Part shown: one piece after another, positions 1 to 64,000 of the stretch | Position numbering within the stretch: the stretch's first letter is position 1 | Layout: every line of letters starts with the position of its first letter | Assembly: GCA_030550025.1 (NCBI GenBank) | Contig: JAUQQC010000004.1 | Coordinates: 124,001-188,000, forward strand | Direction: 5' to 3' | From: Acidobacteriota bacterium | Lineage (GTDB): Bacteria; Acidobacteriota; Blastocatellia; HR10 | Length of the DNA stretch: 64,000 nt | Notes under the pieces: generated by a model | Database searches by the model: none | Seen by the model: only the letters and a program-made list of their open reading frames with translations | Told to the model about the DNA's origin: nothing | Translations under genes and position numbers: made by a program

Positions 1-808
1 GTCCGTCGCGAAGGAAACCGATGAGCGTGAGGCCGAAATCGCGGGCCACGGCGACGGCCAGGCTGCTTGGCGCGCCAATGGCCGCCACCACGGGGATACC
101 GGCCACGAGCGCTTTTTGCACCAGCTCGAAGCTCGCGCGCCCGCTCAGGAGAACGATCGTGCGGGAGGCCGGAATCCGATCGGCGAGCACCAGGTGTCCG
201 ATCACCTTATCCATGGCATTGTGGCGACCCACGTCTTCGCGTACGAGCAGAAGCCGTCCCTGCTCGTCAAAGAGCGCCGAGGCGTGAACGCCTCCCGTAT
301 GGGCGAAGAGCGTTTGCGCGCGTCGCGCGATCTCCGAGAGGGAGAAGATCGTCTCGCGAGAGAGGGGGGCCATTTCGGCAACCGGATGTCGAACGAGCGC
401 GCGCACGAGCTCCAGCGATGCCTTCCCGCAGATGCCGCAGCTTGAGGTCGTGTAGAAGTTCCGGCTGAATCGCGCCGGATCCACATCCACGCCTTCGGCC
501 AGGACGACATTCACGACATTACGGGAAGCATCGCCTTCGTGCTCGGAGCAGTAGTGGATGTCTCGAATATCTTGACGACTCCGAATCACGCCTTCGGCGA
601 AGAGGAATCCGATGGCCAGCTCGAAATCATGGCCCGGCGTGCGCATGGTCACGGCGAGGCTGTGCGCGACCCACGTCCCTCCTTCGCGCCACAGCACGCG
701 CACTTCCATCGGTTCTTCGACGGCCAAGGCCTCTTCCCGCACGTGGACGCTCTCTCGCTCGACGGCGAGCACGGGAGCGCAGCACATCAGGTCCGAGGGC
801 TCTCGCAT
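1..808 (-). CDS. fdhD: FdhD, sulfur carrier for formate dehydrogenase (3' end cut by window)
   Basis: FdhD passes sulfur from a cysteine desulfurase to the molybdenum cofactor of formate dehydrogenases; without it the enzyme is inactive. The reading frame, translated from the reverse strand, shows the family's TSSCGICGKASL motif with the two sulfur-carrying cysteines, a REDVGRHNAMDK motif, and the SGRASFELVQKA / GAPSSLAVAVA C-terminal segments. The ATG at 808 follows an AGGAGG ribosome site that overlaps the stop codon of the upstream molybdoenzyme gene (10 nt gap), so the two are co-transcribed and probably co-translated. About 269 residues are visible; only the extreme C-terminus lies outside the window. 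The neighbouring FdhF/YdeP gene is the obvious client. Confidence 0.95.
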   Translation of the reverse strand, partial: MREPSDLMCCAPVLAVERESVHVREEALAVEEPMEVRVLWREGGTWVAHSLAVTMRTPGHDFELAIGFLFAEGVIRSRQDIRDIHYCSEHEGDASRNVVNVVLAEGVDVDPARFSRNFYTTSSCGICGKASLELVRALVRHPVAEMAPLSRETIFSLSEIARRAQTLFAHTGGVHASALFDEQGRLLLVREDVGRHNAMDKVIGHLVLADRIPASRTIVLLSGRASFELVQKALVAGIPVVAAIGAPSSLAVAVARDFGLTLIGFLRDG

Positions 809-818
809 CGTCGCCTCC

Positions 819-3008
819 TCATGCCGTTGGCGCTGAGTCCGGGAGGACTTCGACGATCGCATTGCGGAAGGCCGGCATGCCGCATTCGGGATCGCAGGCG
901 CCGCGAGGGATGAGCGCGTTGGCTTCCGGCCAATACATCATCACCACGCCGGGACAAATCGGCCCCGATCGTGCGCGTCCGCGGAATTCTCCGCTCTCGG
1001 ACCGTACGAGGATGGGATCGCCATCGCAAAGGCCGAGACGCCGCATATCCTCCGGCGCGAGGATCACGTCCTCGCGGCGCGCTTGGGCGAGCCCATCCCG
1101 GTCGCCAAAGACCATGCTGTTGAACTGCTTCCCGCGACGGGTCGTCAGGTGAAAGCGGCCTGCGGGGACGTCGCGATCGGGTGGCACAAGGGGCGTGAAG
1201 CGCGCTCTCCCGCTCGGCGTGGGGAATCGGCCCCCTTCGCCGAGTCGCGGGCCGCCCCATTGGATTTGATCTCCGCGTCGCCGCAAGTTTTGAATCCCTT
1301 CATAGAATGGCACAAGACGCGCGATCTCCTCTCGAATCGCTTCGGTCGAAGCGAAGGTGATCTCCGCCGCGAGTTCGGGACGGACGCGCCGCGCGATCTC
1401 CACCAGCACGCGCCATTCCTCGCGCGCCTCGGGCAGGCGCGGCCCCGGAATTTCAGGATTGAAGATGATGCGTCGTTCGGTCGTCGTCTCCGTACTGCCG
1501 CCGGCCATCTCGTAGCGCGTTGTCGCCGGAAGGATCAGGACCGTATCGGCTGGGTCCACAAGCATCTGCGGATTGAGGACGATGTCGTGATGCACGCGCA
1601 ACGGGATGCGCGCGAGGGCTTCCTGGACGAATTGGCTGTCGGGGAGAACGCCCGCGAGGTTGCTGCCGATCAGATAGAGCATGTCCAACTCCCCGCGATG
1701 CGCCGCTTCGATCATCTCCGCGACAAAATATCCGCGCCAGGCGGGGACAGGGAATCCCCATGCTGCGGCCAACCGCTCGGCGCTTTGCTCGGTGATCGAG
1801 AGGCCACCCGGGAATTGGTTGGGGACGGCGCCCATCTCCGCTCCCCCCTGGACGCCGGAATGGCCACGAATGGCGACGAGCCCGCAATGGGGACGTCCGA
1901 GCATCCCACGCGCCAGCGCCAGATTGACGATGGCCTTGACATTAGCCACGCCGTGCTCGTGCATGGTCACGCCCATGGACCAAATGAATACGGCCGTTCG
2001 CGCGCGCGCGTACAAGCGCGCGAAGTCGAGCATCCGTTCGCGCGTCGTGCCGGAGAGGCGCTCCAAGTGCTCGAAGCTCTGTTCCTGCAGCGCGCGCACC
2101 AGCTCCTCCCATCCCTCCGTGTGCTGCGCGATAAATGCGCGATCCACCCACTCGTTCGCGATCAGGTGTTTGAGGACGCCGTTCAAAAAGGCGATGTCGC
2201 CGCCGACGCGAATCGGGAAGAACTCGTCGGCGACCCGCGTTCCGAAGAGCGCCGAATCGAGCGCGGAGGGGACCCAGTATCGCTCCAATCCCGGCTCGCG
2301 ATAGGGGTTGATGACGGCGATGCGCGTGCCGCGCTTCTTCGCTTGGTGGATGTACTTCATCGCCACCGGCTGATTGTTCGCGAGATCGCTGCCGATGAGT
2401 ACCAGCCAGTCCGTCCCGATCCAATCCCGATAGCTGCAGGTCGAGGCCGCGTAGCCAATCGTCTGTTTGAGCGCCGTCGTGCTCGGCGCATGGCAGATGC
2501 GCGCCGAGTTGTCAATGTGATTGGTGCCGAGCAGCCGCGCGACTTTCTGCGCCACGTAGTAGGTCTCATTCACGGTTCCCCGCGAGACCACATAGAAGGC
2601 GATCCGCTCAGGCGCGGTCGCGCGCACGCGTTCGGCGATCAGTTCCAACGCGTCATCCCACGCGATCGGTCGGAATCCCGGCTCGCCCCGGCGGCGCACC
2701 AGCGGCATGGGGAGGCGCCCCAGCCGTCGCAGCTCCGATTCGCTCATCGCCCGCAGCCGGGTCGCATCGTCCAGCCGTCGCACATCGAGAGGCCCCATCG
2801 TATTCAGGCGGAGAAGACGCAGTCGAATCCAGCAGAGGTGAATCCCTGAGATCGTCCAGTCGCGCAGGCCGCTGGTGCCGAGCGCGCATCCATCGCAGAC
2901 GCCCTGGGTCAGGATCCGCCATGCGTAGCCGAGGCGATCCCGGTTCTCCCACACGGCACGAAGGACTTCCAGATAGGCGGAGATCTGTCGCTCCCGCTCG
3001 CCTCGCAT
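819..3008 (-). CDS. FdhF/YdeP-family molybdopterin oxidoreductase (formate dehydrogenase-like)
   Basis: A 729-residue catalytic subunit of the DMSO reductase superfamily, closest in pattern to the FdhF/YdeP group. Cys172-His173 in ARICHAPS sits where E. coli FdhH has the selenocysteine-His pair, and the later [14 protein letters not shown] and [14 protein letters not shown] segments match the FdhH region holding the catalytic arginine. The C-terminal molybdopterin-dinucleotide domain begins near [13 protein letters not shown]. At the N-terminus only three cysteines (C38, C41, C59) are placed as possible Fe-S ligands, so the [4Fe-4S] site is atypical. No beta, gamma or diaphorase subunit is adjacent; only fdhD follows. 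The ATG at 3008 has a GGGAGG ribosome site. The substrate is unknown: formate oxidation is plausible, but YdeP-type proteins have other proposed roles. Confidence 0.9.
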
Positions 3009-3029
3009 TCTGCCCTCCCGCTGGGGAAG

Positions 3030-3059
3030 AGTTTACCGAGCGGTGCTCCGCGCGGTCAA
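3030..3059 (-). promoter_or_regulatory. Sigma-70-like promoter of the FdhF/YdeP-fdhD operon
   Basis: Reading the minus strand, TTGACC (3059-3054) and TAAACT (3035-3030) are separated by 18 nt, and the -10 ends 21 nt before the ATG at 3008. This gives the operon its own promoter, separate from radC upstream. Based on sequence match only. Confidence 0.5.
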
Positions 3060-3136
3060 CGCACGGGGGATTCGCTAGGAAGTGGCAGAGAGAGTTCTCC
3101 CCTCTTCAGGCAGGGGAAGGCCCTTTGGCGGGCGTA

Positions 3137-3838
3137 TTAAAGCTCCCCATGTTCGGCGAAGCTCCAGTAGCGATTGTGACCGACGACCAGGTGATCCAAG
3201 AGCGAGAGCTCCATCAGGCGGCACGCCTCTTTCAGCTCGCGCGTGATCTGCCGGTCTTGAGGACTCGGCTCGGGATTCCCCGAAGGATGATTGTGCGCAC
3301 AGATGATGGCCGCCGCGCCATGTTGCAGCGCGCGCTTGATGACTTCGCGGGGGTGGACGGAGCTGGCGTTGATGGTACCCCGGAACAGCTCCTCGATGGC
3401 CAGGATCTCGTTCTTGCTGTTCAGAAAGAGCACGGTGAAGACTTCGTGATGGAGGTCGCGCATCGAGTGGGCGAGAAGTTGATAGACATCGTCGGGATTG
3501 CGGACGGCGCGGCGCGCGTCAAGCTGCTCGCGCAGATAGCGCTTGCTCAGTTCGATGGTCGCCAGTAGCGTGGCGATCTTGGCATCGCCGAGCCCCTTGA
3601 CGGCGCGCAGCTCGCGATAATCGGCCGAGAAGAGCCCGCGCAGCCCTTGGAAGCGCTGCAGGAGGGCGCGCGCCAGGTCCACGGCACTACGACCGCTCAC
3701 CCCCGTGCGCAGAAAGATGGCCAGTAGCTCCGCATCCGAGAGCGCTTCGGGCCCTTGCTTGAGCAGGCGCTCGCGTGGCCGCTCGTGCCGAGGCCAGTAC
3801 TTGATGGCGTCTTCGCGGAGCGGTTCTTTCGTCTCCAT
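3137..3838 (-). CDS. radC: RadC family JAB1/MPN-domain protein
   Basis: A 233-residue RadC-type protein. The N-terminal helix-hairpin-helix region (RPRERLLKQGPEALSDAELL, then AVKGLGDAKIATLLA) is followed by a JAB1/MPN metalloprotease-like domain with the zinc signature HNHPSGNPEPSPQD. The family name comes from an old DNA-repair mapping that was later withdrawn; its true function is unknown, and members are often linked to mobile elements or natural transformation. The ATG at 3838 is chosen because it gives the usual family length. A longer frame reaching 4177 would run through the aldolase gene upstream and looks artefactual. It lies 43 nt after the aldolase gene, so co-transcription is likely. 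Confidence 0.9.
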   Translation of the reverse strand: METKEPLREDAIKYWPRHERPRERLLKQGPEALSDAELLAIFLRTGVSGRSAVDLARALLQRFQGLRGLFSADYRELRAVKGLGDAKIATLLATIELSKRYLREQLDARRAVRNPDDVYQLLAHSMRDLHHEVFTVLFLNSKNEILAIEELFRGTINASSVHPREVIKRALQHGAAAIICAHNHPSGNPEPSPQDRQITRELKEACRLMELSLLDHLVVGHNRYWSFAEHGEL

Positions 3839-3881
3839 ATGGGCGAGCGAAGGGGGATCATGTCCGATCCCCCCTCGGCGT

Positions 3882-4964
3882 TCATGATCGCACGCCGGCT
3901 TGATACCGCCGATACCACTCCGGTCCCTGATGCTGGAGGCGGAGGTTGACGGGGCCGCCGAAGCGGCGATGCTCAAACCACGGCGTCGCGCGCTCGGCGA
4001 TCTCGTTGAGCCGGCGGAAATTCTCTCGCGCCTGCGTCTGCAGCGCCTGCACGAGCTTCGCTTCGTCGGGATAGAACGCGACGGCGTCTTTCCAGATGGC
4101 GCGCCCGCAGAGGAAGCCGTTGGCACCCGCCTCGACGGCGAGCTTCGTGTTCTCAATGAACTCCTCGATGTCCACACCCGCGCTCAGGAGGACCCATGGG
4201 ACGCCCGCCGCTTCATTCAGCTCGCGACAGTAGGCCTTCACTTCTTCGAGCGTGTACACGGGCTCGGCGTCCTTCTTCCCAAAAGGAGCCGATTGGAACT
4301 CGCGGCAGTATTTCAGATTCGCTGGGAATTCGAGCTTCAGCACGTCCACTTGATATTCGGGCTTGGAGAATTCCTGCGCGCTTCGGATGACGATCCGAGG
4401 TTTCTGTCGGGCGTATTCAGGGGTATTCGTGCCGCTGCCATCGAGCGCATAACCGACCGTCTCCAAGAGGAACGGGATATCCAACTCAGCGCATTCCTGA
4501 CCGACGCGCCGCACGAGGTCTTGCTGATGCTGGCGCGCTTTCTCGTCCGCGTCCGGGTGGTAGTAGAGCAGGAGCTTCACGGCATCCGCACCGGCCGCGC
4601 GCGCCTTCCAGGCATTCCAGCCTTCGATCAGCTTCGTGTACCGACTCTTGCCAATGGCTTCGTATCCGGTCTCCTCATATGCCAGGAGCAGGCCGACGTG
4701 CCCTGGGATATAGGCGATCGAGTATGGGTATCCGTAGATCGGATCCGTGAGCACAGCCGTGGCCATCGGCGCGAGCGTCTTGGTCACCAATTGCTTCACG
4801 CGAGCGATCTCCTCAAACGTCACTTGCTCTTTCGACTTGCCCGAAGAGCGGGCGAGCGATTCGATGAGCGATCCGCGTTGATCAATGGCCATCATCTTGA
4901 ATCGGCCGGCCGCATCGGCCAGCCGCATGAGCCCGCGAAACTTCCCCGCTGAGATCTCCGTCAT
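3882..4964 (-). CDS. LacD-like class I aldolase (tagatose 1,6-diphosphate aldolase family)
   Basis: A 360-residue aldolase of the LacD/DeoC-like class I group, which cleaves ketose 1,6-bisphosphates such as tagatose or fructose bisphosphate into two trioses. Family features are the N-terminal FKMMAIDQRGSL segment, an ADAVKLLLYY strand carrying the probable Schiff-base lysine, LLETVGYALDG, DVLKLEFPAN and the C-terminal phosphate-binding LSAGVDIEEF / GANGFLCGRAIW region. The ATG at 4964 follows GGAGGGAGCT. A longer upstream frame reads into the pseudouridine synthase gene and is rejected. No galactose or tagatose genes are near, so it may serve as a general bisphosphate aldolase. The tail (about residues 330-360) is Arg/Trp-rich. 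Confidence 0.88.
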   Translation of the reverse strand: MTEISAGKFRGLMRLADAAGRFKMMAIDQRGSLIESLARSSGKSKEQVTFEEIARVKQLVTKTLAPMATAVLTDPIYGYPYSIAYIPGHVGLLLAYEETGYEAIGKSRYTKLIEGWNAWKARAAGADAVKLLLYYHPDADEKARQHQQDLVRRVGQECAELDIPFLLETVGYALDGSGTNTPEYARQKPRIVIRSAQEFSKPEYQVDVLKLEFPANLKYCREFQSAPFGKKDAEPVYTLEEVKAYCRELNEAAGVPWVLLSAGVDIEEFIENTKLAVEAGANGFLCGRAIWKDAVAFYPDEAKLVQALQTQARENFRRLNEIAERATPWFEHRRFGGPVNLRLQHQGPEWYRRYQAGVRS

Positions 4965-4996
4965 AGCTCCCTCCGTGACCATGTGGTGAACGAACA

Positions 4997-5026
4997 AGGA
5001 TAGCGAACGAGCGGCATTCCCCTCAA
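4997..5026 (-). promoter_or_regulatory. Sigma-70-like promoter upstream of the LacD-like aldolase
   Basis: On the minus strand TTGAGG (5026-5021) and TATCCT (5002-4997) are 18 nt apart, and the -10 ends 32 nt before the ATG at 4964. The match is moderate. It lies in the 136-nt gap after the pseudouridine synthase gene. Confidence 0.4.
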
Positions 5027-5100
5027 GGATGCGGGGTGAAGGGCGCGCGATCCTCACCGCTGCGTTCCGCGCGTCTTCGACGGCTCCGGCCATCGGGACT

Positions 5101-6066
5101 TCAGAAGCTGCCCGAGGTGGCGCGCCACAGCTGGAGAAGCTCGCGGAACTCCTCCGGTGAAGGGGAGTGAAAACGGAGTGGCTCTCCCGTGCGCGGGTGA
5201 GGGAAGGCGAGCGAGGCGGCGTGCAGGAAGTGGCGTGCGAAACGGCGGCCCACGCGCTGCATCCACGCCTGGAACGCGGCATAGGCTTGCGGTCCGTAGA
5301 GCGCGTCGCCGACGATCGGATGGCCGATCGCCGCCAGATGGAGGCGAATCTGGTGCGTGCGTCCAGTCTGCGGCCGCGCCTCAAGAAGCGTGAGGCCGTG
5401 CACGATGTCGAGCACGCGGATCTCCGTGAGCGCTTCTCGGCCCGAATCCATCACCCGCCAATGTGGATACTGCGTGGGATCCCACCCAATCGGCCGCGCG
5501 ATCCGAAGCTCCCCTTCGTGCAGTTCGCCGTGAACGAGAGCGAGATAGGTTTTCTCCACACGGCGTTCGCGGAAGTGTCGCGCCAGCACGCGATGCGCCG
5601 ATTCGGTCTTCGCGACGACCAGGAGTCCGGACGTGAAGCGATCGAGCCGATGGACGAGTCCGGGACGCGTTCCCAGCGCCTGCTGACTCAGATGGTGACA
5701 GAGCGCATTCAGCAAGGTGCCGGAGGTCATCTCGCGGTTCGGATAGACGAGCATGCCCGCCGGTTTCTCCACGACCAAGATCGCGTCGTCTTCAAAGACA
5801 ATACGGAGCGGGATCGGTTCGGGGACGAGCGCCGGTGTTGGCCTGGGATCAATCTCGACGGTCACCAGATCGCCCACACGCAATCGGTAGTTCGAGCGTG
5901 ACGGTTGTCCGTTGACGCGCACGCGCCCGTCGGCCGTCGCTCGGCGCAACAGCACGCGACTCACCTGCGGGAACGCCCGCGCTAAAAAGTGATCGAGCCG
6001 CTGCCCCGCCTCGGCCTCCCCGATTGAGAATACGAACCGCGCGCTCCGCTCCATCACCTCGGCCAT
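5101..6066 (-). CDS. RluA/RluD-family rRNA pseudouridine synthase
   Basis: Isomerises selected uridines in 23S rRNA to pseudouridine. An N-terminal S4 RNA-binding domain (RLDHFLARAFPQVSRVLLRR) is followed by the RluA-type catalytic domain with the signature LVHRLDRFTSGLLVVAK, whose aspartate is the nucleophile, and the later PQTGRTHQIRLHL motif. The start at 6066 (MAEVMERS) gives 321 residues and lies 9 nt downstream of a TATACT hexamer. An in-frame ATG at 6141 would add 25 residues that look non-conserved, so it is second choice. RluD (large-subunit helix 69) is the likeliest specificity, but RluA-family members are hard to separate by eye. Confidence 0.9.
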   Translation of the reverse strand: MAEVMERSARFVFSIGEAEAGQRLDHFLARAFPQVSRVLLRRATADGRVRVNGQPSRSNYRLRVGDLVTVEIDPRPTPALVPEPIPLRIVFEDDAILVVEKPAGMLVYPNREMTSGTLLNALCHHLSQQALGTRPGLVHRLDRFTSGLLVVAKTESAHRVLARHFRERRVEKTYLALVHGELHEGELRIARPIGWDPTQYPHWRVMDSGREALTEIRVLDIVHGLTLLEARPQTGRTHQIRLHLAAIGHPIVGDALYGPQAYAAFQAWMQRVGRRFARHFLHAASLAFPHPRTGEPLRFHSPSPEEFRELLQLWRATSGSF

Positions 6067-6075
6067 CGCTGCCAA

Positions 6076-6081
6076 AGTATA
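6076..6081 (-). promoter_or_regulatory. -10 hexamer close to the pseudouridine synthase start (leaderless candidate)
   Basis: TATACT on the minus strand ends exactly 9 nt before the ATG at 6066, which would put the transcription start at or within a few bases of the start codon. No ribosome site precedes this ATG. No clear -35 box is seen. Confidence 0.4.
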
Positions 6082-6165
6082 CGAGGCGGAAGCCCGAACG
6101 GGGAATATCCGAAGGAGGAGGTCCGGAACGGTCTTCGGCATGTAGCGCCTTCGACCGTTTCTCGC

Positions 6166-6171
6166 TATAAT
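6166..6171 (+). promoter_or_regulatory. -10 hexamer upstream of moaA
   Basis: A perfect TATAAT ends 23 nt before the moaA ATG at 6195. The corresponding -35 position shows no good match. The leader would be only about 15-20 nt, too short for a molybdenum-cofactor riboswitch. Confidence 0.5.
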
Positions 6172-6194
6172 GCCTGCTGTCGCGAGGCGGAAGC

Positions 6195-7199
6195 ATGCAC
6201 GATCAGTATCAACGTCCGGCGAGGGACTTGCGCCTCTCGGTCACCGACCGATGTAACTTCCGCTGCCTCTACTGCATGCCCTTGCCGGACTACGCGTGGG
6301 TGGAGCGGAAGGAATTGCTCACGTTCGAGGAGATCGTACGCCTGACGCGCTTATTCGTTCAGCTCGGCGTGGAGAAGATCAAGCTGACGGGCGGGGAGCC
6401 GTTGCTTCGGCGAAATCTCGAGGACCTGATCGCGCGACTGACGGCGATCCCCGGCGTGCGCGATCTCTGCTTGACGACTAATGGATCGCTTCTGGCCGAG
6501 CGGGCCGAACGACTGCGCGCGGCCGGGTTGCAGCGCGTGAACGTGAGCTTGGATACGCTCGATGCGGAGAAGTTCCGGCGGATCACACAACGGGGCGAAC
6601 TCGGGCGCGTGCTCGAGGGGCTCTTCGAGGCGAAGCGCGTCGGCTTGCATCCGGTGAAGATCAACGCCGTGATCGAGCGCGGGGTAAACGAGGACGACAT
6701 CATCCCGCTCGCCCGGTTCTCGCTGGAACATGGCTTCGCGCTGCGCTTCATCGAGTATATGGACGTCGGCACGGCGAACGCGTGGCGCTGGGAGAAGGTC
6801 GTCCCGAAGGCGGAGATCGTGCGTATCCTGATGCGCGAGTTCCCGCTTCGCGAGATCGGGCGGGAGCACGAGAGCGATACGGCCGTGCGGTATCACTTGG
6901 CCGACGGACGGGGAGACATCGGCATCATCGCGTCCGTGACCGAGCCTTTCTGCGCAGGATGCACGCGCGTGCGTCTGACCTCAGACGGCAAGCTCGTGAC
7001 GTGTCTCTTCTCCGCCGAGGGATACGATCTGAAGGCCCTGCTGCGGGGGGGGGCGTCGGATGAGGAGATCCGTGCCGCCATCTCTCGCGTATGGGGGGCA
7101 CGCCGCGACCGGTATTCGGAAGAACGGTGGGAAGCACTTCGCGCTGGACGTCTGCTCCCGCCTCGGCCCCGCTGGGAGATGATTCGATTAGGGGGATGA
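6195..7199 (+). CDS. moaA: MoaA, GTP 3',8-cyclase (molybdenum cofactor biosynthesis)
   Basis: A radical SAM enzyme making the first committed step of molybdopterin synthesis, turning GTP into 3',8-cyclo-7,8-dihydro-GTP. The N-terminal cluster cysteines C20, C24 and C27 lie in CNFRCLYC. The C-terminal cluster is in CAGCTRVRLTSDGKLVTC. The protein ends in Gly-Gly (MIRLGG), the double glycine needed for activity. Its 334 residues are a normal length. Together with mogA near 48.5 kb and fdhD at the left edge it supports the molybdoenzyme at 0.8-3 kb. It is transcribed alone, divergent from the pseudouridine synthase gene, and convergent with the next gene. Confidence 0.96.
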   Translation: MHDQYQRPARDLRLSVTDRCNFRCLYCMPLPDYAWVERKELLTFEEIVRLTRLFVQLGVEKIKLTGGEPLLRRNLEDLIARLTAIPGVRDLCLTTNGSLLAERAERLRAAGLQRVNVSLDTLDAEKFRRITQRGELGRVLEGLFEAKRVGLHPVKINAVIERGVNEDDIIPLARFSLEHGFALRFIEYMDVGTANAWRWEKVVPKAEIVRILMREFPLREIGREHESDTAVRYHLADGRGDIGIIASVTEPFCAGCTRVRLTSDGKLVTCLFSAEGYDLKALLRGGASDEEIRAAISRVWGARRDRYSEERWEALRAGRLLPPRPRWEMIRLGG

Positions 7200-7212
7200 A
7201 TCCGTTCCCCCT
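7190..7212. terminator. Hairpin between convergent genes
   Basis: AGGGGGA (7190-7196) and TCCCCCT (7206-7212) form a perfect 7-bp stem with a 9-nt loop. The hairpin spans the stop codons of both moaA (+) and the small secreted protein (-), placing it where a bidirectional terminator would be. There is no clear T tract on either side, so intrinsic termination would be weak. Confidence 0.4.
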
Positions 7213-7760
7213 CATTGCGATTTCGGCCGCGGGTGCGTGAGAATCCGCTCGCCCGCGAAGGCATTGAGGGCTTCAAAGCGCAACCGCGTCGCCGTCTTGA
7301 AGACGCGCTCGGCCTCGGCGGTCAGGCCGAGCGGAAACGCGCGCGTCATGGGCTCAAGGTCCTTGAGCTGTCGTCGCACGTGGAGATCGAAGTCCTTGTA
7401 GGCGCTCTTTCGTCGCCCTCCGGGGGGGACCGTCTCGATCCGCGCGAACGCGTGCTCAAGAAGCGCTTGATAGGCGAGGAGCACGGAGAGGGCGGGATCA
7501 AAGCTCTCCTGATTGGTGAGGCGCTTCGCCTCCTGGAGGCGCTTCTCAGCGATCCGCAAAAGCAGGCGCACCTGCTTGGCCGGATTCCTCTCGCGGGCCA
7601 ATTGCGCTTGCTCCTCGGCGCTCAAAAGGGCGGAGAGGTCGGTCCCTTGTGGGAGCGCGCGGGCCGCTTCTTCTGCTTGGAGAGCGATGAGTGCTCCGAG
7701 CGTTCCCAGTCGAATCCATCGTGCGAGGGGAGAGCGCATCCTCTTCGCCCACACCTTCAT
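7212..7760 (-). CDS. Hypothetical secreted protein
   Basis: I do not recognise the family. The 182-residue product starts with basic residues and a hydrophobic stretch (WIRLGTLGALIALQ) consistent with a signal peptide or membrane anchor. The remainder is helical and charged, with segments such as EEQAQLARERNPAKQVRLLLRIA and a C-terminal part with repeated Arg/Lys. Its start overlaps the stop of the upstream TPR gene by 4 nt (ATGA), so the two are translationally coupled and probably work together, perhaps as an envelope pair. Confidence 0.75.
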   Translation of the reverse strand: MKVWAKRMRSPLARWIRLGTLGALIALQAEEAARALPQGTDLSALLSAEEQAQLARERNPAKQVRLLLRIAEKRLQEAKRLTNQESFDPALSVLLAYQALLEHAFARIETVPPGGRRKSAYKDFDLHVRRQLKDLEPMTRAFPLGLTAEAERVFKTATRLRFEALNAFAGERILTHPRPKSQ

Positions 7761-9220
7761 CGCCGCCGGTGTTTCTTCGCCTCTTCGATCTGGCGTCGTA
7801 ACGCCGGCAGGCGAAACCGCACGCTCTCGATCTCCGTCCGATGCTTCGTCGGATCGGCGAGCGCGAGGAAGCGCTCGTACATCGGGAGCGCGCGTTCGTA
7901 CTCCCTCAGTCGGTCATAGCTGATGGCGAGGAAGTAATAAGCGACGGCCATCTCCGGCTTGCGCTCGATGAGCCATGCGAATTCGCGCGCGGCCTGCGCG
8001 TAGTCCTTCAGCTCGAAATAGGCCGTCCCCAGCCCCGCATGCGCCGGAAAGTTGTTCGGATCGCGGGCGAGGACGCTCGTGAGGACTTCGATCGCTTCGG
8101 GGAAGCGACGAAGCTTCAAGAGCGCGGCGCCCAAGTTCGTACGATGATGGAGGTTCTCCGGATCGAAACGCGCGGCTTGCTCGAAGGCGCGCGCGGCTTT
8201 CTCCGGATCGTTCGGAAGGAGCAGTTCTCCGAGCAGTGCTTGCGCTTTTGGATCCTGCGGGTGCGTTTCGGCCAACTGTTGCGCGTGCGCGAGCGCTTCG
8301 GCCGAACGCCCCACACGTTCGAGCAAAGCGATCAGATGCTCGCGCGCTTCCCGGTGAGTCGGTTCGCGCGCGAGGATTTTCTGAAAGAGCGCGATGGCGT
8401 CTTCGGTCCGTCCGGCGAGGGCATAGGCTTCGGCCAATCGCTGCTCGGCGGCCGTCGTCTTGCGGGCGCGTGCGAGCACTTCCAGGTCCTCGATGGCGCG
8501 CGCATAGTCTCTTCGCGCCAGGAGCAATCGGCTGCGCGCCTCGCGCGCGGCCAGAGCATTCGGATCCAGCGCGAGCGCGCGCGCGTACGCTTCAAGCGCG
8601 GCCTCGGGATCGCCCTTCTGTTCCTCGGCCAGGCCAAGAAGGATGTAGAACGCCGCCGTCGGCGGACCGAGTTCCGCAGCGCGGTGCAATTCGGCGAGCG
8701 CCTCGGCGGGCGCCTTCCGCGCCAGGGCCAGCGACGCGCGCACAAGGCGCGCGCGCTGCAGATGCGGATCGAGTTCGAGGGCGCGCTCAAGGTGCGCCTC
8801 CGCTTCCGAGAGCTGTCGCTGGTGCAGAAGGACTTCGGCCAGCAGCGTATGCGCGCGAGCGAAGAACGCCGCCAGCGCCGGATCGGGCGTCGCCGCTTCG
8901 CCCAGCAGCTCGCGCTCGCGTTCGAGCAAGCGGGCGAGATCCTTCCGACTCTCCTCCCACCGGTCGAGGGCGAAATAGGCGGCCGCGCGTTGGTACATGG
9001 CCTCTGGGAAATCCGGCCAGTGCTCCAGAGCAGCCGTATAGAGTGCGATCGCTTCCATCAACTGCCCTTGTTCGTGGGCAGCTTGCCCCGCCTCGAACTT
9101 CGCGATGGCCTCTTCGCGCGCGCGCTCTTCCGAAGCCGGTCGTTGCGCGCGTTCGGGAGCGCCGAGACCGGCCCGGAGAAGCAGCAGCAAAAGGACGATC
9201 GCAATGTGATCGTTCCTCAT
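7757..9220 (-). CDS. TPR-repeat protein with signal peptide
   Basis: A 487-residue protein with a hydrophobic N-terminus ([16 protein letters not shown]) followed by a near-continuous run of tetratricopeptide repeats. Typical helices include [76 protein letters not shown] and the final [16 protein letters not shown] solenoids are protein-interaction scaffolds; the export signal places this one in the periplasm or anchored to a membrane. Such proteins are abundant in Acidobacteriota and Planctomycetota. It is coupled to the small secreted protein downstream. The partner cannot be told from sequence. Confidence 0.88.
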
Positions 9221-9245
9221 CTCTTGCCTCCGTCCGCGTGGGAAA

Positions 9246-9255
9246 ATCGTAGCAC
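9246..9255 (-). promoter_or_regulatory. Extended -10 of the TPR gene
   Basis: Minus-strand GTGCTACGAT (9255-9246) has a TGC extension before a TACGAT hexamer, 25 nt before the start at 9220, which also has a GGAGG ribosome site. It shares the GTGCTANNAT form with three other promoters in the window. Confidence 0.4.
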
Positions 9256-9275
9256 AGTTTCCCGGCTACCGCATC

Positions 9276-9304
9276 TTTTCCCGAACGTCGCTTTGTGCTA
9301 GGAT
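9276..9304 (+). promoter_or_regulatory. Promoter of the microcompartment cluster
   Basis: TTTTCC (9276-9281), a 17-nt spacer and TAGGAT (9299-9304) with the extension TTGTGC immediately before it. It lies 49 nt before the shell-protein ATG. It is divergent from and almost abuts the TPR-gene promoter at 9246-9255, so the two could share a regulator. Confidence 0.4.
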
Positions 9305-9353
9305 AAGAGCACCTTTCCGGGACGAAGAGACGCCTTTGCGGGAGGAGCAGGAG

Positions 9354-9752
9354 ATGGCGTTAGAAGCATTAGGCATGGTCGAGACGCGAGGGTTCGTGGG
9401 CGCGGTCGAAGCTGCCGATGCGATGGTCAAGGCGGCGAACGTGCGCCTGATCGGGACGGAGTATATCGGCGCTGGTCTGGTCACCGTCTTCGTGCGAGGC
9501 GATGTGGGGGCAGTGAAGGCGGCGACCGATGCCGGAGCGGCGGCCGCACGGCGCGTGGGCGAGTTGGTCAGCGTGCACGTGATCCCGCGACCGCATCCCG
9601 AGGTCGAACGCATCCTGCCCAATGGCGGCGGGGTCATTGAGGGGGAAGCGCGCGAGGTGCGCGCGCTCTCGGGCGAAGGCGTGCAAGCGCTCGAAGCCCA
9701 AGAGACGAAGTCGCTCGCCGGCGAGAGCAATCGGCGGCGCAACCGCAAGTGA
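9354..9752 (+). CDS. BMC-H microcompartment shell protein (PduA/CcmK family)
   Basis: Forms hexameric tiles of a protein shell enclosing metabolic enzymes. The sequence starts [20 protein letters not shown] and contains the hallmark [17 protein letters not shown], then [12 protein letters not shown]. The ATG at 9354 is chosen because it follows GGGAGGAGCAGGAG and begins the conserved fold; an upstream TTG in frame adds only six residues. The pore-loop residue is Ala40 (IGAG), where PduA has Ser40. After the single BMC domain (about 1-90) there is a roughly 40-residue tail ending in SNRRRNRK, longer than canonical PduA. The aldehyde dehydrogenase gene follows after 47 nt. No pentamer vertex gene (BMC-P/EutN type) is in the window. 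Confidence 0.95.
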
Positions 9753-9799
9753 CCGAGGTATCGCTCGGCCTCCGGTGCTCCAGCGAGCCCTAGGCCGGG

Positions 9800-11557
9800 A
9801 TGAGAGCGAACGTGCGCGTTTTGTCCATGCTCACCGATCGAGACCTCATCTCCATCCAACAAGCGCGCGAGCTAGTGACGCGAGCTGCCGAAGCACAGCG
9901 TGTCCTGGCGACCTTCACGCAACAGCACGTGGATCGCCTCTTCGCTGTCATGGCCGAGGCAGCCCTTCGCGAATCCGAGCGTCTGGCCGAGATGGCACAT
10001 CGGGAGACGGGCTACGGGAATCCGGCCGATAAGACGCTCAAGAACCGATTCGCCGCGCTCTGCGTCTACGAGGGGTTCAAGGACCTCAAGACCGTCGGCA
10101 TCATCCGCGAGACCGAGAGCGTCATTGAGATGGCAGACCCGCGCGGGGTCGTCGCGGCCATCATTCCCTCCACGAATCCGACCTCGACGACGATCTACAA
10201 AATCCTCATTGCCGTGAAGGCACGCAACGCCATTGTACTCAGCCCGCATCCGGCAGCCGTTGAATGCATCACGGAGACGGCGCGCGTGATGCGGGAGGCG
10301 GCGGCGCGCGAAGGGCTTCCGCCGGACGCGATCGGCTGTCTGACGGTGCCGACGCTCGAGGGGACGCAGGAGCTGATGCGCCATCGGCTCACCTCGGTCA
10401 TTCTGGCGACCGGAGGGATGGGCCTGGTGCGCGCAGCCTATTCAAGTGGCAAGCCCGCCTTCGGCGTCGGGCCGGGAAACGTCCCGGCCTTCATCGAGCG
10501 CTCGGCCGATGTCGCCAAGGCCGTGACCGACATTCTCACGGGGAAGTGCTTCGACTACGGCACGATTTGCTCCTCCGAGCAGTCCATCGTCGTCGAATCG
10601 GCCATTGATGGCCGCGTGCGCGAGGAGTTGAATCGGCAGGGAGCGTACTGGTTGACGGCGGAGGAGATTCGAGCCTTGGAAGCGCTCGTCATTCGTCCCG
10701 ATCACACGGTGAATCCGCAGATCGTCGGGCGTCCGGCGCCGCGCATCGCCGAGATGGCGGGCTTTCGCGTCCCGCCAGGGACGCGCGTGCTCGTGGCCGA
10801 GCTGAAAGGCGTGGGCCGCGATCACCCGCTCTCGCTGGAGAAGCTCTCGCCGATCCTTGCCTATTATGTCGTGCCGGATTGGCGGGCAGCTGCTGAGCTC
10901 TGTCAGGCAATTCTGCGCGCCGGGGGGACTGGGCATACCTTGGCCATCCATTCTCGGGAGCGTGCCATCGTTCGCGAGTTTGCGTTGCGGCAACCGGCTT
11001 CGCGCATCGTCGTCAACACACCGGCGCCACACGGTTCGATCGGATTGACGACGGACCTGCCGCCGAGTTTGACCCTGGGCTGCGGCTCATGGGGAGGGAA
11101 CATCACCTCGGACAACATCTCGCCATGGCATCTGCTCGACATCAAGCGCGTCGCGTTCGAGACCAAACCGCGGGCCGTCGAAGCGCTGCAGCGTCCGATG
11201 GAGCGGGCCGAACGCGCGGCTTTGACGGCCGAACCGGAGGTGATCCGCCTTGATCGCGCGGCGCTCGAAGCGTTGGTCGAGCAGGTCCTCATCGCGCGGT
11301 TGGGAAGCGCGCGCGAAAGCCCCGCGTCCACCATTTCGGAGAATCCGAATCCCGCGCCCGCTTCGCCGACCGAGGGCGCTTCAACTCCGCCGCCAGAGCC
11401 GGCGCCGGCCCGCCCTCGCCCGGTGGATTTCGTCTGCGAGGACGATGTCAAACGGGCGCTGGCCGAGAAGCGGAAGATCTACATCCATAGTCGCACGATC
11501 ATCACCCCTGCAGCGCGCGATCTCGGCGAAGCCCATGACGTCTTCGTGCGCGAGTGA
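9800..11557 (+). CDS. CoA-acylating aldehyde dehydrogenase with fused C-terminal tail (EutE/PduP/AdhE type)
   Basis: Converts an aldehyde, CoA and NAD+ to acyl-CoA. The catalytic cysteine is C257 in GTICSSEQ. Other landmarks are [27 protein letters not shown] and the AdhE-like [19 protein letters not shown]. The dehydrogenase ends near residue 480. Next comes an amphipathic helix (481-500, [20 protein letters not shown]) resembling encapsulation peptides, a Pro/Ala-rich linker, and a tail (542-585) with [16 protein letters not shown], similar to the start of EutQ-like proteins. The position right after a BMC-H gene and the tail together indicate the lumen enzyme of a microcompartment. The start at 9800 has a weak ribosome site; ATG 9827 is an alternative. 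The aldehyde source is not encoded nearby. Confidence 0.92.
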
Positions 11558-11596
11558 GGGCGAGTGGCCGCTGCGCCTCCCTCTCCTTTCTCCCCC

Positions 11597-11625
11597 TTGC
11601 CCTCATCCAAGGGGGGGTGTACAAT
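11597..11625 (+). promoter_or_regulatory. Sigma-70-like promoter of the RNase J gene
   Basis: TTGCCC (11597-11602), a 17-nt spacer and TACAAT (11620-11625). It predicts an RNase J leader of a little over 100 nt, long for this window, which holds the short open frame at 11645-11740. Confidence 0.5.
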
Positions 11626-11644
11626 GTCCCCTATTTGTTCGCCG

Positions 11645-11740
11645 ATGTGGGAATGGTCCAGGAGGCGAGCCGGAGTCGCGCGTTCGAGCGAGGGAGCGCG
11701 CGCCATATCCTCTGATTCCCCCTCAGGAGAGCGACCGTGA
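11645..11740 (+). CDS. Possible 31-residue leader peptide upstream of RNase J
   Basis: An ATG frame of 31 codons inside the RNase J leader. Its TGA stop (11738-11740) overlaps the GTG start of RNase J (11737-11739), which would permit coupled translation. The peptide is Arg/Ser-rich with two early tryptophans. No ribosome site precedes its ATG, so it may be a chance frame. Confidence 0.2.
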   Translation: MWEWSRRRAGVARSSEGARAISSDSPSGERP

Positions 11741-13398
11741 GCGCGAAATTGGAGATCATTCCGCTTGGCGGGTTAGGAGAATTCGGGATGAACATGTTGG
11801 CCCTACGATATGCGGAGGACATCCTCCTCATTGATGCGGGCCTGATGTTTCCCGATGAGAGCTTGCACGGCGTAGACGTCGTCATCCCGGACTTTCGGTT
11901 CATCGAGGCGAATGCCGCGCGAGTGCGCGCCCTCATCCTCACGCATGCGCACGAGGATCACCTCGGCGCGCTGCCCTATCTGCTGAAGATTGTCAACGTC
12001 CCGGTCTACGGCGCGCGCTTCACGTTGGCCGTGGCACAACACAAGCTCATCGAGCATGGCTTGCTCAGTGAGGCCGAGCTGCATGTCGTCGAGCCCGGCG
12101 ATTTCGTGGAGACGGGGCCGTTCGAGGTCGAGTTCATCGGGGCGGCGCATTCGACGATCGATTGTCTGGCACTGGCCATTCGGACGCCGGTGGGGATCAT
12201 CGTGCATCTGACTGACGTGAAGCTGGATGATGAGCCGGTCATCGGTGAGCCGACCGATCTCACGCGCCTGCGACAATACGGCGATCGCGGCGTGCTGGCA
12301 TTGCTGGCCGATTCGACGAACGCCGAACGCAGCGGGCGCACGCCCTCGGAGCGCGCCGTCCTCCCGGCCTTGGAGGAGATCTTCGAGCAGGCGCCCGGGC
12401 GCTTGATCTTCAGTTGCTTCGCCTCTTCCATCCACCGAATTCAGCTCATCATGGACTTGGCTTACGAATACGATTGTCGGCTCGCGTTGGTGGGCTCGAC
12501 GATGACGCGGATGGTGGAGACGGCGATGGCCGAGCGATATCTCGATGTGCCTCCGGGATTGCTCATCTCGCCGCACGATGTGCCACGGCTGCCGCGCGAG
12601 CGCGTGGCCATGCTCGTCACCGGATGTCAGGGCGAGCCGATGGCGGCACTCGCCCGCATGGCCACGGGATCGTACAAGCAATTGCGGATCGAACCCGAAG
12701 ATACGGTCGTCCTCTCCGCGCGCATTATTCCGGGGAACGAGCGGGCGATCTCGCGCCTCATGGATCACATCTACCGGCGCGGCGCGCGCGTCGTGGACGA
12801 GACGATCAAACGGGTGCACGTCTCCGGACATCCCTCGCAAGAAGATTTGCGAGAGTTCTATCGCGCGTTGCGTCCGAAGTACCTCATCCCGATTCACGGC
12901 GATTATCGGCGGCTTTGCCGCCATAAGGAGTTCGCCTGCACGGTGGGCTTCCACCCCGATCAGGTCCTCGTCGTCGAGAACGGACAGATCATTGAACTGG
13001 ATCGCGAGGGGGTGCGCATAAGCGGCGCGACCGTCCCGGTTGGACGCACGTTCATTGATGGAGCGGGCTTCGAGGAGATCGAGGAGTTCGTCATCCGCGA
13101 TCGGCAGCATCTGGCCGAAGATGGCTTCGTCCTGCCGATCGTCGTCATCAACAAGACGACGGGAGAGCTGGAGGCACCGCCGGAGATCATCACGCGAGGA
13201 TTCATCGCTTCAGAAAACGGCGAGGAGTTGCTCGACCGAGCTCGCGAGCGCGTGATCGAGACGATCGTCGCTGCCGATCTCGACGAACGGACCGATGGGG
13301 CCGTCATGAAGGAGAAGATTCGAATCGAGTTGAAGCGGTTGATCGCGCGGCAGACCGATCGCCACCCGATGATCATCCCGGTGATCATCGAGATCTGA
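11737..13398 (+). CDS. rnj: Ribonuclease J
   Basis: A 553-residue metallo-beta-lactamase-fold RNase with both endonuclease and 5'-to-3' exonuclease activity in mRNA decay and rRNA maturation. Present are the N-terminal IIPLGGLGEFGMN, the zinc motif THAHEDHLGALPYLL, the DSTNAERSG segment, the beta-CASP domain with FSCFASSIHRIQLIMDLA, and the HVSGHPSQEDLREF and IPIHGDYRRL motifs before the C-terminal domain. The GTG at 11737 is chosen for its CAGGAGA ribosome site and because it starts the conserved fold. The gene stands alone; uppP starts 67 nt after it. Confidence 0.96.
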   Translation: MSAKLEIIPLGGLGEFGMNMLALRYAEDILLIDAGLMFPDESLHGVDVVIPDFRFIEANAARVRALILTHAHEDHLGALPYLLKIVNVPVYGARFTLAVAQHKLIEHGLLSEAELHVVEPGDFVETGPFEVEFIGAAHSTIDCLALAIRTPVGIIVHLTDVKLDDEPVIGEPTDLTRLRQYGDRGVLALLADSTNAERSGRTPSERAVLPALEEIFEQAPGRLIFSCFASSIHRIQLIMDLAYEYDCRLALVGSTMTRMVETAMAERYLDVPPGLLISPHDVPRLPRERVAMLVTGCQGEPMAALARMATGSYKQLRIEPEDTVVLSARIIPGNERAISRLMDHIYRRGARVVDETIKRVHVSGHPSQEDLREFYRALRPKYLIPIHGDYRRLCRHKEFACTVGFHPDQVLVVENGQIIELDREGVRISGATVPVGRTFIDGAGFEEIEEFVIRDRQHLAEDGFVLPIVVINKTTGELEAPPEIITRGFIASENGEELLDRARERVIETIVAADLDERTDGAVMKEKIRIELKRLIARQTDRHPMIIPVIIEI

Positions 13399-13464
13399 GA
13401 TGCCCTCACTGCTCTCGCGCCTGGGGAGTCGGCACTCCGATCTCACGCCGGAGAGACAACGCCC

Positions 13465-14304
13465 ATGACGCTGGTGGAAGCGATCGTGCTTGGACTCGTG
13501 CAGGGGCTCACGGAATTTCTCCCCATCAGCAGTACGGCCCATCTGCGCATCGTCCCTGCTGTGTTGAAATGGCTGGATCCGGCGCATCCGTGGAATGATC
13601 CGGGAGCGGCGGCCTCGGCCATCATCCAATTAGGGACGCTCGCCGCCGTGCTCGGCTACTTTCGACGCGAAGTCGGGGAAGTGATGAGCGCCTTCGTGCG
13701 CGCACTCGTACGCGGTCGTCCATTCGAGACGTTCGCGGCGCGGCTGGCCTGGCTCATCGGGTTGGGGACGATCCCGATCGTCATCGGCGGGCTCGCTTTC
13801 GAGCCATTCATCCTCACGAGCGCGCGATCGCTTCAAGTGATCGCCGGCGCGTTGATCGGACTGGCGCTCCTTCTGCTTGTGGCCGAGCGTATGTCCGCGC
13901 GCCGTCGCGAACTCGAGGACGTGACCGCGCGCGACGCCGTGCTCGTCGGAATCGCGCAAGCGCTCGCCCTGATCCCCGGCGCCTCACGCTCGGGGACGAC
14001 GATCACGGCCGGCCTCTTCCTCGGCTTCACGCGCGAAGCTGCGGCGCGCTTCTCCTTCCTCTTGAGCATCCCCTCGGTGACCTTGAGTGGGCTTTATGAG
14101 CTTTACGCCATTCGCCATCAGCTAGCGGGAGCCTACAGCCTACCGCTTTTTGCGGCGACCCTGGTGGCTGGAGTGAGTGGCTATCTCGCCATCGGGTTTC
14201 TCCTCCGCTACCTGCGGACGCATACGACCTACCTTTTCATCGTCTATCGTTTGGCGTTGGGCGTTCTCTTGCTCGTGCTCGTGAAGCTCGGGCTCCTTCA
14301 CTGA
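13465..14304 (+). CDS. uppP: Undecaprenyl-diphosphate phosphatase (UppP/BacA)
   Basis: An integral membrane phosphatase that recycles undecaprenyl diphosphate, the lipid carrier for peptidoglycan and surface polysaccharides; overproduction gives bacitracin resistance. The protein has 279 residues with the two family signatures, LTEFLPISSTAHL near the N-terminus and LIPGASRSGTTITAGLFLG near residue 170, and several transmembrane helices, ending in YRLALGVLLLVLVKLGLL. It follows the RNase J gene by 67 nt on the same strand and is convergent with recG. Confidence 0.96.
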   Translation: MTLVEAIVLGLVQGLTEFLPISSTAHLRIVPAVLKWLDPAHPWNDPGAAASAIIQLGTLAAVLGYFRREVGEVMSAFVRALVRGRPFETFAARLAWLIGLGTIPIVIGGLAFEPFILTSARSLQVIAGALIGLALLLLVAERMSARRRELEDVTARDAVLVGIAQALALIPGASRSGTTITAGLFLGFTREAAARFSFLLSIPSVTLSGLYELYAIRHQLAGAYSLPLFAATLVAGVSGYLAIGFLLRYLRTHTTYLFIVYRLALGVLLLVLVKLGLLH

Positions 14305-14324
14305 TCGAGGGGAACCTGCGCCAA

Positions 14325-16493
14325 TCAGCCGATAGACGTCAAACCGTACTGCGGTTGTCGGCGAATCTCGTTCAGCAGCGCCGTGAGTTCGGGGAGCTGC
14401 GGCCGTCGGGCCAGGAGGAGACGGGCTTCGCGCCGCGCCAGTTCGAGCAGATTCCGATCGCGGACGAGATGCGCGATGCGGAAGACTGGGGCGCCCGATT
14501 GTCGCGTCCCCATCAGCTCGCCCGGGCCGCGAATCTCCAGGTCTTTCTCCGCGATCTTAAAGCCATCGGTGGTCTCGACCATCACCCGCAGGCGTTCGCG
14601 CGCCTCCGGCGTCGTCAGATCATGGGCCAGGAGAATGCAATAGGATTCGGCCGCGCCGCGGCCCACGCGCCCGCGCAGCTGGTGCAGTTGCGCCAATCCG
14701 AAACGCTCCGCGTGCTCGATGAGCATGACCGTCGCATTGGGCACATCCACGCCCACCTCGATGACGGTCGTCGCGACGAGGATGTCAATCTCGCGCTCGA
14801 GAAATCGGCGCATGACGTCATCCTTCTCCGCCGGACGCATCTTCCCATGCAGGAGACCGACGCGGAATTCGGGGAAGACGACCCTCTGGAGATGATCGGC
14901 CATCTGCGTGGCATTCAGCAGGTCCATCTTCTCGGATTCTTCGACGAGGGGGTAGACGATATAGGCTTGTCGTCCGGCGCGCACTTGCGTGGCGATGAAG
15001 TGATAGATCGCCGGTCGTGCTTCTTCCGTTCGGAGGAAGGTTCGGACGGGCGTGCGCCCCGGCGGAAGGTCGCGAATGATCGAGACATCGAGATCGCCGT
15101 AGACGGTCATCGCCAGCGAGCGCGGGATCGGGGTGGCCGTCATCACGAGGACATCGGGGTTATAGCCGCGCCGGATCAATTCCGCGCGCTGCAGGACGCC
15201 GAAGCGATGCTGCTCGTCAATGACGACGAGGCCCAGGTTGTGAAAGCGCACGCCTTCCTGAATGAGGGCGTGCGTGCCGATGACGATCTGAATTTCGCCG
15301 CGCGAGAGGGCTTCGTGCAGCTCGCGCTTCTCGGCGTTTCGCAGGCTCCCCGTCAGCAGCTCGACGCGATAGGGGGTATGCGCGAGCAGCCGTTTGATGT
15401 TTCGCGCGTGCTGCTCGGCCAGGATTTCGGTGGGGACCATCAGCGCCGCTTGATACCCGTTCTCGACGGCGACGACCATCGCCAGAAGGGCGACGATCGT
15501 CTTGCCGCTGCCGACATCCCCTTGCAACAGGCGATTCATCGGCCGCGAGGAGCACATGTCCCGCACGATCTCGCGCAGCGCATGTCGCTGACCGTCCGTC
15601 AGACGAAATGGCAGAATCGCGCGCACGACCTCGCGGATGCGATCGTCCACGCGGATGCGCGGACCCTTCGGAGACCGCTCGCGCTCTTCTCGGCGCAGCC
15701 CCAGGGCGAGTTGGAGGCGCAGGAACTCTTCGAGGATCAATCGGCGATGAGCCGGCGATCGCACCTCGTTGTAATCCTCCAGTGGTGTCTCCTCGTCGGG
15801 GAAATGGACCTGTCGCAGCGCCTCGTGTCGCGGGATGAGGTGCAGGCGCCGCCGCGTCTCCTCCGGCAGCGTCTCCGGCACGTTCTCCGCCGTGAGCTGT
15901 TGCACCAGATGGTAGAGGATTGCGCGCAGGGGGCGCGTGGTGAAGGCACCGAGTTTTCGGTAGACGGGGACGCGTCGCCCGGTATGGATCGCTGCGGCGA
16001 TGTCGTCTTCTTCGGTGAGGACCTCGAAGTCGGGATTCTCGACTTCGAAGCAGCGCCGGGGGGCGTTGTATCGCCATTGTCCGTAGAGGATCACGCGGGT
16101 GCCGCGCGGAAAGGTCTTCTCCAACCACGGGCGATTCCACCAGAAGGCGCGAATCTGTCCCGTCTCGTCACTGGCCGATAGCTCGAAGATCGTCAGCTGT
16201 CCACCTTTCACCGCATAGCTGCTGGTGACGCGCACGACGACCTCAATGGACGCCCACATGTTCTCGCGCAACTCGACGATGCGCGCCAGATGCGAACGAT
16301 CCTCGTATCGCAGGGGCAAGTAGAGGAGAAGGTCTTCGACCGTGACCCGTTGCGGATCGGGGAGGCCGAGGAAATCGGCCAAAGCGGCGGCCAACGCGCG
16401 CGCCCGCTGTGGCCCCACGCGCGGGATTCGGCATTGATGCAGGCGCACCAACGGCATCTGGAGCGAGAGCGCGCTCATCTTCGATCCCGCCAT
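14325..16493 (-). CDS. recG: ATP-dependent DNA helicase RecG
   Basis: Branch-migration helicase that reverses stalled forks and processes recombination intermediates. An N-terminal wedge/OB-fold region (YLPLRYEDRSHL; VVVRVTSSYAVKGGQLTIFE) precedes helicase domains with Walker A LLQGDVGSGKTIVALLAM, Walker B/DEQH VVIDEQHRFGV, MTATPIPRSLA and the motif VI region QLRGRVGRG. The ATG at 16493 gives 722 residues and lies 9 nt after a TATACT hexamer; ATG 16478 is an alternative giving 717. A longer open frame extending past 17.5 kb runs antisense through the glycosyltransferase and is not coding. Confidence 0.95.
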   Translation of the reverse strand: MAGSKMSALSLQMPLVRLHQCRIPRVGPQRARALAAALADFLGLPDPQRVTVEDLLLYLPLRYEDRSHLARIVELRENMWASIEVVVRVTSSYAVKGGQLTIFELSASDETGQIRAFWWNRPWLEKTFPRGTRVILYGQWRYNAPRRCFEVENPDFEVLTEEDDIAAAIHTGRRVPVYRKLGAFTTRPLRAILYHLVQQLTAENVPETLPEETRRRLHLIPRHEALRQVHFPDEETPLEDYNEVRSPAHRRLILEEFLRLQLALGLRREERERSPKGPRIRVDDRIREVVRAILPFRLTDGQRHALREIVRDMCSSRPMNRLLQGDVGSGKTIVALLAMVVAVENGYQAALMVPTEILAEQHARNIKRLLAHTPYRVELLTGSLRNAEKRELHEALSRGEIQIVIGTHALIQEGVRFHNLGLVVIDEQHRFGVLQRAELIRRGYNPDVLVMTATPIPRSLAMTVYGDLDVSIIRDLPPGRTPVRTFLRTEEARPAIYHFIATQVRAGRQAYIVYPLVEESEKMDLLNATQMADHLQRVVFPEFRVGLLHGKMRPAEKDDVMRRFLEREIDILVATTVIEVGVDVPNATVMLIEHAERFGLAQLHQLRGRVGRGAAESYCILLAHDLTTPEARERLRVMVETTDGFKIAEKDLEIRGPGELMGTRQSGAPVFRIAHLVRDRNLLELARREARLLLARRPQLPELTALLNEIRRQPQYGLTSIG

Positions 16494-16502
16494 GAGGGGT
16501 AA

Positions 16503-16508
16503 AGTATA
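16503..16508 (-). promoter_or_regulatory. -10 hexamer close to the recG start (leaderless candidate)
   Basis: Minus-strand TATACT ends 9 nt before the ATG at 16493, the same spacing as at the pseudouridine synthase gene. The 9-nt interval is pyrimidine-rich and carries no ribosome site. Confidence 0.4.
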
Positions 16509-16552
16509 TCCGAGGTGGCGGCGGTCCTCCACGGCGTCCTCCTTCGGGATCG

Positions 16553-16580
16553 TTGACATCCCCCCTGAGCGGTGTAGAAT
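16553..16580 (+). promoter_or_regulatory. Strong sigma-70 promoter of the GT2 glycosyltransferase operon
   Basis: A consensus TTGACA (16553-16558), a 16-nt spacer and TAGAAT (16575-16580), 48 nt before the ATG at 16629. This is the best -35 match in the window and probably drives the glycosyltransferase gene and perhaps the peptidase and mutS2 genes after it. Confidence 0.6.
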
Positions 16581-16628
16581 TAATCGCGGTGTGGGTGTGC
16601 GTGCCAAGATGCGGAGAGCGAGGGGCGT

Positions 16629-18236
16629 ATGGGGGATGCGGGATTCTTTGCGTTCGCGAACCAACTGGAGTTTGTGCCGCCGGAGCCGATTCCGGAGATC
16701 GTGCGGCGTGTGCTCGGCGAAGGTGGTGCGCGCCCGAACATCAGCTACCTCTATCATGCGGATGCCTTCGATTGGGTGGTGATGGGCACCTATTTCGGCA
16801 TCCTCCTGCTGCTTTCGATCTACGGCATTTATCGGTTTCGCCTCGTTTATCTCTTCCTCCGGTATCGCCACTGCCGCCCACAGCCCAAGAGGCATTTCGC
16901 CGAGGCGGAGCTGCCACACGTGACGGTGCAACTCCCCATCTACAACGAGATGTACGTCGTCGAGCGACTCATCCGCGCCGTGACGCAGTTGGATTATCCT
17001 CGCGATCGGTTGGAGATTCAGGTCCTCGATGATTCGACCGACGAGACGTCGGGGATCTGCCGGCGTCTGGTCGAGCAGTATCGTGCCGAGGGGTATGACA
17101 TCGTCTACCTTCGTCGGGGAGAACGTCGGGGCTTCAAGGCCGGAGCATTGGCTTATGGCCTGTCGTTCGCTCGCGGTGAGCTGATCGCCATCTTCGATGC
17201 CGATTTCATTCCTCGCCCCGATTGCCTCCGTAAGATGGTGCACTACTTCACGGATCCGCAGGTCGGCATGGTGCAGATGCGGTGGAGCTACATCAATGCC
17301 GACTACAATCTCTTGACGCGCATTCAGCAAATCATGCTCGACGGCCATTTCGTCGTGGAGCAGACGGCGCGCAGTCGCTCCGGCGGCTTCTTCAACTTCA
17401 ACGGTACGGCCGGGATGTGGCGGCGCACGGCCATTGAGTGGAGCGGCGGATGGCAGCACGATACCTTGGCTGAGGATACGGACCTCAGCTATCGCGCCCA
17501 ATTGTTCGGCTGGAAGTTCGTCTATCTGCCCGATGAGGATGTCCCCTCGGAATTGCCCGTGGATATGAACGCCTTCAAGGTCCAACAGCGCCGGTGGGCC
17601 AAGGGGGTGCTACAAGTCGGCTTCAAGCTGATCGGGCGCATCTTCCGCAGCCCACTCCCGTGGTCCGTCAAGCTCGAGCTGTTCTTCCGCTTCACCAACA
17701 ACGCGAATGCCCCCTTGGTTGTCCTTCTCAGCCTGCTCCATTGGCCGGTCCTGATCGCGCGGTTCAATCAGGGATGGTTCCATTTGCTCATCCTGGATGT
17801 ACCGATCCTGCTCTTCGCCACGGCGTCGGTGATCGCGTTCTATGGCGTGGCCATTCGGCATCTCTATCCCGATTGGAAGCGGCAGGCGAAATATCTCCCC
17901 CTGGTGATGGCCGTCGGGATCGGACTGGCGCTCAACAATGCTCGCGCGGCAGTGGAAGCATTCCTCGGCGTACGTTCGCCGTTTGCGCGTACGCCGAAGT
18001 TCAAGATCGAGTCCCGGCGCGACGAATGGAAGGGGAAGCGCTATACGTTCCGGCACGATCTCACTCCCTTCTTCGAGTTAGCGCTCGCCGTCTACTTCAT
18101 CTTCGTCGTCTCCTATGCGACTCGGATGCGGATTTATGGGACGATCCCATTTCTCGCCCTCTTCTTTCTGGGCTATGGGTTCACAGGGGCATTCTCCATC
18201 ATCCAGGGGCGCGCGGTCGCGCGCGCAACCCGATGA
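16629..18236 (+). CDS. Processive family-2 membrane glycosyltransferase
   Basis: A 535-residue cellulose-synthase-like enzyme polymerising or transferring sugars at the inner membrane. A first transmembrane helix (about 50-75) precedes the cytosolic GT-A domain with the motifs DDSTDE, DADFIPR, EDTDLSYR and the acceptor motif QQRRWAKG. Four or more C-terminal transmembrane segments follow (for example LVVLLSLLHWPVLIARF and FELALAVYFIFVVSYA). Relatives include beta-glucan, mannan and ceramide glucosyltransferases. No BcsB, PilZ domain or export porin is seen, so the polymer cannot be named. The start is supported by a GAGGGG ribosome site. The secreted peptidase gene follows after 40 nt. Confidence 0.9.
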   Translation: MGDAGFFAFANQLEFVPPEPIPEIVRRVLGEGGARPNISYLYHADAFDWVVMGTYFGILLLLSIYGIYRFRLVYLFLRYRHCRPQPKRHFAEAELPHVTVQLPIYNEMYVVERLIRAVTQLDYPRDRLEIQVLDDSTDETSGICRRLVEQYRAEGYDIVYLRRGERRGFKAGALAYGLSFARGELIAIFDADFIPRPDCLRKMVHYFTDPQVGMVQMRWSYINADYNLLTRIQQIMLDGHFVVEQTARSRSGGFFNFNGTAGMWRRTAIEWSGGWQHDTLAEDTDLSYRAQLFGWKFVYLPDEDVPSELPVDMNAFKVQQRRWAKGVLQVGFKLIGRIFRSPLPWSVKLELFFRFTNNANAPLVVLLSLLHWPVLIARFNQGWFHLLILDVPILLFATASVIAFYGVAIRHLYPDWKRQAKYLPLVMAVGIGLALNNARAAVEAFLGVRSPFARTPKFKIESRRDEWKGKRYTFRHDLTPFFELALAVYFIFVVSYATRMRIYGTIPFLALFFLGYGFTGAFSIIQGRAVARATR

Positions 18237-18276
18237 AGCGACCCTCGGTGATGGGTGATCCAGGGGAGGAGCGACC

Positions 18277-19635
18277 ATGCGGCGACATCTCATCCCTCGA
18301 ATTCTGATCGTTGGGGCGGCACTGGTGGGGCTTCTGGTGCCGTCCGGTTCGACTGGTACGGTCGCACAGAAGGCGAGTCCGAGCGGGAAGACGCTGGCCG
18401 GTATCGCGCCCGAGGAATATCGGCAGCGACGCGAACGCTTGATGGAGCTCGTCCCGGAAGGGATCGTGCTTCTTTCGGGGAAGACCGAGGAGGAGGAGAA
18501 CGAGGTCGAGCAGAAGTTCCGCCAGCGGAGCTACTTCATGTATCTGACGGGCGTGGAGGTTCCTGGGGCGATCCTCGCGTTGATTCCCAAGGGGTATGGT
18601 CCCGAGAGGGTGCGGGAGGTGCTCTTTCTGCCGTCGCGCAATCCCGCGCGCGAGCGGTGGACGGGGCCCAAGGTGGGGCCTGAAGAGGCTGTGCCGGAGT
18701 TCGGCGTGGAGCGCGCGTTGCCGACGACGGCGTTCGAGAGCGAGCTGCCGAAGATGCTCGAACACACGAAGGTCGTCTACACGGTCATTCCTTCCGGGCC
18801 CTCGGCGCGATTCAGTCGCGAGCAAGCGTTCCTGGAGCGCTTTCGTCAGGGCGTCGAGGTGCGCGACGTCCGACCGTTGCTGGCCGAACTTCGGCGGATC
18901 AAATCGCCGGCCGAACTCGCCCTCTTGCGCGAAGCCGTGCGCATCACGGCGGAAGCACATCGCGAGGTCGCGCGCGCGCTGCGACCCGGAATGTTCGAGT
19001 ACGAGCTGGAAGCTCTCGTCATGGCCACGTTCTTGAAGAACGGTGCGCGGCGCGCGGGTTTCCCGCCCATCATCGGATCCGGCCCCAACTCCACGATCCT
19101 GCATTATCAAGCGAACCGTCGGCAGATCGCCGCCGGCGATCTCGTCGTCGTGGACATCGGGGCCGAGTACGAATACTACACGGCCGACATCACGCGCACC
19201 TATCCGGCCAGCGGTCGCTTCACCGAACGGCAACGGCAGATTTACGCCCTGGTGCTTGGCGCGCAGAAGGCGGCCGAGGCCGCTTTCCGTCCCGGCCAGA
19301 CGACGATGCGCGAGCTGCAAGAGGTCGCACGTCGTTTCATGCGGGAGAGCCCACTGCGCTCCCGCGATGGACAGACGCTCGATCGCTTCTTCATTCACGG
19401 CCTCGGGCACTATGTCGGCCTCGATGTGCATGACGTCGGCGATTACAGCAAGCCGCTTGTCCCCGGCGTGGTGATCACGATCGAGCCGGGCATCTATCTG
19501 CCCGAGGAGCAGATCGGCGTGCGCATCGAGGACATGTATCTGGTCACGGAGACGGGCTTGGTGAAACTCTCGGCCAATATCCCGAGCGCGCCGGAAGAGG
19601 TCGAGCGGTGGATGGCACGGCGAGCGGCACGATGA
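18277..19635 (+). CDS. Secreted Xaa-Pro aminopeptidase (M24 family)
   Basis: Removes the N-terminal residue from peptides with proline in second position. An N-terminal signal peptide (about 1-30, with ILIVGAALVGLLVPSG) is unusual for cytosolic PepP and implies export. The prolidase N-domain is followed by the pita-bread fold with the metal ligands in VVDIGAEYEYYTADITRTYP, GLGHYVGLDVHDVG, ITIEPGIYLP and VRIEDMYLV. It has 452 residues. The start follows GGGGAGGAGCGACC. The stop overlaps the mutS2 ATG (ATGA), so the two are translationally coupled although functionally unrelated. A role in scavenging proline peptides in the periplasm is inferred. Confidence 0.92.
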   Translation: MRRHLIPRILIVGAALVGLLVPSGSTGTVAQKASPSGKTLAGIAPEEYRQRRERLMELVPEGIVLLSGKTEEEENEVEQKFRQRSYFMYLTGVEVPGAILALIPKGYGPERVREVLFLPSRNPARERWTGPKVGPEEAVPEFGVERALPTTAFESELPKMLEHTKVVYTVIPSGPSARFSREQAFLERFRQGVEVRDVRPLLAELRRIKSPAELALLREAVRITAEAHREVARALRPGMFEYELEALVMATFLKNGARRAGFPPIIGSGPNSTILHYQANRRQIAAGDLVVVDIGAEYEYYTADITRTYPASGRFTERQRQIYALVLGAQKAAEAAFRPGQTTMRELQEVARRFMRESPLRSRDGQTLDRFFIHGLGHYVGLDVHDVGDYSKPLVPGVVITIEPGIYLPEEQIGVRIEDMYLVTETGLVKLSANIPSAPEEVERWMARRAAR

Positions 19636-22013
19636 CGCCCTTGACCTTCGAATCGCTCGAATACGACGCGCTGTTGGCGCTTCTGGCGGAACGGACGCAA
19701 ACGCCGTCGGGCCGACGGCTGGCCGAACAACTTCGGCCGATGACCGATGCCGAGGAGATCCGGCGCCAGCTTCGGCTCGTGAGCGATGCCGTGCGGTATC
19801 TCAGCGCGCATTCGGGATTCGGATTGGGGGGATTGGCTGATCCGACCGAAGCGCTGCGGCTATTACGGATCGAGAACGCGACGTTGTCGCCGACGCAGAT
19901 TCTGGATCTGATCGCACTCATCGAGGTGGGGCAGGACGTGCGCGCTTCCGTCCTCGGTCAGCGGCGACAGTATCCGCATCTGGCGGCGTTCGTCGCCGAG
20001 ATCCCGGACTTACGCCCGCTGCTGCGGCATGTGCGCGGGAAGCTTCTGCCGGGAGGGGAAGTGGATGATCACGCGAGCCCGGAGTTGGCCGAGATTCGGC
20101 AGCAGATCCAACGGCTCCGCGCGCGCATCTATCGGCGGCTGGAAGAGATCATGCGCGCGAGTCCCGAGGGCATCGTGCAAGACGAGCTGGTGACGCTGCG
20201 CAACGAGCGCTATGTGATCCCCGTGCGCGCGTCGCATCGCACGCAGGTGCCGGGCGTCGTGCACGCCGTCTCCTCCAGTGGTGCGACCGTCTTCATCGAG
20301 CCCCTCGAGACGATCGAGTTGAACAACGAACTGGTGCGCTGGCGCGAGCAGGAGCAGGTGGAGATTGCCCGTATCCTGCACGAGATGAGTGAGCGGCTGC
20401 GCCTGGAGTTGCCGCAGGTGGAGAAGACGGCTCGGCTCATCGCAGAGCTGGATCTGCTGAGCGCCAAGGCGCGCCTGGCCCTCGATTTCCAGTGCGTGGA
20501 ACCGGAGCTGGTGACCGATCGTTATGCCCTCGCGCTCGATGAGGCTCGACATGTGCTCTTAGAGCACGTCCTGCGGCAGCGCGGAGAGCCGATCGTCCCC
20601 ATCTCCGTCACCCTCGATGAGGAACATCGCGTCTTGATCATCAGCGGACCGAACGCCGGTGGGAAGACTGTCGCTGTGAAGACGATCGGCCTCCTCGCTC
20701 TGATGGCACAGTCGGGGATGCTCGTGCCGGCGCGCGCGGCGACGCTCTCGGTCTTTCGGAGCATTCTCGCGGACATCGGCGATCGGCAGTCACTCGTGGC
20801 CAACCTTTCGACGTTCACAGCGCATATCACGAGCGTGAGGGAGATGGCCGAGCGGTTGCAACTGCCGGCGCTCGTGCTCATTGATGAAGTGGGGACGGGG
20901 ACGGATCCGGAAGAGGGGGCGGCGCTTGCGGTCGCCATCGTGGACTATTTCCGACAGCGCGGCGCGATGGTCGTCGCCGCGACGCATTATTCGGCGTTGA
21001 AGGCCTATGGGTATCTCACGTCCGGTGTCGTGAATGCGGCTGTCGAGTTCGACGAGGTGCGCTTGCAGCCGACGTATCGGTTGCAGCAGGGTGTGGCCGG
21101 AGCCTCCAGCGCGCTGGAGATCGCTCGCCGCGTGGGATTGCCCGAGCAGATCCTCGCCGAAGCTCGAAAGCAGCTGAGCGCGTCCGAGCAGGCGGCGAAT
21201 CGCTATTTGAATCGGCTGCGAGCGGAGCTGGAGCAGCAACGCGCGGCGCGCCTGGCTCTGGAGGAAGAACGCGCGGCAGTCGCCGAGCGCTACGAGCAGC
21301 TGCAGCGCGAGTTCTTCGCGCGAGAGCAACAGCGACAGCGACAGTTTGAGACGCTGCTGCGCGAGTTCCTCGCGACCGTCTCGCAGCGCGCACAAGAGAT
21401 GCTCGGTCAGATCGCCGACGAGCAGGCGCGACGACAAGCCCGGCGTCTCGTCGAACGCCGCGTGGCGAAGTTCAAATCGGACGTGTGGCAGCAGGCCCGC
21501 GCCATCTCTTTCGAGACGCCTCCGCCAGTCTCGCCGACGCCTCGCGTGCTTCCGGCCGAGGAAGTCGCCTTGAAGCCCGGCGATCGCGTGCGCGTTCGAA
21601 GCTTGAATCAAATCGGCGTGGTGATGGAGATCGAACCCGAGCAGGTGCTTGTGCAACTGGGTCCATTGCGCGTGCGCGCGGATGTGAGCGATCTGGACGT
21701 GCTCCTTGAGCCGACTCCGGAGACCATCGGGCGACCGAGTGAGAGCGTTCAGGTACAACTCGCCGCTCGCGGGGACGTGCCCTCGGAGTTGAATCTCATC
21801 GGCAAGACGGTCGAGGAAGCGCTCGAGCTGACGGACCGATTCCTGGATGCCGCCTATCTGGCCGATCGGCGCGAGGTGACGATCATTCATGGTACCGGCT
21901 CAGGCGCGTTGCGTCGAGCCGTGCGCGAGTTTTTGTCGCGACACCCTCATGTCGCGCGATTTCGACCGACGTCGGCCGATGGCGCGACGCTCGTCGAGTT
22001 GAACGAGCGTTGA
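19632..22013 (+). CDS. mutS2: MutS2 family endonuclease/ATPase
   Basis: A MutS-like ATPase that acts against recombination intermediates and/or on collided ribosomes rather than in mismatch repair. It lacks the MutS mismatch-recognition domain and starts with the clamp/lever region, then the ABC-type ATPase with Walker A SGPNAGGKTVAVKT and LIDEVGTGTDPEEGAALA, a long Arg/Gln/Glu-rich coiled coil (about 500-640), a KOW-like segment (KPGDRVRVRSLNQIGVV), and a C-terminal Smr nuclease domain with TIIHGTGSGALRRAV. The ATG at 19632 (793 residues) is chosen because it overlaps the upstream stop and begins the conserved sequence; an earlier in-frame start adds eight residues. Confidence 0.95.
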   Translation: MTPLTFESLEYDALLALLAERTQTPSGRRLAEQLRPMTDAEEIRRQLRLVSDAVRYLSAHSGFGLGGLADPTEALRLLRIENATLSPTQILDLIALIEVGQDVRASVLGQRRQYPHLAAFVAEIPDLRPLLRHVRGKLLPGGEVDDHASPELAEIRQQIQRLRARIYRRLEEIMRASPEGIVQDELVTLRNERYVIPVRASHRTQVPGVVHAVSSSGATVFIEPLETIELNNELVRWREQEQVEIARILHEMSERLRLELPQVEKTARLIAELDLLSAKARLALDFQCVEPELVTDRYALALDEARHVLLEHVLRQRGEPIVPISVTLDEEHRVLIISGPNAGGKTVAVKTIGLLALMAQSGMLVPARAATLSVFRSILADIGDRQSLVANLSTFTAHITSVREMAERLQLPALVLIDEVGTGTDPEEGAALAVAIVDYFRQRGAMVVAATHYSALKAYGYLTSGVVNAAVEFDEVRLQPTYRLQQGVAGASSALEIARRVGLPEQILAEARKQLSASEQAANRYLNRLRAELEQQRAARLALEEERAAVAERYEQLQREFFAREQQRQRQFETLLREFLATVSQRAQEMLGQIADEQARRQARRLVERRVAKFKSDVWQQARAISFETPPPVSPTPRVLPAEEVALKPGDRVRVRSLNQIGVVMEIEPEQVLVQLGPLRVRADVSDLDVLLEPTPETIGRPSESVQVQLAARGDVPSELNLIGKTVEEALELTDRFLDAAYLADRREVTIIHGTGSGALRRAVREFLSRHPHVARFRPTSADGATLVELNER

Positions 22014-22037
22014 GCGCAATCCGCTTGGTCAATCCCC

Positions 22038-22067
22038 TTGCTTTTTGAACGACGGCTCATCTAGAAT
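22038..22067 (+). promoter_or_regulatory. Sigma-70-like promoter of dnaG-rpoD
   Basis: TTGCTT (22038-22043), an 18-nt spacer and TAGAAT (22062-22067), 62 nt before the chosen dnaG start. It probably drives the dnaG-rpoD pair. Confidence 0.45.
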
Positions 22068-22129
22068 GCTTGCCGAGCGAAGATCGAGAGGGCGCCGGCG
22101 CGGACATCATGGACCGAGGAAGTCAGCGA

Positions 22130-23929
22130 ATGACGCCGCGAGAATTCGCGGAACACGTGCGAGAGCAAACGGACATCGTTCGGATCGTCTCCGACTACGT
22201 CGCGTTGCGGAAGCGAGGGAGCAACTACATGGCCCTTTGCCCCTTCCATCGCGAGCGCACGCCCTCGTTCGCCGTCCATCCGGTCAAGCAGATCTTCAAA
22301 TGTTTTGGCTGCGGGCAGGGGGGCGATGTCTTCGCGTTCGTCATGCGGATGGAGGGATGCTCCTGGTGGGAAGCGGTGCGCGTGGTCGCGGAGAAGGAGG
22401 GGATTCCGATTCCTTCCTTTGCGGCGCACGAGGGCGCGCCGGATCGGGAAGCGCGGATCGAGTGGCAGCGCCGCCTCGCCCAGATCAATGCCTGGGCGTG
22501 CGAATTCTTCGAGCGGTGTTTGCACGAGCCCAAGGGAGAAGAAGCGCGCGCCTATCTGGCGGCGCGCGGCATCTCACCGAACGCGATCCGTCGCTTTCGC
22601 TTGGGGTATGCGCCGGAGAGTTGGACAGCGTTGTCGGAGTATTTGCTGACCCGGCGAGTGACGCGCGAGGAGTTGGAACGCAGCGGGCTCGTCGTACTGC
22701 GCGAGGATCGGCGGGGATATTACGATCGGTTCCGACATCGCCTCATCTTCCCGATCCGAGACCTCCATGGGCGGATCGTAGGCTTCGGCGGTCGCGCGCT
22801 CGGGACCGATGAGCCCAAGTACCTGAATTCCCCCGAGACGGCGCTCTATGCCAAGGGGCGGCATCTCTTCGGTCTGTTCGACGCGCGCGACGCCATTCGC
22901 CGTGCGGGGCAGGCGATCCTCGTCGAAGGATATTTCGATTGGCTCGCACTGCTGGAACACGGCATTGAGAACGTCGTCGCCACATTGGGGACGGCGCTCA
23001 CCGATGAGCAGGTACGCCTTCTCCGACGATATGCCGAGCGCGTCGTGCTCAATTTCGATGCCGATGTGGCCGGGCGGCAGGCCATGTCGCGCAATTTGGA
23101 GCGACTCATTCGCAGCGGGATGGAGGTCTCCATCGTGTGCTTGCCCGAGGGTGAAGATCCCGATTCCTTCGTCCGGCGCTTCGGGGCGGCGGCCTATCGA
23201 GAGCGCCTCGCGGCCGCGATGCACCATCTCGATTTTTTGCTGGATGAGGCGCTGCGGGGTGCTGTATTCCCCCTCTCGCCTTCTCTTCAAGCGCGCGCGC
23301 TCAAGCTCGTCCTCCCCTATGTCGCCGGGATTCCCGACGCCATTGAGCGCATGGCGAGCGCCGATCGCGTGGCCGGTCGGTTGGGGATGGAGAGCGCGTT
23401 GGTTCGAGAGGCGGTGAAGCGACACCGTCGGACGTTGAGCGCCGGCGACCGGAGCGAGGAGGTCCCTGAGCCGATTTCGGCGGAAACCGCGCGCGAAGTG
23501 ACGGAGTCCGAGCGTCTCTTGCTCGAAATCCTGCTCCATGCGGAAGACCAGGTGCGGGCGCAGTTGCTGGCCGAGCTGGAGCCGGACGACGTGCGCGGCT
23601 TGGCGAGCGAGCGCATCTTCGAGTTACTGCGAACGCTCGCTCCGGCGCATGTGAGTTATTCCGCGTTGGCGGAACAGCTCGCCGAGGACCCATTCGCGCT
23701 CGATCTTCTGGAGCGCGCTCTGGTGGCGGACGTATCGGGGACTGCGGAAGAGTTGTTAGAACGGGCGCGCGGCAGCCTGCGCGGATTGCGCCGACGCCGC
23801 TTGGAACGCGAGCTGTTCGCGCTGCAAGCGGAGATCGAGCGTCTTCGCCCGGGCGAGGAGGAACGTTTGAAGGAATTGCTGCGGCGGAAGTACGAAGTGG
23901 CGGCTGCCCTGGTGAAGCAGGGAGGGTGA
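22130..23929 (+). CDS. dnaG: DNA primase DnaG
   Basis: Makes the RNA primers for lagging-strand synthesis. The N-terminal CHC2 zinc finger is clear (ALCPFHRERTPSF and KCFGCGQGGDVF), followed by the primase core RFRHRLIFPIRD and LIVEGYFDWL-type TOPRIM region (LVEGYFDWLALL, VVLNFDADVAGRQA). The C-terminal helicase-binding region is more divergent. The ATG at 22130 (599 residues) has GAGGAA 8 nt upstream; an ATG at 22109 would add seven residues without a ribosome site. It precedes rpoD by 72 nt, the dnaG-rpoD part of the classical macromolecular synthesis operon; rpsU is not adjacent. Confidence 0.95.
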   Translation: MTPREFAEHVREQTDIVRIVSDYVALRKRGSNYMALCPFHRERTPSFAVHPVKQIFKCFGCGQGGDVFAFVMRMEGCSWWEAVRVVAEKEGIPIPSFAAHEGAPDREARIEWQRRLAQINAWACEFFERCLHEPKGEEARAYLAARGISPNAIRRFRLGYAPESWTALSEYLLTRRVTREELERSGLVVLREDRRGYYDRFRHRLIFPIRDLHGRIVGFGGRALGTDEPKYLNSPETALYAKGRHLFGLFDARDAIRRAGQAILVEGYFDWLALLEHGIENVVATLGTALTDEQVRLLRRYAERVVLNFDADVAGRQAMSRNLERLIRSGMEVSIVCLPEGEDPDSFVRRFGAAAYRERLAAAMHHLDFLLDEALRGAVFPLSPSLQARALKLVLPYVAGIPDAIERMASADRVAGRLGMESALVREAVKRHRRTLSAGDRSEEVPEPISAETAREVTESERLLLEILLHAEDQVRAQLLAELEPDDVRGLASERIFELLRTLAPAHVSYSALAEQLAEDPFALDLLERALVADVSGTAEELLERARGSLRGLRRRRLERELFALQAEIERLRPGEEERLKELLRRKYEVAAALVKQGG

Positions 23930-24001
23930 AATCGGCTGATCCATCACGATGGGGAACGCACTCAAGAGTGCGAATGCTGCGTGACAAGAAGAGGGGTGAC
24001 T

Positions 24002-25723
24002 ATGGCGTTGGGCGAGAAATATCGAGATGAGATCGAGCGGCTCCTCGAATTGGGACGGGAGAAGTCCTATCTCACGTTCGACGACATCAATCGCACGCTT
24101 CCGGAGGAGCTGGTCTCCCCTGAGGATATCGAGGCGATCTTAGAGGTGATTGATTCGGCGGGGATTCATGTGGGCGAGGCCGAGGAGTTGGAAAGCGGGA
24201 TGCTGCTGGAGCGGGCGTCCGAGCCGAGGGAGGAGGAGCCGGTGCTTCCGGAGGACGATGAGGAAGAAGGACCGCACGATCCGGTGCGGATTTATCTCCG
24301 GGAGATGGCCGTTGTGCCACTGCTGACGCGCGAGGGGGAAATCGCGTTGGCCAAGCGCATCGAGCGCGGGCGGCGTCGGCTGCAAAAGGCACTCGCACGC
24401 TCGCCTATTGTCGTCGAGGAGCTTCTTCGAGTGGGGCAGGAGTTGACGTGCGGGCAGCTCAATATTCGCGAGGTCATCGCCATTCCCGATCATGAGCCGT
24501 TGACGGATGCCTTCGTCGAGGAGTGTTTGGGACAGACGTTACATGCCCTTTCGGAGATCAGTCGGCTGGCTCAGGACGCCGTCCGACTGGCGGAACAGCT
24601 GGAGCGGGAGCGGCGGGTAGATCGGCAGGGGAAGCGCGCGCGGCGACTCGCCCGCCGCCTGGCGCGACAGCGGGTCGAGATCGCTCGTCGGATCGCGCAA
24701 TTGGAGTTCACGCCGAAGCTCCAACAGCGCTTGATTCGCGCCGTGCAGCGCGTCGCCGAGGAGATCCGCGAGTTGGAGGAGCGCATCACCCAAGCCCTCA
24801 GCGAGATCGAGTTCGCGCGGAAGCAGAGCGAGGAGGAAGCCCGGTGGAAGCGGGAAGTGCAAGCAGCCCGCCGTCGGCTCAAGGAGATCGAAGCCCACTA
24901 CAAGACGTCGGCCTTCGAGATCAAGCGCTCGCTGCAGGCGATCACTTCCAGCGAGGCTGAGATGATGCAAGCCAAGAACGAGATGGTGGAGGCGAACCTG
25001 CGGCTCGTCGTCTCCATCGCCCGACGCTATATCAATCGCGGCTTGCATATCCTCGACCTCATCCAAGAGGGGAACATCGGCTTGATGAAAGCCGTCGAGA
25101 AGTTCGACTATCGGCGAGGGCATAAGTTCTCCACCTACGCGACCTGGTGGATTCGACAGGCCATCACACGCGCCATCGCTGATCAATCGCGGACGATTCG
25201 GATCCCCGTGCATCTGTTGGAGACGATCAACAAGATCGCGCGGACATCGCGCCAGATTCTGCATGAGACGGGGCGCGAGCCCACGCTGGAGGAGATCGCT
25301 GCTCGCCTCTCCATGCCGATTCAGAAGATCCGCCGGATCTTACGCGTCATGCAAGAGCCGATCTCTCTGGAGACGCCCATCGGGGAAGACGAGGCGAGCC
25401 ATCTTGGTGATTTCATCGAGGACGTGAGGTCGCCCAACCCCATGGAGATCGTCATCGCCAAAAACCTGCGGCAGGTCACCGAAGAGGTACTCAAGACGCT
25501 CACCCCACGCGAAGAGAAGGTCATCAAAATGCGGTTCGGGCTGGATGCCGATGGAGCGGAGCACACGTTGGAGGAGATCGGTCGCCATTTCGCCGTGACG
25601 CGCGAGCGGATTCGGCAGATCGAGGCGAAGGCACTCAAGAAGCTGCGTCATCCTCGACGCGTGAGCAAGCTGCGGGGCTTTTACGACGGAAAGACGGATC
25701 TGGGAGAGGGAGGAGGGAAGTGA
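24002..25723 (+). CDS. rpoD: Primary sigma factor RpoD (sigma-70)
   Basis: Housekeeping sigma factor. Region 1.1 is present ([20 protein letters not shown]), then 1.2 ([20 protein letters not shown]), a charged helical non-conserved region (about 190-310), region 2 with [39 protein letters not shown] and the -10-recognition segment [17 protein letters not shown], region 3, and region 4 with [15 protein letters not shown] and the -35-binding helix [17 protein letters not shown]. It has 573 residues. The ATG at 24002 follows GAGGGGTGACT. Its presence fits the sigma-70-like hexamers seen before many genes here. Confidence 0.97.
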
Positions 25724-25908
25724 GCGCCGGGTGTCGGGAACTCATCGCCGCGATCCCTCGTAGGTGGGCAGTGTGGAGTATCTCACCGGAGAGGAGCGAA
25801 GTTTTCACGGGGCTCATGGGGCGCGCTGTGGCGCCCGAAGATGGAGCCCTTCGCGCGCCTCACAAGCGAGAGCGCCGGTTCATGAAGTGTCCCGGAGGAA
25901 CGGGATGA
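25720..25908 (+). CDS. Possible small ORF bridging rpoD and the zinc-ribbon gene
   Basis: A 62-codon frame starts with a GTG that overlaps the rpoD stop (GTGA, 25720-25723) and ends with a TGA that overlaps the ATG of the next gene (ATGA, 25905-25908). A purine-rich GGAGG stretch precedes it, but that stretch also encodes the Gly-rich end of RpoD. The product has no recognisable domain. The overlaps at both ends are suggestive; chance is a fair alternative. Confidence 0.28.
25819..25836 (+). other. Short perfect hairpin downstream of rpoD
   Basis: GGGCGC (25819-25824) and GCGCCC (25831-25836) form a 6-bp GC stem with a 6-nt loop in the rpoD/zinc-ribbon interval. No T tract follows, so a terminator is not supported. 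It could be an attenuating or processing structure, or chance. Confidence 0.25.
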
Positions 25909-26414
25909 TCTATTGTCCGCGCTGTGGGCGACTAGCCAGCTCGACGCAAAAATTCTGCACCGGATGTGGGCTCCACCTTCTCTCTGTCCTTCAGGCGCTC
26001 GCCGGTCACCCGTCGGCAGAGGAGTTACAGGCGCTCAAACAGCGCACGAAGACTTTGCGGGATGGACTACAACAACTGTTCATCGGCATCGGCCTCGCCC
26101 TCTTCTTCTATTTCTTCTTCGACCACAGCATCGGATTCGCGGCCATCGGGTTGATGATCGCCTTCATCGGCCTGGGGCACATCTTGAGCGCCATGCTCTT
26201 CGCCTCTCCTGCTTTGCGCATCGAGTGGCGCATTCCCTCATTTCCCCGCGAAGGGGAGAGACTCTCTCTCCCCCCCGAGCCTGGAGAGATGCGCACTCGC
26301 GATCTTCGGGAGCCCTCTCCCCTCGTCACCGAGCCGACGACGCTTCCGCTTGATCCGGCGAAGGGGGGGAAATTCGAGGGTGACGATCCGGCGATGAGGC
26401 GTGAACGCTCTTAG
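25905..26414 (+). CDS. Zinc-ribbon membrane protein
   Basis: A 169-residue protein starting with a treble-clef-like zinc ribbon, CPRCG at residues 4-8 and CTGCG at 18-22, followed by a short helical linker and two closely spaced hydrophobic segments (LFIGIGLALFFYFFF and FAAIGLMIAFIGLGHILSAMLF) that look like transmembrane helices. The C-terminal 50 residues are Pro/Glu/Arg-rich and probably disordered. The ATG at 25905 follows CGGAGGAACGGG. Such zinc-ribbon plus two-helix proteins are common in Acidobacteriota; their function is not known. A broken second copy lies directly downstream. Confidence 0.8.
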   Translation: MIYCPRCGRLASSTQKFCTGCGLHLLSVLQALAGHPSAEELQALKQRTKTLRDGLQQLFIGIGLALFFYFFFDHSIGFAAIGLMIAFIGLGHILSAMLFASPALRIEWRIPSFPREGERLSLPPEPGEMRTRDLREPSPLVTEPTTLPLDPAKGGKFEGDDPAMRRERS

Positions 26415-26418
26415 GAAC

Positions 26419-26760
26419 ATATGGGGGGTATTGCCCGAAATGTGGGCTCCCGAAGGACGAAAATTCTGCACGGTGTGCGGGATGAATCTCAACCTCATCG
26501 CGGAGGCGCTCACTGGCTGGAGTGCGACAGGAGCGCGATCCAAAAGTCTGCGCTCGACGCCCGAGCGGAAGCGCTTGCGAGATATATCGGAGCGGCGTCC
26601 TCACGATCTCCGTTGGAATTGGCCTCTCCCTCTTCTCCTTGTAGCCCAACATCCTGAATTGGACCCGGCAGCAGCGAGGATCATCCGGGCGGTCTGGGCT
26701 TGCAGCCTCATTCCCATCTTCGTGGGGATCGGACAGATCGCGAACGGCGTCTTCTTTTAG
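26419..26760 (+). pseudogene. Decayed second copy of the zinc-ribbon membrane protein
   Basis: The pieces of a paralogue of the preceding gene are present but in different frames. A YCPKCG segment is encoded near 26429-26446. KFCTVCGMNLNLIAEALTG, matching KFCTGCGLHLLSVLQALAG of the intact copy, is in another frame near 26460-26520. GVLTISVGIGLSLFSL, matching the first membrane helix, runs into a stop near 26643. SLIPIFVGIGQIANGVFF, matching the second helix, ends at 26760. The first shift follows an ATG with a run of six G. At least three frame changes mean it cannot make the full protein. The 26761-26927 stretch after it holds nothing I recognise. Confidence 0.7.
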
Positions 26761-26927
26761 AGGCCGCTCCGTTGGACGGAACCACCGACTTTGGAACCTC
26801 CGCACCCATCCGTGACAACGCCGCTTCCTCAGGAGACTGTGGAGTCCCCAACCACATTCCTCGATGACCTTCGTTCTCTTCTCGCCCTTCATCGCGACCC
26901 TCCTTGGTGGGTTGGTGCAAGCGCTTG

Positions 26928-26956
26928 TTGACTCCACTCGGAAAGGCCGATAGAAT
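26928..26956 (+). promoter_or_regulatory. Sigma-70 promoter of the secreted metalloprotease operon
   Basis: TTGACT (26928-26933), a 17-nt spacer and TAGAAT (26951-26956), 34 nt before the ATG at 26991. Five of six -35 positions match consensus and the spacer is ideal, so this is one of the better promoters here. Confidence 0.6.
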
Positions 26957-26990
26957 TGGGCCACTCACGTGCGGCGACGAGGAGGCGCGT

Positions 26991-29900
26991 ATGATGGAGG
27001 GGGTGACCTTGAGAAATGCACGAAAAGCCGGAATGCGTTGGCTTCTCGTTATTCTCGTACTCAACGCGCTCGGAATCGGCTCGTTCGCTTCTTGGGCGAA
27101 TCGCTCCGCTCCGCTTCCAATGGTAAGGAGAGCGTCGAGCTCTCCCTCTTGGTTGAAGGCGCGGGATTTCGCCGAGCATCTTGTGGCCCGCGACGAAGGC
27201 GGAGGATTCGTCCTCGTTCAGGGAGAAGATGGGGGGTATGCGTGCCGCGAAGCTACGCCGGAAGAGATGCTCTGGATAAAGCAGCGGGATCCGGACATAC
27301 CGCTACATGTGATCACCCCTCTTCGCGTGAGCCAACAGCAGACGGGCCTCCGGATCATCTTGCGTGGGACGCCGCAGCTTGAGCAGTTTCCCCAAGCAAA
27401 AGCCGCCTTTCTGCGTGCGGCGCAGATGTGGGAGCGCCTCATTCAAAATCCGATCACCGTCGTGCTCGATGTGGATTTCGGACCGACGAGATTTGGAACG
27501 CCCTATCCGCCGCGCGTCATCGGGTCTACAGATCCCCAGGAGATCGGAGGCTCCGTCTATTCGGACGTTCGGTCGCAATTGCTCGCGGGAGCTTCCTCTT
27601 CCTCGGAGAGGACCATCTACACGGCGCTACCGCAGGGACAGGTACCGACCGATCTCGGCGCGACCGATAGGGTGGAAGCTCCTTCCGCGGTCTTTCGCGC
27701 GCTCGGCTTGATCAATCCTGTCGCCGATCCTGAAGGGGAGCGCAGCCGATTCGGTCCCCCACCTTCCATCGGGTTCAACTCGAGCATCCCGTTCGACTTC
27801 AATCCTGACGATGGTATCGATCCGGACAAGATAGATTTTGATGCCACGGCCGTGCATGAGATCGGTCACGCTTTGGGGTTCACCTCTCTAGTCGGAGAGC
27901 GAGAGCTGAATGCTTCTGCTCCCATCGCGGTGAGCGTGTGGGACCTCTTTCGCTTTCGCCCAGGAGTTACGGTGACGACTTTCTCGACAGCACAGCGGAT
28001 CCTATCTTCCGGGGGGGAGCATGTTTTCTTCGCCGGGCCTCCGGCACTCCCTCTCTCGACGGGGCGACCGGACGGCTCTGGGGGAGACGAACGGCAAGCA
28101 TCTCATTGGAAGGATGATGCTCTCACGGGGCAGTACATCGGCATCATGGATCCGACTGGTCGTCCTGGGGAGCGGAACACGATCACGGAGAACGACCTGA
28201 AGGCCCTCGACTTTTTTGGATACCAAGTGAGCGCCCAGGGACAGCCGCCACCAGGTGGCGATGTCGTGGACTTGACTTCGGGCGTGCCACAACAGGGCTC
28301 CATTCCAGCACCTCAAACTCCTGGCCGCGGCGTGCTGGGCGGTACGCAATATCGAATTCGAGTCCCGGCCGGAGCGACCCAATTGCGGGTCGAATTGCGC
28401 GCTGCCGGGGATCAGGATGTGGATCTTTACGTTCGATTCGGACAAAGGGTCGAAGTTCAAGACGGGCGTGTGGTCGCTGACTACATCTCGGAATCCCCTA
28501 CAGGAAATGAGACCATCACGGTGACTCCGTCGAGCTCTCCGCCTCTGCGAGAAGGAGCGTATTTCATCGCCGTGGCGAACTTTGGGCCGGGAGCGGCGAC
28601 CTTCACCGTGACAGCGACGGTGAGTGGGCCGCCGGTGCAGCCCGATATAGATGTGCAGCCAACAGCACTTGACTTCGGCAGCGTCACGGTGGGCTCGACG
28701 GCCGATCGGACGTTGACGGTGAGGAATGTGGGGGGAGCATCACTCACCGTCACGGGCATGAGTATTGACAATTCCCGGTTCACGATCGTCTCGCCTTCGC
28801 CGCCGTTCACGGTGAACGCGGGGGGACAGCAGACGGTCACCGTGCGGTTCGCGCCGACGACAGTCGGAGTGCAAAATGGGACCTTGCGCATCCAGAGCAA
28901 TGATCCCGATGAAGCGACGATCTCGGTGAGTTTGACGGGGCAAGGCGTGGCGGCACAGCCGCCCCCTTCAGGTCGGACCCTCAGTGTCCCGAATGCTTCC
29001 GGAGAGCCCGGGCGCACGGTCACGATCGCCGTGAACCTCTCTGATGGAAGTGGGATCTCAGCGCTCTCCTTCACGTTGAGCTTCAATCCGTCTGTGCTTT
29101 CGATTCCTGGGCCGTCGGCCGTCTCGCGCGGATCGCTTGTACCAGACAACTTCTCGCTCAGCGCCAATACGGTAACGGCGGGGCAAGTGCGGATCGTCAT
29201 CTCGCCTCCGATTGCGACGCCGCTGCCGACATTCCGAAGCGGGAGTGGTTCGGTCGTCACGATCGCTTTTCAGGTGGCTTCGGGGGCGGCTGTCGGAGCG
29301 ACGAGTCCGCTCACGCTTTCGGACATCTCGGCATCGGATCCGAATGCTAGCTCCGTCCCCATTACGCCGCAGAATGGCACGTTCACTGTCGGGGTCGCGC
29401 GAACTCTGGCCGTGGCCGATGCCCAAGGGGCTGCTGGTTCGACCGTCGCCATTCCAGTCACTCTCTCGGATGGGACGGGCATCTCGGCCTTGCAATTCAC
29501 GCTCAGTTTCGATCCCGCGATCCTGACACCGGCGGCCAATCCCGTAGCGCTCGGCTCTCTTGTCCCGAGCAGCTTCACCGTAAGCGCGAGTACGGCGACG
29601 GCGGGGCGAATCATCGTCGTGATCTCGCCGCCAATTGCATCGCCATTGCCGACGTTCAATTCGGGGAGTGGGACCGTCGTCACCCTCACCTTCCAGGTCG
29701 CGAGCGGGGCGAGTCCAGGGGCGACCAGTCCACTCACGTTGTCGGCTATTTCGGCGTCCGATCGGAATGCGAATTCGGTAGGGATCACGGCACAGAATGG
29801 AACGTTCACCGTCTCAGCCGTGCGGCGCGGCGACATCAATCAGGATGGGGTGATCAACGTCCAGGACCTGATCATGCTGATTCGGCATCTGACGGGGGAG

Positions 29901-30449
29901 AGTCCGTTGACGGGAGCGGCCTTGCAAGCCGCCGACGTCAATGGCGATGGGCAGGTGAACGTGCAAGATGTCGTGCGCCTGATCCAGCATCTGACGGGTG
30001 AGCGTCCGCTCTCCATCCGGTTACCCGTTGGTGAAGAGACAGCGCGTTGGGTGGCGCTCGGCGAGCGGTTCTGGTCGGAGGGAGCGATGCTCGTGCCGAT
30101 TCTGATCAGTGAAGCGCGCGATGTGGCCGCCGCCGAGCTGGTCATCGAGTACGATGCGGCGAAGTTGCAACCGGATTTCGTGGAGCTTGTGAGGGCCGTC
30201 GGACTCCCGATGGGATTCCGATGGCACGCGCGCTTGATCGAGCCGGGACGCCTCGGGCTTGTGCTCGCGCCTCCGGTGGAATCGCCGATCCCGACCTTGC
30301 CCCGCGGCATTCGAGTTCTAGCTCAGGTGCGGTTCCTCCCGGCACCGGGCGTTGACGCTGAGGAGGCCGCCGACGCGCTCGTGCGCGTGCGCCACATCGG
30401 GCTCGCAGATCGCGAGGGGTGCGCGATCCCGGCGAGAACGATCCCATGA
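26991..30449 (+). CDS. Secreted multidomain metalloprotease with PPC, HYDIN-like, cohesin-like and dockerin domains
   Basis: A 1152-residue exported protein. A signal peptide (about 15-36, MRWLLVILVLNALGIGSFA) leads to a metalloprotease domain with the zincin motif HEIGHALGF (His289-Glu290), a downstream ASHWKDD and a Met-turn-like IMDPT, as in the NF038122-type proteases. Then come a pre-peptidase C-terminal beta domain (about 443-543), a HYDIN/ASPM-like choice-of-anchor domain (about 551-653), two cohesin-like domains (about 662-802 and 804-943), a type I dockerin (about 946-1008) with two calcium loops, DINQDGVINVQD and DVNGDGQVNVQD, and a third cohesin-like domain to the end. The ATG at 26991 follows GAGGAGGCGCGT. 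The stop overlaps the next gene's ATG. Substrate and binding partners are unknown. Confidence 0.88.
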   Translation: MMEGVTLRNARKAGMRWLLVILVLNALGIGSFASWANRSAPLPMVRRASSSPSWLKARDFAEHLVARDEGGGFVLVQGEDGGYACREATPEEMLWIKQRDPDIPLHVITPLRVSQQQTGLRIILRGTPQLEQFPQAKAAFLRAAQMWERLIQNPITVVLDVDFGPTRFGTPYPPRVIGSTDPQEIGGSVYSDVRSQLLAGASSSSERTIYTALPQGQVPTDLGATDRVEAPSAVFRALGLINPVADPEGERSRFGPPPSIGFNSSIPFDFNPDDGIDPDKIDFDATAVHEIGHALGFTSLVGERELNASAPIAVSVWDLFRFRPGVTVTTFSTAQRILSSGGEHVFFAGPPALPLSTGRPDGSGGDERQASHWKDDALTGQYIGIMDPTGRPGERNTITENDLKALDFFGYQVSAQGQPPPGGDVVDLTSGVPQQGSIPAPQTPGRGVLGGTQYRIRVPAGATQLRVELRAAGDQDVDLYVRFGQRVEVQDGRVVADYISESPTGNETITVTPSSSPPLREGAYFIAVANFGPGAATFTVTATVSGPPVQPDIDVQPTALDFGSVTVGSTADRTLTVRNVGGASLTVTGMSIDNSRFTIVSPSPPFTVNAGGQQTVTVRFAPTTVGVQNGTLRIQSNDPDEATISVSLTGQGVAAQPPPSGRTLSVPNASGEPGRTVTIAVNLSDGSGISALSFTLSFNPSVLSIPGPSAVSRGSLVPDNFSLSANTVTAGQVRIVISPPIATPLPTFRSGSGSVVTIAFQVASGAAVGATSPLTLSDISASDPNASSVPITPQNGTFTVGVARTLAVADAQGAAGSTVAIPVTLSDGTGISALQFTLSFDPAILTPAANPVALGSLVPSSFTVSASTATAGRIIVVISPPIASPLPTFNSGSGTVVTLTFQVASGASPGATSPLTLSAISASDRNANSVGITAQNGTFTVSAVRRGDINQDGVINVQDLIMLIRHLTGESPLTGAALQAADVNGDGQVNVQDVVRLIQHLTGERPLSIRLPVGEETARWVALGERFWSEGAMLVPILISEARDVAAAELVIEYDAAKLQPDFVELVRAVGLPMGFRWHARLIEPGRLGLVLAPPVESPIPTLPRGIRVLAQVRFLPAPGVDAEEAADALVRVRHIGLADREGCAIPARTIP
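28975..29818 (+). repeat. Tandem duplication encoding two cohesin-like domains
   Basis: Two units of about 420 bp (28975-29395 and 29400-29818) encode clearly similar domains. Shared landmarks are GISAL.FTLSF.P, a GSLVP turn, VISPPIA.PLPTF, FQVASGA..GATSPLTLS.ISASD and the closing QNGTFTV. DNA identity is high enough to see directly around the VISPPIA segment, so this is an internal duplication within the gene. Confidence 0.75.
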
Positions 30450-32989
30450 GAGATGAAACGGTGATGGCTCGCCTGTTCGTCTTGCGGAGGTTCCCGCGTG
30501 CGCTCGCGCGCTTTCTCCTTGTCGCCCTTGGTGGGGTTGCATTCTTTCCTTTCCCGAGCGGATCGAATCTCAGGAAGGGGCCGATTGTTCGAATGGAGAG
30601 AACGCGCGCGATTGTATCTGGGCTTCGCCAGCGAATGCCGCGCGCGCGAGCCGAGAGCGTGCGATACGATCGTCCCTCGGAAGCCCAGCGATTCTATGCG
30701 CGGAAGCGCCTGCCGCCTGGGATGACTTCCCTTCCCGTGGAGAAGTACCTGGAAGCGCTTCAGCGCATGGACGAGATGCCGCAGTATGCGACGGCGCTCG
30801 GCCTGAGCCTCCCTTCGCGGCGCGAGATGGCGCTTTGGAGGGAGTATATGGCGCTCTCGGTTCTCGGCTCGTGGGAGGCGCTAGGGCCGGGGAACATCGG
30901 CGGGCGCACGCGCGCCCTGCTCATTCATCCCACGAATCCCCGCATCATGTATGCCGCAGGGGTATCCGGTGGTGTGTGGAAGACGGCTGATGGCGGACAA
31001 ACGTGGTTCCCCCTGAACGATCTCCTTCCGAATCTGGCCGTCTCGGCGCTGGCGATGGATCCGCGGAACCCCGATGTCCTCTACGCCGGGACGGGCGAGG
31101 GATATTTCAACTATGACGCCGTGCGCGGAGCGGGCATCTTCATGACGACCGATGGCGGGCGAACGTGGGAGCATTTGGCGAGCACGAGGAACGCGAACTT
31201 CTATTATGTGAACGATCTCGTCGTCAGCGCGAACGATTCCCGGCGACTCTATGCGGCGACGCGCACAGGCGTATGGCGTTCGACCGATGGGGGGCGAACG
31301 TGGCGGCGAGTTCTCGCTGCTGGAGGGAATGACGGATGCCTCGATCTCGCCCTTCGGACGGATCGACAGACGGATTACCTCTTCGCCTCCTGCGGGAACT
31401 TCTCGCGCGCGGCCATTTATCGGAACGCGCGCGCCGAAGGCGATGGAGCGTGGAGTCGAGTCTTCAGCGAACCCGACATGGGGCGCACATCGCTAGCGAT
31501 CGCGCCCTCCAATCAAAATGTCATCTATGCCTTGGCGGCTAGCCTCGTCGAAGGGCGTTATCAGTACGGGTTGCACGCTGTGTATCGTTCGGCGCGGAGT
31601 GGCGATCCCGGAAGTTGGGAAGCGCGCGTGCGCCAGACGGATGCGAACAAGCTCCATACGGTCTTGCTCTCGAATCCAGTCTATGCGTTCTTGAGCGAAT
31701 GTGGCTTCGGCCGCAGCGAGTGGATCAATCAAGGGTGGTACGACAACGTGATCGCCGTGGACCCGCGCGATCCCGAACGCGTATGGGTGGGGGGGATTGA
31801 TCTCTTTCGCTCAGATGATGGTGGGCGGACTTGGGGACTGGCGTCGTATTGGTGGGTGGAGACGAATCATCCGCAGTATGTGCATGCTGATCATCACGTC
31901 ATCGTCTTTCATCCGCAGTATGACGGGGTGACGAACCGGACGATGTTCGTGGGGACGGATGGGGGGATCTTCCGCACCGATGACGCGCGCGCGCCAGTTG
32001 CCTTGGGGCCCACAGCCGCCTGTCAGCCAAGCGGTGGCCTTCGATGGCGATCGCTCAACAACCACTACGGCGTGACGCAATTCTATCATGGCGTGCCGCT
32101 GCCGGATGGCACGGCGTATTTCGGAGGGACGCAGGACAACGGGACGCTTTTGGGAAGCGATTTGCGAGGCGCGAATGCATGGGTGGAGATCCTTGGTGGC
32201 GACGGGGGATATGTGGCCGCGGATCCTGAGAACCCCAATGTCCTCTATGCGACGAACCCGTACGGAGATGTCGCGAAATCGAGCGACGGAGGCTTCTCCT
32301 TCCGCTCGGCGACGCGCGGGCTCGCCGACAGTGGGTTCGAGTTCATCGCGCCTTTGGTGATGGACCCCAGTAATCCACAACGGCTGTGGACCGGGGGATA
32401 TTACCTCTGGCGCACGGACGATGGTGCGGAGACATGGGTGCGCGCGAGCCGCTTGACGCCAGGCAACGGTTCAGTCACGGCGATCGCCGTCGCGCCTGCG
32501 AATTCGAACTTCGTCGTCGCGGGCATGAGCGACGGATACATCTTGCGCACGACCGAGGCGTTGCGCGCACATGCGACGACAACATGGGCCTCAGCGCGTC
32601 CGCGCGTGGGGTTTGTCTCCTCCTTAGCGTTCGATCCGACGACCCCCCGTATCGTGTATGCGACCTATTCGACCTTCGGAGGCACGCACGTGTGGAAGAG
32701 CGTGGATGGTGGAGCGACCTGGCGCGATCTCGATGGGCGAGGCGCAGGACGCTTGCCCGATATTCCCGTGCACGTCATCGTCGTGGATCCGAGTGATCCA
32801 CAGCGGCTCTATATCGGGACGGATCTTGGAGTCTTCGTCTCCACAAACGGCGGCCTCTCCTGGGCCGTCGAGAACGCCGGCTTCGCCAATGTCGTGACCG
32901 AAGCTCTCGCAATGGGGCGCGTGGGCGCGACTCCCCATCTGTTCGCATTCACACACGGGCGTGGGGCGTGGCGCGTCCCGCGTTGGTGA
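30446..32989 (+). CDS. Secreted BNR/Asp-box beta-propeller (sortilin/VPS10-like) protein
   Basis: An 847-residue protein with a signal peptide (LARFLLVALGGVAFFPF) and a long run of Asp-box repeats, among them TADGGQTW, TTDGGRTW, STDGGRTW, SDDGGRTW, SVDGGATW and STNGGLSW, each following a strand such as PRIMYAAGVSGGVWK or PDVLYAGTGEG. These blades form one or two propellers as in sortilins, sialidases and GH74-like proteins. No catalytic glycosidase residues can be assigned, so a binding role is as likely as an enzymatic one. The ATG at 30446 overlaps the metalloprotease stop (ATGA), giving tight coupling: the two are probably secreted together and may act on the same material. Confidence 0.85.
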   Translation: MRDETVMARLFVLRRFPRALARFLLVALGGVAFFPFPSGSNLRKGPIVRMERTRAIVSGLRQRMPRARAESVRYDRPSEAQRFYARKRLPPGMTSLPVEKYLEALQRMDEMPQYATALGLSLPSRREMALWREYMALSVLGSWEALGPGNIGGRTRALLIHPTNPRIMYAAGVSGGVWKTADGGQTWFPLNDLLPNLAVSALAMDPRNPDVLYAGTGEGYFNYDAVRGAGIFMTTDGGRTWEHLASTRNANFYYVNDLVVSANDSRRLYAATRTGVWRSTDGGRTWRRVLAAGGNDGCLDLALRTDRQTDYLFASCGNFSRAAIYRNARAEGDGAWSRVFSEPDMGRTSLAIAPSNQNVIYALAASLVEGRYQYGLHAVYRSARSGDPGSWEARVRQTDANKLHTVLLSNPVYAFLSECGFGRSEWINQGWYDNVIAVDPRDPERVWVGGIDLFRSDDGGRTWGLASYWWVETNHPQYVHADHHVIVFHPQYDGVTNRTMFVGTDGGIFRTDDARAPVALGPTAACQPSGGLRWRSLNNHYGVTQFYHGVPLPDGTAYFGGTQDNGTLLGSDLRGANAWVEILGGDGGYVAADPENPNVLYATNPYGDVAKSSDGGFSFRSATRGLADSGFEFIAPLVMDPSNPQRLWTGGYYLWRTDDGAETWVRASRLTPGNGSVTAIAVAPANSNFVVAGMSDGYILRTTEALRAHATTTWASARPRVGFVSSLAFDPTTPRIVYATYSTFGGTHVWKSVDGGATWRDLDGRGAGRLPDIPVHVIVVDPSDPQRLYIGTDLGVFVSTNGGLSWAVENAGFANVVTEALAMGRVGATPHLFAFTHGRGAWRVPRW

Positions 32990-32997
32990 AAGGATGC

Positions 32998-33744
32998 TCA
33001 CTCGGCTTTCGCGCGCCGCAGGTAGATGAAGAACTCCTTGTTCCCCTCGCTGCCCGTGATCGGCGACTCGAGGACACCTTGGCAGCGGAGGGACAACTCG
33101 CGTTCGGCGAAATGATGGATCTTTTCGATCACGCGCCGATGCTTCTCGGGATCGCGAACGATTCCTCCTTTTCCGACCTCCCCGCGACCGACTTCGAACT
33201 GCGGTTTGATCAAGGCGAGGATCGCGCCCGAGGGCTGCAGCAACGGGGCGGTAGCCGGGAGAATGTGCGTGAGCGAGATGAACGAGACATCAATCGTGAT
33301 GAGGTCGAACCGGACAGGAAAATCCTCGGGCTTCAAATATCGCGCATTGACACCCTCGCGGACGACGACGCGCGGATCTTGGCGTAATTTCCAATCGAGT
33401 TGTCCGCGTCCCACATCCACCGCGTAGACCAGACGGGCGCCGTGCTGCAGAAGGCAATCCGTGAATCCTCCGGTCGAAGCCCCGATATCCAAGCAGACGA
33501 ATCCGGTGACGTCCAGCCCGAACGCCCGCAAAGCCGCTTCGAGCTTCACACCGCCGCGACTGACGTATCGAAGCGGGGGACCTTGAATCTCGATGCGCGC
33601 TTCTTCGGGGACGTATCTCCCCGGTTTATCCACGCACTGGCCATTCACGAAGACCTGTCCGGCAAGGATGAGCGCTTGCGCGCGCTCGCGCGTCTCGGCC
33701 AATCCTCGTCGGACCAAGAGGCGATCAATGCGTTCGCGTCCCAT
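32998..33744 (-). CDS. tlyA: TlyA-family rRNA 2'-O-methyltransferase
   Basis: Methylates the 2'-OH of cytidines in 16S and/or 23S rRNA; loss gives capreomycin resistance in mycobacteria, and some relatives are annotated as hemolysins. The 248-residue product has an N-terminal S4 domain (RIDRLLVRRGLAETRERAQA) and an FtsJ-like SAM-binding domain with GASTGGFTDCLLQ, then DLITIDVSFISL and LIKPQFEVGR. It starts at 33744 inside the 3' end of the M28 peptidase gene (20-nt overlap), so it is the second gene of that minus-strand operon. It is convergent with the propeller gene. Confidence 0.93.
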   Translation of the reverse strand: MGRERIDRLLVRRGLAETRERAQALILAGQVFVNGQCVDKPGRYVPEEARIEIQGPPLRYVSRGGVKLEAALRAFGLDVTGFVCLDIGASTGGFTDCLLQHGARLVYAVDVGRGQLDWKLRQDPRVVVREGVNARYLKPEDFPVRFDLITIDVSFISLTHILPATAPLLQPSGAILALIKPQFEVGRGEVGKGGIVRDPEKHRRVIEKIHHFAERELSLRCQGVLESPITGSEGNKEFFIYLRRAKAE

Positions 33745-35341
33745 TCCGGGGTTGATCCACCCGGAGCCGATGCTCCAGGTTCGCGATGCGCCAGGCCGTC
33801 GCGAAGATCAGCCGCCCGATGCGGGCCATTTTCTCGAAGTCGAGCTTCTCCGTGTCGTCCGTCGGCCGGTGATAATCCTCGTGCAGGCCAGTGAAGTAGA
33901 AGATGACGGGGATACCCCGCTGCGCATAGTTGTAGTGATCGCTCCGGTAGTAGAGCCGTTGTGGGTGATCCTCACGATTGTACCGGTAGTCGAGATTGAA
34001 CCGCTCAGTGTCGTGATTCGTCTGCTCGCTCAGCTCGTGCAGCTCTCGACTGAGTTTGTCCGAGCCGATCAGATAGAGCGTGTTAGCGTCGGACAGCTCG
34101 CGATTCGCAGGATTCGCATCGTTGGGCGCGCGCGCGCGTCCCACCATGTCCACGTTCAGATTGGCGACGATCGCGTTCAAGGGGACCGTAGGATGCGTGA
34201 CGAAATATTTCGATCCGAGCAGCCCCACCTCCTCGGCCGTGTGGAAGATGACGAGGATCGAACGCTTGGGGCGTTCGCCGATCGTGAACGCCTGCGCGAT
34301 TTCGAGCACGGTCGCCGTTCCGGAGGCGTTGTCGTCGGCGCCGTTATAGATCTGCCCATCGCGCGTCTGCAGATGATCGTAGTGGGCGCTGAGCAGGATG
34401 TATTCGTTCCGTCGTTCGGGATCGGTGCCGTCTAGGATGCCAATGACGTTGGCGGTCTGTTGCCGGTGGGTCTCAAAGGCGATTCGCACCGAGGCCGTGA
34501 GGCCGAGCGGCTTCGAGGCCGGGATCTCCGAAGGCGTGGCGAGGCGTTCGGGGGTGAGCCCGAGTGCGCTCAGTACATCCTCCGTCAAGCGGGTATCGGC
34601 TACGAGGACGGGGAAGGAAGAAGCCAACTGCGCGTCCTCCTCGGCGATCGAGATGCGCGGCGCCAGGCCCGCTCCGCGAAATCCGCGCATGCCACCGACG
34701 CCCGGCATGTCGCGCAGAAGAAGCAAACCGGCGGCCCCGCGCGCTCGCGCGGCCTCGATCTTACGTTGGATGGGATAGTCTTGCGCAGTGAGCGCGCGCC
34801 CATCTCGCACAAGCGGCGGGAGGCCGCCAAGCAGCGCGACGGCGAGTTTCCCCTTCACGCCCACGTGGGCGTAGTCGTCATACCCCCATTCGGGGAGCGT
34901 GACGCCGAAGCGTACGAAGATCAACTCCGCCTCAAGGTTCACCGGCCCCGTCCCTCCGAAGACGATGAAGTCGGTCCCATAGGCATATGACCGTTTCCCC
35001 GCAGGCGTGCCTATCTCCAGCAGGGTTTGATCTGGGAGCAAGCGCCTCACGAGGATGTCGAAGGTTTGGAAGAACGAACCATCGGTAGCGCCGCCTCGAA
35101 AACCGTAGCTTCGCAACCGCGAGGCTAGATAGCGCGCGGCGATGTGAATCGAATCGCTCGCCACGTAGCGCCCGCCCAGCTCATCCGAGGCCAGGAATTC
35201 GACGTGGCTGCGCAATTCCGCCGGCGTGATGCTCTCCATCGCCGCCGCCGGTGGAAGAGGTAGGGTCGCCGAAGGTCGAACCCCAGCTCCCACGCTGAAG
35301 AGCACCAGCAGCAAGACACCGTATCGCTTCCGAAGAGACAT
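33725..35341 (-). CDS. Secreted M28-family zinc aminopeptidase with PA domain
   Basis: A 538-residue exported peptidase. A signal peptide (about 5-25, YGVLLLVLFSVGAGV) is followed by the start of the M28 fold, an inserted protease-associated segment (about 100-240), and the catalytic core with co-catalytic zinc ligands in SAHYDHL, YNGADDNASGTATVLE, FHTAEEVGLLGS, NLNVDMVGR and YYRSDHYNYAQRGIP. These enzymes trim amino-terminal residues from peptides in the periplasm or outside. The 3' end overlaps tlyA by 20 nt. A TATAAT promoter lies upstream. Together with the secreted Xaa-Pro peptidase and the metalloprotease it suggests a proteolytic, peptide-feeding lifestyle. Confidence 0.92.
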   Translation of the reverse strand: MSLRKRYGVLLLVLFSVGAGVRPSATLPLPPAAAMESITPAELRSHVEFLASDELGGRYVASDSIHIAARYLASRLRSYGFRGGATDGSFFQTFDILVRRLLPDQTLLEIGTPAGKRSYAYGTDFIVFGGTGPVNLEAELIFVRFGVTLPEWGYDDYAHVGVKGKLAVALLGGLPPLVRDGRALTAQDYPIQRKIEAARARGAAGLLLLRDMPGVGGMRGFRGAGLAPRISIAEEDAQLASSFPVLVADTRLTEDVLSALGLTPERLATPSEIPASKPLGLTASVRIAFETHRQQTANVIGILDGTDPERRNEYILLSAHYDHLQTRDGQIYNGADDNASGTATVLEIAQAFTIGERPKRSILVIFHTAEEVGLLGSKYFVTHPTVPLNAIVANLNVDMVGRARAPNDANPANRELSDANTLYLIGSDKLSRELHELSEQTNHDTERFNLDYRYNREDHPQRLYYRSDHYNYAQRGIPVIFYFTGLHEDYHRPTDDTEKLDFEKMARIGRLIFATAWRIANLEHRLRVDQPRNGTRTH

Positions 35342-35387
35342 AGCTTCACCCCTTACCTGCGAAAGTCACTCCCGCCGTGAGAGCAGT

Positions 35388-35417
35388 ATTATAGACCAGG
35401 GCGAGGGCGGAGTCGAA
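35388..35417 (-). promoter_or_regulatory. Sigma-70-like promoter of the M28 peptidase-tlyA operon
   Basis: On the minus strand TTCGAC (35417-35412), an 18-nt spacer and a perfect TATAAT (35393-35388), 46 nt before the ATG at 35341. Confidence 0.5.
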
Positions 35418-35463
35418 GGGCACATTTTTTCAAGCTTTTTCCGCCTGAGCTCCGTCTAAGGGA

Positions 35464-36126
35464 GTGTGGATCGGGCCGAAGATCGGTGAGCACGACGTAC
35501 CGGTGGTGATTGGAGATCGCATCGTGGGCTTTCCCACGCGAAGCGCTTTGCCGATAATGGAAGGGGGCGGAGCCGAAGACGTGGAACTCAGCGATGAATG
35601 CATCGTCGAACGGGTGCGCGACGGGGAGGTCGAGGCCTTCGGGACGCTCGTCAAGCGGTGGGAGAATCGCATCTACCGGCTCGCCTTACGCCTGCTCGGA
35701 CATCCGGAGGACGCTCGTGAGGTGACGCAGGAGACCTTCCTCGCCGCGTTCCGAAAGCTGAATCAATTTCGTGGACGCGCGCGGTTCTCGTCCTGGCTCT
35801 ATCGCATCGCGCTCAATTGTTGCTATGATCGGCTGCGGGAGCGTCGCGTTGAGCCCATTCCGCTGGAAGAGGCCGATGACATCGTCGCGGAGGAGAAAGT
35901 GCTAGGCCAGATCCACAAGAAACAGGTCGCCGAGCGCGTCCGCCGGGCCTTGCACGCTTTGCCCGTGGAGATGCGGCAGGTCATCGTCCTGAAGGAGTAC
36001 GAGGGGTTGACCTTCGAGGAGATCGCCGAGATCCTCGATATTCCGGTGAGCACGGCCAAGACGCGCTTGTATGCTGGCTTGGACCATCTCCGGAAGCGAT
36101 TGGAGTGGTTGAGGGACGCCTTATGA
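35464..36126 (+). CDS. ECF-family RNA polymerase sigma factor
   Basis: A sigma-70 family factor of the extracytoplasmic function group. Region 2 reads RVRDGEVEAFGTLVKRWENR, then REVTQETFLAAFRKLNQFRG and SWLYRIALNCCYDRLRE; region 4 reads ALPVEMRQVIVLKEYEGLTF and IPVSTAKTRLYAGLDHLRK. The GTG at 35464 follows AAGGGA and gives 220 residues; the ATG at 35557 would give 189, closer to the family norm but with no ribosome site, so the start is uncertain. The anti-sigma gene follows after 17 nt. CGTCTAA at 35453-35459 resembles an ECF -10 element, but no GGAAC-type -35 is seen, so autoregulation is only a possibility. Confidence 0.92.
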   Translation: MWIGPKIGEHDVPVVIGDRIVGFPTRSALPIMEGGGAEDVELSDECIVERVRDGEVEAFGTLVKRWENRIYRLALRLLGHPEDAREVTQETFLAAFRKLNQFRGRARFSSWLYRIALNCCYDRLRERRVEPIPLEEADDIVAEEKVLGQIHKKQVAERVRRALHALPVEMRQVIVLKEYEGLTFEEIAEILDIPVSTAKTRLYAGLDHLRKRLEWLRDAL

Positions 36127-36143
36127 ATGGAGAGTGAGATGCC

Positions 36144-36845
36144 ATGAGCGAGGAGAAGACCCCGTCTGCCATGTGCGAGATGAGCGAGAAGCTCGTCGAG
36201 TATCTCTATCGGGAGCTGAGCGCCGACGAAGCGTCGGCGTTCGAGGCGCATGTGAAAGCGTGCGCGCAGTGCGCGCAAGACCTGCGCGATTTCGAGCGCG
36301 TGCGTCAGGCGCTCGCCGCGTGGCAGATCGCGCCGGCGCCACACGTGGCGCCGGAGTTTGAGAGCGGGTTGCCGCGACTGAGCTTCCAACAGGCCTTGCG
36401 GCAGCTCCTGCTCGCCATGCCAACGTGGGGGCGTGTGATCCTCGGTGGCGCGGCGGTCCTTCTGCTGCTGGCGCTCTTCAACGTCCAATTGGAGTGGACG
36501 CCCGAAGGCGGCTTTCGGTTCCGCGCCAGTCTCTTCCCGTCGCGCGCTGTGGAGCCCGCTCCTCCTTCGGAGATGTCCGCGCGAGCGCGTCAGCAGATGG
36601 AGCAGCTCATCGAGGACATGCTCCGCGACGCCGAACGGCGCCGGCAGGAAGCGCTCGCTGCGAGCTTGCGAGAGATGACCGAACGTTTGCGCCAAGAACA
36701 GCGCGCGACCTTGGCCGACTTCGTCCAGAAGTGGAATGCCGAGCAGCGCGCTCAGTGGGCCGTGCTCCTGCGCGAACTGGAGCGGCGCCGATATGGGGCG
36801 CTGACGTTCACCGATCTCTTCTTCTCCGGTCAGAATGGGAACTGA
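36144..36845 (+). CDS. Anti-sigma factor with zinc-binding ZAS domain, membrane-bound
   Basis: A 233-residue partner of the ECF sigma factor just upstream. The N-terminal cytosolic part has a ZAS-type HX3CX2C signature (AHVKACAQC, about residues 35-43), which normally holds the sigma factor inactive. A single membrane helix (ILGGAAVLLLLALFNV) leads to a periplasmic region of Arg/Gln/Glu-rich coiled coil (about 140-215) resembling periplasmic sensor stalks. The order sigma then anti-sigma then periplasmic LTXXQ protein suggests envelope-stress sensing with proteolytic or conformational release. The inducing signal cannot be read from sequence. Confidence 0.85.
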   Translation: MSEEKTPSAMCEMSEKLVEYLYRELSADEASAFEAHVKACAQCAQDLRDFERVRQALAAWQIAPAPHVAPEFESGLPRLSFQQALRQLLLAMPTWGRVILGGAAVLLLLALFNVQLEWTPEGGFRFRASLFPSRAVEPAPPSEMSARARQQMEQLIEDMLRDAERRRQEALAASLREMTERLRQEQRATLADFVQKWNAEQRAQWAVLLRELERRRYGALTFTDLFFSGQNGN

Positions 36846-36914
36846 AAGGGCCTTCGCGATCTTGCCCGTATTTCCCGCGCGCATTCGGATCGCGCGGGGG
36901 GTGGAGATGAGCTG

Positions 36915-37460
36915 ATGAGATCCGAAGTTTTCGTTCTCCTCCTTCTTCTCGGAACATGGGGAGGAACACTCGCGCAGCAGGGTGCCCAACCACCAGACCC
37001 TCTGCGGAGGGCGAACATTCCGGGCGCTGCGCCCGCCCTCGGCCCTCAGGCGCCGCAGCCGGGTCAGATCGTTCTGACCCGATTGGCCATCCTTCGCATG
37101 CTCAATTTGAGTCGGGAGCAACAGCAGCGCATCCACGAGATTCGTCAGCGCTATGCCGCGCAATTGCTAGAGCTGCGCCAAGGCGTCGAAGACCGGCGGG
37201 ATGCCTTGCGCGAAGCGATCTACGGCGAGATGCTCGATCCACAACGCGTCGAGCAAGCCTTGCGCGACTTCCTGGAGCGGCAAGCGATGCTCATTCGCTT
37301 GGAGGCGCAACTGGAGCTGGAGTTCCGGCAGGTCCTGACGCCGGAGCAACTGGCGAAGTTCCGGGAGATCCAAAGCGAAGAGTTAGCCATCCGGCGCATG
37401 CGGCGCGAGCTGCGTCAGCGTGAGGAGCGACTCCGCGAACGACTCCGACGTGGCTCCTGA
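36915..37460 (+). CDS. Periplasmic Spy/CpxP-like (LTXXQ-type) helical protein
   Basis: A 181-residue exported protein: signal peptide (SEVFVLLLLLGTWGGTLA), a Pro/Gln-rich stretch, then a helical domain with LNLSREQQQRIHEIRQRYA and VLTPEQLAKFREIQ, the paired pattern of Spy/CpxP/ZraP-like proteins, and a very Arg-rich end. Such proteins are periplasmic chaperones or metal-sensing partners of envelope stress systems, as CnrX is for CnrY/CnrH. It follows the anti-sigma gene by 69 nt on the same strand. The Met/His metal ligands typical of CnrX are not obvious. Confidence 0.75.
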   Translation: MRSEVFVLLLLLGTWGGTLAQQGAQPPDPLRRANIPGAAPALGPQAPQPGQIVLTRLAILRMLNLSREQQQRIHEIRQRYAAQLLELRQGVEDRRDALREAIYGEMLDPQRVEQALRDFLERQAMLIRLEAQLELEFRQVLTPEQLAKFREIQSEELAIRRMRRELRQREERLRERLRRGS

Positions 37461-37490
37461 AGCGCGAGGCTCCAGCGCCCGATTAGATCA

Positions 37491-38387
37491 TCAGGGTGAG
37501 CTTTGCCCCCTGAGGCGATAGAGGCGCTCTACGTCATACGTGGTGTATGGATTGTTGCTCTCCCGGACAGACCTCATGTACTGGAATTTCAAGGCTTGCG
37601 TGTCGGGATCATAGCCGGTGGCCGTCACACTGCCGGAAGTGAATTCCCGGCCGCCAGAGCCCGAGGTATACAGGTATCCGATCTCCACGACCCCATCCTC
37701 GTCGAAGTCGTCTGCGAGTCGCCCAGGAATGAAGATCATGGGACTTGGTGCGAAGTTCGGATTCGGAGGCGGGAGTAGCGTCACAAGGTATGGCTTATTC
37801 GGGAAGATCGGGCAAGGGATCCAATCCAGGATCGGTTGTCCCTCTGAATTAGTGATCTCGCACCGATCGTTAACCCACCGCTGACCTGATACCTGCCCTG
37901 TGGATATCTCGTATATCGTGGCGAGGTAAAGGCCGTTGGATTGCCGCTCAAGGGTATAGGCCAAACTCGGCGAAATCGGCCTTTCGCTCAAGATCGCTCC
38001 GCTCCCGGGGTCTCGCTCCCTGTGCCATCCTCCGCTGACCTCCACGCGATAGCTTCGGACGGTGAGCGCGCGTTGACCGGGAGCCGGGTATGGGGTGCTC
38101 GCCGCTGCCGTGCACCACTGGTAGGCAAGGAAATCATTCGAGAAGCTCGAACAGTAGTATACCGCGAACTGCTGTAAGCACTTCAGATAGGTGGGCGCGT
38201 CTCCGCTTTGTAAGTACCCAACACAGTACGCGTGAGCCTGTCGCCTCACCTGCTCAAATGGGCCAAAGGGATCGGTTTGAGCAACGGTCTCCCGGGGGAG
38301 GGCTGGTGCCGGATATGCACCCAAGGCGATGGCGAAGGCCACAACCGCGACTCCGATACGGCGTCCAGCATTCAGGCTAGCGCTCAT
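37491..38387 (-). CDS. Hypothetical cysteine-containing secreted protein
   Basis: I do not recognise a family. The product (298 residues from the ATG at 38387, chosen because AGGAGG lies 6 nt upstream) has a signal peptide (IGVAVVAFAIALGAYPAPA). The mature N-terminal part has four spaced cysteines (in HAYCVGYL, TYLKCLQQF, VYYCSSF and YQWCTAAA), and a second pair occurs in NDRCEI and IPCPIF, which could form disulfides. The remainder is beta-rich, with an acidic DDFDEDGVVEIGYLY stretch that could bind calcium. The coding sequence looks somewhat lower in GC than its neighbours, a possible sign of different ancestry. Confidence 0.7.
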   Translation of the reverse strand: MSASLNAGRRIGVAVVAFAIALGAYPAPALPRETVAQTDPFGPFEQVRRQAHAYCVGYLQSGDAPTYLKCLQQFAVYYCSSFSNDFLAYQWCTAAASTPYPAPGQRALTVRSYRVEVSGGWHRERDPGSGAILSERPISPSLAYTLERQSNGLYLATIYEISTGQVSGQRWVNDRCEITNSEGQPILDWIPCPIFPNKPYLVTLLPPPNPNFAPSPMIFIPGRLADDFDEDGVVEIGYLYTSGSGGREFTSGSVTATGYDPDTQALKFQYMRSVRESNNPYTTYDVERLYRLRGQSSP

Positions 38388-38423
38388 AGGCATCCTCCTC
38401 TCTGTGTCTGTGCGCTCCGCTAT

Positions 38424-38452
38424 GGAATAGCAAGGCTTTCGTGTTTTGTCCA
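38424..38452 (-). promoter_or_regulatory. Possible promoter of the cysteine-containing secreted protein
   Basis: Minus-strand TGGACA (38452-38447), a 17-nt spacer and TATTCC (38429-38424) preceded by TTGC, an extended -10. It lies 36 nt before the start at 38387. The -10 is weak. Confidence 0.3.
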
Positions 38453-38536
38453 TATTGGGGAGCGCGATGTGGATCGAGGTCGTTCGATCTTGTAGGGCTC
38501 GCTCCGTCCGATGCCTGGAAATTTCGGGTGGGGCCC

Positions 38537-38566
38537 TTGACGCTTCGTGCGACCATCGGCGATATT
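38537..38566 (+). promoter_or_regulatory. Promoter of the mlaE-mlaD pair
   Basis: TTGACG (38537-38542), an 18-nt spacer and GATATT (38561-38566), ending 12 nt before the ATG at 38579. This supports the short mlaE start and implies a very short leader. Confidence 0.45.
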
Positions 38567-38578
38567 TCTAAGTCGCCG

Positions 38579-39346
38579 ATGAACGCGCTCACGCTCATCC
38601 TGTACGAACTCCAGGAATCCACGCTCATGGCCTGGCGGGCGTTTCGCTCGCTCTTCACCCGGCCCCGATATTTTCGCGAGATCGTCAATCAGATGGATCT
38701 GATTGGCGTCGGGAGCCTTGTCATCGTGCTGCTGACGGGGTTCTTCACGGGGGCCGTGCTCGCGCTGCAGACGGGCACGACGATGGCCTCGCTTGGGGCG
38801 AAGGGGTTCACGGGGCGGTTAGTCGCGACGTCACTGGTGCGGGAGTTGGGGCCAGTGCTCACCTCGCTGATGGTCGCCGGACGCGTCGGATCCGGGATTG
38901 CAGCGGAGTTGGGCTCGATGCTCGTGAGCGATCAGATTGACGCCATGCGAGCTTTGGGGACGGATCCGATCCGCAAGCTCGTCATGCCCCGTATGGTCGC
39001 GTTGCTGGTGATGGTCCCTGCGCTGACGGTGATCGCCATCATCGTGGGGACGGGAGGGGGATTGGTCGTCGCCATCACGCTGCTCGGATTGCCGTATGCG
39101 CAGTACGTTAGCTCGGCCAAGGAGGCCTTTAAGCTGAATGATCTGACCGGGAGCTTGATCAAGGCGCTCATCTTTGGCTTCATCATCGCCGTCGTCGGCT
39201 GCCGCAGTGGGCTGAAGACGACCGGCGGTACGGTCGGCGTGGGACGTTCGACGACGCAGTCGGTCGTCGTGGCCTCGATCCTGATCCTGGTGGCCGACTT
39301 CTTCATCACGCGAGCCTTGCAGATCTTCCTACCGCCGGGCCAGTGA
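38579..39346 (+). CDS. mlaE: MlaE-family ABC transporter permease (lipid transport)
   Basis: A 255-residue membrane permease of the MlaE/YrbE family, part of ABC systems moving phospholipids or other lipids between the inner and outer membranes. Typical segments are VLLTGFFTGAVLALQTG, SLVRELGPVLTSLMVAGRVGSGIAAELGSM and DQIDAMRALGTDPI, then TVIAIIVGTGGGLVVAI and the C-terminal GVGRSTTQSVV. The ATG at 38579 is preferred over an upstream frame because it gives family length and sits just after a promoter. The MCE-domain gene follows after 85 nt. The usual ATPase gene mlaF is not adjacent and not elsewhere in the window. Confidence 0.92.
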   Translation: MNALTLILYELQESTLMAWRAFRSLFTRPRYFREIVNQMDLIGVGSLVIVLLTGFFTGAVLALQTGTTMASLGAKGFTGRLVATSLVRELGPVLTSLMVAGRVGSGIAAELGSMLVSDQIDAMRALGTDPIRKLVMPRMVALLVMVPALTVIAIIVGTGGGLVVAITLLGLPYAQYVSSAKEAFKLNDLTGSLIKALIFGFIIAVVGCRSGLKTTGGTVGVGRSTTQSVVVASILILVADFFITRALQIFLPPGQ

Positions 39347-39431
39347 GCGTGGGAGGAAGTTTCTGGAGGTCTCGCGCGACGGCTCCTTGTGCGGAGACGT
39401 TCGCGCTAGGCCTCGAATGAGGAGGCGCGCT

Positions 39432-40544
39432 ATGGCCACACGAAAGAAAGTGACGCTCGCCGATCTGAAGGTCGGGATCCTCGTGCTCGCGTCGTTGGTG
39501 TTTTTGATCTTCATGATCCTGACGGCCAGCGGCGGAATCGCGCTCTTCGAGGAGGAGTTCATCGTCAAGGCGCGCGTCGCGGAGGTGGATGGGCTCATTC
39601 CCGGGAACGAGGTGCGGCTGGCCGGATATCGCATCGGGAACGTGAAAGAGGTGCGCTTTGCGCCGGAACTCCCCGATCGGCCTGAGGACCCGAATACCAT
39701 CGAGATCATCATGCGCGTGGATCCGAAAATCGCCCGCGAGCGTATCCGTTCGGACTCCGTGGTGACCCTCGGATCAATTGGTCTTTTGGGCGATAAGGTT
39801 GTGGAGATCACACCGGGGACGAAACACGGTGCTCCGATTCAGAGCGGCGCATATTTGCGGAGCACGCCGGGGACGAACATCCGGAAGATCATCTCCGGTG
39901 TGGATCCCCTGGTCGCTGATTTGGCCGATACGGCCGAGCAGATCAAGCGCCTGGTCGCAGGGATCAACGAGGGGCAGGGGACGCTCGGCAAGCTCATCCG
40001 CGACCCGAAGCTCTATCAGGATATTGACCGCACGGTCCTCGAGGCGCAAGAATTGGTCCGCCGTATCCGAGAGGGCGAAGGGACGGTCGGTAAGCTCATC
40101 AATGATCCTACCCTCTATGCGGATTTGAAGCGGACGTTGACCCGGTTGGAGCAGCTCACGCGTGATCTGCGCGAGGGGCAGGGGACGATCGCCCGACTCA
40201 TTCGCGAGCCGGACCTCTACGAGAAGCTGGACCGCACGATGACGCGCCTGGATGAGATCGCCGCGCGCGTGGATGTCGTCGCCGCGCGCATCGAGCGCGG
40301 GGAGGGGACGATCGGACGGTTGATCAACGATCCGACGCTGCATGAGGAGACTAAGGCGACGATCACCAACATCAAGAACATCACCGAGCGAATGGACAAC
40401 GGCGAGGGGACGTTCGGCGCTCTGCTGCACGATCGTCAGCTCTATAACAACCTGAATGCGCTCTCGTCCGAACTGGTTCGGTTGATCTACGACTTCCGGC
40501 AAAATCCGGGACGATTCTTGCGCATCAAGGTCTCCCTCTTCTGA
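39432..40544 (+). CDS. mlaD: MlaD/MCE-domain lipid-transport protein with C-terminal repeats
   Basis: A 370-residue MCE protein: an N-terminal membrane anchor (VGILVLASLVFLIFMILTA) and an MCE domain (about 45-140, with VAEVDGLIPGNEVRLAGYRIG and VTLGSIGLLGDKVVEI) that binds lipid for the MlaE permease. The C-terminal half carries five copies of a G(E/Q)GT motif followed by a leucine-rich stretch ending LY (starting at residues 181, 215, 249, 290 and 324), forming a helical region. Repeats of this type are seen in MCE proteins of several phyla and may build a needle or extended channel. The ATG at 39432 follows TGAGGAGGCGCGCT. The protein is predicted to face the periplasm. Confidence 0.92.
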   Translation: MATRKKVTLADLKVGILVLASLVFLIFMILTASGGIALFEEEFIVKARVAEVDGLIPGNEVRLAGYRIGNVKEVRFAPELPDRPEDPNTIEIIMRVDPKIARERIRSDSVVTLGSIGLLGDKVVEITPGTKHGAPIQSGAYLRSTPGTNIRKIISGVDPLVADLADTAEQIKRLVAGINEGQGTLGKLIRDPKLYQDIDRTVLEAQELVRRIREGEGTVGKLINDPTLYADLKRTLTRLEQLTRDLREGQGTIARLIREPDLYEKLDRTMTRLDEIAARVDVVAARIERGEGTIGRLINDPTLHEETKATITNIKNITERMDNGEGTFGALLHDRQLYNNLNALSSELVRLIYDFRQNPGRFLRIKVSLF

Positions 40545-40594
40545 GGGGAGGAGCGTCGCGCCGAGAGCGCAGATCTCTTGCGAAGGAGGGGATT

Positions 40595-41635
40595 ATGAGG
40601 CGGAAGTGGATCGGCAGTCTCATTGCCGCCGTGGCGATCATCATCGTGGGAGTGATCGTCTACCAATGGCGATCTGGGAAGGCGGAGTTCGAGCCGGAGA
40701 TTTTGCCGTTGCCGGAGGGACTCCGGGGCTATGAGGCGATGAAGATCCCGCCGGACAATCCGATGACGCCGGAGAAGGTGGCGCTCGGTCGCCAGCTCTT
40801 CTTCGATAAGCGACTGAGCGCCGACGAGTCGCGTTCCTGCTATTCCTGCCATCTCAATGAGAAAGGGTTGAGCGATGGATTGCCCACCTCCGTGGGCGCG
40901 CTCGGCAAGCGCTTGCCGCGCAACAGCCCGACGCTCTGGAACATCGGTTACCACCACGAGTTCTATTGGGATGGGCGAGCGCCGACGCTGGAGAAGCAGA
41001 TCTTGGCGGCGTGGACCGGAGCGAACATGAGCGGCAAGCCCGAGGAGGTAGCGGCCAAGCTGAATCAGATCGAGGGGTATCGGCGGCAGTTCCGCAAGGT
41101 CTTCGGCACGGATGCCACGCCCGACGCCATCGTCAAAGCTCTGGCCGCGTATACGCGCACGATCATCGGCGGGAACACGGCCTGGGATCGCTGGCGCGCG
41201 GGCGATGAGAACGCCCTTAGCGAGGAGGCGAAGCGCGGGTGGGAGGTCTTCCAACGGATCGGGTGCACGAATTGTCACGATGGCTTGCTCTTCACCGATC
41301 TGCAGTATCACAACGTAGGGATCGGCATGGACAAGCCGAATCCCGACCTTGGGCGGTACAACGTCACCAAGCAGGACAGAGATCGGGGCGCCTTCAAGAC
41401 GCCCACGCTGCGGGATGTGGCCCGATCAGCCCCGTACTTTCACGATGGAAGTGTGGCGACGCTCGAAGAGGCCGTGGACATCATGTTGGCCGGGGGGAAG
41501 CCGAATCCTTGGCTCGATCGCGCGAATTTGAAACCGGCAAAGATCACTCCCGAGGAGCGGCGAGCGCTCCTGGCCTTCTTGCGCTCATTGACCGAGGAGG
41601 GGGGATTGAAAGAGCCGCGGCTCCCGCAGAAGTGA
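40595..41635 (+). CDS. Di-haem cytochrome c peroxidase (CCP/MauG family)
   Basis: Periplasmic peroxidase reducing hydrogen peroxide with electrons from cytochromes, or a MauG-like oxidant. The 346-residue protein has an N-terminal membrane anchor or signal (WIGSLIAAVAIIIVGVIVY) and two c-type haem sites, CYSCH (82-86) and CTNCH (224-228), in the usual spacing, with family landmarks ALGRQLFFDKRLS, RNSPTLWNIGYH, WDGRAPTLEKQ and FKTPTLRDVARSAPYFHDGS. The ATG follows AAGGAGGGGATT. No partner gene is adjacent, and cytochrome c maturation genes are not in the window. Confidence 0.93.
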   Translation: MRRKWIGSLIAAVAIIIVGVIVYQWRSGKAEFEPEILPLPEGLRGYEAMKIPPDNPMTPEKVALGRQLFFDKRLSADESRSCYSCHLNEKGLSDGLPTSVGALGKRLPRNSPTLWNIGYHHEFYWDGRAPTLEKQILAAWTGANMSGKPEEVAAKLNQIEGYRRQFRKVFGTDATPDAIVKALAAYTRTIIGGNTAWDRWRAGDENALSEEAKRGWEVFQRIGCTNCHDGLLFTDLQYHNVGIGMDKPNPDLGRYNVTKQDRDRGAFKTPTLRDVARSAPYFHDGSVATLEEAVDIMLAGGKPNPWLDRANLKPAKITPEERRALLAFLRSLTEEGGLKEPRLPQK

Positions 41636-41647
41636 GTCTCAGCGGTC

Positions 41648-42883
41648 TCACGGGATCACGCCGAAGCGTCGGCCGACTTTACGAAACGCATCGAGCGCGC
41701 GGTCCAGATGCTCGCGCGTGTGTGCGGCCGAGATCTGTGCCCGCAAGCGTGCCTCTCCTTTCGGCACGACCGGATACCAAAGCCCCTTGATATAGACGCC
41801 CTCTTTGAGCAGCTCCACACTCATGTCCATAGCGAGCGCCGCCTCGCCGAGCATGATCGGGACGATCGGGTGCGTGCCTTCCAGGATCGTGTAGCCGAGG
41901 TTCTTGATCTCCCGGCGGAAATAGGCCGTGTTCTCATGCAGCCGCTCGACAAGTGATGTATCGGTCATCAAGATGTTCAGCGCTTCGATCGAGCCCATGA
42001 CGACGGCCGGGGGCATCGTGTTGGAGAACGTATAGGGGCGCGACTTCTGACGCAGCAGCTCAATCAACTCGCGTTTACCGGCGATGAACCCTCCGCAGGC
42101 ACCGCCGAGGGCTTTGCCGAACGTCCCGGTGATGACGTCCACCTGCCCGAAGACGCCCAACGCTTCTGCCGTCCCGCGCCCGCGCGGACCGAGCACGCCT
42201 GTCGCGTGGGAATCATCCACGAAAAGGAGCGCGTTGTGCCGCCGGGCGAGCGCGATCAATTCGGGCAGCGGCGCCAGATCGCCTTCCATCGAGAAGACGC
42301 CATCGGTGGCGATGATCTTGATTCGATACCCCTCCTTCTCATCGGCCTCCAGCATCTCGCGCAACTGCGCGACATTTCGATGGGGGTAGACCTTCGCTTC
42401 GGTCGTGCGCGCGATGATGCGGCAAAGACGAATGCCATCAATGATGCTCGCATGATTGAGCTGATCGCTGTAGATGACGTCCCGATAGTTCGCCAGGCCG
42501 AAGTCGTTCGCCAGCAGCCCGGCGAAAAACGCCTCGTTCGCCGCGAAGCAGGAGGAGTGCAGCACAGCGTCCTCGCAGCCGACGAATTCGGCGATCTTCT
42601 GTTCCAGCTCCAGGTGAATTTTCTGCGTACCACAGATGAAGCGGACCGAGGCTAAGCCGTAGCCGTATTCGCGCAGCCCACGCAGGGCTGCCTCTTTCAC
42701 TTTCGGGTGATTGGAGAGGCCGAGATAATTGTTCGAGGCGAGCATCACGACCTCGCGCCCGTCCACGCGCACGACGCCATCCTGCTCGCTCTCGATCGGG
42801 ACCTCGAATTTGTACGTCTTGCTCGCTTTGATCTGTTCGATCTCGCGGGCGATGAGCGCGTAGAGTTCGTGGATGGTGGCCAT
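41648..42883 (-). CDS. kbl: Glycine C-acetyltransferase (2-amino-3-ketobutyrate CoA ligase)
   Basis: PLP enzyme cleaving 2-amino-3-ketobutyrate with CoA to glycine and acetyl-CoA. The 411-residue protein is a typical alpha-oxoamine synthase: [58 protein letters not shown], and the PLP lysine in [15 protein letters not shown]. It lies 31 nt after tdh on the same strand; the pair is the classical threonine-degradation operon, Tdh supplying its substrate. A downstream convergence with the peroxidase gene leaves only 12 nt. Confidence 0.94.
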
Positions 42884-42914
42884 AGCCTCCTCCTCACTCT
42901 CTCCCGACGGCCTT

Positions 42915-44078
42915 TCATCCGGCGAAGTCGTTCGGATTCGGGGTGAAGATGAGCTTCATCGCGTGACCAGCGAGCAGCGTTTGAAACGCCTCCTCGTATT
43001 CGCTCAATCGGTACGCGCGCGGAGCGACGAGCCAGCTCAGCTTCTCCTTGAGGCCCAATCGATCACTCCGCAGCAGCTTCAGCATCGTCTCCCAGGTATC
43101 GAATAAGCGCCGACCGAAGACCCCCTTGATCGTGACCCCCTTCCACACGACGAAGTTGGCGAAGTCAAAGAGGACGGGCTCCTTCGGAATCCCCAACAGC
43201 ACGACCGTCCCGCCATTGCGCACCAGCTCGAAGGCGTCCCGATAGGCAGATGGAGAGCCGGACATCTCCAGGACGACGTCCACGCCTTGGGCTCCTTTCT
43301 CCACGCGGCGCACCTCGCGATACAATTCCGCGACCGAATGGGCGACGTCAAAGCAGAAATCGGCGCCGAAGGCTCTGGCCAGCTCGAAGCGGTGCTCGAC
43401 GTCTACCTTCTCCGTGACGTAGATGCGCGTGGCCCCATAGATGCGGGCCAGCAACGTCGCCATTAATCCAAGCGGTCCCAGCCCCAGAATCGCGACGCTC
43501 TTGCCCCCCACCTCAGCCGTCTGGATCGTATGCACGGCATTCCCCAAAGCATCCAGGAACGCGCCCAGTCGCGGAGGGATCTCCGAGAGATCGCCGCGCT
43601 TGCCGAGCAAGATCACATTCCGGCGGGGGACGACGACATATTGTGCGTAACAGCCGTCCAGATGCACCCCTTTCACCCGCACGTTCACGCAGATGTGCTC
43701 GTTCCCCGTTCGGCAGAGCGTGCAGTGTCCACACGGGATGTGCATCTCCGCCGTCACGTAGTCGCCTCGCTCCACGACGAGATCCGAACGCAAGCCGAGA
43801 GCGTGCAGCGCTTCCGCGTCCTCCCCTACGTCTTCGACGATGCCACAGAATTCGTGGCCGATGATGATGGGCCGATAGGCCTGCGGTCCATCGAGATACC
43901 GTTGCATCTCCTCAATGATGGCCGGATTCTGCGTGCTCAGATAAATGCTCTTATCGGTGCCACAGACGGAGGCGGCCAGGACTTTGATCTTCACTTCTCC
44001 GTGTCCGACCTCCGGCTCCGGCACTTCCGTCCAAGTCAGGCCGTCGGTGTAGAGATCATCTTTCTTCAAGCATTCCAT
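42915..44078 (-). CDS. tdh: L-threonine 3-dehydrogenase-like zinc alcohol dehydrogenase
   Basis: Medium-chain dehydrogenase oxidising L-threonine to 2-amino-3-ketobutyrate with NAD+. The catalytic zinc region [12 protein letters not shown] and [14 protein letters not shown], the structural-zinc cluster [15 protein letters not shown], and the nucleotide fold [15 protein letters not shown] are all present in 387 residues. Assignment as Tdh rests on the coupling to kbl (31 nt downstream); on sequence alone other sorbitol/butanediol dehydrogenases are possible. It has a good promoter (TATAAT, 17-nt spacer) and is divergent from the UbiB kinase gene. Confidence 0.9.
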
Positions 44079-44119
44079 GCGTCATCATCGCTCCTGTTTG
44101 CTCTCCCTCCCCCCGCAGA

Positions 44120-44148
44120 ATTATAAGGGGGAGCGCGCGAAAAGCCAA
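44120..44148 (-). promoter_or_regulatory. Sigma-70 promoter of tdh-kbl
   Basis: Minus-strand TTGGCT (44148-44143), a 17-nt spacer and perfect TATAAT (44125-44120), 41 nt before the tdh ATG at 44078. Confidence 0.55.
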
Positions 44149-44187
44149 TGGGGTCACCGATCGGGTGCTCGTCGAGGGTTTTCGAGG

Positions 44188-44193
44188 TATACT
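44188..44193 (+). promoter_or_regulatory. Possible -10 of the UbiB-family kinase gene
   Basis: TATACT lies 37 nt before the chosen GTG start. No convincing -35 is seen 16-18 nt upstream. Divergent from the tdh promoter in the same 150-nt gap. Confidence 0.35.
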
Positions 44194-44230
44194 TGTGGGC
44201 TTGTCTCAACACATGAGGAGGAATGGCCGC

Positions 44231-45823
44231 GTGAGTCGAGAGGGATCGCGAAAGGGAGGGATGAGAGAGGAGGCGCCCGCCCTTCGGCAGCGAGAAGAGC
44301 CGACGCTCGCTTCGCGCGTTGAGAGACCGAACATCGAACAATGGCGTTCGCTTGGCTGGCGCGGATGGTGGCGGGCCGTGGAGATCCTCACCCTCGCGCT
44401 CTTCTTCGCCGTCTATCTCTACTTGGATGCGCTCGCGGCGCGCGACCCGCGCAAGGTACGCGGTCGCATTCGGCGCGCGTTGCGATGGCTCGCTTGCCGC
44501 TTCTTCGCTCAAGGGGTCCTTCAGCGCGAGGAGCGCTTGCGCGCGCAGGCCGTGTGGCTACGGAAGCGGTTGGTGAAGCTCGGCCCTACGTTCATTAAGA
44601 TCGGTCAAGCCCTGGCCACGCGCGCCGATCTCCTGCCGCTGCCCTACATCCAAGAGCTGACGCGGCTGCAAGACGAAGTCCCCCCGTTCCCACAGGCGGA
44701 GGCCGCACGCGTTCTGGAGGAGGAACTCGGATCTCCCGCCGAACGTCTCTTCGCCTTCATCAATTGGGAGCCGATCGCTTCCGCCAGCCTCGGTCAGGTC
44801 TACTACGGACGATTGCCCTCAGGCGAGGAGGTCGCCATCAAGGTCCAACGTCCCCGCTTGCGCGAGGCGATCCAGGTGGATTTGGTGATCCTTCGGCGCA
44901 TCGCGCGCTTCCTCAAGCGATATCCCAACCTCTTCCGCGGCGTGGATTGGACGGGTGTGCTCGACGAGTTCGCCGCCACCATCTTCGAGGAGATGAATTA
45001 CCGGCAGGAGGCGCTCCATGCCGAGCGATTCCGCGAGAATTTTCGCCGTTGGAAAGAGGTCTACGTCCCGAAGATCTATTGGGCCTACACGACCGAGCGC
45101 GTCCTCACGATGGAGTACATTCACGGGGTGAAGGTGACCGACGTGGAGGAATTGCGGCGACGCGGGTTTTCTCCCGCTTACGTCCATCGGCTCTTGGCCC
45201 GCACCTACCTCAAGCAGCTGCTCGAGGATGGGTTCTTCCACGCCGATCCACATCCCGGGAATCTGCGCGTCATGCCCGATGGGCGTTTGGCTTTCTTCGA
45301 TTTCGGCATGACGGGACGCTTGGAAGCGTGGCTGCAGGGATTGATGATCGAGGCCTTCTTCCACATCGTGAATCGCGATGTCGCGGGCCTGGTGGACGAT
45401 CTCATCAAACTAGGCTTCCTCGATCCGAAGGTGGATCCACGTCTCATTCGCCCTTTGGTCGAGGACTTATTCCGCGAGTATCTCGGGGTAAAGTTGAGCG
45501 AGATCAAGTTCAAGGAGCTGACCTATGACTTGGCCGGGGTGGTCTACGAGTATCCATTCCGGATTCCCACGCGCTTCACCTACATGATCCGCGCGCTCAT
45601 GGAGCTGGAGGGAATCGGGATCGCCATCGATCCGGAGTTCAACTTCATTGACGTGGCTCGCCCTTTCGCGCGCGAGTACCTCTTCAAACGGGAAGCACGC
45701 CAGCTTCGGGCCGAGTTGTTCCACCGCCTGCTTCGGGGGGAGAATGGAGCGCTGCAGTGGGATAAACTCTGGCGCTTGGCCAAACTCGCCGTGCGCGTCT
45801 ATCTCGATAAGCTGAAGAAGTGA
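44231..45823 (+). CDS. ABC1/AarF/UbiB-family atypical kinase
   Basis: A UbiB-like protein, needed for ubiquinone synthesis or transport in proteobacteria; in other phyla it acts on related isoprenoid-quinone or lipid pathways. The 530-residue product has a short hydrophobic segment (ILTLALFFAVYLYLDALAA), the KxGQ-type region LGPTFIKIGQALATRADLLP, the ATP lysine in EEVAIKVQRPRL, a catalytic loop DGFFHADPHPGNLRV and the metal-binding FFDFGMTGRL. The GTG at 44231 is chosen for its AGGAGG ribosome site 8 nt upstream; an upstream frame adds 22 residues. No ubi or men genes are near. Confidence 0.9.
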   Translation: MSREGSRKGGMREEAPALRQREEPTLASRVERPNIEQWRSLGWRGWWRAVEILTLALFFAVYLYLDALAARDPRKVRGRIRRALRWLACRFFAQGVLQREERLRAQAVWLRKRLVKLGPTFIKIGQALATRADLLPLPYIQELTRLQDEVPPFPQAEAARVLEEELGSPAERLFAFINWEPIASASLGQVYYGRLPSGEEVAIKVQRPRLREAIQVDLVILRRIARFLKRYPNLFRGVDWTGVLDEFAATIFEEMNYRQEALHAERFRENFRRWKEVYVPKIYWAYTTERVLTMEYIHGVKVTDVEELRRRGFSPAYVHRLLARTYLKQLLEDGFFHADPHPGNLRVMPDGRLAFFDFGMTGRLEAWLQGLMIEAFFHIVNRDVAGLVDDLIKLGFLDPKVDPRLIRPLVEDLFREYLGVKLSEIKFKELTYDLAGVVYEYPFRIPTRFTYMIRALMELEGIGIAIDPEFNFIDVARPFAREYLFKREARQLRAELFHRLLRGENGALQWDKLWRLAKLAVRVYLDKLKK

Positions 45824-45842
45824 TTCCCCGCGCCAAGACCGA

Positions 45843-48287
45843 TCATGGGCGTGGTTCCCCGAAGCGACCCGGCCGCCTCTTCTTCGGTTCTTCTTTCGGA
45901 GGTTCGACCGGCTCCTGCGGCGGTTTGAGGATGAGATCGGGGATTTTCTCCTTGAGGGGCGATTCGCCGTGTTTGTTGGGCGGGCTGGTGGGTTCGGCCA
46001 CAAGCGATGGCAGAGGCGATGGGGCGACGGCCGGAAGCTCGCGGATCCCCGACGCTTCTCGCCCCTCTCGCTCAGTCTGCTCCCGCGCCGCGCGAATCCA
46101 TTCGGGCATCTCCGTGATGAGCTCGAACGTCGTGGGCGTCTTGTCCTTGAGGTACTCGCGCATGAAGTCGATCCAGATGGGAAGGGCAGCGACCGAACCC
46201 GTCTCCCCCGGACCGAGGCTGCGCTTGCGATCGCTGAAGCCGATCCATACGCCCGCGCAGACGGTGGGGGTGAAGCCGATGAACCATGCATCGGTGAAGT
46301 CGTTCACCGTCCCAGTCTTCCCCGCGATGGGCCACTCCCGAAACTCCGCGTAGGTGCGGATGCGAGCCGCTGTGCCGCCATCGACGACTCCTTGGAGCAA
46401 GCGCACCATCGTCGAAGCCACATAAGGATCGAGCACCTGTTCGGTCGGCGGCGCCTCCCACCGCTCTAACTCGCGTCCATCGCGGTCCACGACGCGACGG
46501 ATCAGGTGGGGGACGACGCGTCGACCCTGATTGGCGAAAATCGCGTAGGCGGCCGTCATGGCGAGCAATGGCTCCTCGGTCGCACCCAGGGCCGAGGGCA
46601 AGAACGGCGCCATCGGATTCGGGAGGCCCAAGCGTTCGACCATGCGGACGGCTCGCGCAATGCCGATGCGCTGGAGCACGCGTACGGCCGGGACGTTACG
46701 CGACTCCGCCACAGCCCGCGCGATCGTGATCAAGCCTTTGAACACGCGATCATAGTTCGAAGGAGCCCAATCCCCGATCTGCAGCGGTGCATCCAGGACG
46801 TGATCTTCCGGCATCAGCCCAGCTTCCACAGCCGCTGCATAAATGAACGGTTTGAACGCGGAGCCCGTCTGCCGCAAGCCTTGCGTCGCATGATTGAGGC
46901 GCACGCGATTGAAGTCGTATCCGCCAACCAACGCTTTGATCTCTCCGGAGGGGATTTCGAGCGCGACCAACGCGCCCTGGACTTCCGGCAGCTGCAGCAG
47001 CGTGATCCGCATCTCCTTGGTCGATTCCTCGAGGCTTTGCACCTGGACGATGACGAGATCCCCCGGACGCACGAGCCGTGGCAAAGGACGCCCCCACGGC
47101 GCATCGCGCGGGGTCACGCGCGCCGTATATGGCCCCACGCGCACGATCGCTTCATTCGCCGTGACCGAGAGGACCAATCCCGGATAGTATTCGCCGACCT
47201 CGAATCCCCCTTCCCAATCCGGGTGGCGATATCTGGCCAAATCTTTCCCTTGATCGAGGAGGTTCTCCACCGGGCCGCGCCAACCATGGCGCCGATCGTA
47301 CGCGTGCAGTCCCGTGCGCACGGCCCGCACAGCCGCGCGCTGCGCGCGCGCATCCAGCGTCGTGTAGACCTGCAAGCCACCAGCATGCGTGCGCCGCGTC
47401 CCATATTTGTCTTCCAGGTAGCGTCGTACTTCCTCGACGAAATAGGCGTACGGCGAGCGCGCGTTGGAGAAGCGTCCCCCTTCGGCCAATTGGATCGGGC
47501 GGGCCATCGCCGCCTGCGCCGCTTCGCGGGAGATATATCCCTCCTCGGCCATCTTCTCCAGGACGAGGTTCCGACGAGCGAGCGCGGCTTGTGGGCGCGT
47601 CACCGGCGAGTAGAGTTGTGGCGCTTTAGGGAGCGCGGCCAAAAGCGCGGCCTCTTCGAGCGTCAGCTCCCGGGCCGATTTCCCGAAGTAGTACTGAGCG
47701 GCCGCCTCGACCCCATAGGCGTTGCCGCCGAGATAAATCTGATTGCAATACAGCTCGATGATCTGCTCCTTCGTGTAATACCGCTCGATGAGGAGCGCCA
47801 AGAGCGCCTCCTTCAGTTTCCGCGAATACGTCCGTTCCGGATTCAGGAAGAGCATCTTGGCCAGTTGTTGTGTGATCGTCGAACCCCCTTGCACGGTCCC
47901 CCCAGCGCGAAGGTTCGCCGCGAAGGCACCGAAGATGCGGATCGGATCGATGCCCGAGTGCTCATAGAAGCGCGCGTCTTCGATGGCGATGAAGGCGTTG
48001 CGGACGTGCGGCGGGATGTCGAAGTAGGAGAGCGGCAGACGCCGTTCCAGATAGAACTCGCCGATGATGGTTCGGCCATCATCGGCATAGACGCGCGAGA
48101 GGACGCTCGCCTGATATTCGCTGAGCTGGGCCACCATGAGGGCATATTCGGAGTGATCGAGCGCATAGGCGAGGAGGGCGCCGGAAAGGCCTCCGCTCAG
48201 CGCCGCCAGCAGCAGCAGCGCAACGATCGGATGGCGGCGCCAGAAGGCTCGCCCGCGCGATGTCCGCTGACCTCCCCGATCGCTCAT
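45843..48287 (-). CDS. Penicillin-binding protein 1A (bifunctional peptidoglycan synthase)
   Basis: An 814-residue class A PBP. A membrane anchor (PIVALLLLAALSGGLSGALLA) precedes the GT51 glycosyltransferase with IEDARFYEHSGIDPI, GGSTITQQLAKMLFL, YTKEQIIELYCNQIYLGGNA and the LLAALPKAP motif, and then the transpeptidase with the catalytic serine in TGSAFKPFIYAA, an SRN motif (AVAESRNVPAVRVLQ) and GKTGTVNDFTDAWF. An OB-like insertion lies between. The C-terminal 80 residues are Pro/Glu/Lys-rich and probably flexible. Its ATG overlaps the mogA stop (ATGA), so expression is tied to the two genes upstream. Confidence 0.95.
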   Translation of the reverse strand: MSDRGGQRTSRGRAFWRRHPIVALLLLAALSGGLSGALLAYALDHSEYALMVAQLSEYQASVLSRVYADDGRTIIGEFYLERRLPLSYFDIPPHVRNAFIAIEDARFYEHSGIDPIRIFGAFAANLRAGGTVQGGSTITQQLAKMLFLNPERTYSRKLKEALLALLIERYYTKEQIIELYCNQIYLGGNAYGVEAAAQYYFGKSARELTLEEAALLAALPKAPQLYSPVTRPQAALARRNLVLEKMAEEGYISREAAQAAMARPIQLAEGGRFSNARSPYAYFVEEVRRYLEDKYGTRRTHAGGLQVYTTLDARAQRAAVRAVRTGLHAYDRRHGWRGPVENLLDQGKDLARYRHPDWEGGFEVGEYYPGLVLSVTANEAIVRVGPYTARVTPRDAPWGRPLPRLVRPGDLVIVQVQSLEESTKEMRITLLQLPEVQGALVALEIPSGEIKALVGGYDFNRVRLNHATQGLRQTGSAFKPFIYAAAVEAGLMPEDHVLDAPLQIGDWAPSNYDRVFKGLITIARAVAESRNVPAVRVLQRIGIARAVRMVERLGLPNPMAPFLPSALGATEEPLLAMTAAYAIFANQGRRVVPHLIRRVVDRDGRELERWEAPPTEQVLDPYVASTMVRLLQGVVDGGTAARIRTYAEFREWPIAGKTGTVNDFTDAWFIGFTPTVCAGVWIGFSDRKRSLGPGETGSVAALPIWIDFMREYLKDKTPTTFELITEMPEWIRAAREQTEREGREASGIRELPAVAPSPLPSLVAEPTSPPNKHGESPLKEKIPDLILKPPQEPVEPPKEEPKKRRPGRFGEPRP

Positions 48288-48808
48288 GCTCGTTCCCCCC
48301 TTCTATCCGGTGCGAAGGCGTCCTCGTGCGTCGCCTCTCCGGCCAGCGTCTCCAGCGCATGCTGAAGAATGCCGCGGATCACGGCGAACCCTTCGCGTGC
48401 GCCGCGAACGCTTCCCGGCAAGTTGATGATGAGCGTGCCCGCGCGGATGCCCGCCACCCCTCGCGAGAGCATCGCGAAGGGGGTGCTTTCGAAGACCCCT
48501 TTCAGGCGGATGGCCTCCGGAATCCCCGGGACTTCGCGTTCGATGACTTCGCGCGTCGCTTCTGGCGTCTGGTCGCGCGGCGAAAGTCCCGTCCCCCCCG
48601 TCGTGAGGATGAGGTTCACGTCAGCGCGTTCCGCATAGTCCGTGAGTCGTCGGGCGATCATCGGCCGATCATCGGGGAGAATCTCGGCGGCGACGATCTC
48701 TGCGCCCAAACGCTGCAGCTCTTCGACCAAAGCCGGACCGGACAAATCCTCGCGCTCTCCGCGCGCGGCGCTATCGCTGATGGTGAGAACGACGGCTCGA
48801 ATCTTCAC
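48284..48808 (-). CDS. mogA: MogA/MoaB-type molybdopterin adenylyltransferase
   Basis: Activates molybdopterin by adenylation before molybdenum insertion. The 174-residue protein has the family motifs VVLTISDSAARGEREDLSG, LTTGGTGLSPRDQTPEATRE and the LIINLPGSVRGAREGF phosphate-binding segment. The start is the GTG at 48808, which has AGGAGG 4 nt upstream and overlaps the stop of the upstream gene (GTGA). The stop overlaps the PBP1A start. MogA and MoaB cannot be told apart by eye. It completes, with moaA and fdhD, the scattered molybdenum-cofactor set of this window. Confidence 0.92.
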   Translation of the reverse strand: MKIRAVVLTISDSAARGEREDLSGPALVEELQRLGAEIVAAEILPDDRPMIARRLTDYAERADVNLILTTGGTGLSPRDQTPEATREVIEREVPGIPEAIRLKGVFESTPFAMLSRGVAGIRAGTLIINLPGSVRGAREGFAVIRGILQHALETLAGEATHEDAFAPDRRGERA

Positions 48809-49482
48809 ACGTCCTCCTCGCACTTCGGGAGTGCGCTCCCTAGCTTCTCGACGGCGTCAGGAAGCGCTGAGATCGCCGAAGGGACGACCGGTGACTCCCT
48901 TGCTTCGTGCCGAGCGAGGTCCGATGAGGGCTCAGCTTGCCCGAGACCAAATCGGCGTTGGAAATCAGGGGCTCGCTTCCTCAGCTCCACCCAGACCTCG
49001 AAAGTCTCCGGCGAGGAAGCCCAAAGCGCGAACCATTCGGCGATCTCTTCTTTGATGGCGCGCGCGCGTTCTTCCTTTGCGCGGCGCGCGGCCGCGCGAG
49101 CCCGTCGCCGCCCCACGTGAGCCAGCGCGCGCGCATAGGCGATCCCTTTTCCGTCTCCGCTCTCCTTGAAGCGGTGATAGAGGCGGCCCAGCTCTCGCAG
49201 TGACTGCTCCGCATGCTCGAACGTGTCGAACTTCAAGACTCCCTCGAACTGTCGCGCATACTCGTCCTCAAAGGTCGGTGGGACGAAAGGCCCGCTCAGC
49301 CGGAGGCGACATCCGGCCTCGCGCAGGACGTCTAGGATGTATCCGTCGGAGGGACGATCAGCCCCCCCCAGCTCTTGGTGCAGCCGCGCCTTCAGACGAG
49401 CGAACTCCGCCTCGCCGATCTCTTCCAAGGCCATCTCTCGACAAAGGCGTAGGATCGCGTCTTTCTTCCCCCCCCGACTCAT
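48805..49482 (-). CDS. Hypothetical protein, Arg/Ala-rich
   Basis: I do not recognise the family. The 225-residue protein (ATG 49482; a GTG at 49494 adds four residues) has an N-terminal helical region resembling a small DNA-binding or recruitment fold (ILRLCREMALEEIGEAEF), a central motif PPTFEDEYARQFEGVLKFD, and a basic helix RRRARAAARRAKEERARAI near residue 130. The end is acidic and Pro/Ser-containing. It overlaps mogA by GTGA, and mogA overlaps PBP1A, so all three are translationally linked. A minus-strand TAAAAT (49505-49500) lies just upstream and is close to the divergent nagA promoter. Cytosolic by lack of signal. Confidence 0.75.
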   Translation of the reverse strand: MSRGGKKDAILRLCREMALEEIGEAEFARLKARLHQELGGADRPSDGYILDVLREAGCRLRLSGPFVPPTFEDEYARQFEGVLKFDTFEHAEQSLRELGRLYHRFKESGDGKGIAYARALAHVGRRRARAAARRAKEERARAIKEEIAEWFALWASSPETFEVWVELRKRAPDFQRRFGLGQAEPSSDLARHEARESPVVPSAISALPDAVEKLGSALPKCEEDV

Positions 49483-49499
49483 GGTGACATCCACATGGC

Positions 49500-49505
49500 A
49501 TTTTA
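49500..49505 (-). promoter_or_regulatory. -10 hexamer of the hypothetical-mogA-PBP1A operon
   Basis: Minus-strand TAAAAT, 17 nt before the ATG at 49482 and 5 nt before the GTG at 49494. It lies 13 bp from the nagA -10 on the other strand, so the two promoters overlap. Confidence 0.35.
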
Positions 49506-49518
49506 GCGGAAAACGACC

Positions 49519-49524
49519 TAAAAT
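49519..49524 (+). promoter_or_regulatory. -10 hexamer close to the nagA start (leaderless candidate)
   Basis: TAAAAT ends 8 nt before the nagA ATG at 49533, and no ribosome site lies between. The -35 region (TGGCAT near 49496-49501) is weak and overlaps the divergent -10. Confidence 0.4.
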
Positions 49525-49532
49525 GGCACGTC

Positions 49533-50792
49533 ATGCGGACGTCGCGGCGGATCTTGCTCTATGGGGGGCGTCTCGTGCTCCCGGATCGTCTTCTGGAGCC
49601 GGGATGGGTGTTGATTCACGGGGAGACGATCGTTGAGGTCTCCGCGGCCGAGAGGTTGCCTTCGGCCGATGAGCGGCTCGACGTGAGCGGGTACTACGTG
49701 GCGCCGGGGATGTTGGACCTCCATATTCATGGCTCCGCGGGCGTGGACGTGCTCACGGCGACGGCCGACGATCTCCATCGGTGGGCGCGCTTTCTGCTTC
49801 GGCATGGCGTGACGCGTTTTCTTCCGACGACGGTCCCCACCGATCCGGCACAGTACGCGCGCGTGCGCGCGACCTTGGCGGAGTACGTGCCAGAGCAAGA
49901 GCGCGATCCTCGCGCTGCATCCGTCCTTGGCGTGCACTTCGAGGGACCTTTCGTCAGCCCGCGTCGCCCTGGCGCCCTCAATCCGCGCTATTTTCGCACG
50001 TTTCGCTCCCTGCGGGATGTGGAGGATTTGCTCGCTTGGGACATCCCAGCGTGCCTCTTCATTCGGATGATGACGCTCGCGCCCGAGATCGAGGGGGGAC
50101 TCGCGCTCATCGAGGAGCTGCGGCGGCGCGGCTTTCGGCTCGCGATCGGGCACAGCGAAGCTTCGTTCGAGATCTGCGAGGCGGCTGCCGAGCTGGGCGT
50201 CACGCACGTCACGCACTTTCCCAATGCGCTCGCACCGCTGCATCATCGTCAGCCCGGCGTCGTCGGATGGGCCTTGCTCGATGAGCGGGCCACGCTCGAT
50301 CTGATCGCCGACGGCCATCATCTCGATCGGCGAATGGTCGCTCTCGTGAGGAAGGTCGTGGGGATGGATCGCCTCGCTCTCATCAGCGACGCCATCGCGG
50401 CCACCGGTCTGGGAGATGGTCGGTATGAGATCTGGGGGGAGACGATCCGCGTCGTGAACGGACGGACGGAGAACGCGGCCGGCGCCCTTGCCGGATCGGT
50501 CATCACGCTCCGAGATGCCGTGCGCCATCTCGTGCAATGGGGCATCCCGCTGCCGGAAGCGATGCGCATGGCAACGCTTATGCCCGCGCGCGTGCTCGGC
50601 GTGGCGGAGACGTTCGGCTCTCTGGAACCCGGAAAGAGAGCCGATGTGCTCGTGCTCGATGAGCAGCTCTGGCCACGCCTCGTCTTGCGGGATGGGGAGA
50701 TCATTCACCTCTCAGAGGAATCACCTTCGCAAGCGGGCGCTCCAGGACCCTGCGGGATGCCGCCTATTTCTCCGCCACGAGGAGATGGTTGA
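49533..50792 (+). CDS. nagA: N-acetylglucosamine-6-phosphate deacetylase
   Basis: Removes the acetyl group from GlcNAc-6-phosphate during amino-sugar and cell-wall recycling. The 419-residue amidohydrolase has DLHIHGSAGVDVLTAT, the HFEGPF motif, LAIGHSEASFE, THFPNALAPLHHRQPG, LIADGHHL and LISDAIAATGLG with the catalytic aspartate, and a C-terminal EPGKRADVLVLD strand. The ATG at 49533 lies 8 nt after a TAAAAT hexamer. It is divergent from the hypothetical-mogA-PBP1A operon and convergent with a methyltransferase gene, with which its 3' end overlaps by 29 nt. NagB is not in the window. Confidence 0.94.
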   Translation: MRTSRRILLYGGRLVLPDRLLEPGWVLIHGETIVEVSAAERLPSADERLDVSGYYVAPGMLDLHIHGSAGVDVLTATADDLHRWARFLLRHGVTRFLPTTVPTDPAQYARVRATLAEYVPEQERDPRAASVLGVHFEGPFVSPRRPGALNPRYFRTFRSLRDVEDLLAWDIPACLFIRMMTLAPEIEGGLALIEELRRRGFRLAIGHSEASFEICEAAAELGVTHVTHFPNALAPLHHRQPGVVGWALLDERATLDLIADGHHLDRRMVALVRKVVGMDRLALISDAIAATGLGDGRYEIWGETIRVVNGRTENAAGALAGSVITLRDAVRHLVQWGIPLPEAMRMATLMPARVLGVAETFGSLEPGKRADVLVLDEQLWPRLVLRDGEIIHLSEESPSQAGAPGPCGMPPISPPRGDG

Positions 50793-51396
50793 TCGGATCC
50801 CCCGCATCAGGCCAGAGGCGTTCGCACGCGCGGAAGAGAAGATTTATGACCGGCGTCAGATGATGCACGACGCGGCGTGCGCTGAGCGTATTGGCGAGCG
50901 CTTGGCCAGCGAGCGTCCATGCCCCCCCCTGTGCCTTCACCTGCAGGACGCGCAACCCATTCTGCTGCGCGAGGTGGATGAGGCCGAAGCGGGTGAAACG
51001 ATAGTAATCGTGCGGCTCTTCGTGTACGCGCCAATATTGCGGAGCCGTGAGGATCACGCGCCCACCGCGTTTGAGCACGCGCCGAATTTCACCCATTGCG
51101 CCCAGTGGGTCCGGCAGATGCTCGAGCACTTGGATCATGAGCACGGTCTCGAACGTCTCCGCAGGGAAGGGCAGTCGCAGGGCATCACCCACGACGTCGG
51201 GGCGGCTCTCTCGCCAGTCGCGGTCTAAGCCCACGTATTCCCGAATGAACGGGGCGAAAAGCTCGCGATATGGTTGATTCCCGCAACCGACGTCCAGGAG
51301 ACGTCCGCGCGCCCAGGCGCGGCATTCGCGAAGATCGCTCAAGAGCGCGCGCATGCTCAGATAATCGGCGTCGCGCCAGCTGGTCGCCGCCCTCAT
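50764..51396 (-). CDS. Class I SAM-dependent methyltransferase
   Basis: A 210-residue Rossmann-fold methyltransferase: motif I LLDVGCGNQPYRELF, acidic motif YVGLDRDW, PFPAETFETVLMIQVLEHLPD, then an RRVLKRGGRVILTAP strand. The substrate is unknown. It lies 22 nt after the flippase gene on the same strand, so it may modify the sugar, glycolipid or carrier that the flippase handles, which is inference from context. The ATG at 51396 is chosen to follow the flippase stop; a longer frame begins at 51456 inside that gene. The 3' end overlaps nagA by 29 nt on the other strand. Confidence 0.85.
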   Translation of the reverse strand: MRAATSWRDADYLSMRALLSDLRECRAWARGRLLDVGCGNQPYRELFAPFIREYVGLDRDWRESRPDVVGDALRLPFPAETFETVLMIQVLEHLPDPLGAMGEIRRVLKRGGRVILTAPQYWRVHEEPHDYYRFTRFGLIHLAQQNGLRVLQVKAQGGAWTLAGQALANTLSARRVVHHLTPVINLLFRACERLWPDAGDPINHLLVAEK

Positions 51397-51418
51397 CCGG
51401 CGCCTTCGCGCGGATCGC

Positions 51419-52933
51419 TCATCGCCAACGCCCGCTCTCGACATACGGCGTCCCACGCATCGCGCGGGCGATCAGGTGCGCACTCGCGCGCATCTCGGCA
51501 AGCAATGCTTTTCGTTCCAGGAGCAGAAGGAACGCCAGGTACAGGAACAGTCCCAAGCCCGCGAACGCCAAAAGCGAGATGAGATCCCGCACCATGCGTT
51601 CGGCGAGCGCTCGCAACAGGACGAGCGTCATCGCGCCAGCTAAAACCGGGCGAACGAGCGCATAGCTCCAATTCACCGAAGCGATGGTCCCGAGCGTGCG
51701 GATGAGCCAGAGCACCGGCAACCAGACGCTCACGCCATACGCCATGGCCACACCCGTGAATCCATATCGCGCCGTCAACACCAGCGCCGCCGCCCAGTCG
51801 CTCGCCGTCCATGCCGCCAGAATCCGCAACGAATCGCGCGGGCGTCCCCACGCATTGAGCGCTGCCACTAGCGGCGTTGTGAGCGTGCCGCCGAGCATCC
51901 GCACCGCGAACCCGTAGAAGGCGGGGATGGCCGGAGCCCACTTCTCCGTATAGAGGAACGTCACAATCCAGGGGATCAATCCTGCCGCCACCGCCAGCAG
52001 CGGCGTCGTCAGCAACGTCAACGCGCGCAGCATCTTCTCGAGCATCCGGCCGAACGCCTCCCGATCCTCTTGCACGCGGGAGAGCGAGGGAAAGCTCACG
52101 CGACCGAGCGCTTCCGTGAACGCTTGACTGACGTGATAGGCCACTCCGTGCGCCCAATTCAGGAAGCCAACGGCGCGCGGGCCAAAGAGCGGTCCGGCCA
52201 GAAGCGGCGCGATGTGGTCGCGCAGAAGCGACGTCCACGTCCCGAGCTGAAAGGGTGCTCCGAACCGGATCGAAGCGCGCAGCGCGAAGCGATCGAGCGC
52301 GAATCCGAGCGGCCATCGAGCCGAGGCGAGCAAAAAGGCCGCGCGCGCGCTCTCGCCGGCCAAAGCGGCCCCCACGAAGCTCCAGACGCCGAATCCGTTG
52401 TAGGCTAACGCAATGGCCACCAGGTGAAAGATGAGGATCGCCGCGACCTCGATTTGAGCCAGGCGCGGATACGCGAGCGCTCGCTCCAAGAGCGCCATGG
52501 AGATCGAACCGAGGGCGCCGATGGGAAGGACCAACGCGAACCAAGGGAGGATATGGCGCGAAGATTCGCTCAACCGAAAGACGATGGCCAGCGGTGCGCT
52601 CGCCCCCAAAAGCAGAAGAGCCAAACCGAGAGCCAACAGGAATCGAACCGTGAAGGTCGTTCGCAGCTCAATGGGGGTCGGCGGATCGCGTTTTTGAATC
52701 AGCGCCGCCGTCAGTCCGAAGTCGGTGAAGAGCGTAGCCGTCGAGACGAACACGGCCGCGATCGCATAGATGCCGAAATCCGCCGGTGCGAGCTGTCGTG
52801 CCAGGAGGATATTCGCCAACAGTCGAAGCGGCACCGAGGCCGCGTGTCGAAGGAGCATGGCCCCAGCTCCCCGGATCGTACGTTCAGCGATCGCGGCAAG
52901 CTGCGTCGTCCTGTCTTCGTCTCGGGCTTCCAT
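51419..52933 (-). CDS. MOP-superfamily polysaccharide/lipid flippase (Wzx-like)
   Basis: A 504-residue multispanning membrane protein of the oligosaccharide flippase family. Diagnostic segments are the N-terminal LLANILLARQLAPADFGIYAIA, DFGLTAALIQKRDP, and AHGVAYHVSQAFTEALGRVSFPSLSRVQEDREAF, with about a dozen hydrophobic helices. These carry lipid-linked sugar units across the inner membrane for capsule, O-antigen or other surface glycans. The ATG at 52933 lies 12 nt after a TAGGAT hexamer. The following methyltransferase gene is 22 nt away. No glycosyltransferase cluster surrounds the pair, so the glycan is unidentified. Confidence 0.9.
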   Translation of the reverse strand: MEARDEDRTTQLAAIAERTIRGAGAMLLRHAASVPLRLLANILLARQLAPADFGIYAIAAVFVSTATLFTDFGLTAALIQKRDPPTPIELRTTFTVRFLLALGLALLLLGASAPLAIVFRLSESSRHILPWFALVLPIGALGSISMALLERALAYPRLAQIEVAAILIFHLVAIALAYNGFGVWSFVGAALAGESARAAFLLASARWPLGFALDRFALRASIRFGAPFQLGTWTSLLRDHIAPLLAGPLFGPRAVGFLNWAHGVAYHVSQAFTEALGRVSFPSLSRVQEDREAFGRMLEKMLRALTLLTTPLLAVAAGLIPWIVTFLYTEKWAPAIPAFYGFAVRMLGGTLTTPLVAALNAWGRPRDSLRILAAWTASDWAAALVLTARYGFTGVAMAYGVSVWLPVLWLIRTLGTIASVNWSYALVRPVLAGAMTLVLLRALAERMVRDLISLLAFAGLGLFLYLAFLLLLERKALLAEMRASAHLIARAMRGTPYVESGRWR

Positions 52934-52945
52934 GCGCGAGGTCTT

Positions 52946-52974
52946 ATCCTAGCACACCGGTTGCATGGGGCGAA
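52946..52974 (-). promoter_or_regulatory. Promoter of the flippase-methyltransferase pair
   Basis: Minus-strand TTCGCC (52974-52969), a 17-nt spacer and TAGGAT (52951-52946) within GTGCTAGGAT, the extended -10 seen at several genes here. It overlaps the divergent Rieske promoter. Confidence 0.45.
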
Positions 52975-52989
52975 GAAGTGGCGTATGAT
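52961..52989 (+). promoter_or_regulatory. Promoter of the Rieske-tenA operon
   Basis: TTGCAT (52961-52966), a 17-nt spacer and TATGAT (52984-52989), 32 nt before the ATG at 53022. The roughly 25-nt leader is too short for a TPP riboswitch and has no thi-box. Confidence 0.5.
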
Positions 52990-53021
52990 TCCTCCCTCAT
53001 CTTCGGCGAGGGGGGCATCTT

Positions 53022-53330
53022 ATGGGACAGTTCGTCACGGTCGCGCGGACAAGTGAGCTAGCCTCGGGGGAAGCGCGGCTCATCGAGATCGAAGGGCGAC
53101 GCATCGCCCTCTTCAATCTGGGCGGCGCGTTCTACGCCATTGACGACGCGTGCCCACATCGGGGCGGGCCGCTTTCGGAGGGAGAGATCGAAGGAGAGGT
53201 CGTCACCTGTCCGTGGCACGGCGCGCGCTTTTGCATCCGGACGGGCGAGGTCCTCTCCCCGCCGGCGGCGCAGAACGTCGCGTGCTATCCCGTGCGCGTG
53301 CACGGCGAGGAGCTTGAGATCGAGTTATGA
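53022..53330 (+). CDS. Rieske [2Fe-2S] ferredoxin-like protein
   Basis: A 102-residue single-domain Rieske protein. The cluster ligands Cys44-His46 (CPHRGG) and Cys63-His66 (CPWHG) are in the standard CXH/CX2H arrangement, and the short length and absence of a membrane anchor match soluble Rieske ferredoxins or NirD-like subunits. It likely passes electrons to an oxygenase or reductase not encoded here. The ATG follows GGGGGGCATCTT. The stop overlaps the TenA ATG (ATGA), an unusual pairing that ties it to thiamin salvage by position only. Confidence 0.93.
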   Translation: MGQFVTVARTSELASGEARLIEIEGRRIALFNLGGAFYAIDDACPHRGGPLSEGEIEGEVVTCPWHGARFCIRTGEVLSPPAAQNVACYPVRVHGEELEIEL

Positions 53331-54028
53331 GCCGCACAGTGGGCGAGACGATGTCGCCGGAACGCGAGACCTTCACCGAGCAGTTGTGGCGCGAGATCGC
53401 TTCGATTTTTCAGGCGATTCTGGCGCATCCCTTCCTCGCGGGCTTGACCGAGGGCACGCTCGAGCGCGCGCGGTTCGAGTTCTACGTCGTTCAAGACGCC
53501 CTCTATCTGAGGGAGTTCGCGCGAGCGCTGTCGCTCGCGGCGGCCAAGGCGCCGCAGGAAGAGTGGATCATCCTGTTCAACGAGCATGCGGCCGGAGCCT
53601 TGCGCGTCGAACGCGCATTGCATGAGAGCTTCTTCCGCGACCTTGGACTCTCTGAAGATGTCGTGCGGGAGACGCCACTGGCACCGACCAATCTCGCGTA
53701 CACGAGTTATCTCCTGGCGGTCGCCTACGGACGACCGTTTCACGAAGTCGTGGCGGCCTTGCTCCCATGCTACTGGATCTACTGGGAGGTCGGGAAGGCG
53801 CTCCAAGCGCGCGGCTCGCCCGATCCGCTCTACGCGCGATGGATTCGCACCTACGCGAGCGAGGAATTCGCCGAGATCGTGCGCGCTGTCCTGGAACTGA
53901 CCGATCGCTTGGTCCTCGCGCTTTCGGCGGAAGAGCAGGAGGCGATGCGCCGCCATTTTCTGACGACGAGCCGCTACGAGTGGATGTTCTGGGAGATGGC
54001 CTATCGGCTCGAAACGTGGCCGGTGTGA
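53327..54028 (+). CDS. tenA: TenA family aminopyrimidine aminohydrolase / thiaminase II
   Basis: TenA enzymes hydrolyse aminopyrimidine breakdown products of thiamin for salvage. The 233-residue helical protein keeps the family's key positions: an aspartate in YVVQDALYLREFARAL, the catalytic cysteine in LLPCYWIYWEVGKAL and the C-terminal glutamate in YEWMFWEMAYRLE. The start overlaps the Rieske stop (ATGA); the ATG at 53351 is an alternative. No other thiamin gene is near. The hydrophobic protein gene begins 11 nt downstream. Confidence 0.92.
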   Translation: MSRTVGETMSPERETFTEQLWREIASIFQAILAHPFLAGLTEGTLERARFEFYVVQDALYLREFARALSLAAAKAPQEEWIILFNEHAAGALRVERALHESFFRDLGLSEDVVRETPLAPTNLAYTSYLLAVAYGRPFHEVVAALLPCYWIYWEVGKALQARGSPDPLYARWIRTYASEEFAEIVRAVLELTDRLVLALSAEEQEAMRRHFLTTSRYEWMFWEMAYRLETWPV

Positions 54029-54039
54029 GTGGAGAAGGG

Positions 54040-54561
54040 ATGAAGACGCTCGTCGCCGCTGTGCTCGGAGCTTGGCTCTTGGGCAGTCTCGTCATCGCCT
54101 TCATCGCCACGCAGAATTTTCGCACGGTGGATCGCGTCTTACGCGGCGCGTCGGAGCGACCGGAACTCGCCGAACGGTTGAAACGCGTGGGAACGGCCGA
54201 CGCGCGGTTGCTTTTGCGCCACCTCGCTTCGGAGATGAATCGCTTCTATTTCCGCGCGTGGGGATGGAGCCAACTGCTTCTGGCGCTCGTCGCCCTTGTG
54301 GGACTCTGGGGAGGGGGGATTCATGATCGCGTCGTGCGGGGATCGGTCCTGGTCATGGTCGCCATCGTCCTCATCGCTGCCCTTCACATCACGCCGGAGG
54401 TCGTGACGATCGGGCGCCGGTTCGACTTCGCGCCGCGCGACCCGCCGCCACCAGACTTCGCGCGCTTTTGGCGGCTGCACATGGCCTATACGTTGCTGGA
54501 TTTCGTGAAGCTGGGGATGGGCGTCGTCGCTCTCTTTCGTCTCGCCCGGCTGCCTTCGTGA
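54040..54561 (+). CDS. Hypothetical membrane protein (four-helix type)
   Basis: A 173-residue protein with about four transmembrane helices: VAAVLGAWLLGSLVIAFIA at the N-terminus, LLLALVALVGLWGGG, VLVMVAIVLIAALHITPEV and a last AYTLLDFVKLGMGVVALF. It resembles DUF4149-type small membrane proteins in topology, but I cannot confirm the family. The ATG at 54040 follows GAGAAGGG and comes 11 nt after the tenA stop, so it is the third gene of the Rieske-TenA operon. It is convergent with gatB. Confidence 0.75.
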   Translation: MKTLVAAVLGAWLLGSLVIAFIATQNFRTVDRVLRGASERPELAERLKRVGTADARLLLRHLASEMNRFYFRAWGWSQLLLALVALVGLWGGGIHDRVVRGSVLVMVAIVLIAALHITPEVVTIGRRFDFAPRDPPPPDFARFWRLHMAYTLLDFVKLGMGVVALFRLARLPS

Positions 54562-54570
54562 GCTCAGCGC

Positions 54571-56055
<1,485 letters not shown>

Positions 56056-56064
56056 ACGCCCTCA

Positions 56065-56074
56065 ATTGTAGCAC
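56065..56074 (-). promoter_or_regulatory. Extended -10 close to the gatB start (leaderless candidate)
   Basis: Minus-strand GTGCTACAAT (56074-56065). The TACAAT hexamer ends 9 nt before the ATG at 56055, so the transcript may start at or next to the start codon. Combines the two promoter patterns found in this window. Confidence 0.45.
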
Positions 56075-56096
56075 GAGGTCGGCGGCCGAACGAGTC

Positions 56097-59000
56097 TCAC
56101 GACCGTCGCCCGTTCACGAGCCGAATCTCGCAGCTTCCGAGATGCCGCTGGATCTCCGCGAGCGCTTCGGGCGAGGGCGTGATCTTCACGAAGGGATTCG
56201 GCCGAATCCGCGCCAAGATCCCCCCCGCGCATTCGATCTCGAAGAGGACGTCGGTCGATCCTCGATAGCGATCCAGAACGCCGTAGAGCAGATCCACTTT
56301 CGCCGGCGTTACCGTTCCAGATTTCACGCGAATGATCACCAGTTTCGTCATGCGCGTTTTCAGATCTTCGAGCGTCAGGATCTCCTCAGCGATCAACGTC
56401 GCCGCGTTCTCCTGCAGTTCGAGCTTGCCGCGCACGACCACGAGGGCATCGTTGCGGAGTAGGCCGTTTGCCCGACTGAAGGTCTCGGGCCAGACGAGGA
56501 CCTTGAGCGAGCCATATTGGTCCTCCAGAGTGAAGATGGCGAAGCGATCGCCGCGTTTGGTCGTCTTGAGCGAGAGCGCGGTGACGATGCCCGCGATCGT
56601 GATGGTCCGACCGGCCAGAGCTCGCACGCGCAAGAGACTGGGGGACGATGGGACCTCGTCGGTGTCCGACTTCCCCTCCGCTTCGGGATCCGAGAGGTCA
56701 CCATCCGAGGCCTCCGCCTTGAAGTCGCCAACGCCGAAGAGGTGTTCGGTCGTCGCGTCGGTATAGAGCGCGATCTCCTCGGCGTATCTCTCCAAGGGAT
56801 GTCCGGTCACGTAAAAGCCCAAGGTCTCTTTCTCCCCGGCGAGGCGCTCTTCCCGTGGCCATTCGGGGAGATCGGGAAGTGAGGGCTCCAAATCCGAAGC
56901 GGCTCCTTCGGCCGAGGCGGCAAAGAGCCCGAACTGCCCGATCTCGCGCTCGCGCCCTCGTCGCGCGCCGTACTCCAACGCGAGATCAATGGCGGCGAAG
57001 AGCTGACTGCGGCGCGCTCCCAGCGAATCGAACGCTCCGGCCTTGATCAAGCTCTCCAGGACGCGCTTGTTCAACACGCGCGAATCCACGCGCGCGGCGA
57101 AATCGAAGAGCGAGCGAAACGGTCCTCCGGCCTCACGGGCGGCGAGGATCGCCTGCACCGTCGAGAGACCGAGCCCTTTGATGGCCGCCAGCCCGAATCG
57201 GATCTTCCCTCCCAGAGGGGTGAAGCCTTCGTGACTCAAGTTCACATCGGGGGGCAAAATCTCAATGCCGCGCGCGCGCGCCCGATTGATGTATTTCACG
57301 ACCTTGTCCGTGTTGTTCAGTTCGTTGGAGAGGACGGCGGCGTAAAAGTACGTGGGGTAGTGCGCCTTGAGATACGCCGTTTGATACGCGAGGTAGCTGT
57401 AGGCGACCGCATGCGATTTATTGAACGCGTAATCGGCGAAGCCCTCTAATTGCTGCCACAGCCGCTCCAACTTCGCGCGGTCGTGGCCACGCGCCATAGC
57501 TCGTTGCAGGAACGCTTCGCGGTGGCGATCCAACTCCTCCCGCTTCTTCTTCCCCATCGCGCGACGAATCAGGTCGGCCTCCCCAAGCGAATACCCGGCG
57601 AGCTTTTGAAAGAGCGCCATGACCTGCTCTTGATAGATCGGGATGCCATAGGTGCTCTCCAACACTTCCCGGGCTTCGGGGAAGTCATAGGTGATGCGCC
57701 GCCGGCCCTGCCGCCGTTCGATGAAGTCCTCCACCAGGCCACTATCCAGCGGTCCCGGGCGATAGAGGGCATTCACCGCGACCAAGTCCTCGAAACATTC
57801 GGGTTTCAGTCGCCGGCACAATTCGCGAATGCCCTCCCCCTCGAATTGGAAGATCGCATCGGTGTCGCCCTCGGCGAAGAGTTCCAACGTCTTCTTGTCG
57901 TCGAGCGGGATCTGCGAGAGATCGAGCCGTTGCCCCTCCGCCGCTTCGATCATCTTCCGGCAGTCTTCAATGATCGTGAGCGTCGTCAGAGCGAGGAAGT
58001 CCATCTTCAACATCCCCGTCTTCTCCAAGTCCGCGAGTGCAAACTGCGTGGTGATCTCCCCCTTGGGCGTCTTGTAGACGGGGATGAGCTCGTACAAGGG
58101 GCGGGGCGAGATCACAATCCCCGCCGCGTGAATCGAGGCGTGGCGCGCGCATCCTTCCAGTCGGCGGGCCAGGTCGATCAGTTCGCGGACCTGCGGATTC
58201 TTCTCGATGAGCTGCCGCAGCTCGGGCGTCCGCTCGATGGCTTCCTCGATGCTCACGTTTCGTCCTCGAACCGGCGGAGGGATGAGCGCCGCGACCTTCT
58301 CCACATCGGCATATTTCATGTCGAGCGCGCGGCCGACATCCTTGATGACGGCCCGCGAGGCGAGCGTCCCAAAGGTGATGATCTGGCAGACGTTCTCTCG
58401 CCCATAGAGCTGGCTCACGTAGGCGATCACCTCCGGCCGCCCGCGCATGCAAAAGTCAATGTCAATGTCGGGCATCGTGACGCGCGCCGGCGAGAGGAAG
58501 CGCTCAAACAACAGATCGTATTGAATCGGATCCACATCGGTGATTCGCAAGCAATAGGCGACCAAACTCCCAGCCGCACTCCCGCGCCCTGGGCCCACGG
58601 GAATCCCCCTCTGCCGCGCATACCGAACCAGGTCCCACACGATCAGGAAGTATCCGGCGAAGCCCATCTGCTTGATCGTCTCGATCTCATATTCCAAGCG
58701 TTGCTCATAAGTCGAGAGCGGATACTTCAATTCGCCGCGCGCCGCCTTCTCGCGCCATTGTACCATGCGCTCGGCGAATCCGTCGCGCACGACCTTCTCG
58801 AAATAACTCTCGGTCGTGAAGCCCTCTGGGACCGGAAAGACGGGGAGATAGCCGATGCCCGGCGGCTTAGGCAGCTCCAGCTGGCACATCGCCGCGATCC
58901 GCAGGGTGTTCCGAAGCGCCTCCGGGAACTCCGTGCCAAAGCGCTCCCACATCTCCTCAGCCGATTTAACGTAGAGCTGATCCGATTGATAGTGCAACCG

Positions 59001-59705
59001 GTTCGTGTCTTTGATCGTCTTCCCCGTCCCGATACAAAGAAGCACATCGTGCGCGCGCGCGTCCTCGCGCGTGAGATAATGGCAATCGTTCGTGACCACA
59101 AGCGGGATGCCCGTCCTCTTCGCGATCTCGCTGAGCATGCGGATGACGTCTCGCTGTCCCGGGATCCCATGATCCTGAATCTCCAGGTAGTAATGGTCCT
59201 TGCCGAAGATGTCTTGAAATTCGGCGGCCTGGCGTACGGCTTCCTCCATCTTCCCCTGCAGGGCGAGTGCCGCCGGTACTCCGGACATGCAAGACGAGAG
59301 CGCGATGAGTCCCTCACGATATGTGGCGAGCAGCTCTTTATCGAGACGCGGCTTGTAGTGAAAGCCCTCCAGATAGGCGAACGAACTGAGCTTGATGAGA
59401 TTGCGATATCCCGTCTCGTTTTGCGCGAGCAGGATGATATGATAGATTGTCTTCTCCTGACCCGCTGGCCGCTCCCGCCGATCCCCGAGCGTCAGATACG
59501 CTTCCATCCCGATGATCGGCGTGACGCCCACCGCTCTCATGGCGTGGTAGAACGAGATCGCACCGAAGAGGTTCCCGTGATCGGTCACCGCGACGGCGGG
59601 CATCCGCAGCTCCGTCATCCGACGCGCGAGAGCCTCAATCTGAATCGCCCCATCGAGTAGGCTGTAGTCCGTGTGCAGGTGCAAGTGCACGAATTCCTTC
59701 GCCAT
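56097..59705 (-). CDS. dnaE: DNA polymerase III alpha subunit
   Basis: Replicative polymerase, 1202 residues. The N-terminal PHP domain begins FVHLHLHTDYSLLDGAIQI; the polymerase core has VGPGRGSAAGSLVAYCLRI, the catalytic aspartates in MPDIDIDFCMRGR, and YNKSHA-like AFNKSHAVAYSYLAYQTAYL; a helix-hairpin-helix (AIKGLGLSTVQAIL) and an OB-fold domain (TIAGIVTALSLKTTKRGDR) follow. The ATG at 59705 has GGGGAGCGGGACG upstream and starts the conserved PHP strand; a longer frame reaching 59897 is not conserved. No intein is present. It is divergent from the PII gene across a 210-nt gap that, apart from the dnaE promoter, holds nothing I recognise. Confidence 0.96.
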   Translation of the reverse strand: MAKEFVHLHLHTDYSLLDGAIQIEALARRMTELRMPAVAVTDHGNLFGAISFYHAMRAVGVTPIIGMEAYLTLGDRRERPAGQEKTIYHIILLAQNETGYRNLIKLSSFAYLEGFHYKPRLDKELLATYREGLIALSSCMSGVPAALALQGKMEEAVRQAAEFQDIFGKDHYYLEIQDHGIPGQRDVIRMLSEIAKRTGIPLVVTNDCHYLTREDARAHDVLLCIGTGKTIKDTNRLHYQSDQLYVKSAEEMWERFGTEFPEALRNTLRIAAMCQLELPKPPGIGYLPVFPVPEGFTTESYFEKVVRDGFAERMVQWREKAARGELKYPLSTYEQRLEYEIETIKQMGFAGYFLIVWDLVRYARQRGIPVGPGRGSAAGSLVAYCLRITDVDPIQYDLLFERFLSPARVTMPDIDIDFCMRGRPEVIAYVSQLYGRENVCQIITFGTLASRAVIKDVGRALDMKYADVEKVAALIPPPVRGRNVSIEEAIERTPELRQLIEKNPQVRELIDLARRLEGCARHASIHAAGIVISPRPLYELIPVYKTPKGEITTQFALADLEKTGMLKMDFLALTTLTIIEDCRKMIEAAEGQRLDLSQIPLDDKKTLELFAEGDTDAIFQFEGEGIRELCRRLKPECFEDLVAVNALYRPGPLDSGLVEDFIERRQGRRRITYDFPEAREVLESTYGIPIYQEQVMALFQKLAGYSLGEADLIRRAMGKKKREELDRHREAFLQRAMARGHDRAKLERLWQQLEGFADYAFNKSHAVAYSYLAYQTAYLKAHYPTYFYAAVLSNELNNTDKVVKYINRARARGIEILPPDVNLSHEGFTPLGGKIRFGLAAIKGLGLSTVQAILAAREAGGPFRSLFDFAARVDSRVLNKRVLESLIKAGAFDSLGARRSQLFAAIDLALEYGARRGREREIGQFGLFAASAEGAASDLEPSLPDLPEWPREERLAGEKETLGFYVTGHPLERYAEEIALYTDATTEHLFGVGDFKAEASDGDLSDPEAEGKSDTDEVPSSPSLLRVRALAGRTITIAGIVTALSLKTTKRGDRFAIFTLEDQYGSLKVLVWPETFSRANGLLRNDALVVVRGKLELQENAATLIAEEILTLEDLKTRMTKLVIIRVKSGTVTPAKVDLLYGVLDRYRGSTDVLFEIECAGGILARIRPNPFVKITPSPEALAEIQRHLGSCEIRLVNGRRS

Positions 59706-59742
59706 CGTCCCGCTCCCCAATCCCATGTGCTCGACGGCCCCT

Positions 59743-59773
59743 ACTATACCAAAATCTTGCGGTCGGTCGTCAA
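59743..59773 (-). promoter_or_regulatory. Possible promoter of dnaE
   Basis: Minus-strand TTGACG (59773-59768) and TATAGT (59748-59743) are 19 nt apart, slightly long. The -10 ends 37 nt before the ATG at 59705. Confidence 0.4.
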
Positions 59774-59915
59774 GGAGCGCTTGACGGACTTCTCCGCCTT
59801 CCGACCGCCGCGAGGGCGCAGACGAAGAGCCAGTGGGCTTGTCCGCCACCTCCGGGTGCGGTACCATCAACGCCTTGGAAGCGAGAGGGAGTCCCAAAAT
59901 CGGGCGACGAGGTTT

Positions 59916-60254
59916 ATGAAGTACATCATCGCGTACATTCAGCCCCAGCAGTTGGAGAAAGTCCTGGAGGCCTTGGATCGCCTCCCCGTGCGTGGGCTCT
60001 CACTGAGCGAGGTGCGCGGGTTCGGTCGCGGACGCGCTCAGCTGTTGCGCGAAAGCCCCTCGGGCGCTGTGCGTCAGTTCAGCGCGAAGGTCCGATTGGA
60101 GATCGTTTGCCGCGACGCCGAGGCGGAGACGATCGCCCGGACAATTCAACGGGCTGCGCATACGGGGCGCCCGGGTGACGGGAAGATCTTCATCGCGCCC
60201 ATCGAGCGGGCCATCAGCATCGTGACCGGAGAAGAGGATGACGCCGCCGTGTGA
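59916..60254 (+). CDS. PII-family signal protein with divergent T-loop
   Basis: A 112-residue PII homologue, the same length as E. coli GlnB and ending in TGEEDDAAV like GlnB. The EVRGFGR strand and the B-loop TGRPGDGKIF are conserved. The T-loop is the usual length but not the usual sequence: position 51, the uridylylated tyrosine of GlnB, is alanine, and position 39 (a 2-oxoglutarate ligand, Gln in GlnB) is glycine, while Lys58 is kept. Two C-terminal arginines that contact ATP in GlnB (101 and 103) are Ser and Val. It therefore binds ligands or partners differently. No amtB, glnA or glnD is adjacent. Confidence 0.88.
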   Translation: MKYIIAYIQPQQLEKVLEALDRLPVRGLSLSEVRGFGRGRAQLLRESPSGAVRQFSAKVRLEIVCRDAEAETIARTIQRAAHTGRPGDGKIFIAPIERAISIVTGEEDDAAV

Positions 60255-60300
60255 GCGCGCGGCGTCGCCACCCTCAGGGGCGCGCTTCCGGCCGTAGCGA

Positions 60301-61083
60301 TCATCGGCCTTGGAATTGAGCCGGTCGCTTCTGCAAGAAGGCTTGTGTCCCCTCGCGGAAGTCCTCGGTCGCGGCGCACAGTCCGAATAACGTGGCTTCC
60401 AGAAGGAGCGCCTCCTCAAGGGGCATCTCCATCCCGGCCGTGACGGCCTCCAGACAAAATCGAACGGCCAGCGGGGCGTTGCTGAGGATCTGACGCGCGA
60501 TCTTCTCAGCCGTCGGCATCAACTCCTCGCGGCTCGTGACGCGATTGACCAGACCGAGGCGATAGGCCTCCTCCGCCGAGATCATCTCGCCTGTCAGCAG
60601 CAGTTCCAATGCCCGCCCCTTCCCGATCAGGCGAGCCAGACGCTGCGTCCCCCCATAGCCGGGGATCAGCCCGAGTCTCACCTCCGGTTGTCCCAACTTC
60701 GCGTTCTCCGAGGCGATGCGAATCGTGCAGGCCATCGCCAGTTCGCATCCCCCGCCCAGCGCGTAGCCGTTGATGGCCGCGATCACCGGTTTCCCCAAGC
60801 GTTCGATGAATGAGAGCAATTGTTGCCCAAAGCGCGCCGTCTCCCTCCCGCCGATGGGCGTCTGCTCGGCTAATTCGGCAATGTCCGCCCCGGCTACGAA
60901 GGCTTTGTCTCCCGCTCCCGTCAGGATGACGACGCCCACTTCGTCATCGTGGGCGATCTCGTGAAAGACGTTCCACAGCTCGCGCACCGTCGCCGCATTC
61001 AAGGCATTCAGCTTCTCCGGCCGATTGATCGTGACATAACCGATTCGCTCCCGCTTCTCGTACAGGAGATATTGGTACGACAT
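60301..61083 (-). CDS. Enoyl-CoA hydratase (crotonase family)
   Basis: A 260-residue crotonase adding water to trans-2-enoyl-CoA, most likely crotonyl-CoA given the neighbours. The N-terminal INRPEKLNALNAATV, the oxyanion-hole regions AFVAGADIAEL and NGYALGGGCELAMACTIRIA, the catalytic glutamates in GQPEVRLGLIPGYGGTQRL, and the C-terminal helices match the family. It is the last gene of the minus-strand set after the 3-hydroxyacyl-CoA dehydrogenase (82 nt upstream) and convergent with the PII gene. Crotonases share the fold for other reactions, so the exact substrate is inferred. Confidence 0.92.
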   Translation of the reverse strand: MSYQYLLYEKRERIGYVTINRPEKLNALNAATVRELWNVFHEIAHDDEVGVVILTGAGDKAFVAGADIAELAEQTPIGGRETARFGQQLLSFIERLGKPVIAAINGYALGGGCELAMACTIRIASENAKLGQPEVRLGLIPGYGGTQRLARLIGKGRALELLLTGEMISAEEAYRLGLVNRVTSREELMPTAEKIARQILSNAPLAVRFCLEAVTAGMEMPLEEALLLEATLFGLCAATEDFREGTQAFLQKRPAQFQGR

Positions 61084-61165
61084 AAGGCCCTCCTTTCCAC
61101 CCCCTGCCGAAGGACCGACGTCGGCCTCAGCCCTTCGTCTGTGAAGAGCCGAGGCCGAGACTCGC

Positions 61166-62056
61166 TCATCGCAACTTCATCGGCTTCGGATTCTTCGGAT
61201 CTGTGTAGTCGTAGAATCCTCGCCCCGTCTTCCGTCCGTGCCATCCGGCCAGCACCATTTGCTTCAAAAGCGGTGGGGGCGCAAAGCGCGGGTCCTTGTA
61301 CTCCTCGTACATGATGTTGGCGATGTAGTAGGTCGTATCTAATCCGACGAAGTCCAAGAGCGTGAACGGCCCCATCGGATGATTGCAGCCGAGCTTCATC
61401 GTCGCATCTATGTCCTCGATGGACCCGACGCCTTCTTCGAGCGCGCGCACGGCGTCAATAAGATACGGGACCAAGAGCCGATTGGCGATGAAGCCCACGC
61501 GGTCCTTCGCGCGCACGGGCGTCTTTCCCAAGCTCTTCGCGAATTCCGTCGCGCGCGCAACGATCTCCTCATCGGTGAAGAGCGAGGGGATGACCTCCAC
61601 GAGCTTCATCAGAGGGACGGGATTGAAGAAGTGCAAGCCCAGGAATCGCCGTTGACGCTCGGACGTCAAGACGGTCGCCATCTCGGTGATCGAGATCGAG
61701 GAGGTATTGCTCGCCAAGATCGCTTCCGGCCGACAGATCCGGTCAAGTTGTGCGAAGAGGTCCTTCTTCGCTTGAACGTTCTCGATGATCGCCTCGATGA
61801 CGAGATCGCAGTCGGCATAGTCTTCCAAACGAAGAGTTCGCTTCAGCCGAGCGAGCGTCTCCTGTTTCTGCTCGGCAGAGATCGTCCCCTTCTCGACGAA
61901 CTTCGAGAGTGAATCCTCGATGCGGCCGACGCCTTTTTGCAGGATTTCTTCCGAGACGTCGGAGACAAGCGTCTCATACCCGGACATGGCGGCCACCTGG
62001 GCGATGCCCGAGCCCATGAGGCCGCAGCCGACGACGCCAACCTTTCGGATCGTCAT
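61166..62056 (-). CDS. 3-Hydroxybutyryl-CoA dehydrogenase (3-hydroxyacyl-CoA dehydrogenase family)
   Basis: Interconverts 3-hydroxybutyryl-CoA and acetoacetyl-CoA with NAD(P). The 296-residue protein begins with a Rossmann motif VGVVGCGLMGSGIAQVAA and has ASNTSSISITEMA, the catalytic histidine in GLHFFNPVPLMKLVEVI, KDRVGFIANRLLVPYL and the substrate end GPFTLLDFVGLDTTY. It lies between a secreted protein gene and the hydratase gene. Together with the thiolase at the right edge it forms the core of beta-oxidation or butyryl-CoA formation; direction cannot be told. Confidence 0.94.
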   Translation of the reverse strand: MTIRKVGVVGCGLMGSGIAQVAAMSGYETLVSDVSEEILQKGVGRIEDSLSKFVEKGTISAEQKQETLARLKRTLRLEDYADCDLVIEAIIENVQAKKDLFAQLDRICRPEAILASNTSSISITEMATVLTSERQRRFLGLHFFNPVPLMKLVEVIPSLFTDEEIVARATEFAKSLGKTPVRAKDRVGFIANRLLVPYLIDAVRALEEGVGSIEDIDATMKLGCNHPMGPFTLLDFVGLDTTYYIANIMYEEYKDPRFAPPPLLKQMVLAGWHGRKTGRGFYDYTDPKNPKPMKLR

Positions 62057-62151
62057 GGCTCTACCCTCCTTCGTTCACAGATTCTCCGGAAGTGCCCACA
62101 TCACTCCTCCGGCCGGCTGGGGACCGATCGGAGGAAGGCATCTTCCAGTCT

Positions 62152-63504
62152 TCAGAACGGCGAACGCCGACGGGCGCGCGCCCCCAGCAGCGACGTAGGA
62201 GAAGACGATGGGGGACAAGCGATGATCCGATGCGCCGTCCCGCTGAGGAGGCGAAGCTGGTATCGACCCTGCGCATCGGTCTCCGTCCATGCGGTGAAGG
62301 CAGCATTCGGCGTCCCGGCGAGCGCGTCCGTGACGGCAGAGATACCTGCTTGAGCAACCGGCTGACCTCGTTCATCGGTGATCCGCCCCGAGAGGACGAC
62401 GAAGAGAGGGAGCGAGGGCATGGTGAAGTCCTGCGTCGCATCCGCCGTGATCGAGCGCTCGAGGAAGGGAAAGATGAGCGTGGGATTCGTCCGGTCCTTC
62501 GGGTCGAGATTCACGTGCGCATTCAGCAGGTACGTCCCCGGCACGAGCAACAGACGATATGCGCCCGTCGCGCTCTCCTCTGGAATCGAGGTCACAGCGT
62601 ACGTCCCTGGTGGGGAGGAGAACGCCCCGATGTCCGTGCAGAACGGGTGCTCATCCGAGGGAAGGTTCGCCAAGTCCGCTATCGCCACTGCCAAGACTAA
62701 AGATGGGACGGCCGGCTGCCCCATCGCTCGCGTCACCCTCCCGGAAAGCTCCACCGCCTCTGGAAGTGTGAAGTCATGGGTGTCTGAGGTGCTCACGCTG
62801 ATCTGCCCCAAGCGAACGAATATCCCACCTGCCTCCCTCTCATCGGGATTGATGATCTGGGCCACGACTGTGTATGACCCAGGCAAAAGCCGTGCTCGGT
62901 AGGTCGGGTCAAATGGTGCCGTCGCGAAGACGGTCCCATCCGCGGAGTAGAAAGAGAGGAAGCCCTTCTCCGGAAATCTCCCCGAGCTCGTGACTCGGCC
63001 CGAGAGAGAGATGGGCTCAGGAGGTTGGGGAGGGGTGATGTTCAGCGTGCGATCCGACGTGATCGCAACCCTTTGGGAAAGATCGGAGATGACCCGGAGC
63101 AACGCCCCTTCACCCTCTCCGGGATCGTCGAGGTCTAGGACCAGGCGCTGGAAATACAACCGATAGGTTCCAGCTGGGAGCACAAGGCGATAGGTCGCTG
63201 TCGGACCGGTGAGGGAAAACTCGAGGTTCACTCTCCCAGCGAAAATGTGATCGTCAGATCTCGCGAGCACCGCACTCCCGATGATCGAGATGGGATCATC
63301 CACCAGGACCTTGCCCGAGAGGACGAATCCGCTCGGCAGCGCGATGTCGAGCGTAGTATCGCGCGTCACGTCTACACCCGTTCGCTGAGTCCCTAAAAGC
63401 GGCTGCCGATTCTGCGCCCAACCACAGATGAAAGAGATGAGGAGAAAGAGGCCCATGATCACAAGTTGGCCCGCCTTCCGCTTCACGCTTGTACTCTTCC
63501 ACAT
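62152..63504 (-). CDS. Secreted protein with carboxypeptidase-regulatory-like beta repeats
   Basis: A 450-residue exported protein. A signal peptide (LVIMGLFLLISFICGWA) is followed by four repeats of a beta-sandwich of the CarboxypepD-regulatory type, each opening with LSG(K/R)V or LSGRI (FVLSGKVLVDD, ISLSGRVTSSG, VELSGRVTRAM, VVLSGRITDERGQP) and closing with a PG(T/S)Y turn such as LPAGTYRLYFQ and LLPGSYTVVAQ. Such folds act as adhesive or structural domains. The ATG at 63504 follows AAGGAG. It sits between the thiolase and 3-hydroxyacyl-CoA dehydrogenase genes, unrelated to them in location. The last 25 residues look low-complexity and may be unreliable. Confidence 0.78.
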   Translation of the reverse strand: MWKSTSVKRKAGQLVIMGLFLLISFICGWAQNRQPLLGTQRTGVDVTRDTTLDIALPSGFVLSGKVLVDDPISIIGSAVLARSDDHIFAGRVNLEFSLTGPTATYRLVLPAGTYRLYFQRLVLDLDDPGEGEGALLRVISDLSQRVAITSDRTLNITPPQPPEPISLSGRVTSSGRFPEKGFLSFYSADGTVFATAPFDPTYRARLLPGSYTVVAQIINPDEREAGGIFVRLGQISVSTSDTHDFTLPEAVELSGRVTRAMGQPAVPSLVLAVAIADLANLPSDEHPFCTDIGAFSSPPGTYAVTSIPEESATGAYRLLLVPGTYLLNAHVNLDPKDRTNPTLIFPFLERSITADATQDFTMPSLPLFVVLSGRITDERGQPVAQAGISAVTDALAGTPNAAFTAWTETDAQGRYQLRLLSGTAHRIIACPPSSSPTSLLGARARRRSPF

Positions 63505-63529
63505 GGATGTACTCCTTCCCCGAGGCACG

Positions 63530-64000
63530 TCAGGCGAGCGCTTCGACAATAAGGGCGATGCCTTGTCCCCCACCGATGCACGCGCTCGCGAGTCCATATC
63601 GCCCTCGGCGGCGGCGCAATTCCAGAAGCAGCGTGAGTACCAACCGCGTGCCCGTCGCCCCCAAGGGATGGCCAAGAGCAATGGCTCCGCCATTGACATT
63701 CGTTCGCTCGCGGTCGAGTCCGAGCGCCTTCTCCACAGCCAGATATTGCGCGGCGAACGCTTCGTTGATCTCGATGAGGTCCATGTCCTCCAGCCTCAGC
63801 CCCGCCTTCTTCAAAGCTTGTTGCGAGGCCGGGACTGGACCGATGCCCATGATGGCCGGGTCGACGCCGACGATTCCCCAGGACACGATGCGTCCCAGAG
63901 GCTTCACTTCGCGAGAGCGAACCACCTCCTCATCTCCGAGGATAACGGCCGCAGCTCCATCCACGATCCCCGAGGCATTCCCCGCCGTCACACATCCGTC
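63530..64000 (-). CDS. Acetyl-CoA acetyltransferase (thiolase), C-terminal part
   Basis: The last 156 residues of a thiolase; the N-terminal half with the acylated cysteine lies beyond the window. Visible are [37 protein letters not shown], the substrate-binding histidine in [19 protein letters not shown] and the catalytic cysteine in SACIGGGQG. It condenses two acetyl-CoA or cleaves 3-ketoacyl-CoA. The next gene on the strand starts 25 nt downstream, so it likely heads an operon with the dehydrogenase and hydratase. Confidence 0.95.

Follow-up and report, generated by a model that had tools for sequence, protein, structure and literature searches.

A secreted zinc metalloprotease of Blastocatellia with a putative self-complementary cohesin–dockerin tail

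The protease locus

The stretch of DNA analyzed here (the window, 64,000 nucleotides) belongs to a genome of the class Blastocatellia (Acidobacteriota) of 3.17 Mb in 29 contigs that is 98.7% complete. Its genes mutS2, dnaG, rpoD and a DUF6249 gene are followed by the gene of a secreted metalloprotease, a sortilin/BNR propeller gene, an FtsJ/S4 methyltransferase gene and an M28 peptidase gene. Reading of the sequence showed the ends assigned earlier to the protease ORF to be correct, from the start ATG at 26991 to the end of the stop codon at 30449, and the features of the chain are collected in Table 1 together with the other genes of the genome that bear on it. The chain belongs to the NF038122 family of metalloproteases, for which it scores well above the NCBIfam cut-off, and it carries the HExxH motif in the form HEIGHALGF; the wider motif HExGHxLG is common to the two orthologues described below (L049 and L050) and to L044, L048 and L112. 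No match to PF04151, the Pfam profile of the pre-peptidase C-terminal (PPC) domain, was found on the corresponding window segment; a homologous segment ~60% identical to it (L112:2856-3248) scores 42 bits, and through this homologue, which passes Pfam, the PPC assignment is supported and was retained as probable. A search of the PPC and protease segments against PDB sequences gave no significant match.

Table 1 Features of the protease gene and of related genes in the same genome. Residues are those of the protease; AF2, AlphaFold2; positions refer to the window unless a locus is named.
Feature	Position	Strand	Evidence or detail
Shine-Dalgarno-like AGGAGG, 5 nt 5' of ATG	26980..26985	+	Sequence read
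Complete ORF (1152 aa); secreted metalloprotease, tail order Coh-Coh-Doc-Coh	26991..30449	+	Orthologues L049, L050
Sec-type signal peptide, ~residues 1-37	26991..27101	+	By inspection: basic n-region, WLLVILVLNALGIGSF core, ASWA
NF038122 family metalloprotease domain, residues 135-412	27393..28226	+	NCBIfam 225 bits, cut-off 80
Zincin motif HEIGHALGFTS, residues 289-299	27855..27887	+	Sequence
Probable PPC domain, residues 416-548	28236..28634	+	Homologous segment L112:2856-3248
HYDIN-like / choice-of-anchor-D Ig domain, residues 551-647	28641..28931	+	PF22544 52.9 bits; NF012200 (choice_anch_D) 74.8 bits
Cohesin 1 (Coh1)	28977..29390	+	PF00963 57.7 bits
Cohesin 2 (Coh2)	29406..29813	+	PF00963 57 bits; AF2 model
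Type I dockerin (Doc), two Ca-binding loops (DINQDGVINVQD, DVNGDGQVNVQD), residues 947-1001	29829..29993	+	PF00404 (Dockerin_1) 55.6-61.4 bits
Cohesin 3 (Coh3), diverged	30030..30446	+	PF00963 15.1 bits alone; AF2; PDB fold search
Next gene, sortilin/Vps10-type BNR propeller, starts 14 bp after protease stop	30464..32989	+	PF15902 62 bits
GspD/PilQ-type secretin, TPR N-terminus, C-terminal cohesin	L036:3961-6321 (own genome, C21)	-	
choice_anch_V protein, dockerin at end, without cohesin on chain	L037:3729-4901 (own genome, C29)	-	

Orthologues that are full-length and keep the Coh-Coh-Doc-Coh order were found in two further species of the genus (G002 and G003). The gene neighborhood is kept in the first of these, and in the other as far as the limit of the contig; the adjacency of protease and propeller genes is found in both. 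A chance arrangement or assembly chimera was ruled out by these two orthologues and their conserved synteny. The protease and the sortilin/BNR propeller gene likely lie on one transcript, and the propeller is a possible functional partner of the protease.

The cohesin and dockerin modules

Against Pfam, the whole protein matches the cohesin profile PF00963 at 105 bits over three stretches. Coh1 and Coh2 each score above the gathering cut-off of the profile, whereas Coh3, taken in isolation, falls below its 24.1 bits. The equivalent of Coh3 in another genome (G009) passes this cut-off at 25.7 bits, and the AF2 model of Coh3 (pLDDT 93.7, pTM 0.85) finds cohesins as its best PDB folds (TMq ~0.70), including cellulosomal ones and, at rank 2, the non-cellulosomal Archaeoglobus fulgidus cohesin 2xdh. 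For these reasons Coh3 is a real cohesin that has drifted. Likewise, a profile built mainly from post-dockerin cohesins matches cellulosomal cohesins at 2e-14, the top PDB folds for the AF2 model of Coh2-Doc-Coh3 are cohesins (TMt 0.84), and the AF2 models and their PDB fold matches agree with the nine-stranded jelly-roll fold of cohesins. Its predicted fold, together with the corresponding domains from other genera, ruled out a non-cohesin identity of the third domain despite the sub-threshold Pfam score. The earlier note had read all three beta domains of the tail as cohesin-like, and each of them is a cohesin by profile and/or predicted fold; scores or folds pointing to another kind of domain were looked for and did not emerge.

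The dockerin has the two Ca-loop–helix repeats with intact D/N ligands that define type I, and the AF2 helices lie at the expected places. QDxxxLIxHLTG is common to both repeats and their helices are alike; this repeat symmetry would allow a dual binding mode. Its PDB sequence matches are 8x39, 6kg9, 2ccl and 1ohz, the best being 8x39, entitled 'Serine protease', at 7e-14. Pfam and NCBIfam profiles, together with the sequence itself, also bear out the zincin motif, the HYDIN-like domain and the two Ca-binding loops that had been noticed before.

A genome-wide profile search found two dockerins in total, one on the window protease and one on the choice_anch_V protein; the same search found a single cohesin outside the window chain, at the C-terminus of a secretin whose gene adjoins that of a GspE/PilB-like ATPase. 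Because of these low numbers, the window dockerin has few other partners in its own genome. Membership of a cellulosome, in which a scaffoldin would gather many plant-wall enzymes with dockerins, was ruled out since the whole genome holds only two dockerins. In the four other species of the genus there are dockerin ORFs similar in size to that of the choice_anch_V protein. Secretins with a C-terminal cohesin are widespread and occur also in genomes in which no dockerin was detected, among them two assembled in 2 contigs each (G020 and G024), which indicates that the secretin–cohesin fusion is independent of dockerins. One further genome (G006) has a cohesin protein and no detectable dockerin, from which it appears that cohesin-like domains can serve without a dockerin.

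Distribution and carriers in Blastocatellia

Searching 162 Blastocatellia genomes with the Pfam dockerin model at an E-value of 1e-6 returned 23 dockerins, of which 17 share their ORF with a cohesin (by our own count, ten as Coh-Doc-Coh, four as Doc-Coh and three as Coh-Doc). The six without a same-chain cohesin are L099 and five copies that look like the choice_anch_V protein; of these five, L037 alone was read over its full length. With custom profiles, 39 Coh-Doc-Coh modules were read from the DNA of 25 genomes, a biased sample in that it was partly chosen by cohesin pairs ~900 bp apart. Within Blastocatellia the order is common, and the presence of both modules on one chain is close to a rule and not peculiar to this gene; it fits with pairing among like chains.

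The N-terminal partners of Coh-Doc-Coh comprise metalloproteases, a subtilase (L047), FG-GAP/DUF11/HYDIN domains (L041), a delta-60 propeller (L106) and a beta helix (L091), and these profile assignments show it to be a portable cassette reused on unrelated secreted proteins across the class. Three subtypes were distinguished: subtype A has the order seen in the window, a tight arrangement and a canonical dockerin; subtype B has altered Ca loops and is often followed by Soli_cterm (TIGR03437); and in subtype C the module is surrounded by CarboxypepD_reg-type domains. In both A and B the dockerin directly adjoins the two cohesins through short linkers. The NF038122 protease itself is found with two of these subtypes, A in the window protein and L048, and B in L112. 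The latter (G033:C43), a distant-family member that belongs to the same protease family, has PPC repeats, its type B Coh-Doc-Coh and Soli_cterm. On another chain (L101:915-3548, minus strand), two Coh-Doc-Coh modules follow in succession with a linker domain between them.

Evolution of the modules

In a tree of 95 cohesins, which has few columns and long branches, the cohesins cluster by module subtype, such that copies from before and after the dockerin lie together both within A (support 100/100) and within B (98/98). Forcing all post-dockerin cohesins together was rejected (dlnL 197, p-AU 4e-6), and forcing together those of A and B alone gave p-AU 0.018. A single origin of the post-dockerin cohesin is thereby rejected, so either the sandwich was assembled repeatedly or the cohesins were homogenized within chains by concerted evolution; both alternatives point to a functional unit. 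The longest branch of the tree (3.84) is that of the secretin cohesin.

Within the genus, the dockerin has the lowest dN/dS of all modules (0.01-0.02, at 95-98% identity), followed by Coh1 and Coh2 (0.08-0.21) and Coh3 (0.20-0.33). Identity to the G002 orthologue is 95% for the dockerin, 76% for Coh2 and 52% for Coh3.

Discussion

What would a secreted protease do with both halves of an interaction on its own tail? We propose, with a rough probability of 0.5, that the protein is a secreted zinc metalloprotease with a putative non-cellulosomal and self-complementary tail that serves in assembly or anchoring. The Ca-loaded dockerin would pair with cohesins of its own kind, namely Coh1 or Coh2 of the same or another copy or those of another cassette protein, with the effect that the protease, as a compact clasp or an oligomer, would stay at the cell surface or close to it and not be lost by diffusion. 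Counted for this proposal are the same-ORF cohesins of most class dockerins (17/23), the 39 modules from the partly preselected loci, the few partners in its own genome, the repeated or concerted formation of the sandwich, the constraint on the dockerin, the two cassette subtypes on NF038122 proteases and the high pTM of the Coh2-Doc-Coh3 model; counted against it are the G006 cohesin without a dockerin, and L037 and L099, which break the same-chain rule. The earlier note had suggested self-polymerization or head-to-tail assembly, and we favor the more general statement that the dockerin pairs with cohesins of the same chain type, in cis or in trans, of which polymerization is one of two forms. 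The fast evolution of Coh3 argues against a strict dockerin–Coh3 pair; rather than the main partner, Coh3 is more probably a secondary site or a buttress. Canonical cohesins contact dockerins through strands 8-3-6-5, and two binding orientations are possible for a dockerin with symmetric repeats (PMC5429695). The cohesins of the order keep a PPxxSPxPT motif. Mapped by sequence only, it would lie at the end of the presumed strand 6, in the vicinity of residues known to affect affinity, among them Leu83 of Clostridium thermocellum (PMC12484212).

The same data are fitted as well as by head-to-tail polymerization if the dockerin merely closes on its own chain, or if its flanking cohesins buttress it for binding elsewhere. 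In the former case the dockerin would bind Coh2 (or Coh3) of its own chain to give a closed, monomeric, Ca-stabilized C-terminal module with no inter-chain assembly. The direct adjacency of the dockerin to both neighbors across the short linkers of types A and B speaks for such a clasp, and the incomplete orders Doc-Coh and Coh-Doc still keep one cohesin beside the dockerin. Moreover, the AF2 model of Coh2-Doc-Coh3 (pLDDT 93.8) has a pTM of 0.74, which exceeds the ~0.4-0.5 that we estimate roughly for three freely moving domains, and for this reason some fixed packing within the predicted module is likely. However, pTM is an indirect measure and the packing may be a side-to-side contact, and the very short Coh2-Doc linkers may keep the dockerin off the canonical 8-3-6-5 face of its neighbor; we consider an exclusively intramolecular clasp unlikely, though it is the strongest competitor of the proposal above. 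In the latter case the flanking cohesins would play the part that X modules have in X-dockerin dyads, and the dockerin would bind a cohesin carried by a different protein, such as the C-terminal one of a type II/IV pilus-type secretin. The only other cohesin of the genome is indeed on a secretin beside a GspE/PilB-like ATPase, the dockerin is the most constrained module, and the double dockerin of a C. thermocellum S8 protease binds preferentially to the cohesin that a cell-bound scaffoldin carries (PMC12484212). Against this, the wide occurrence of the secretin–cohesin fusion without a detected dockerin, as in G020 and G024, weakens the secretin as main receptor, and its cohesin sits on the longest branch of the tree; the odds of a buttressed dockerin are accordingly low.

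It could also be that neither the cohesin-like sandwiches nor the dockerin-like EF-hand pair recognize each other and that they serve as structural spacers, a reading to which the cohesin-only protein of G006, where no dockerin was detected, and the altered Ca loops of type B dockerins lend themselves. A near-invariant dockerin with intact Ca ligands, a sandwich formed repeatedly or in concert, and the reliance of dockerins on a cohesin in their own chain in 17/23 cases would be hard to understand for inert beads, and this is the least probable of the readings considered. Returning to the self-complementary tail, we extend it tentatively, and with more doubt than conviction, to the whole class: Coh-Doc-Coh would be a self-complementary cassette, of several origins or concertedly uniform, that builds, at the cell surface, Ca-dependent homo- and hetero-oligomers of secreted proteases, propeller proteins and adhesin-like proteins. 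It would be the equivalent of a cellulosome without scaffoldin, each protein supplying its own scaffold.

The earlier note expected cohesins and dockerins to be located, as a rule, on separate proteins. This is right in part, the exception being scaffoldins, which carry both: CipA has cohesins and a type II dockerin on one chain, and this dockerin recognizes cohesins of another type. ANME scaffoldin-like proteins have one dockerin with up to 5 cohesins (PMC9012536). The window protein resembles these scaffoldins in having cohesins and dockerin on one chain; they are non-catalytic, whereas in Blastocatellia the cassette sits on catalytic proteins, with its dockerin between cohesins. Clostridium perfringens NagJ/GH84C (2jh2, 2ozn; A5 profile match 1.5e-8) likewise has a cohesin on a secreted non-cellulosomal enzyme, and its partner dockerin is on another enzyme. 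For the A. fulgidus proteins ORF2375 and ORF2376 (2xdh), strong and specific binding of a likewise non-cellulosomal cohesin–dockerin pair has been reported, but the characterized partners are on two proteins and neither a protease nor a sandwich is described (PMC9705933). The nearest case by protease is dDoc_0689, an S8 protease of C. thermocellum, with which we equate 8x39 by matching name and description (PMC12484212). Like the window protein it is a secreted protease with a type I dockerin, but it is a serine rather than a zinc protease, has a double dockerin with no cohesin on the chain as described, and comes from an organism that has scaffoldins and produces a cellulosome. The joint presence of the two modules on a single chain (scaffoldins, ANME) and protease–dockerin fusions (dDoc_0689) are already known.

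Cohesins and dockerins outside cellulosomes have been recorded for a long time, to our knowledge with no clear function assigned. In Blastocatellia cohesin and dockerin mostly share a chain, recur in a single order and occur on diverse secreted proteins, and the fusion makes the question of function directly testable with single recombinant modules. If the modules self-associate, they would offer a scaffold-free route to extracellular enzyme assemblies as well as new coupling parts. Our literature search, whose coverage did not include the review by Peer et al. 2009, returned no description of a class-wide Coh-Doc-Coh on catalytic or adhesin-like proteins, and searches on secretin–cohesin fusions, on 8x39 by its code and on Coh-Doc in Acidobacteria returned no earlier description.

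In other Acidobacteriota classes, none of 29 dockerin loci had a detected same-ORF cohesin within 1.5 kb, as judged with a cohesin profile that was trained on Blastocatellia and is less sensitive there. Cohesin ORFs adjoin dockerin ORFs at four loci of these classes (L151, L153, L154 and L156), which are possible two-protein versions of the cohesin–dockerin pair. Beyond the phylum, a Bacteroidales protein (L055:5660-8233) carries Coh-Doc and a weak second cohesin, with more dockerin and cohesin ORFs alongside.
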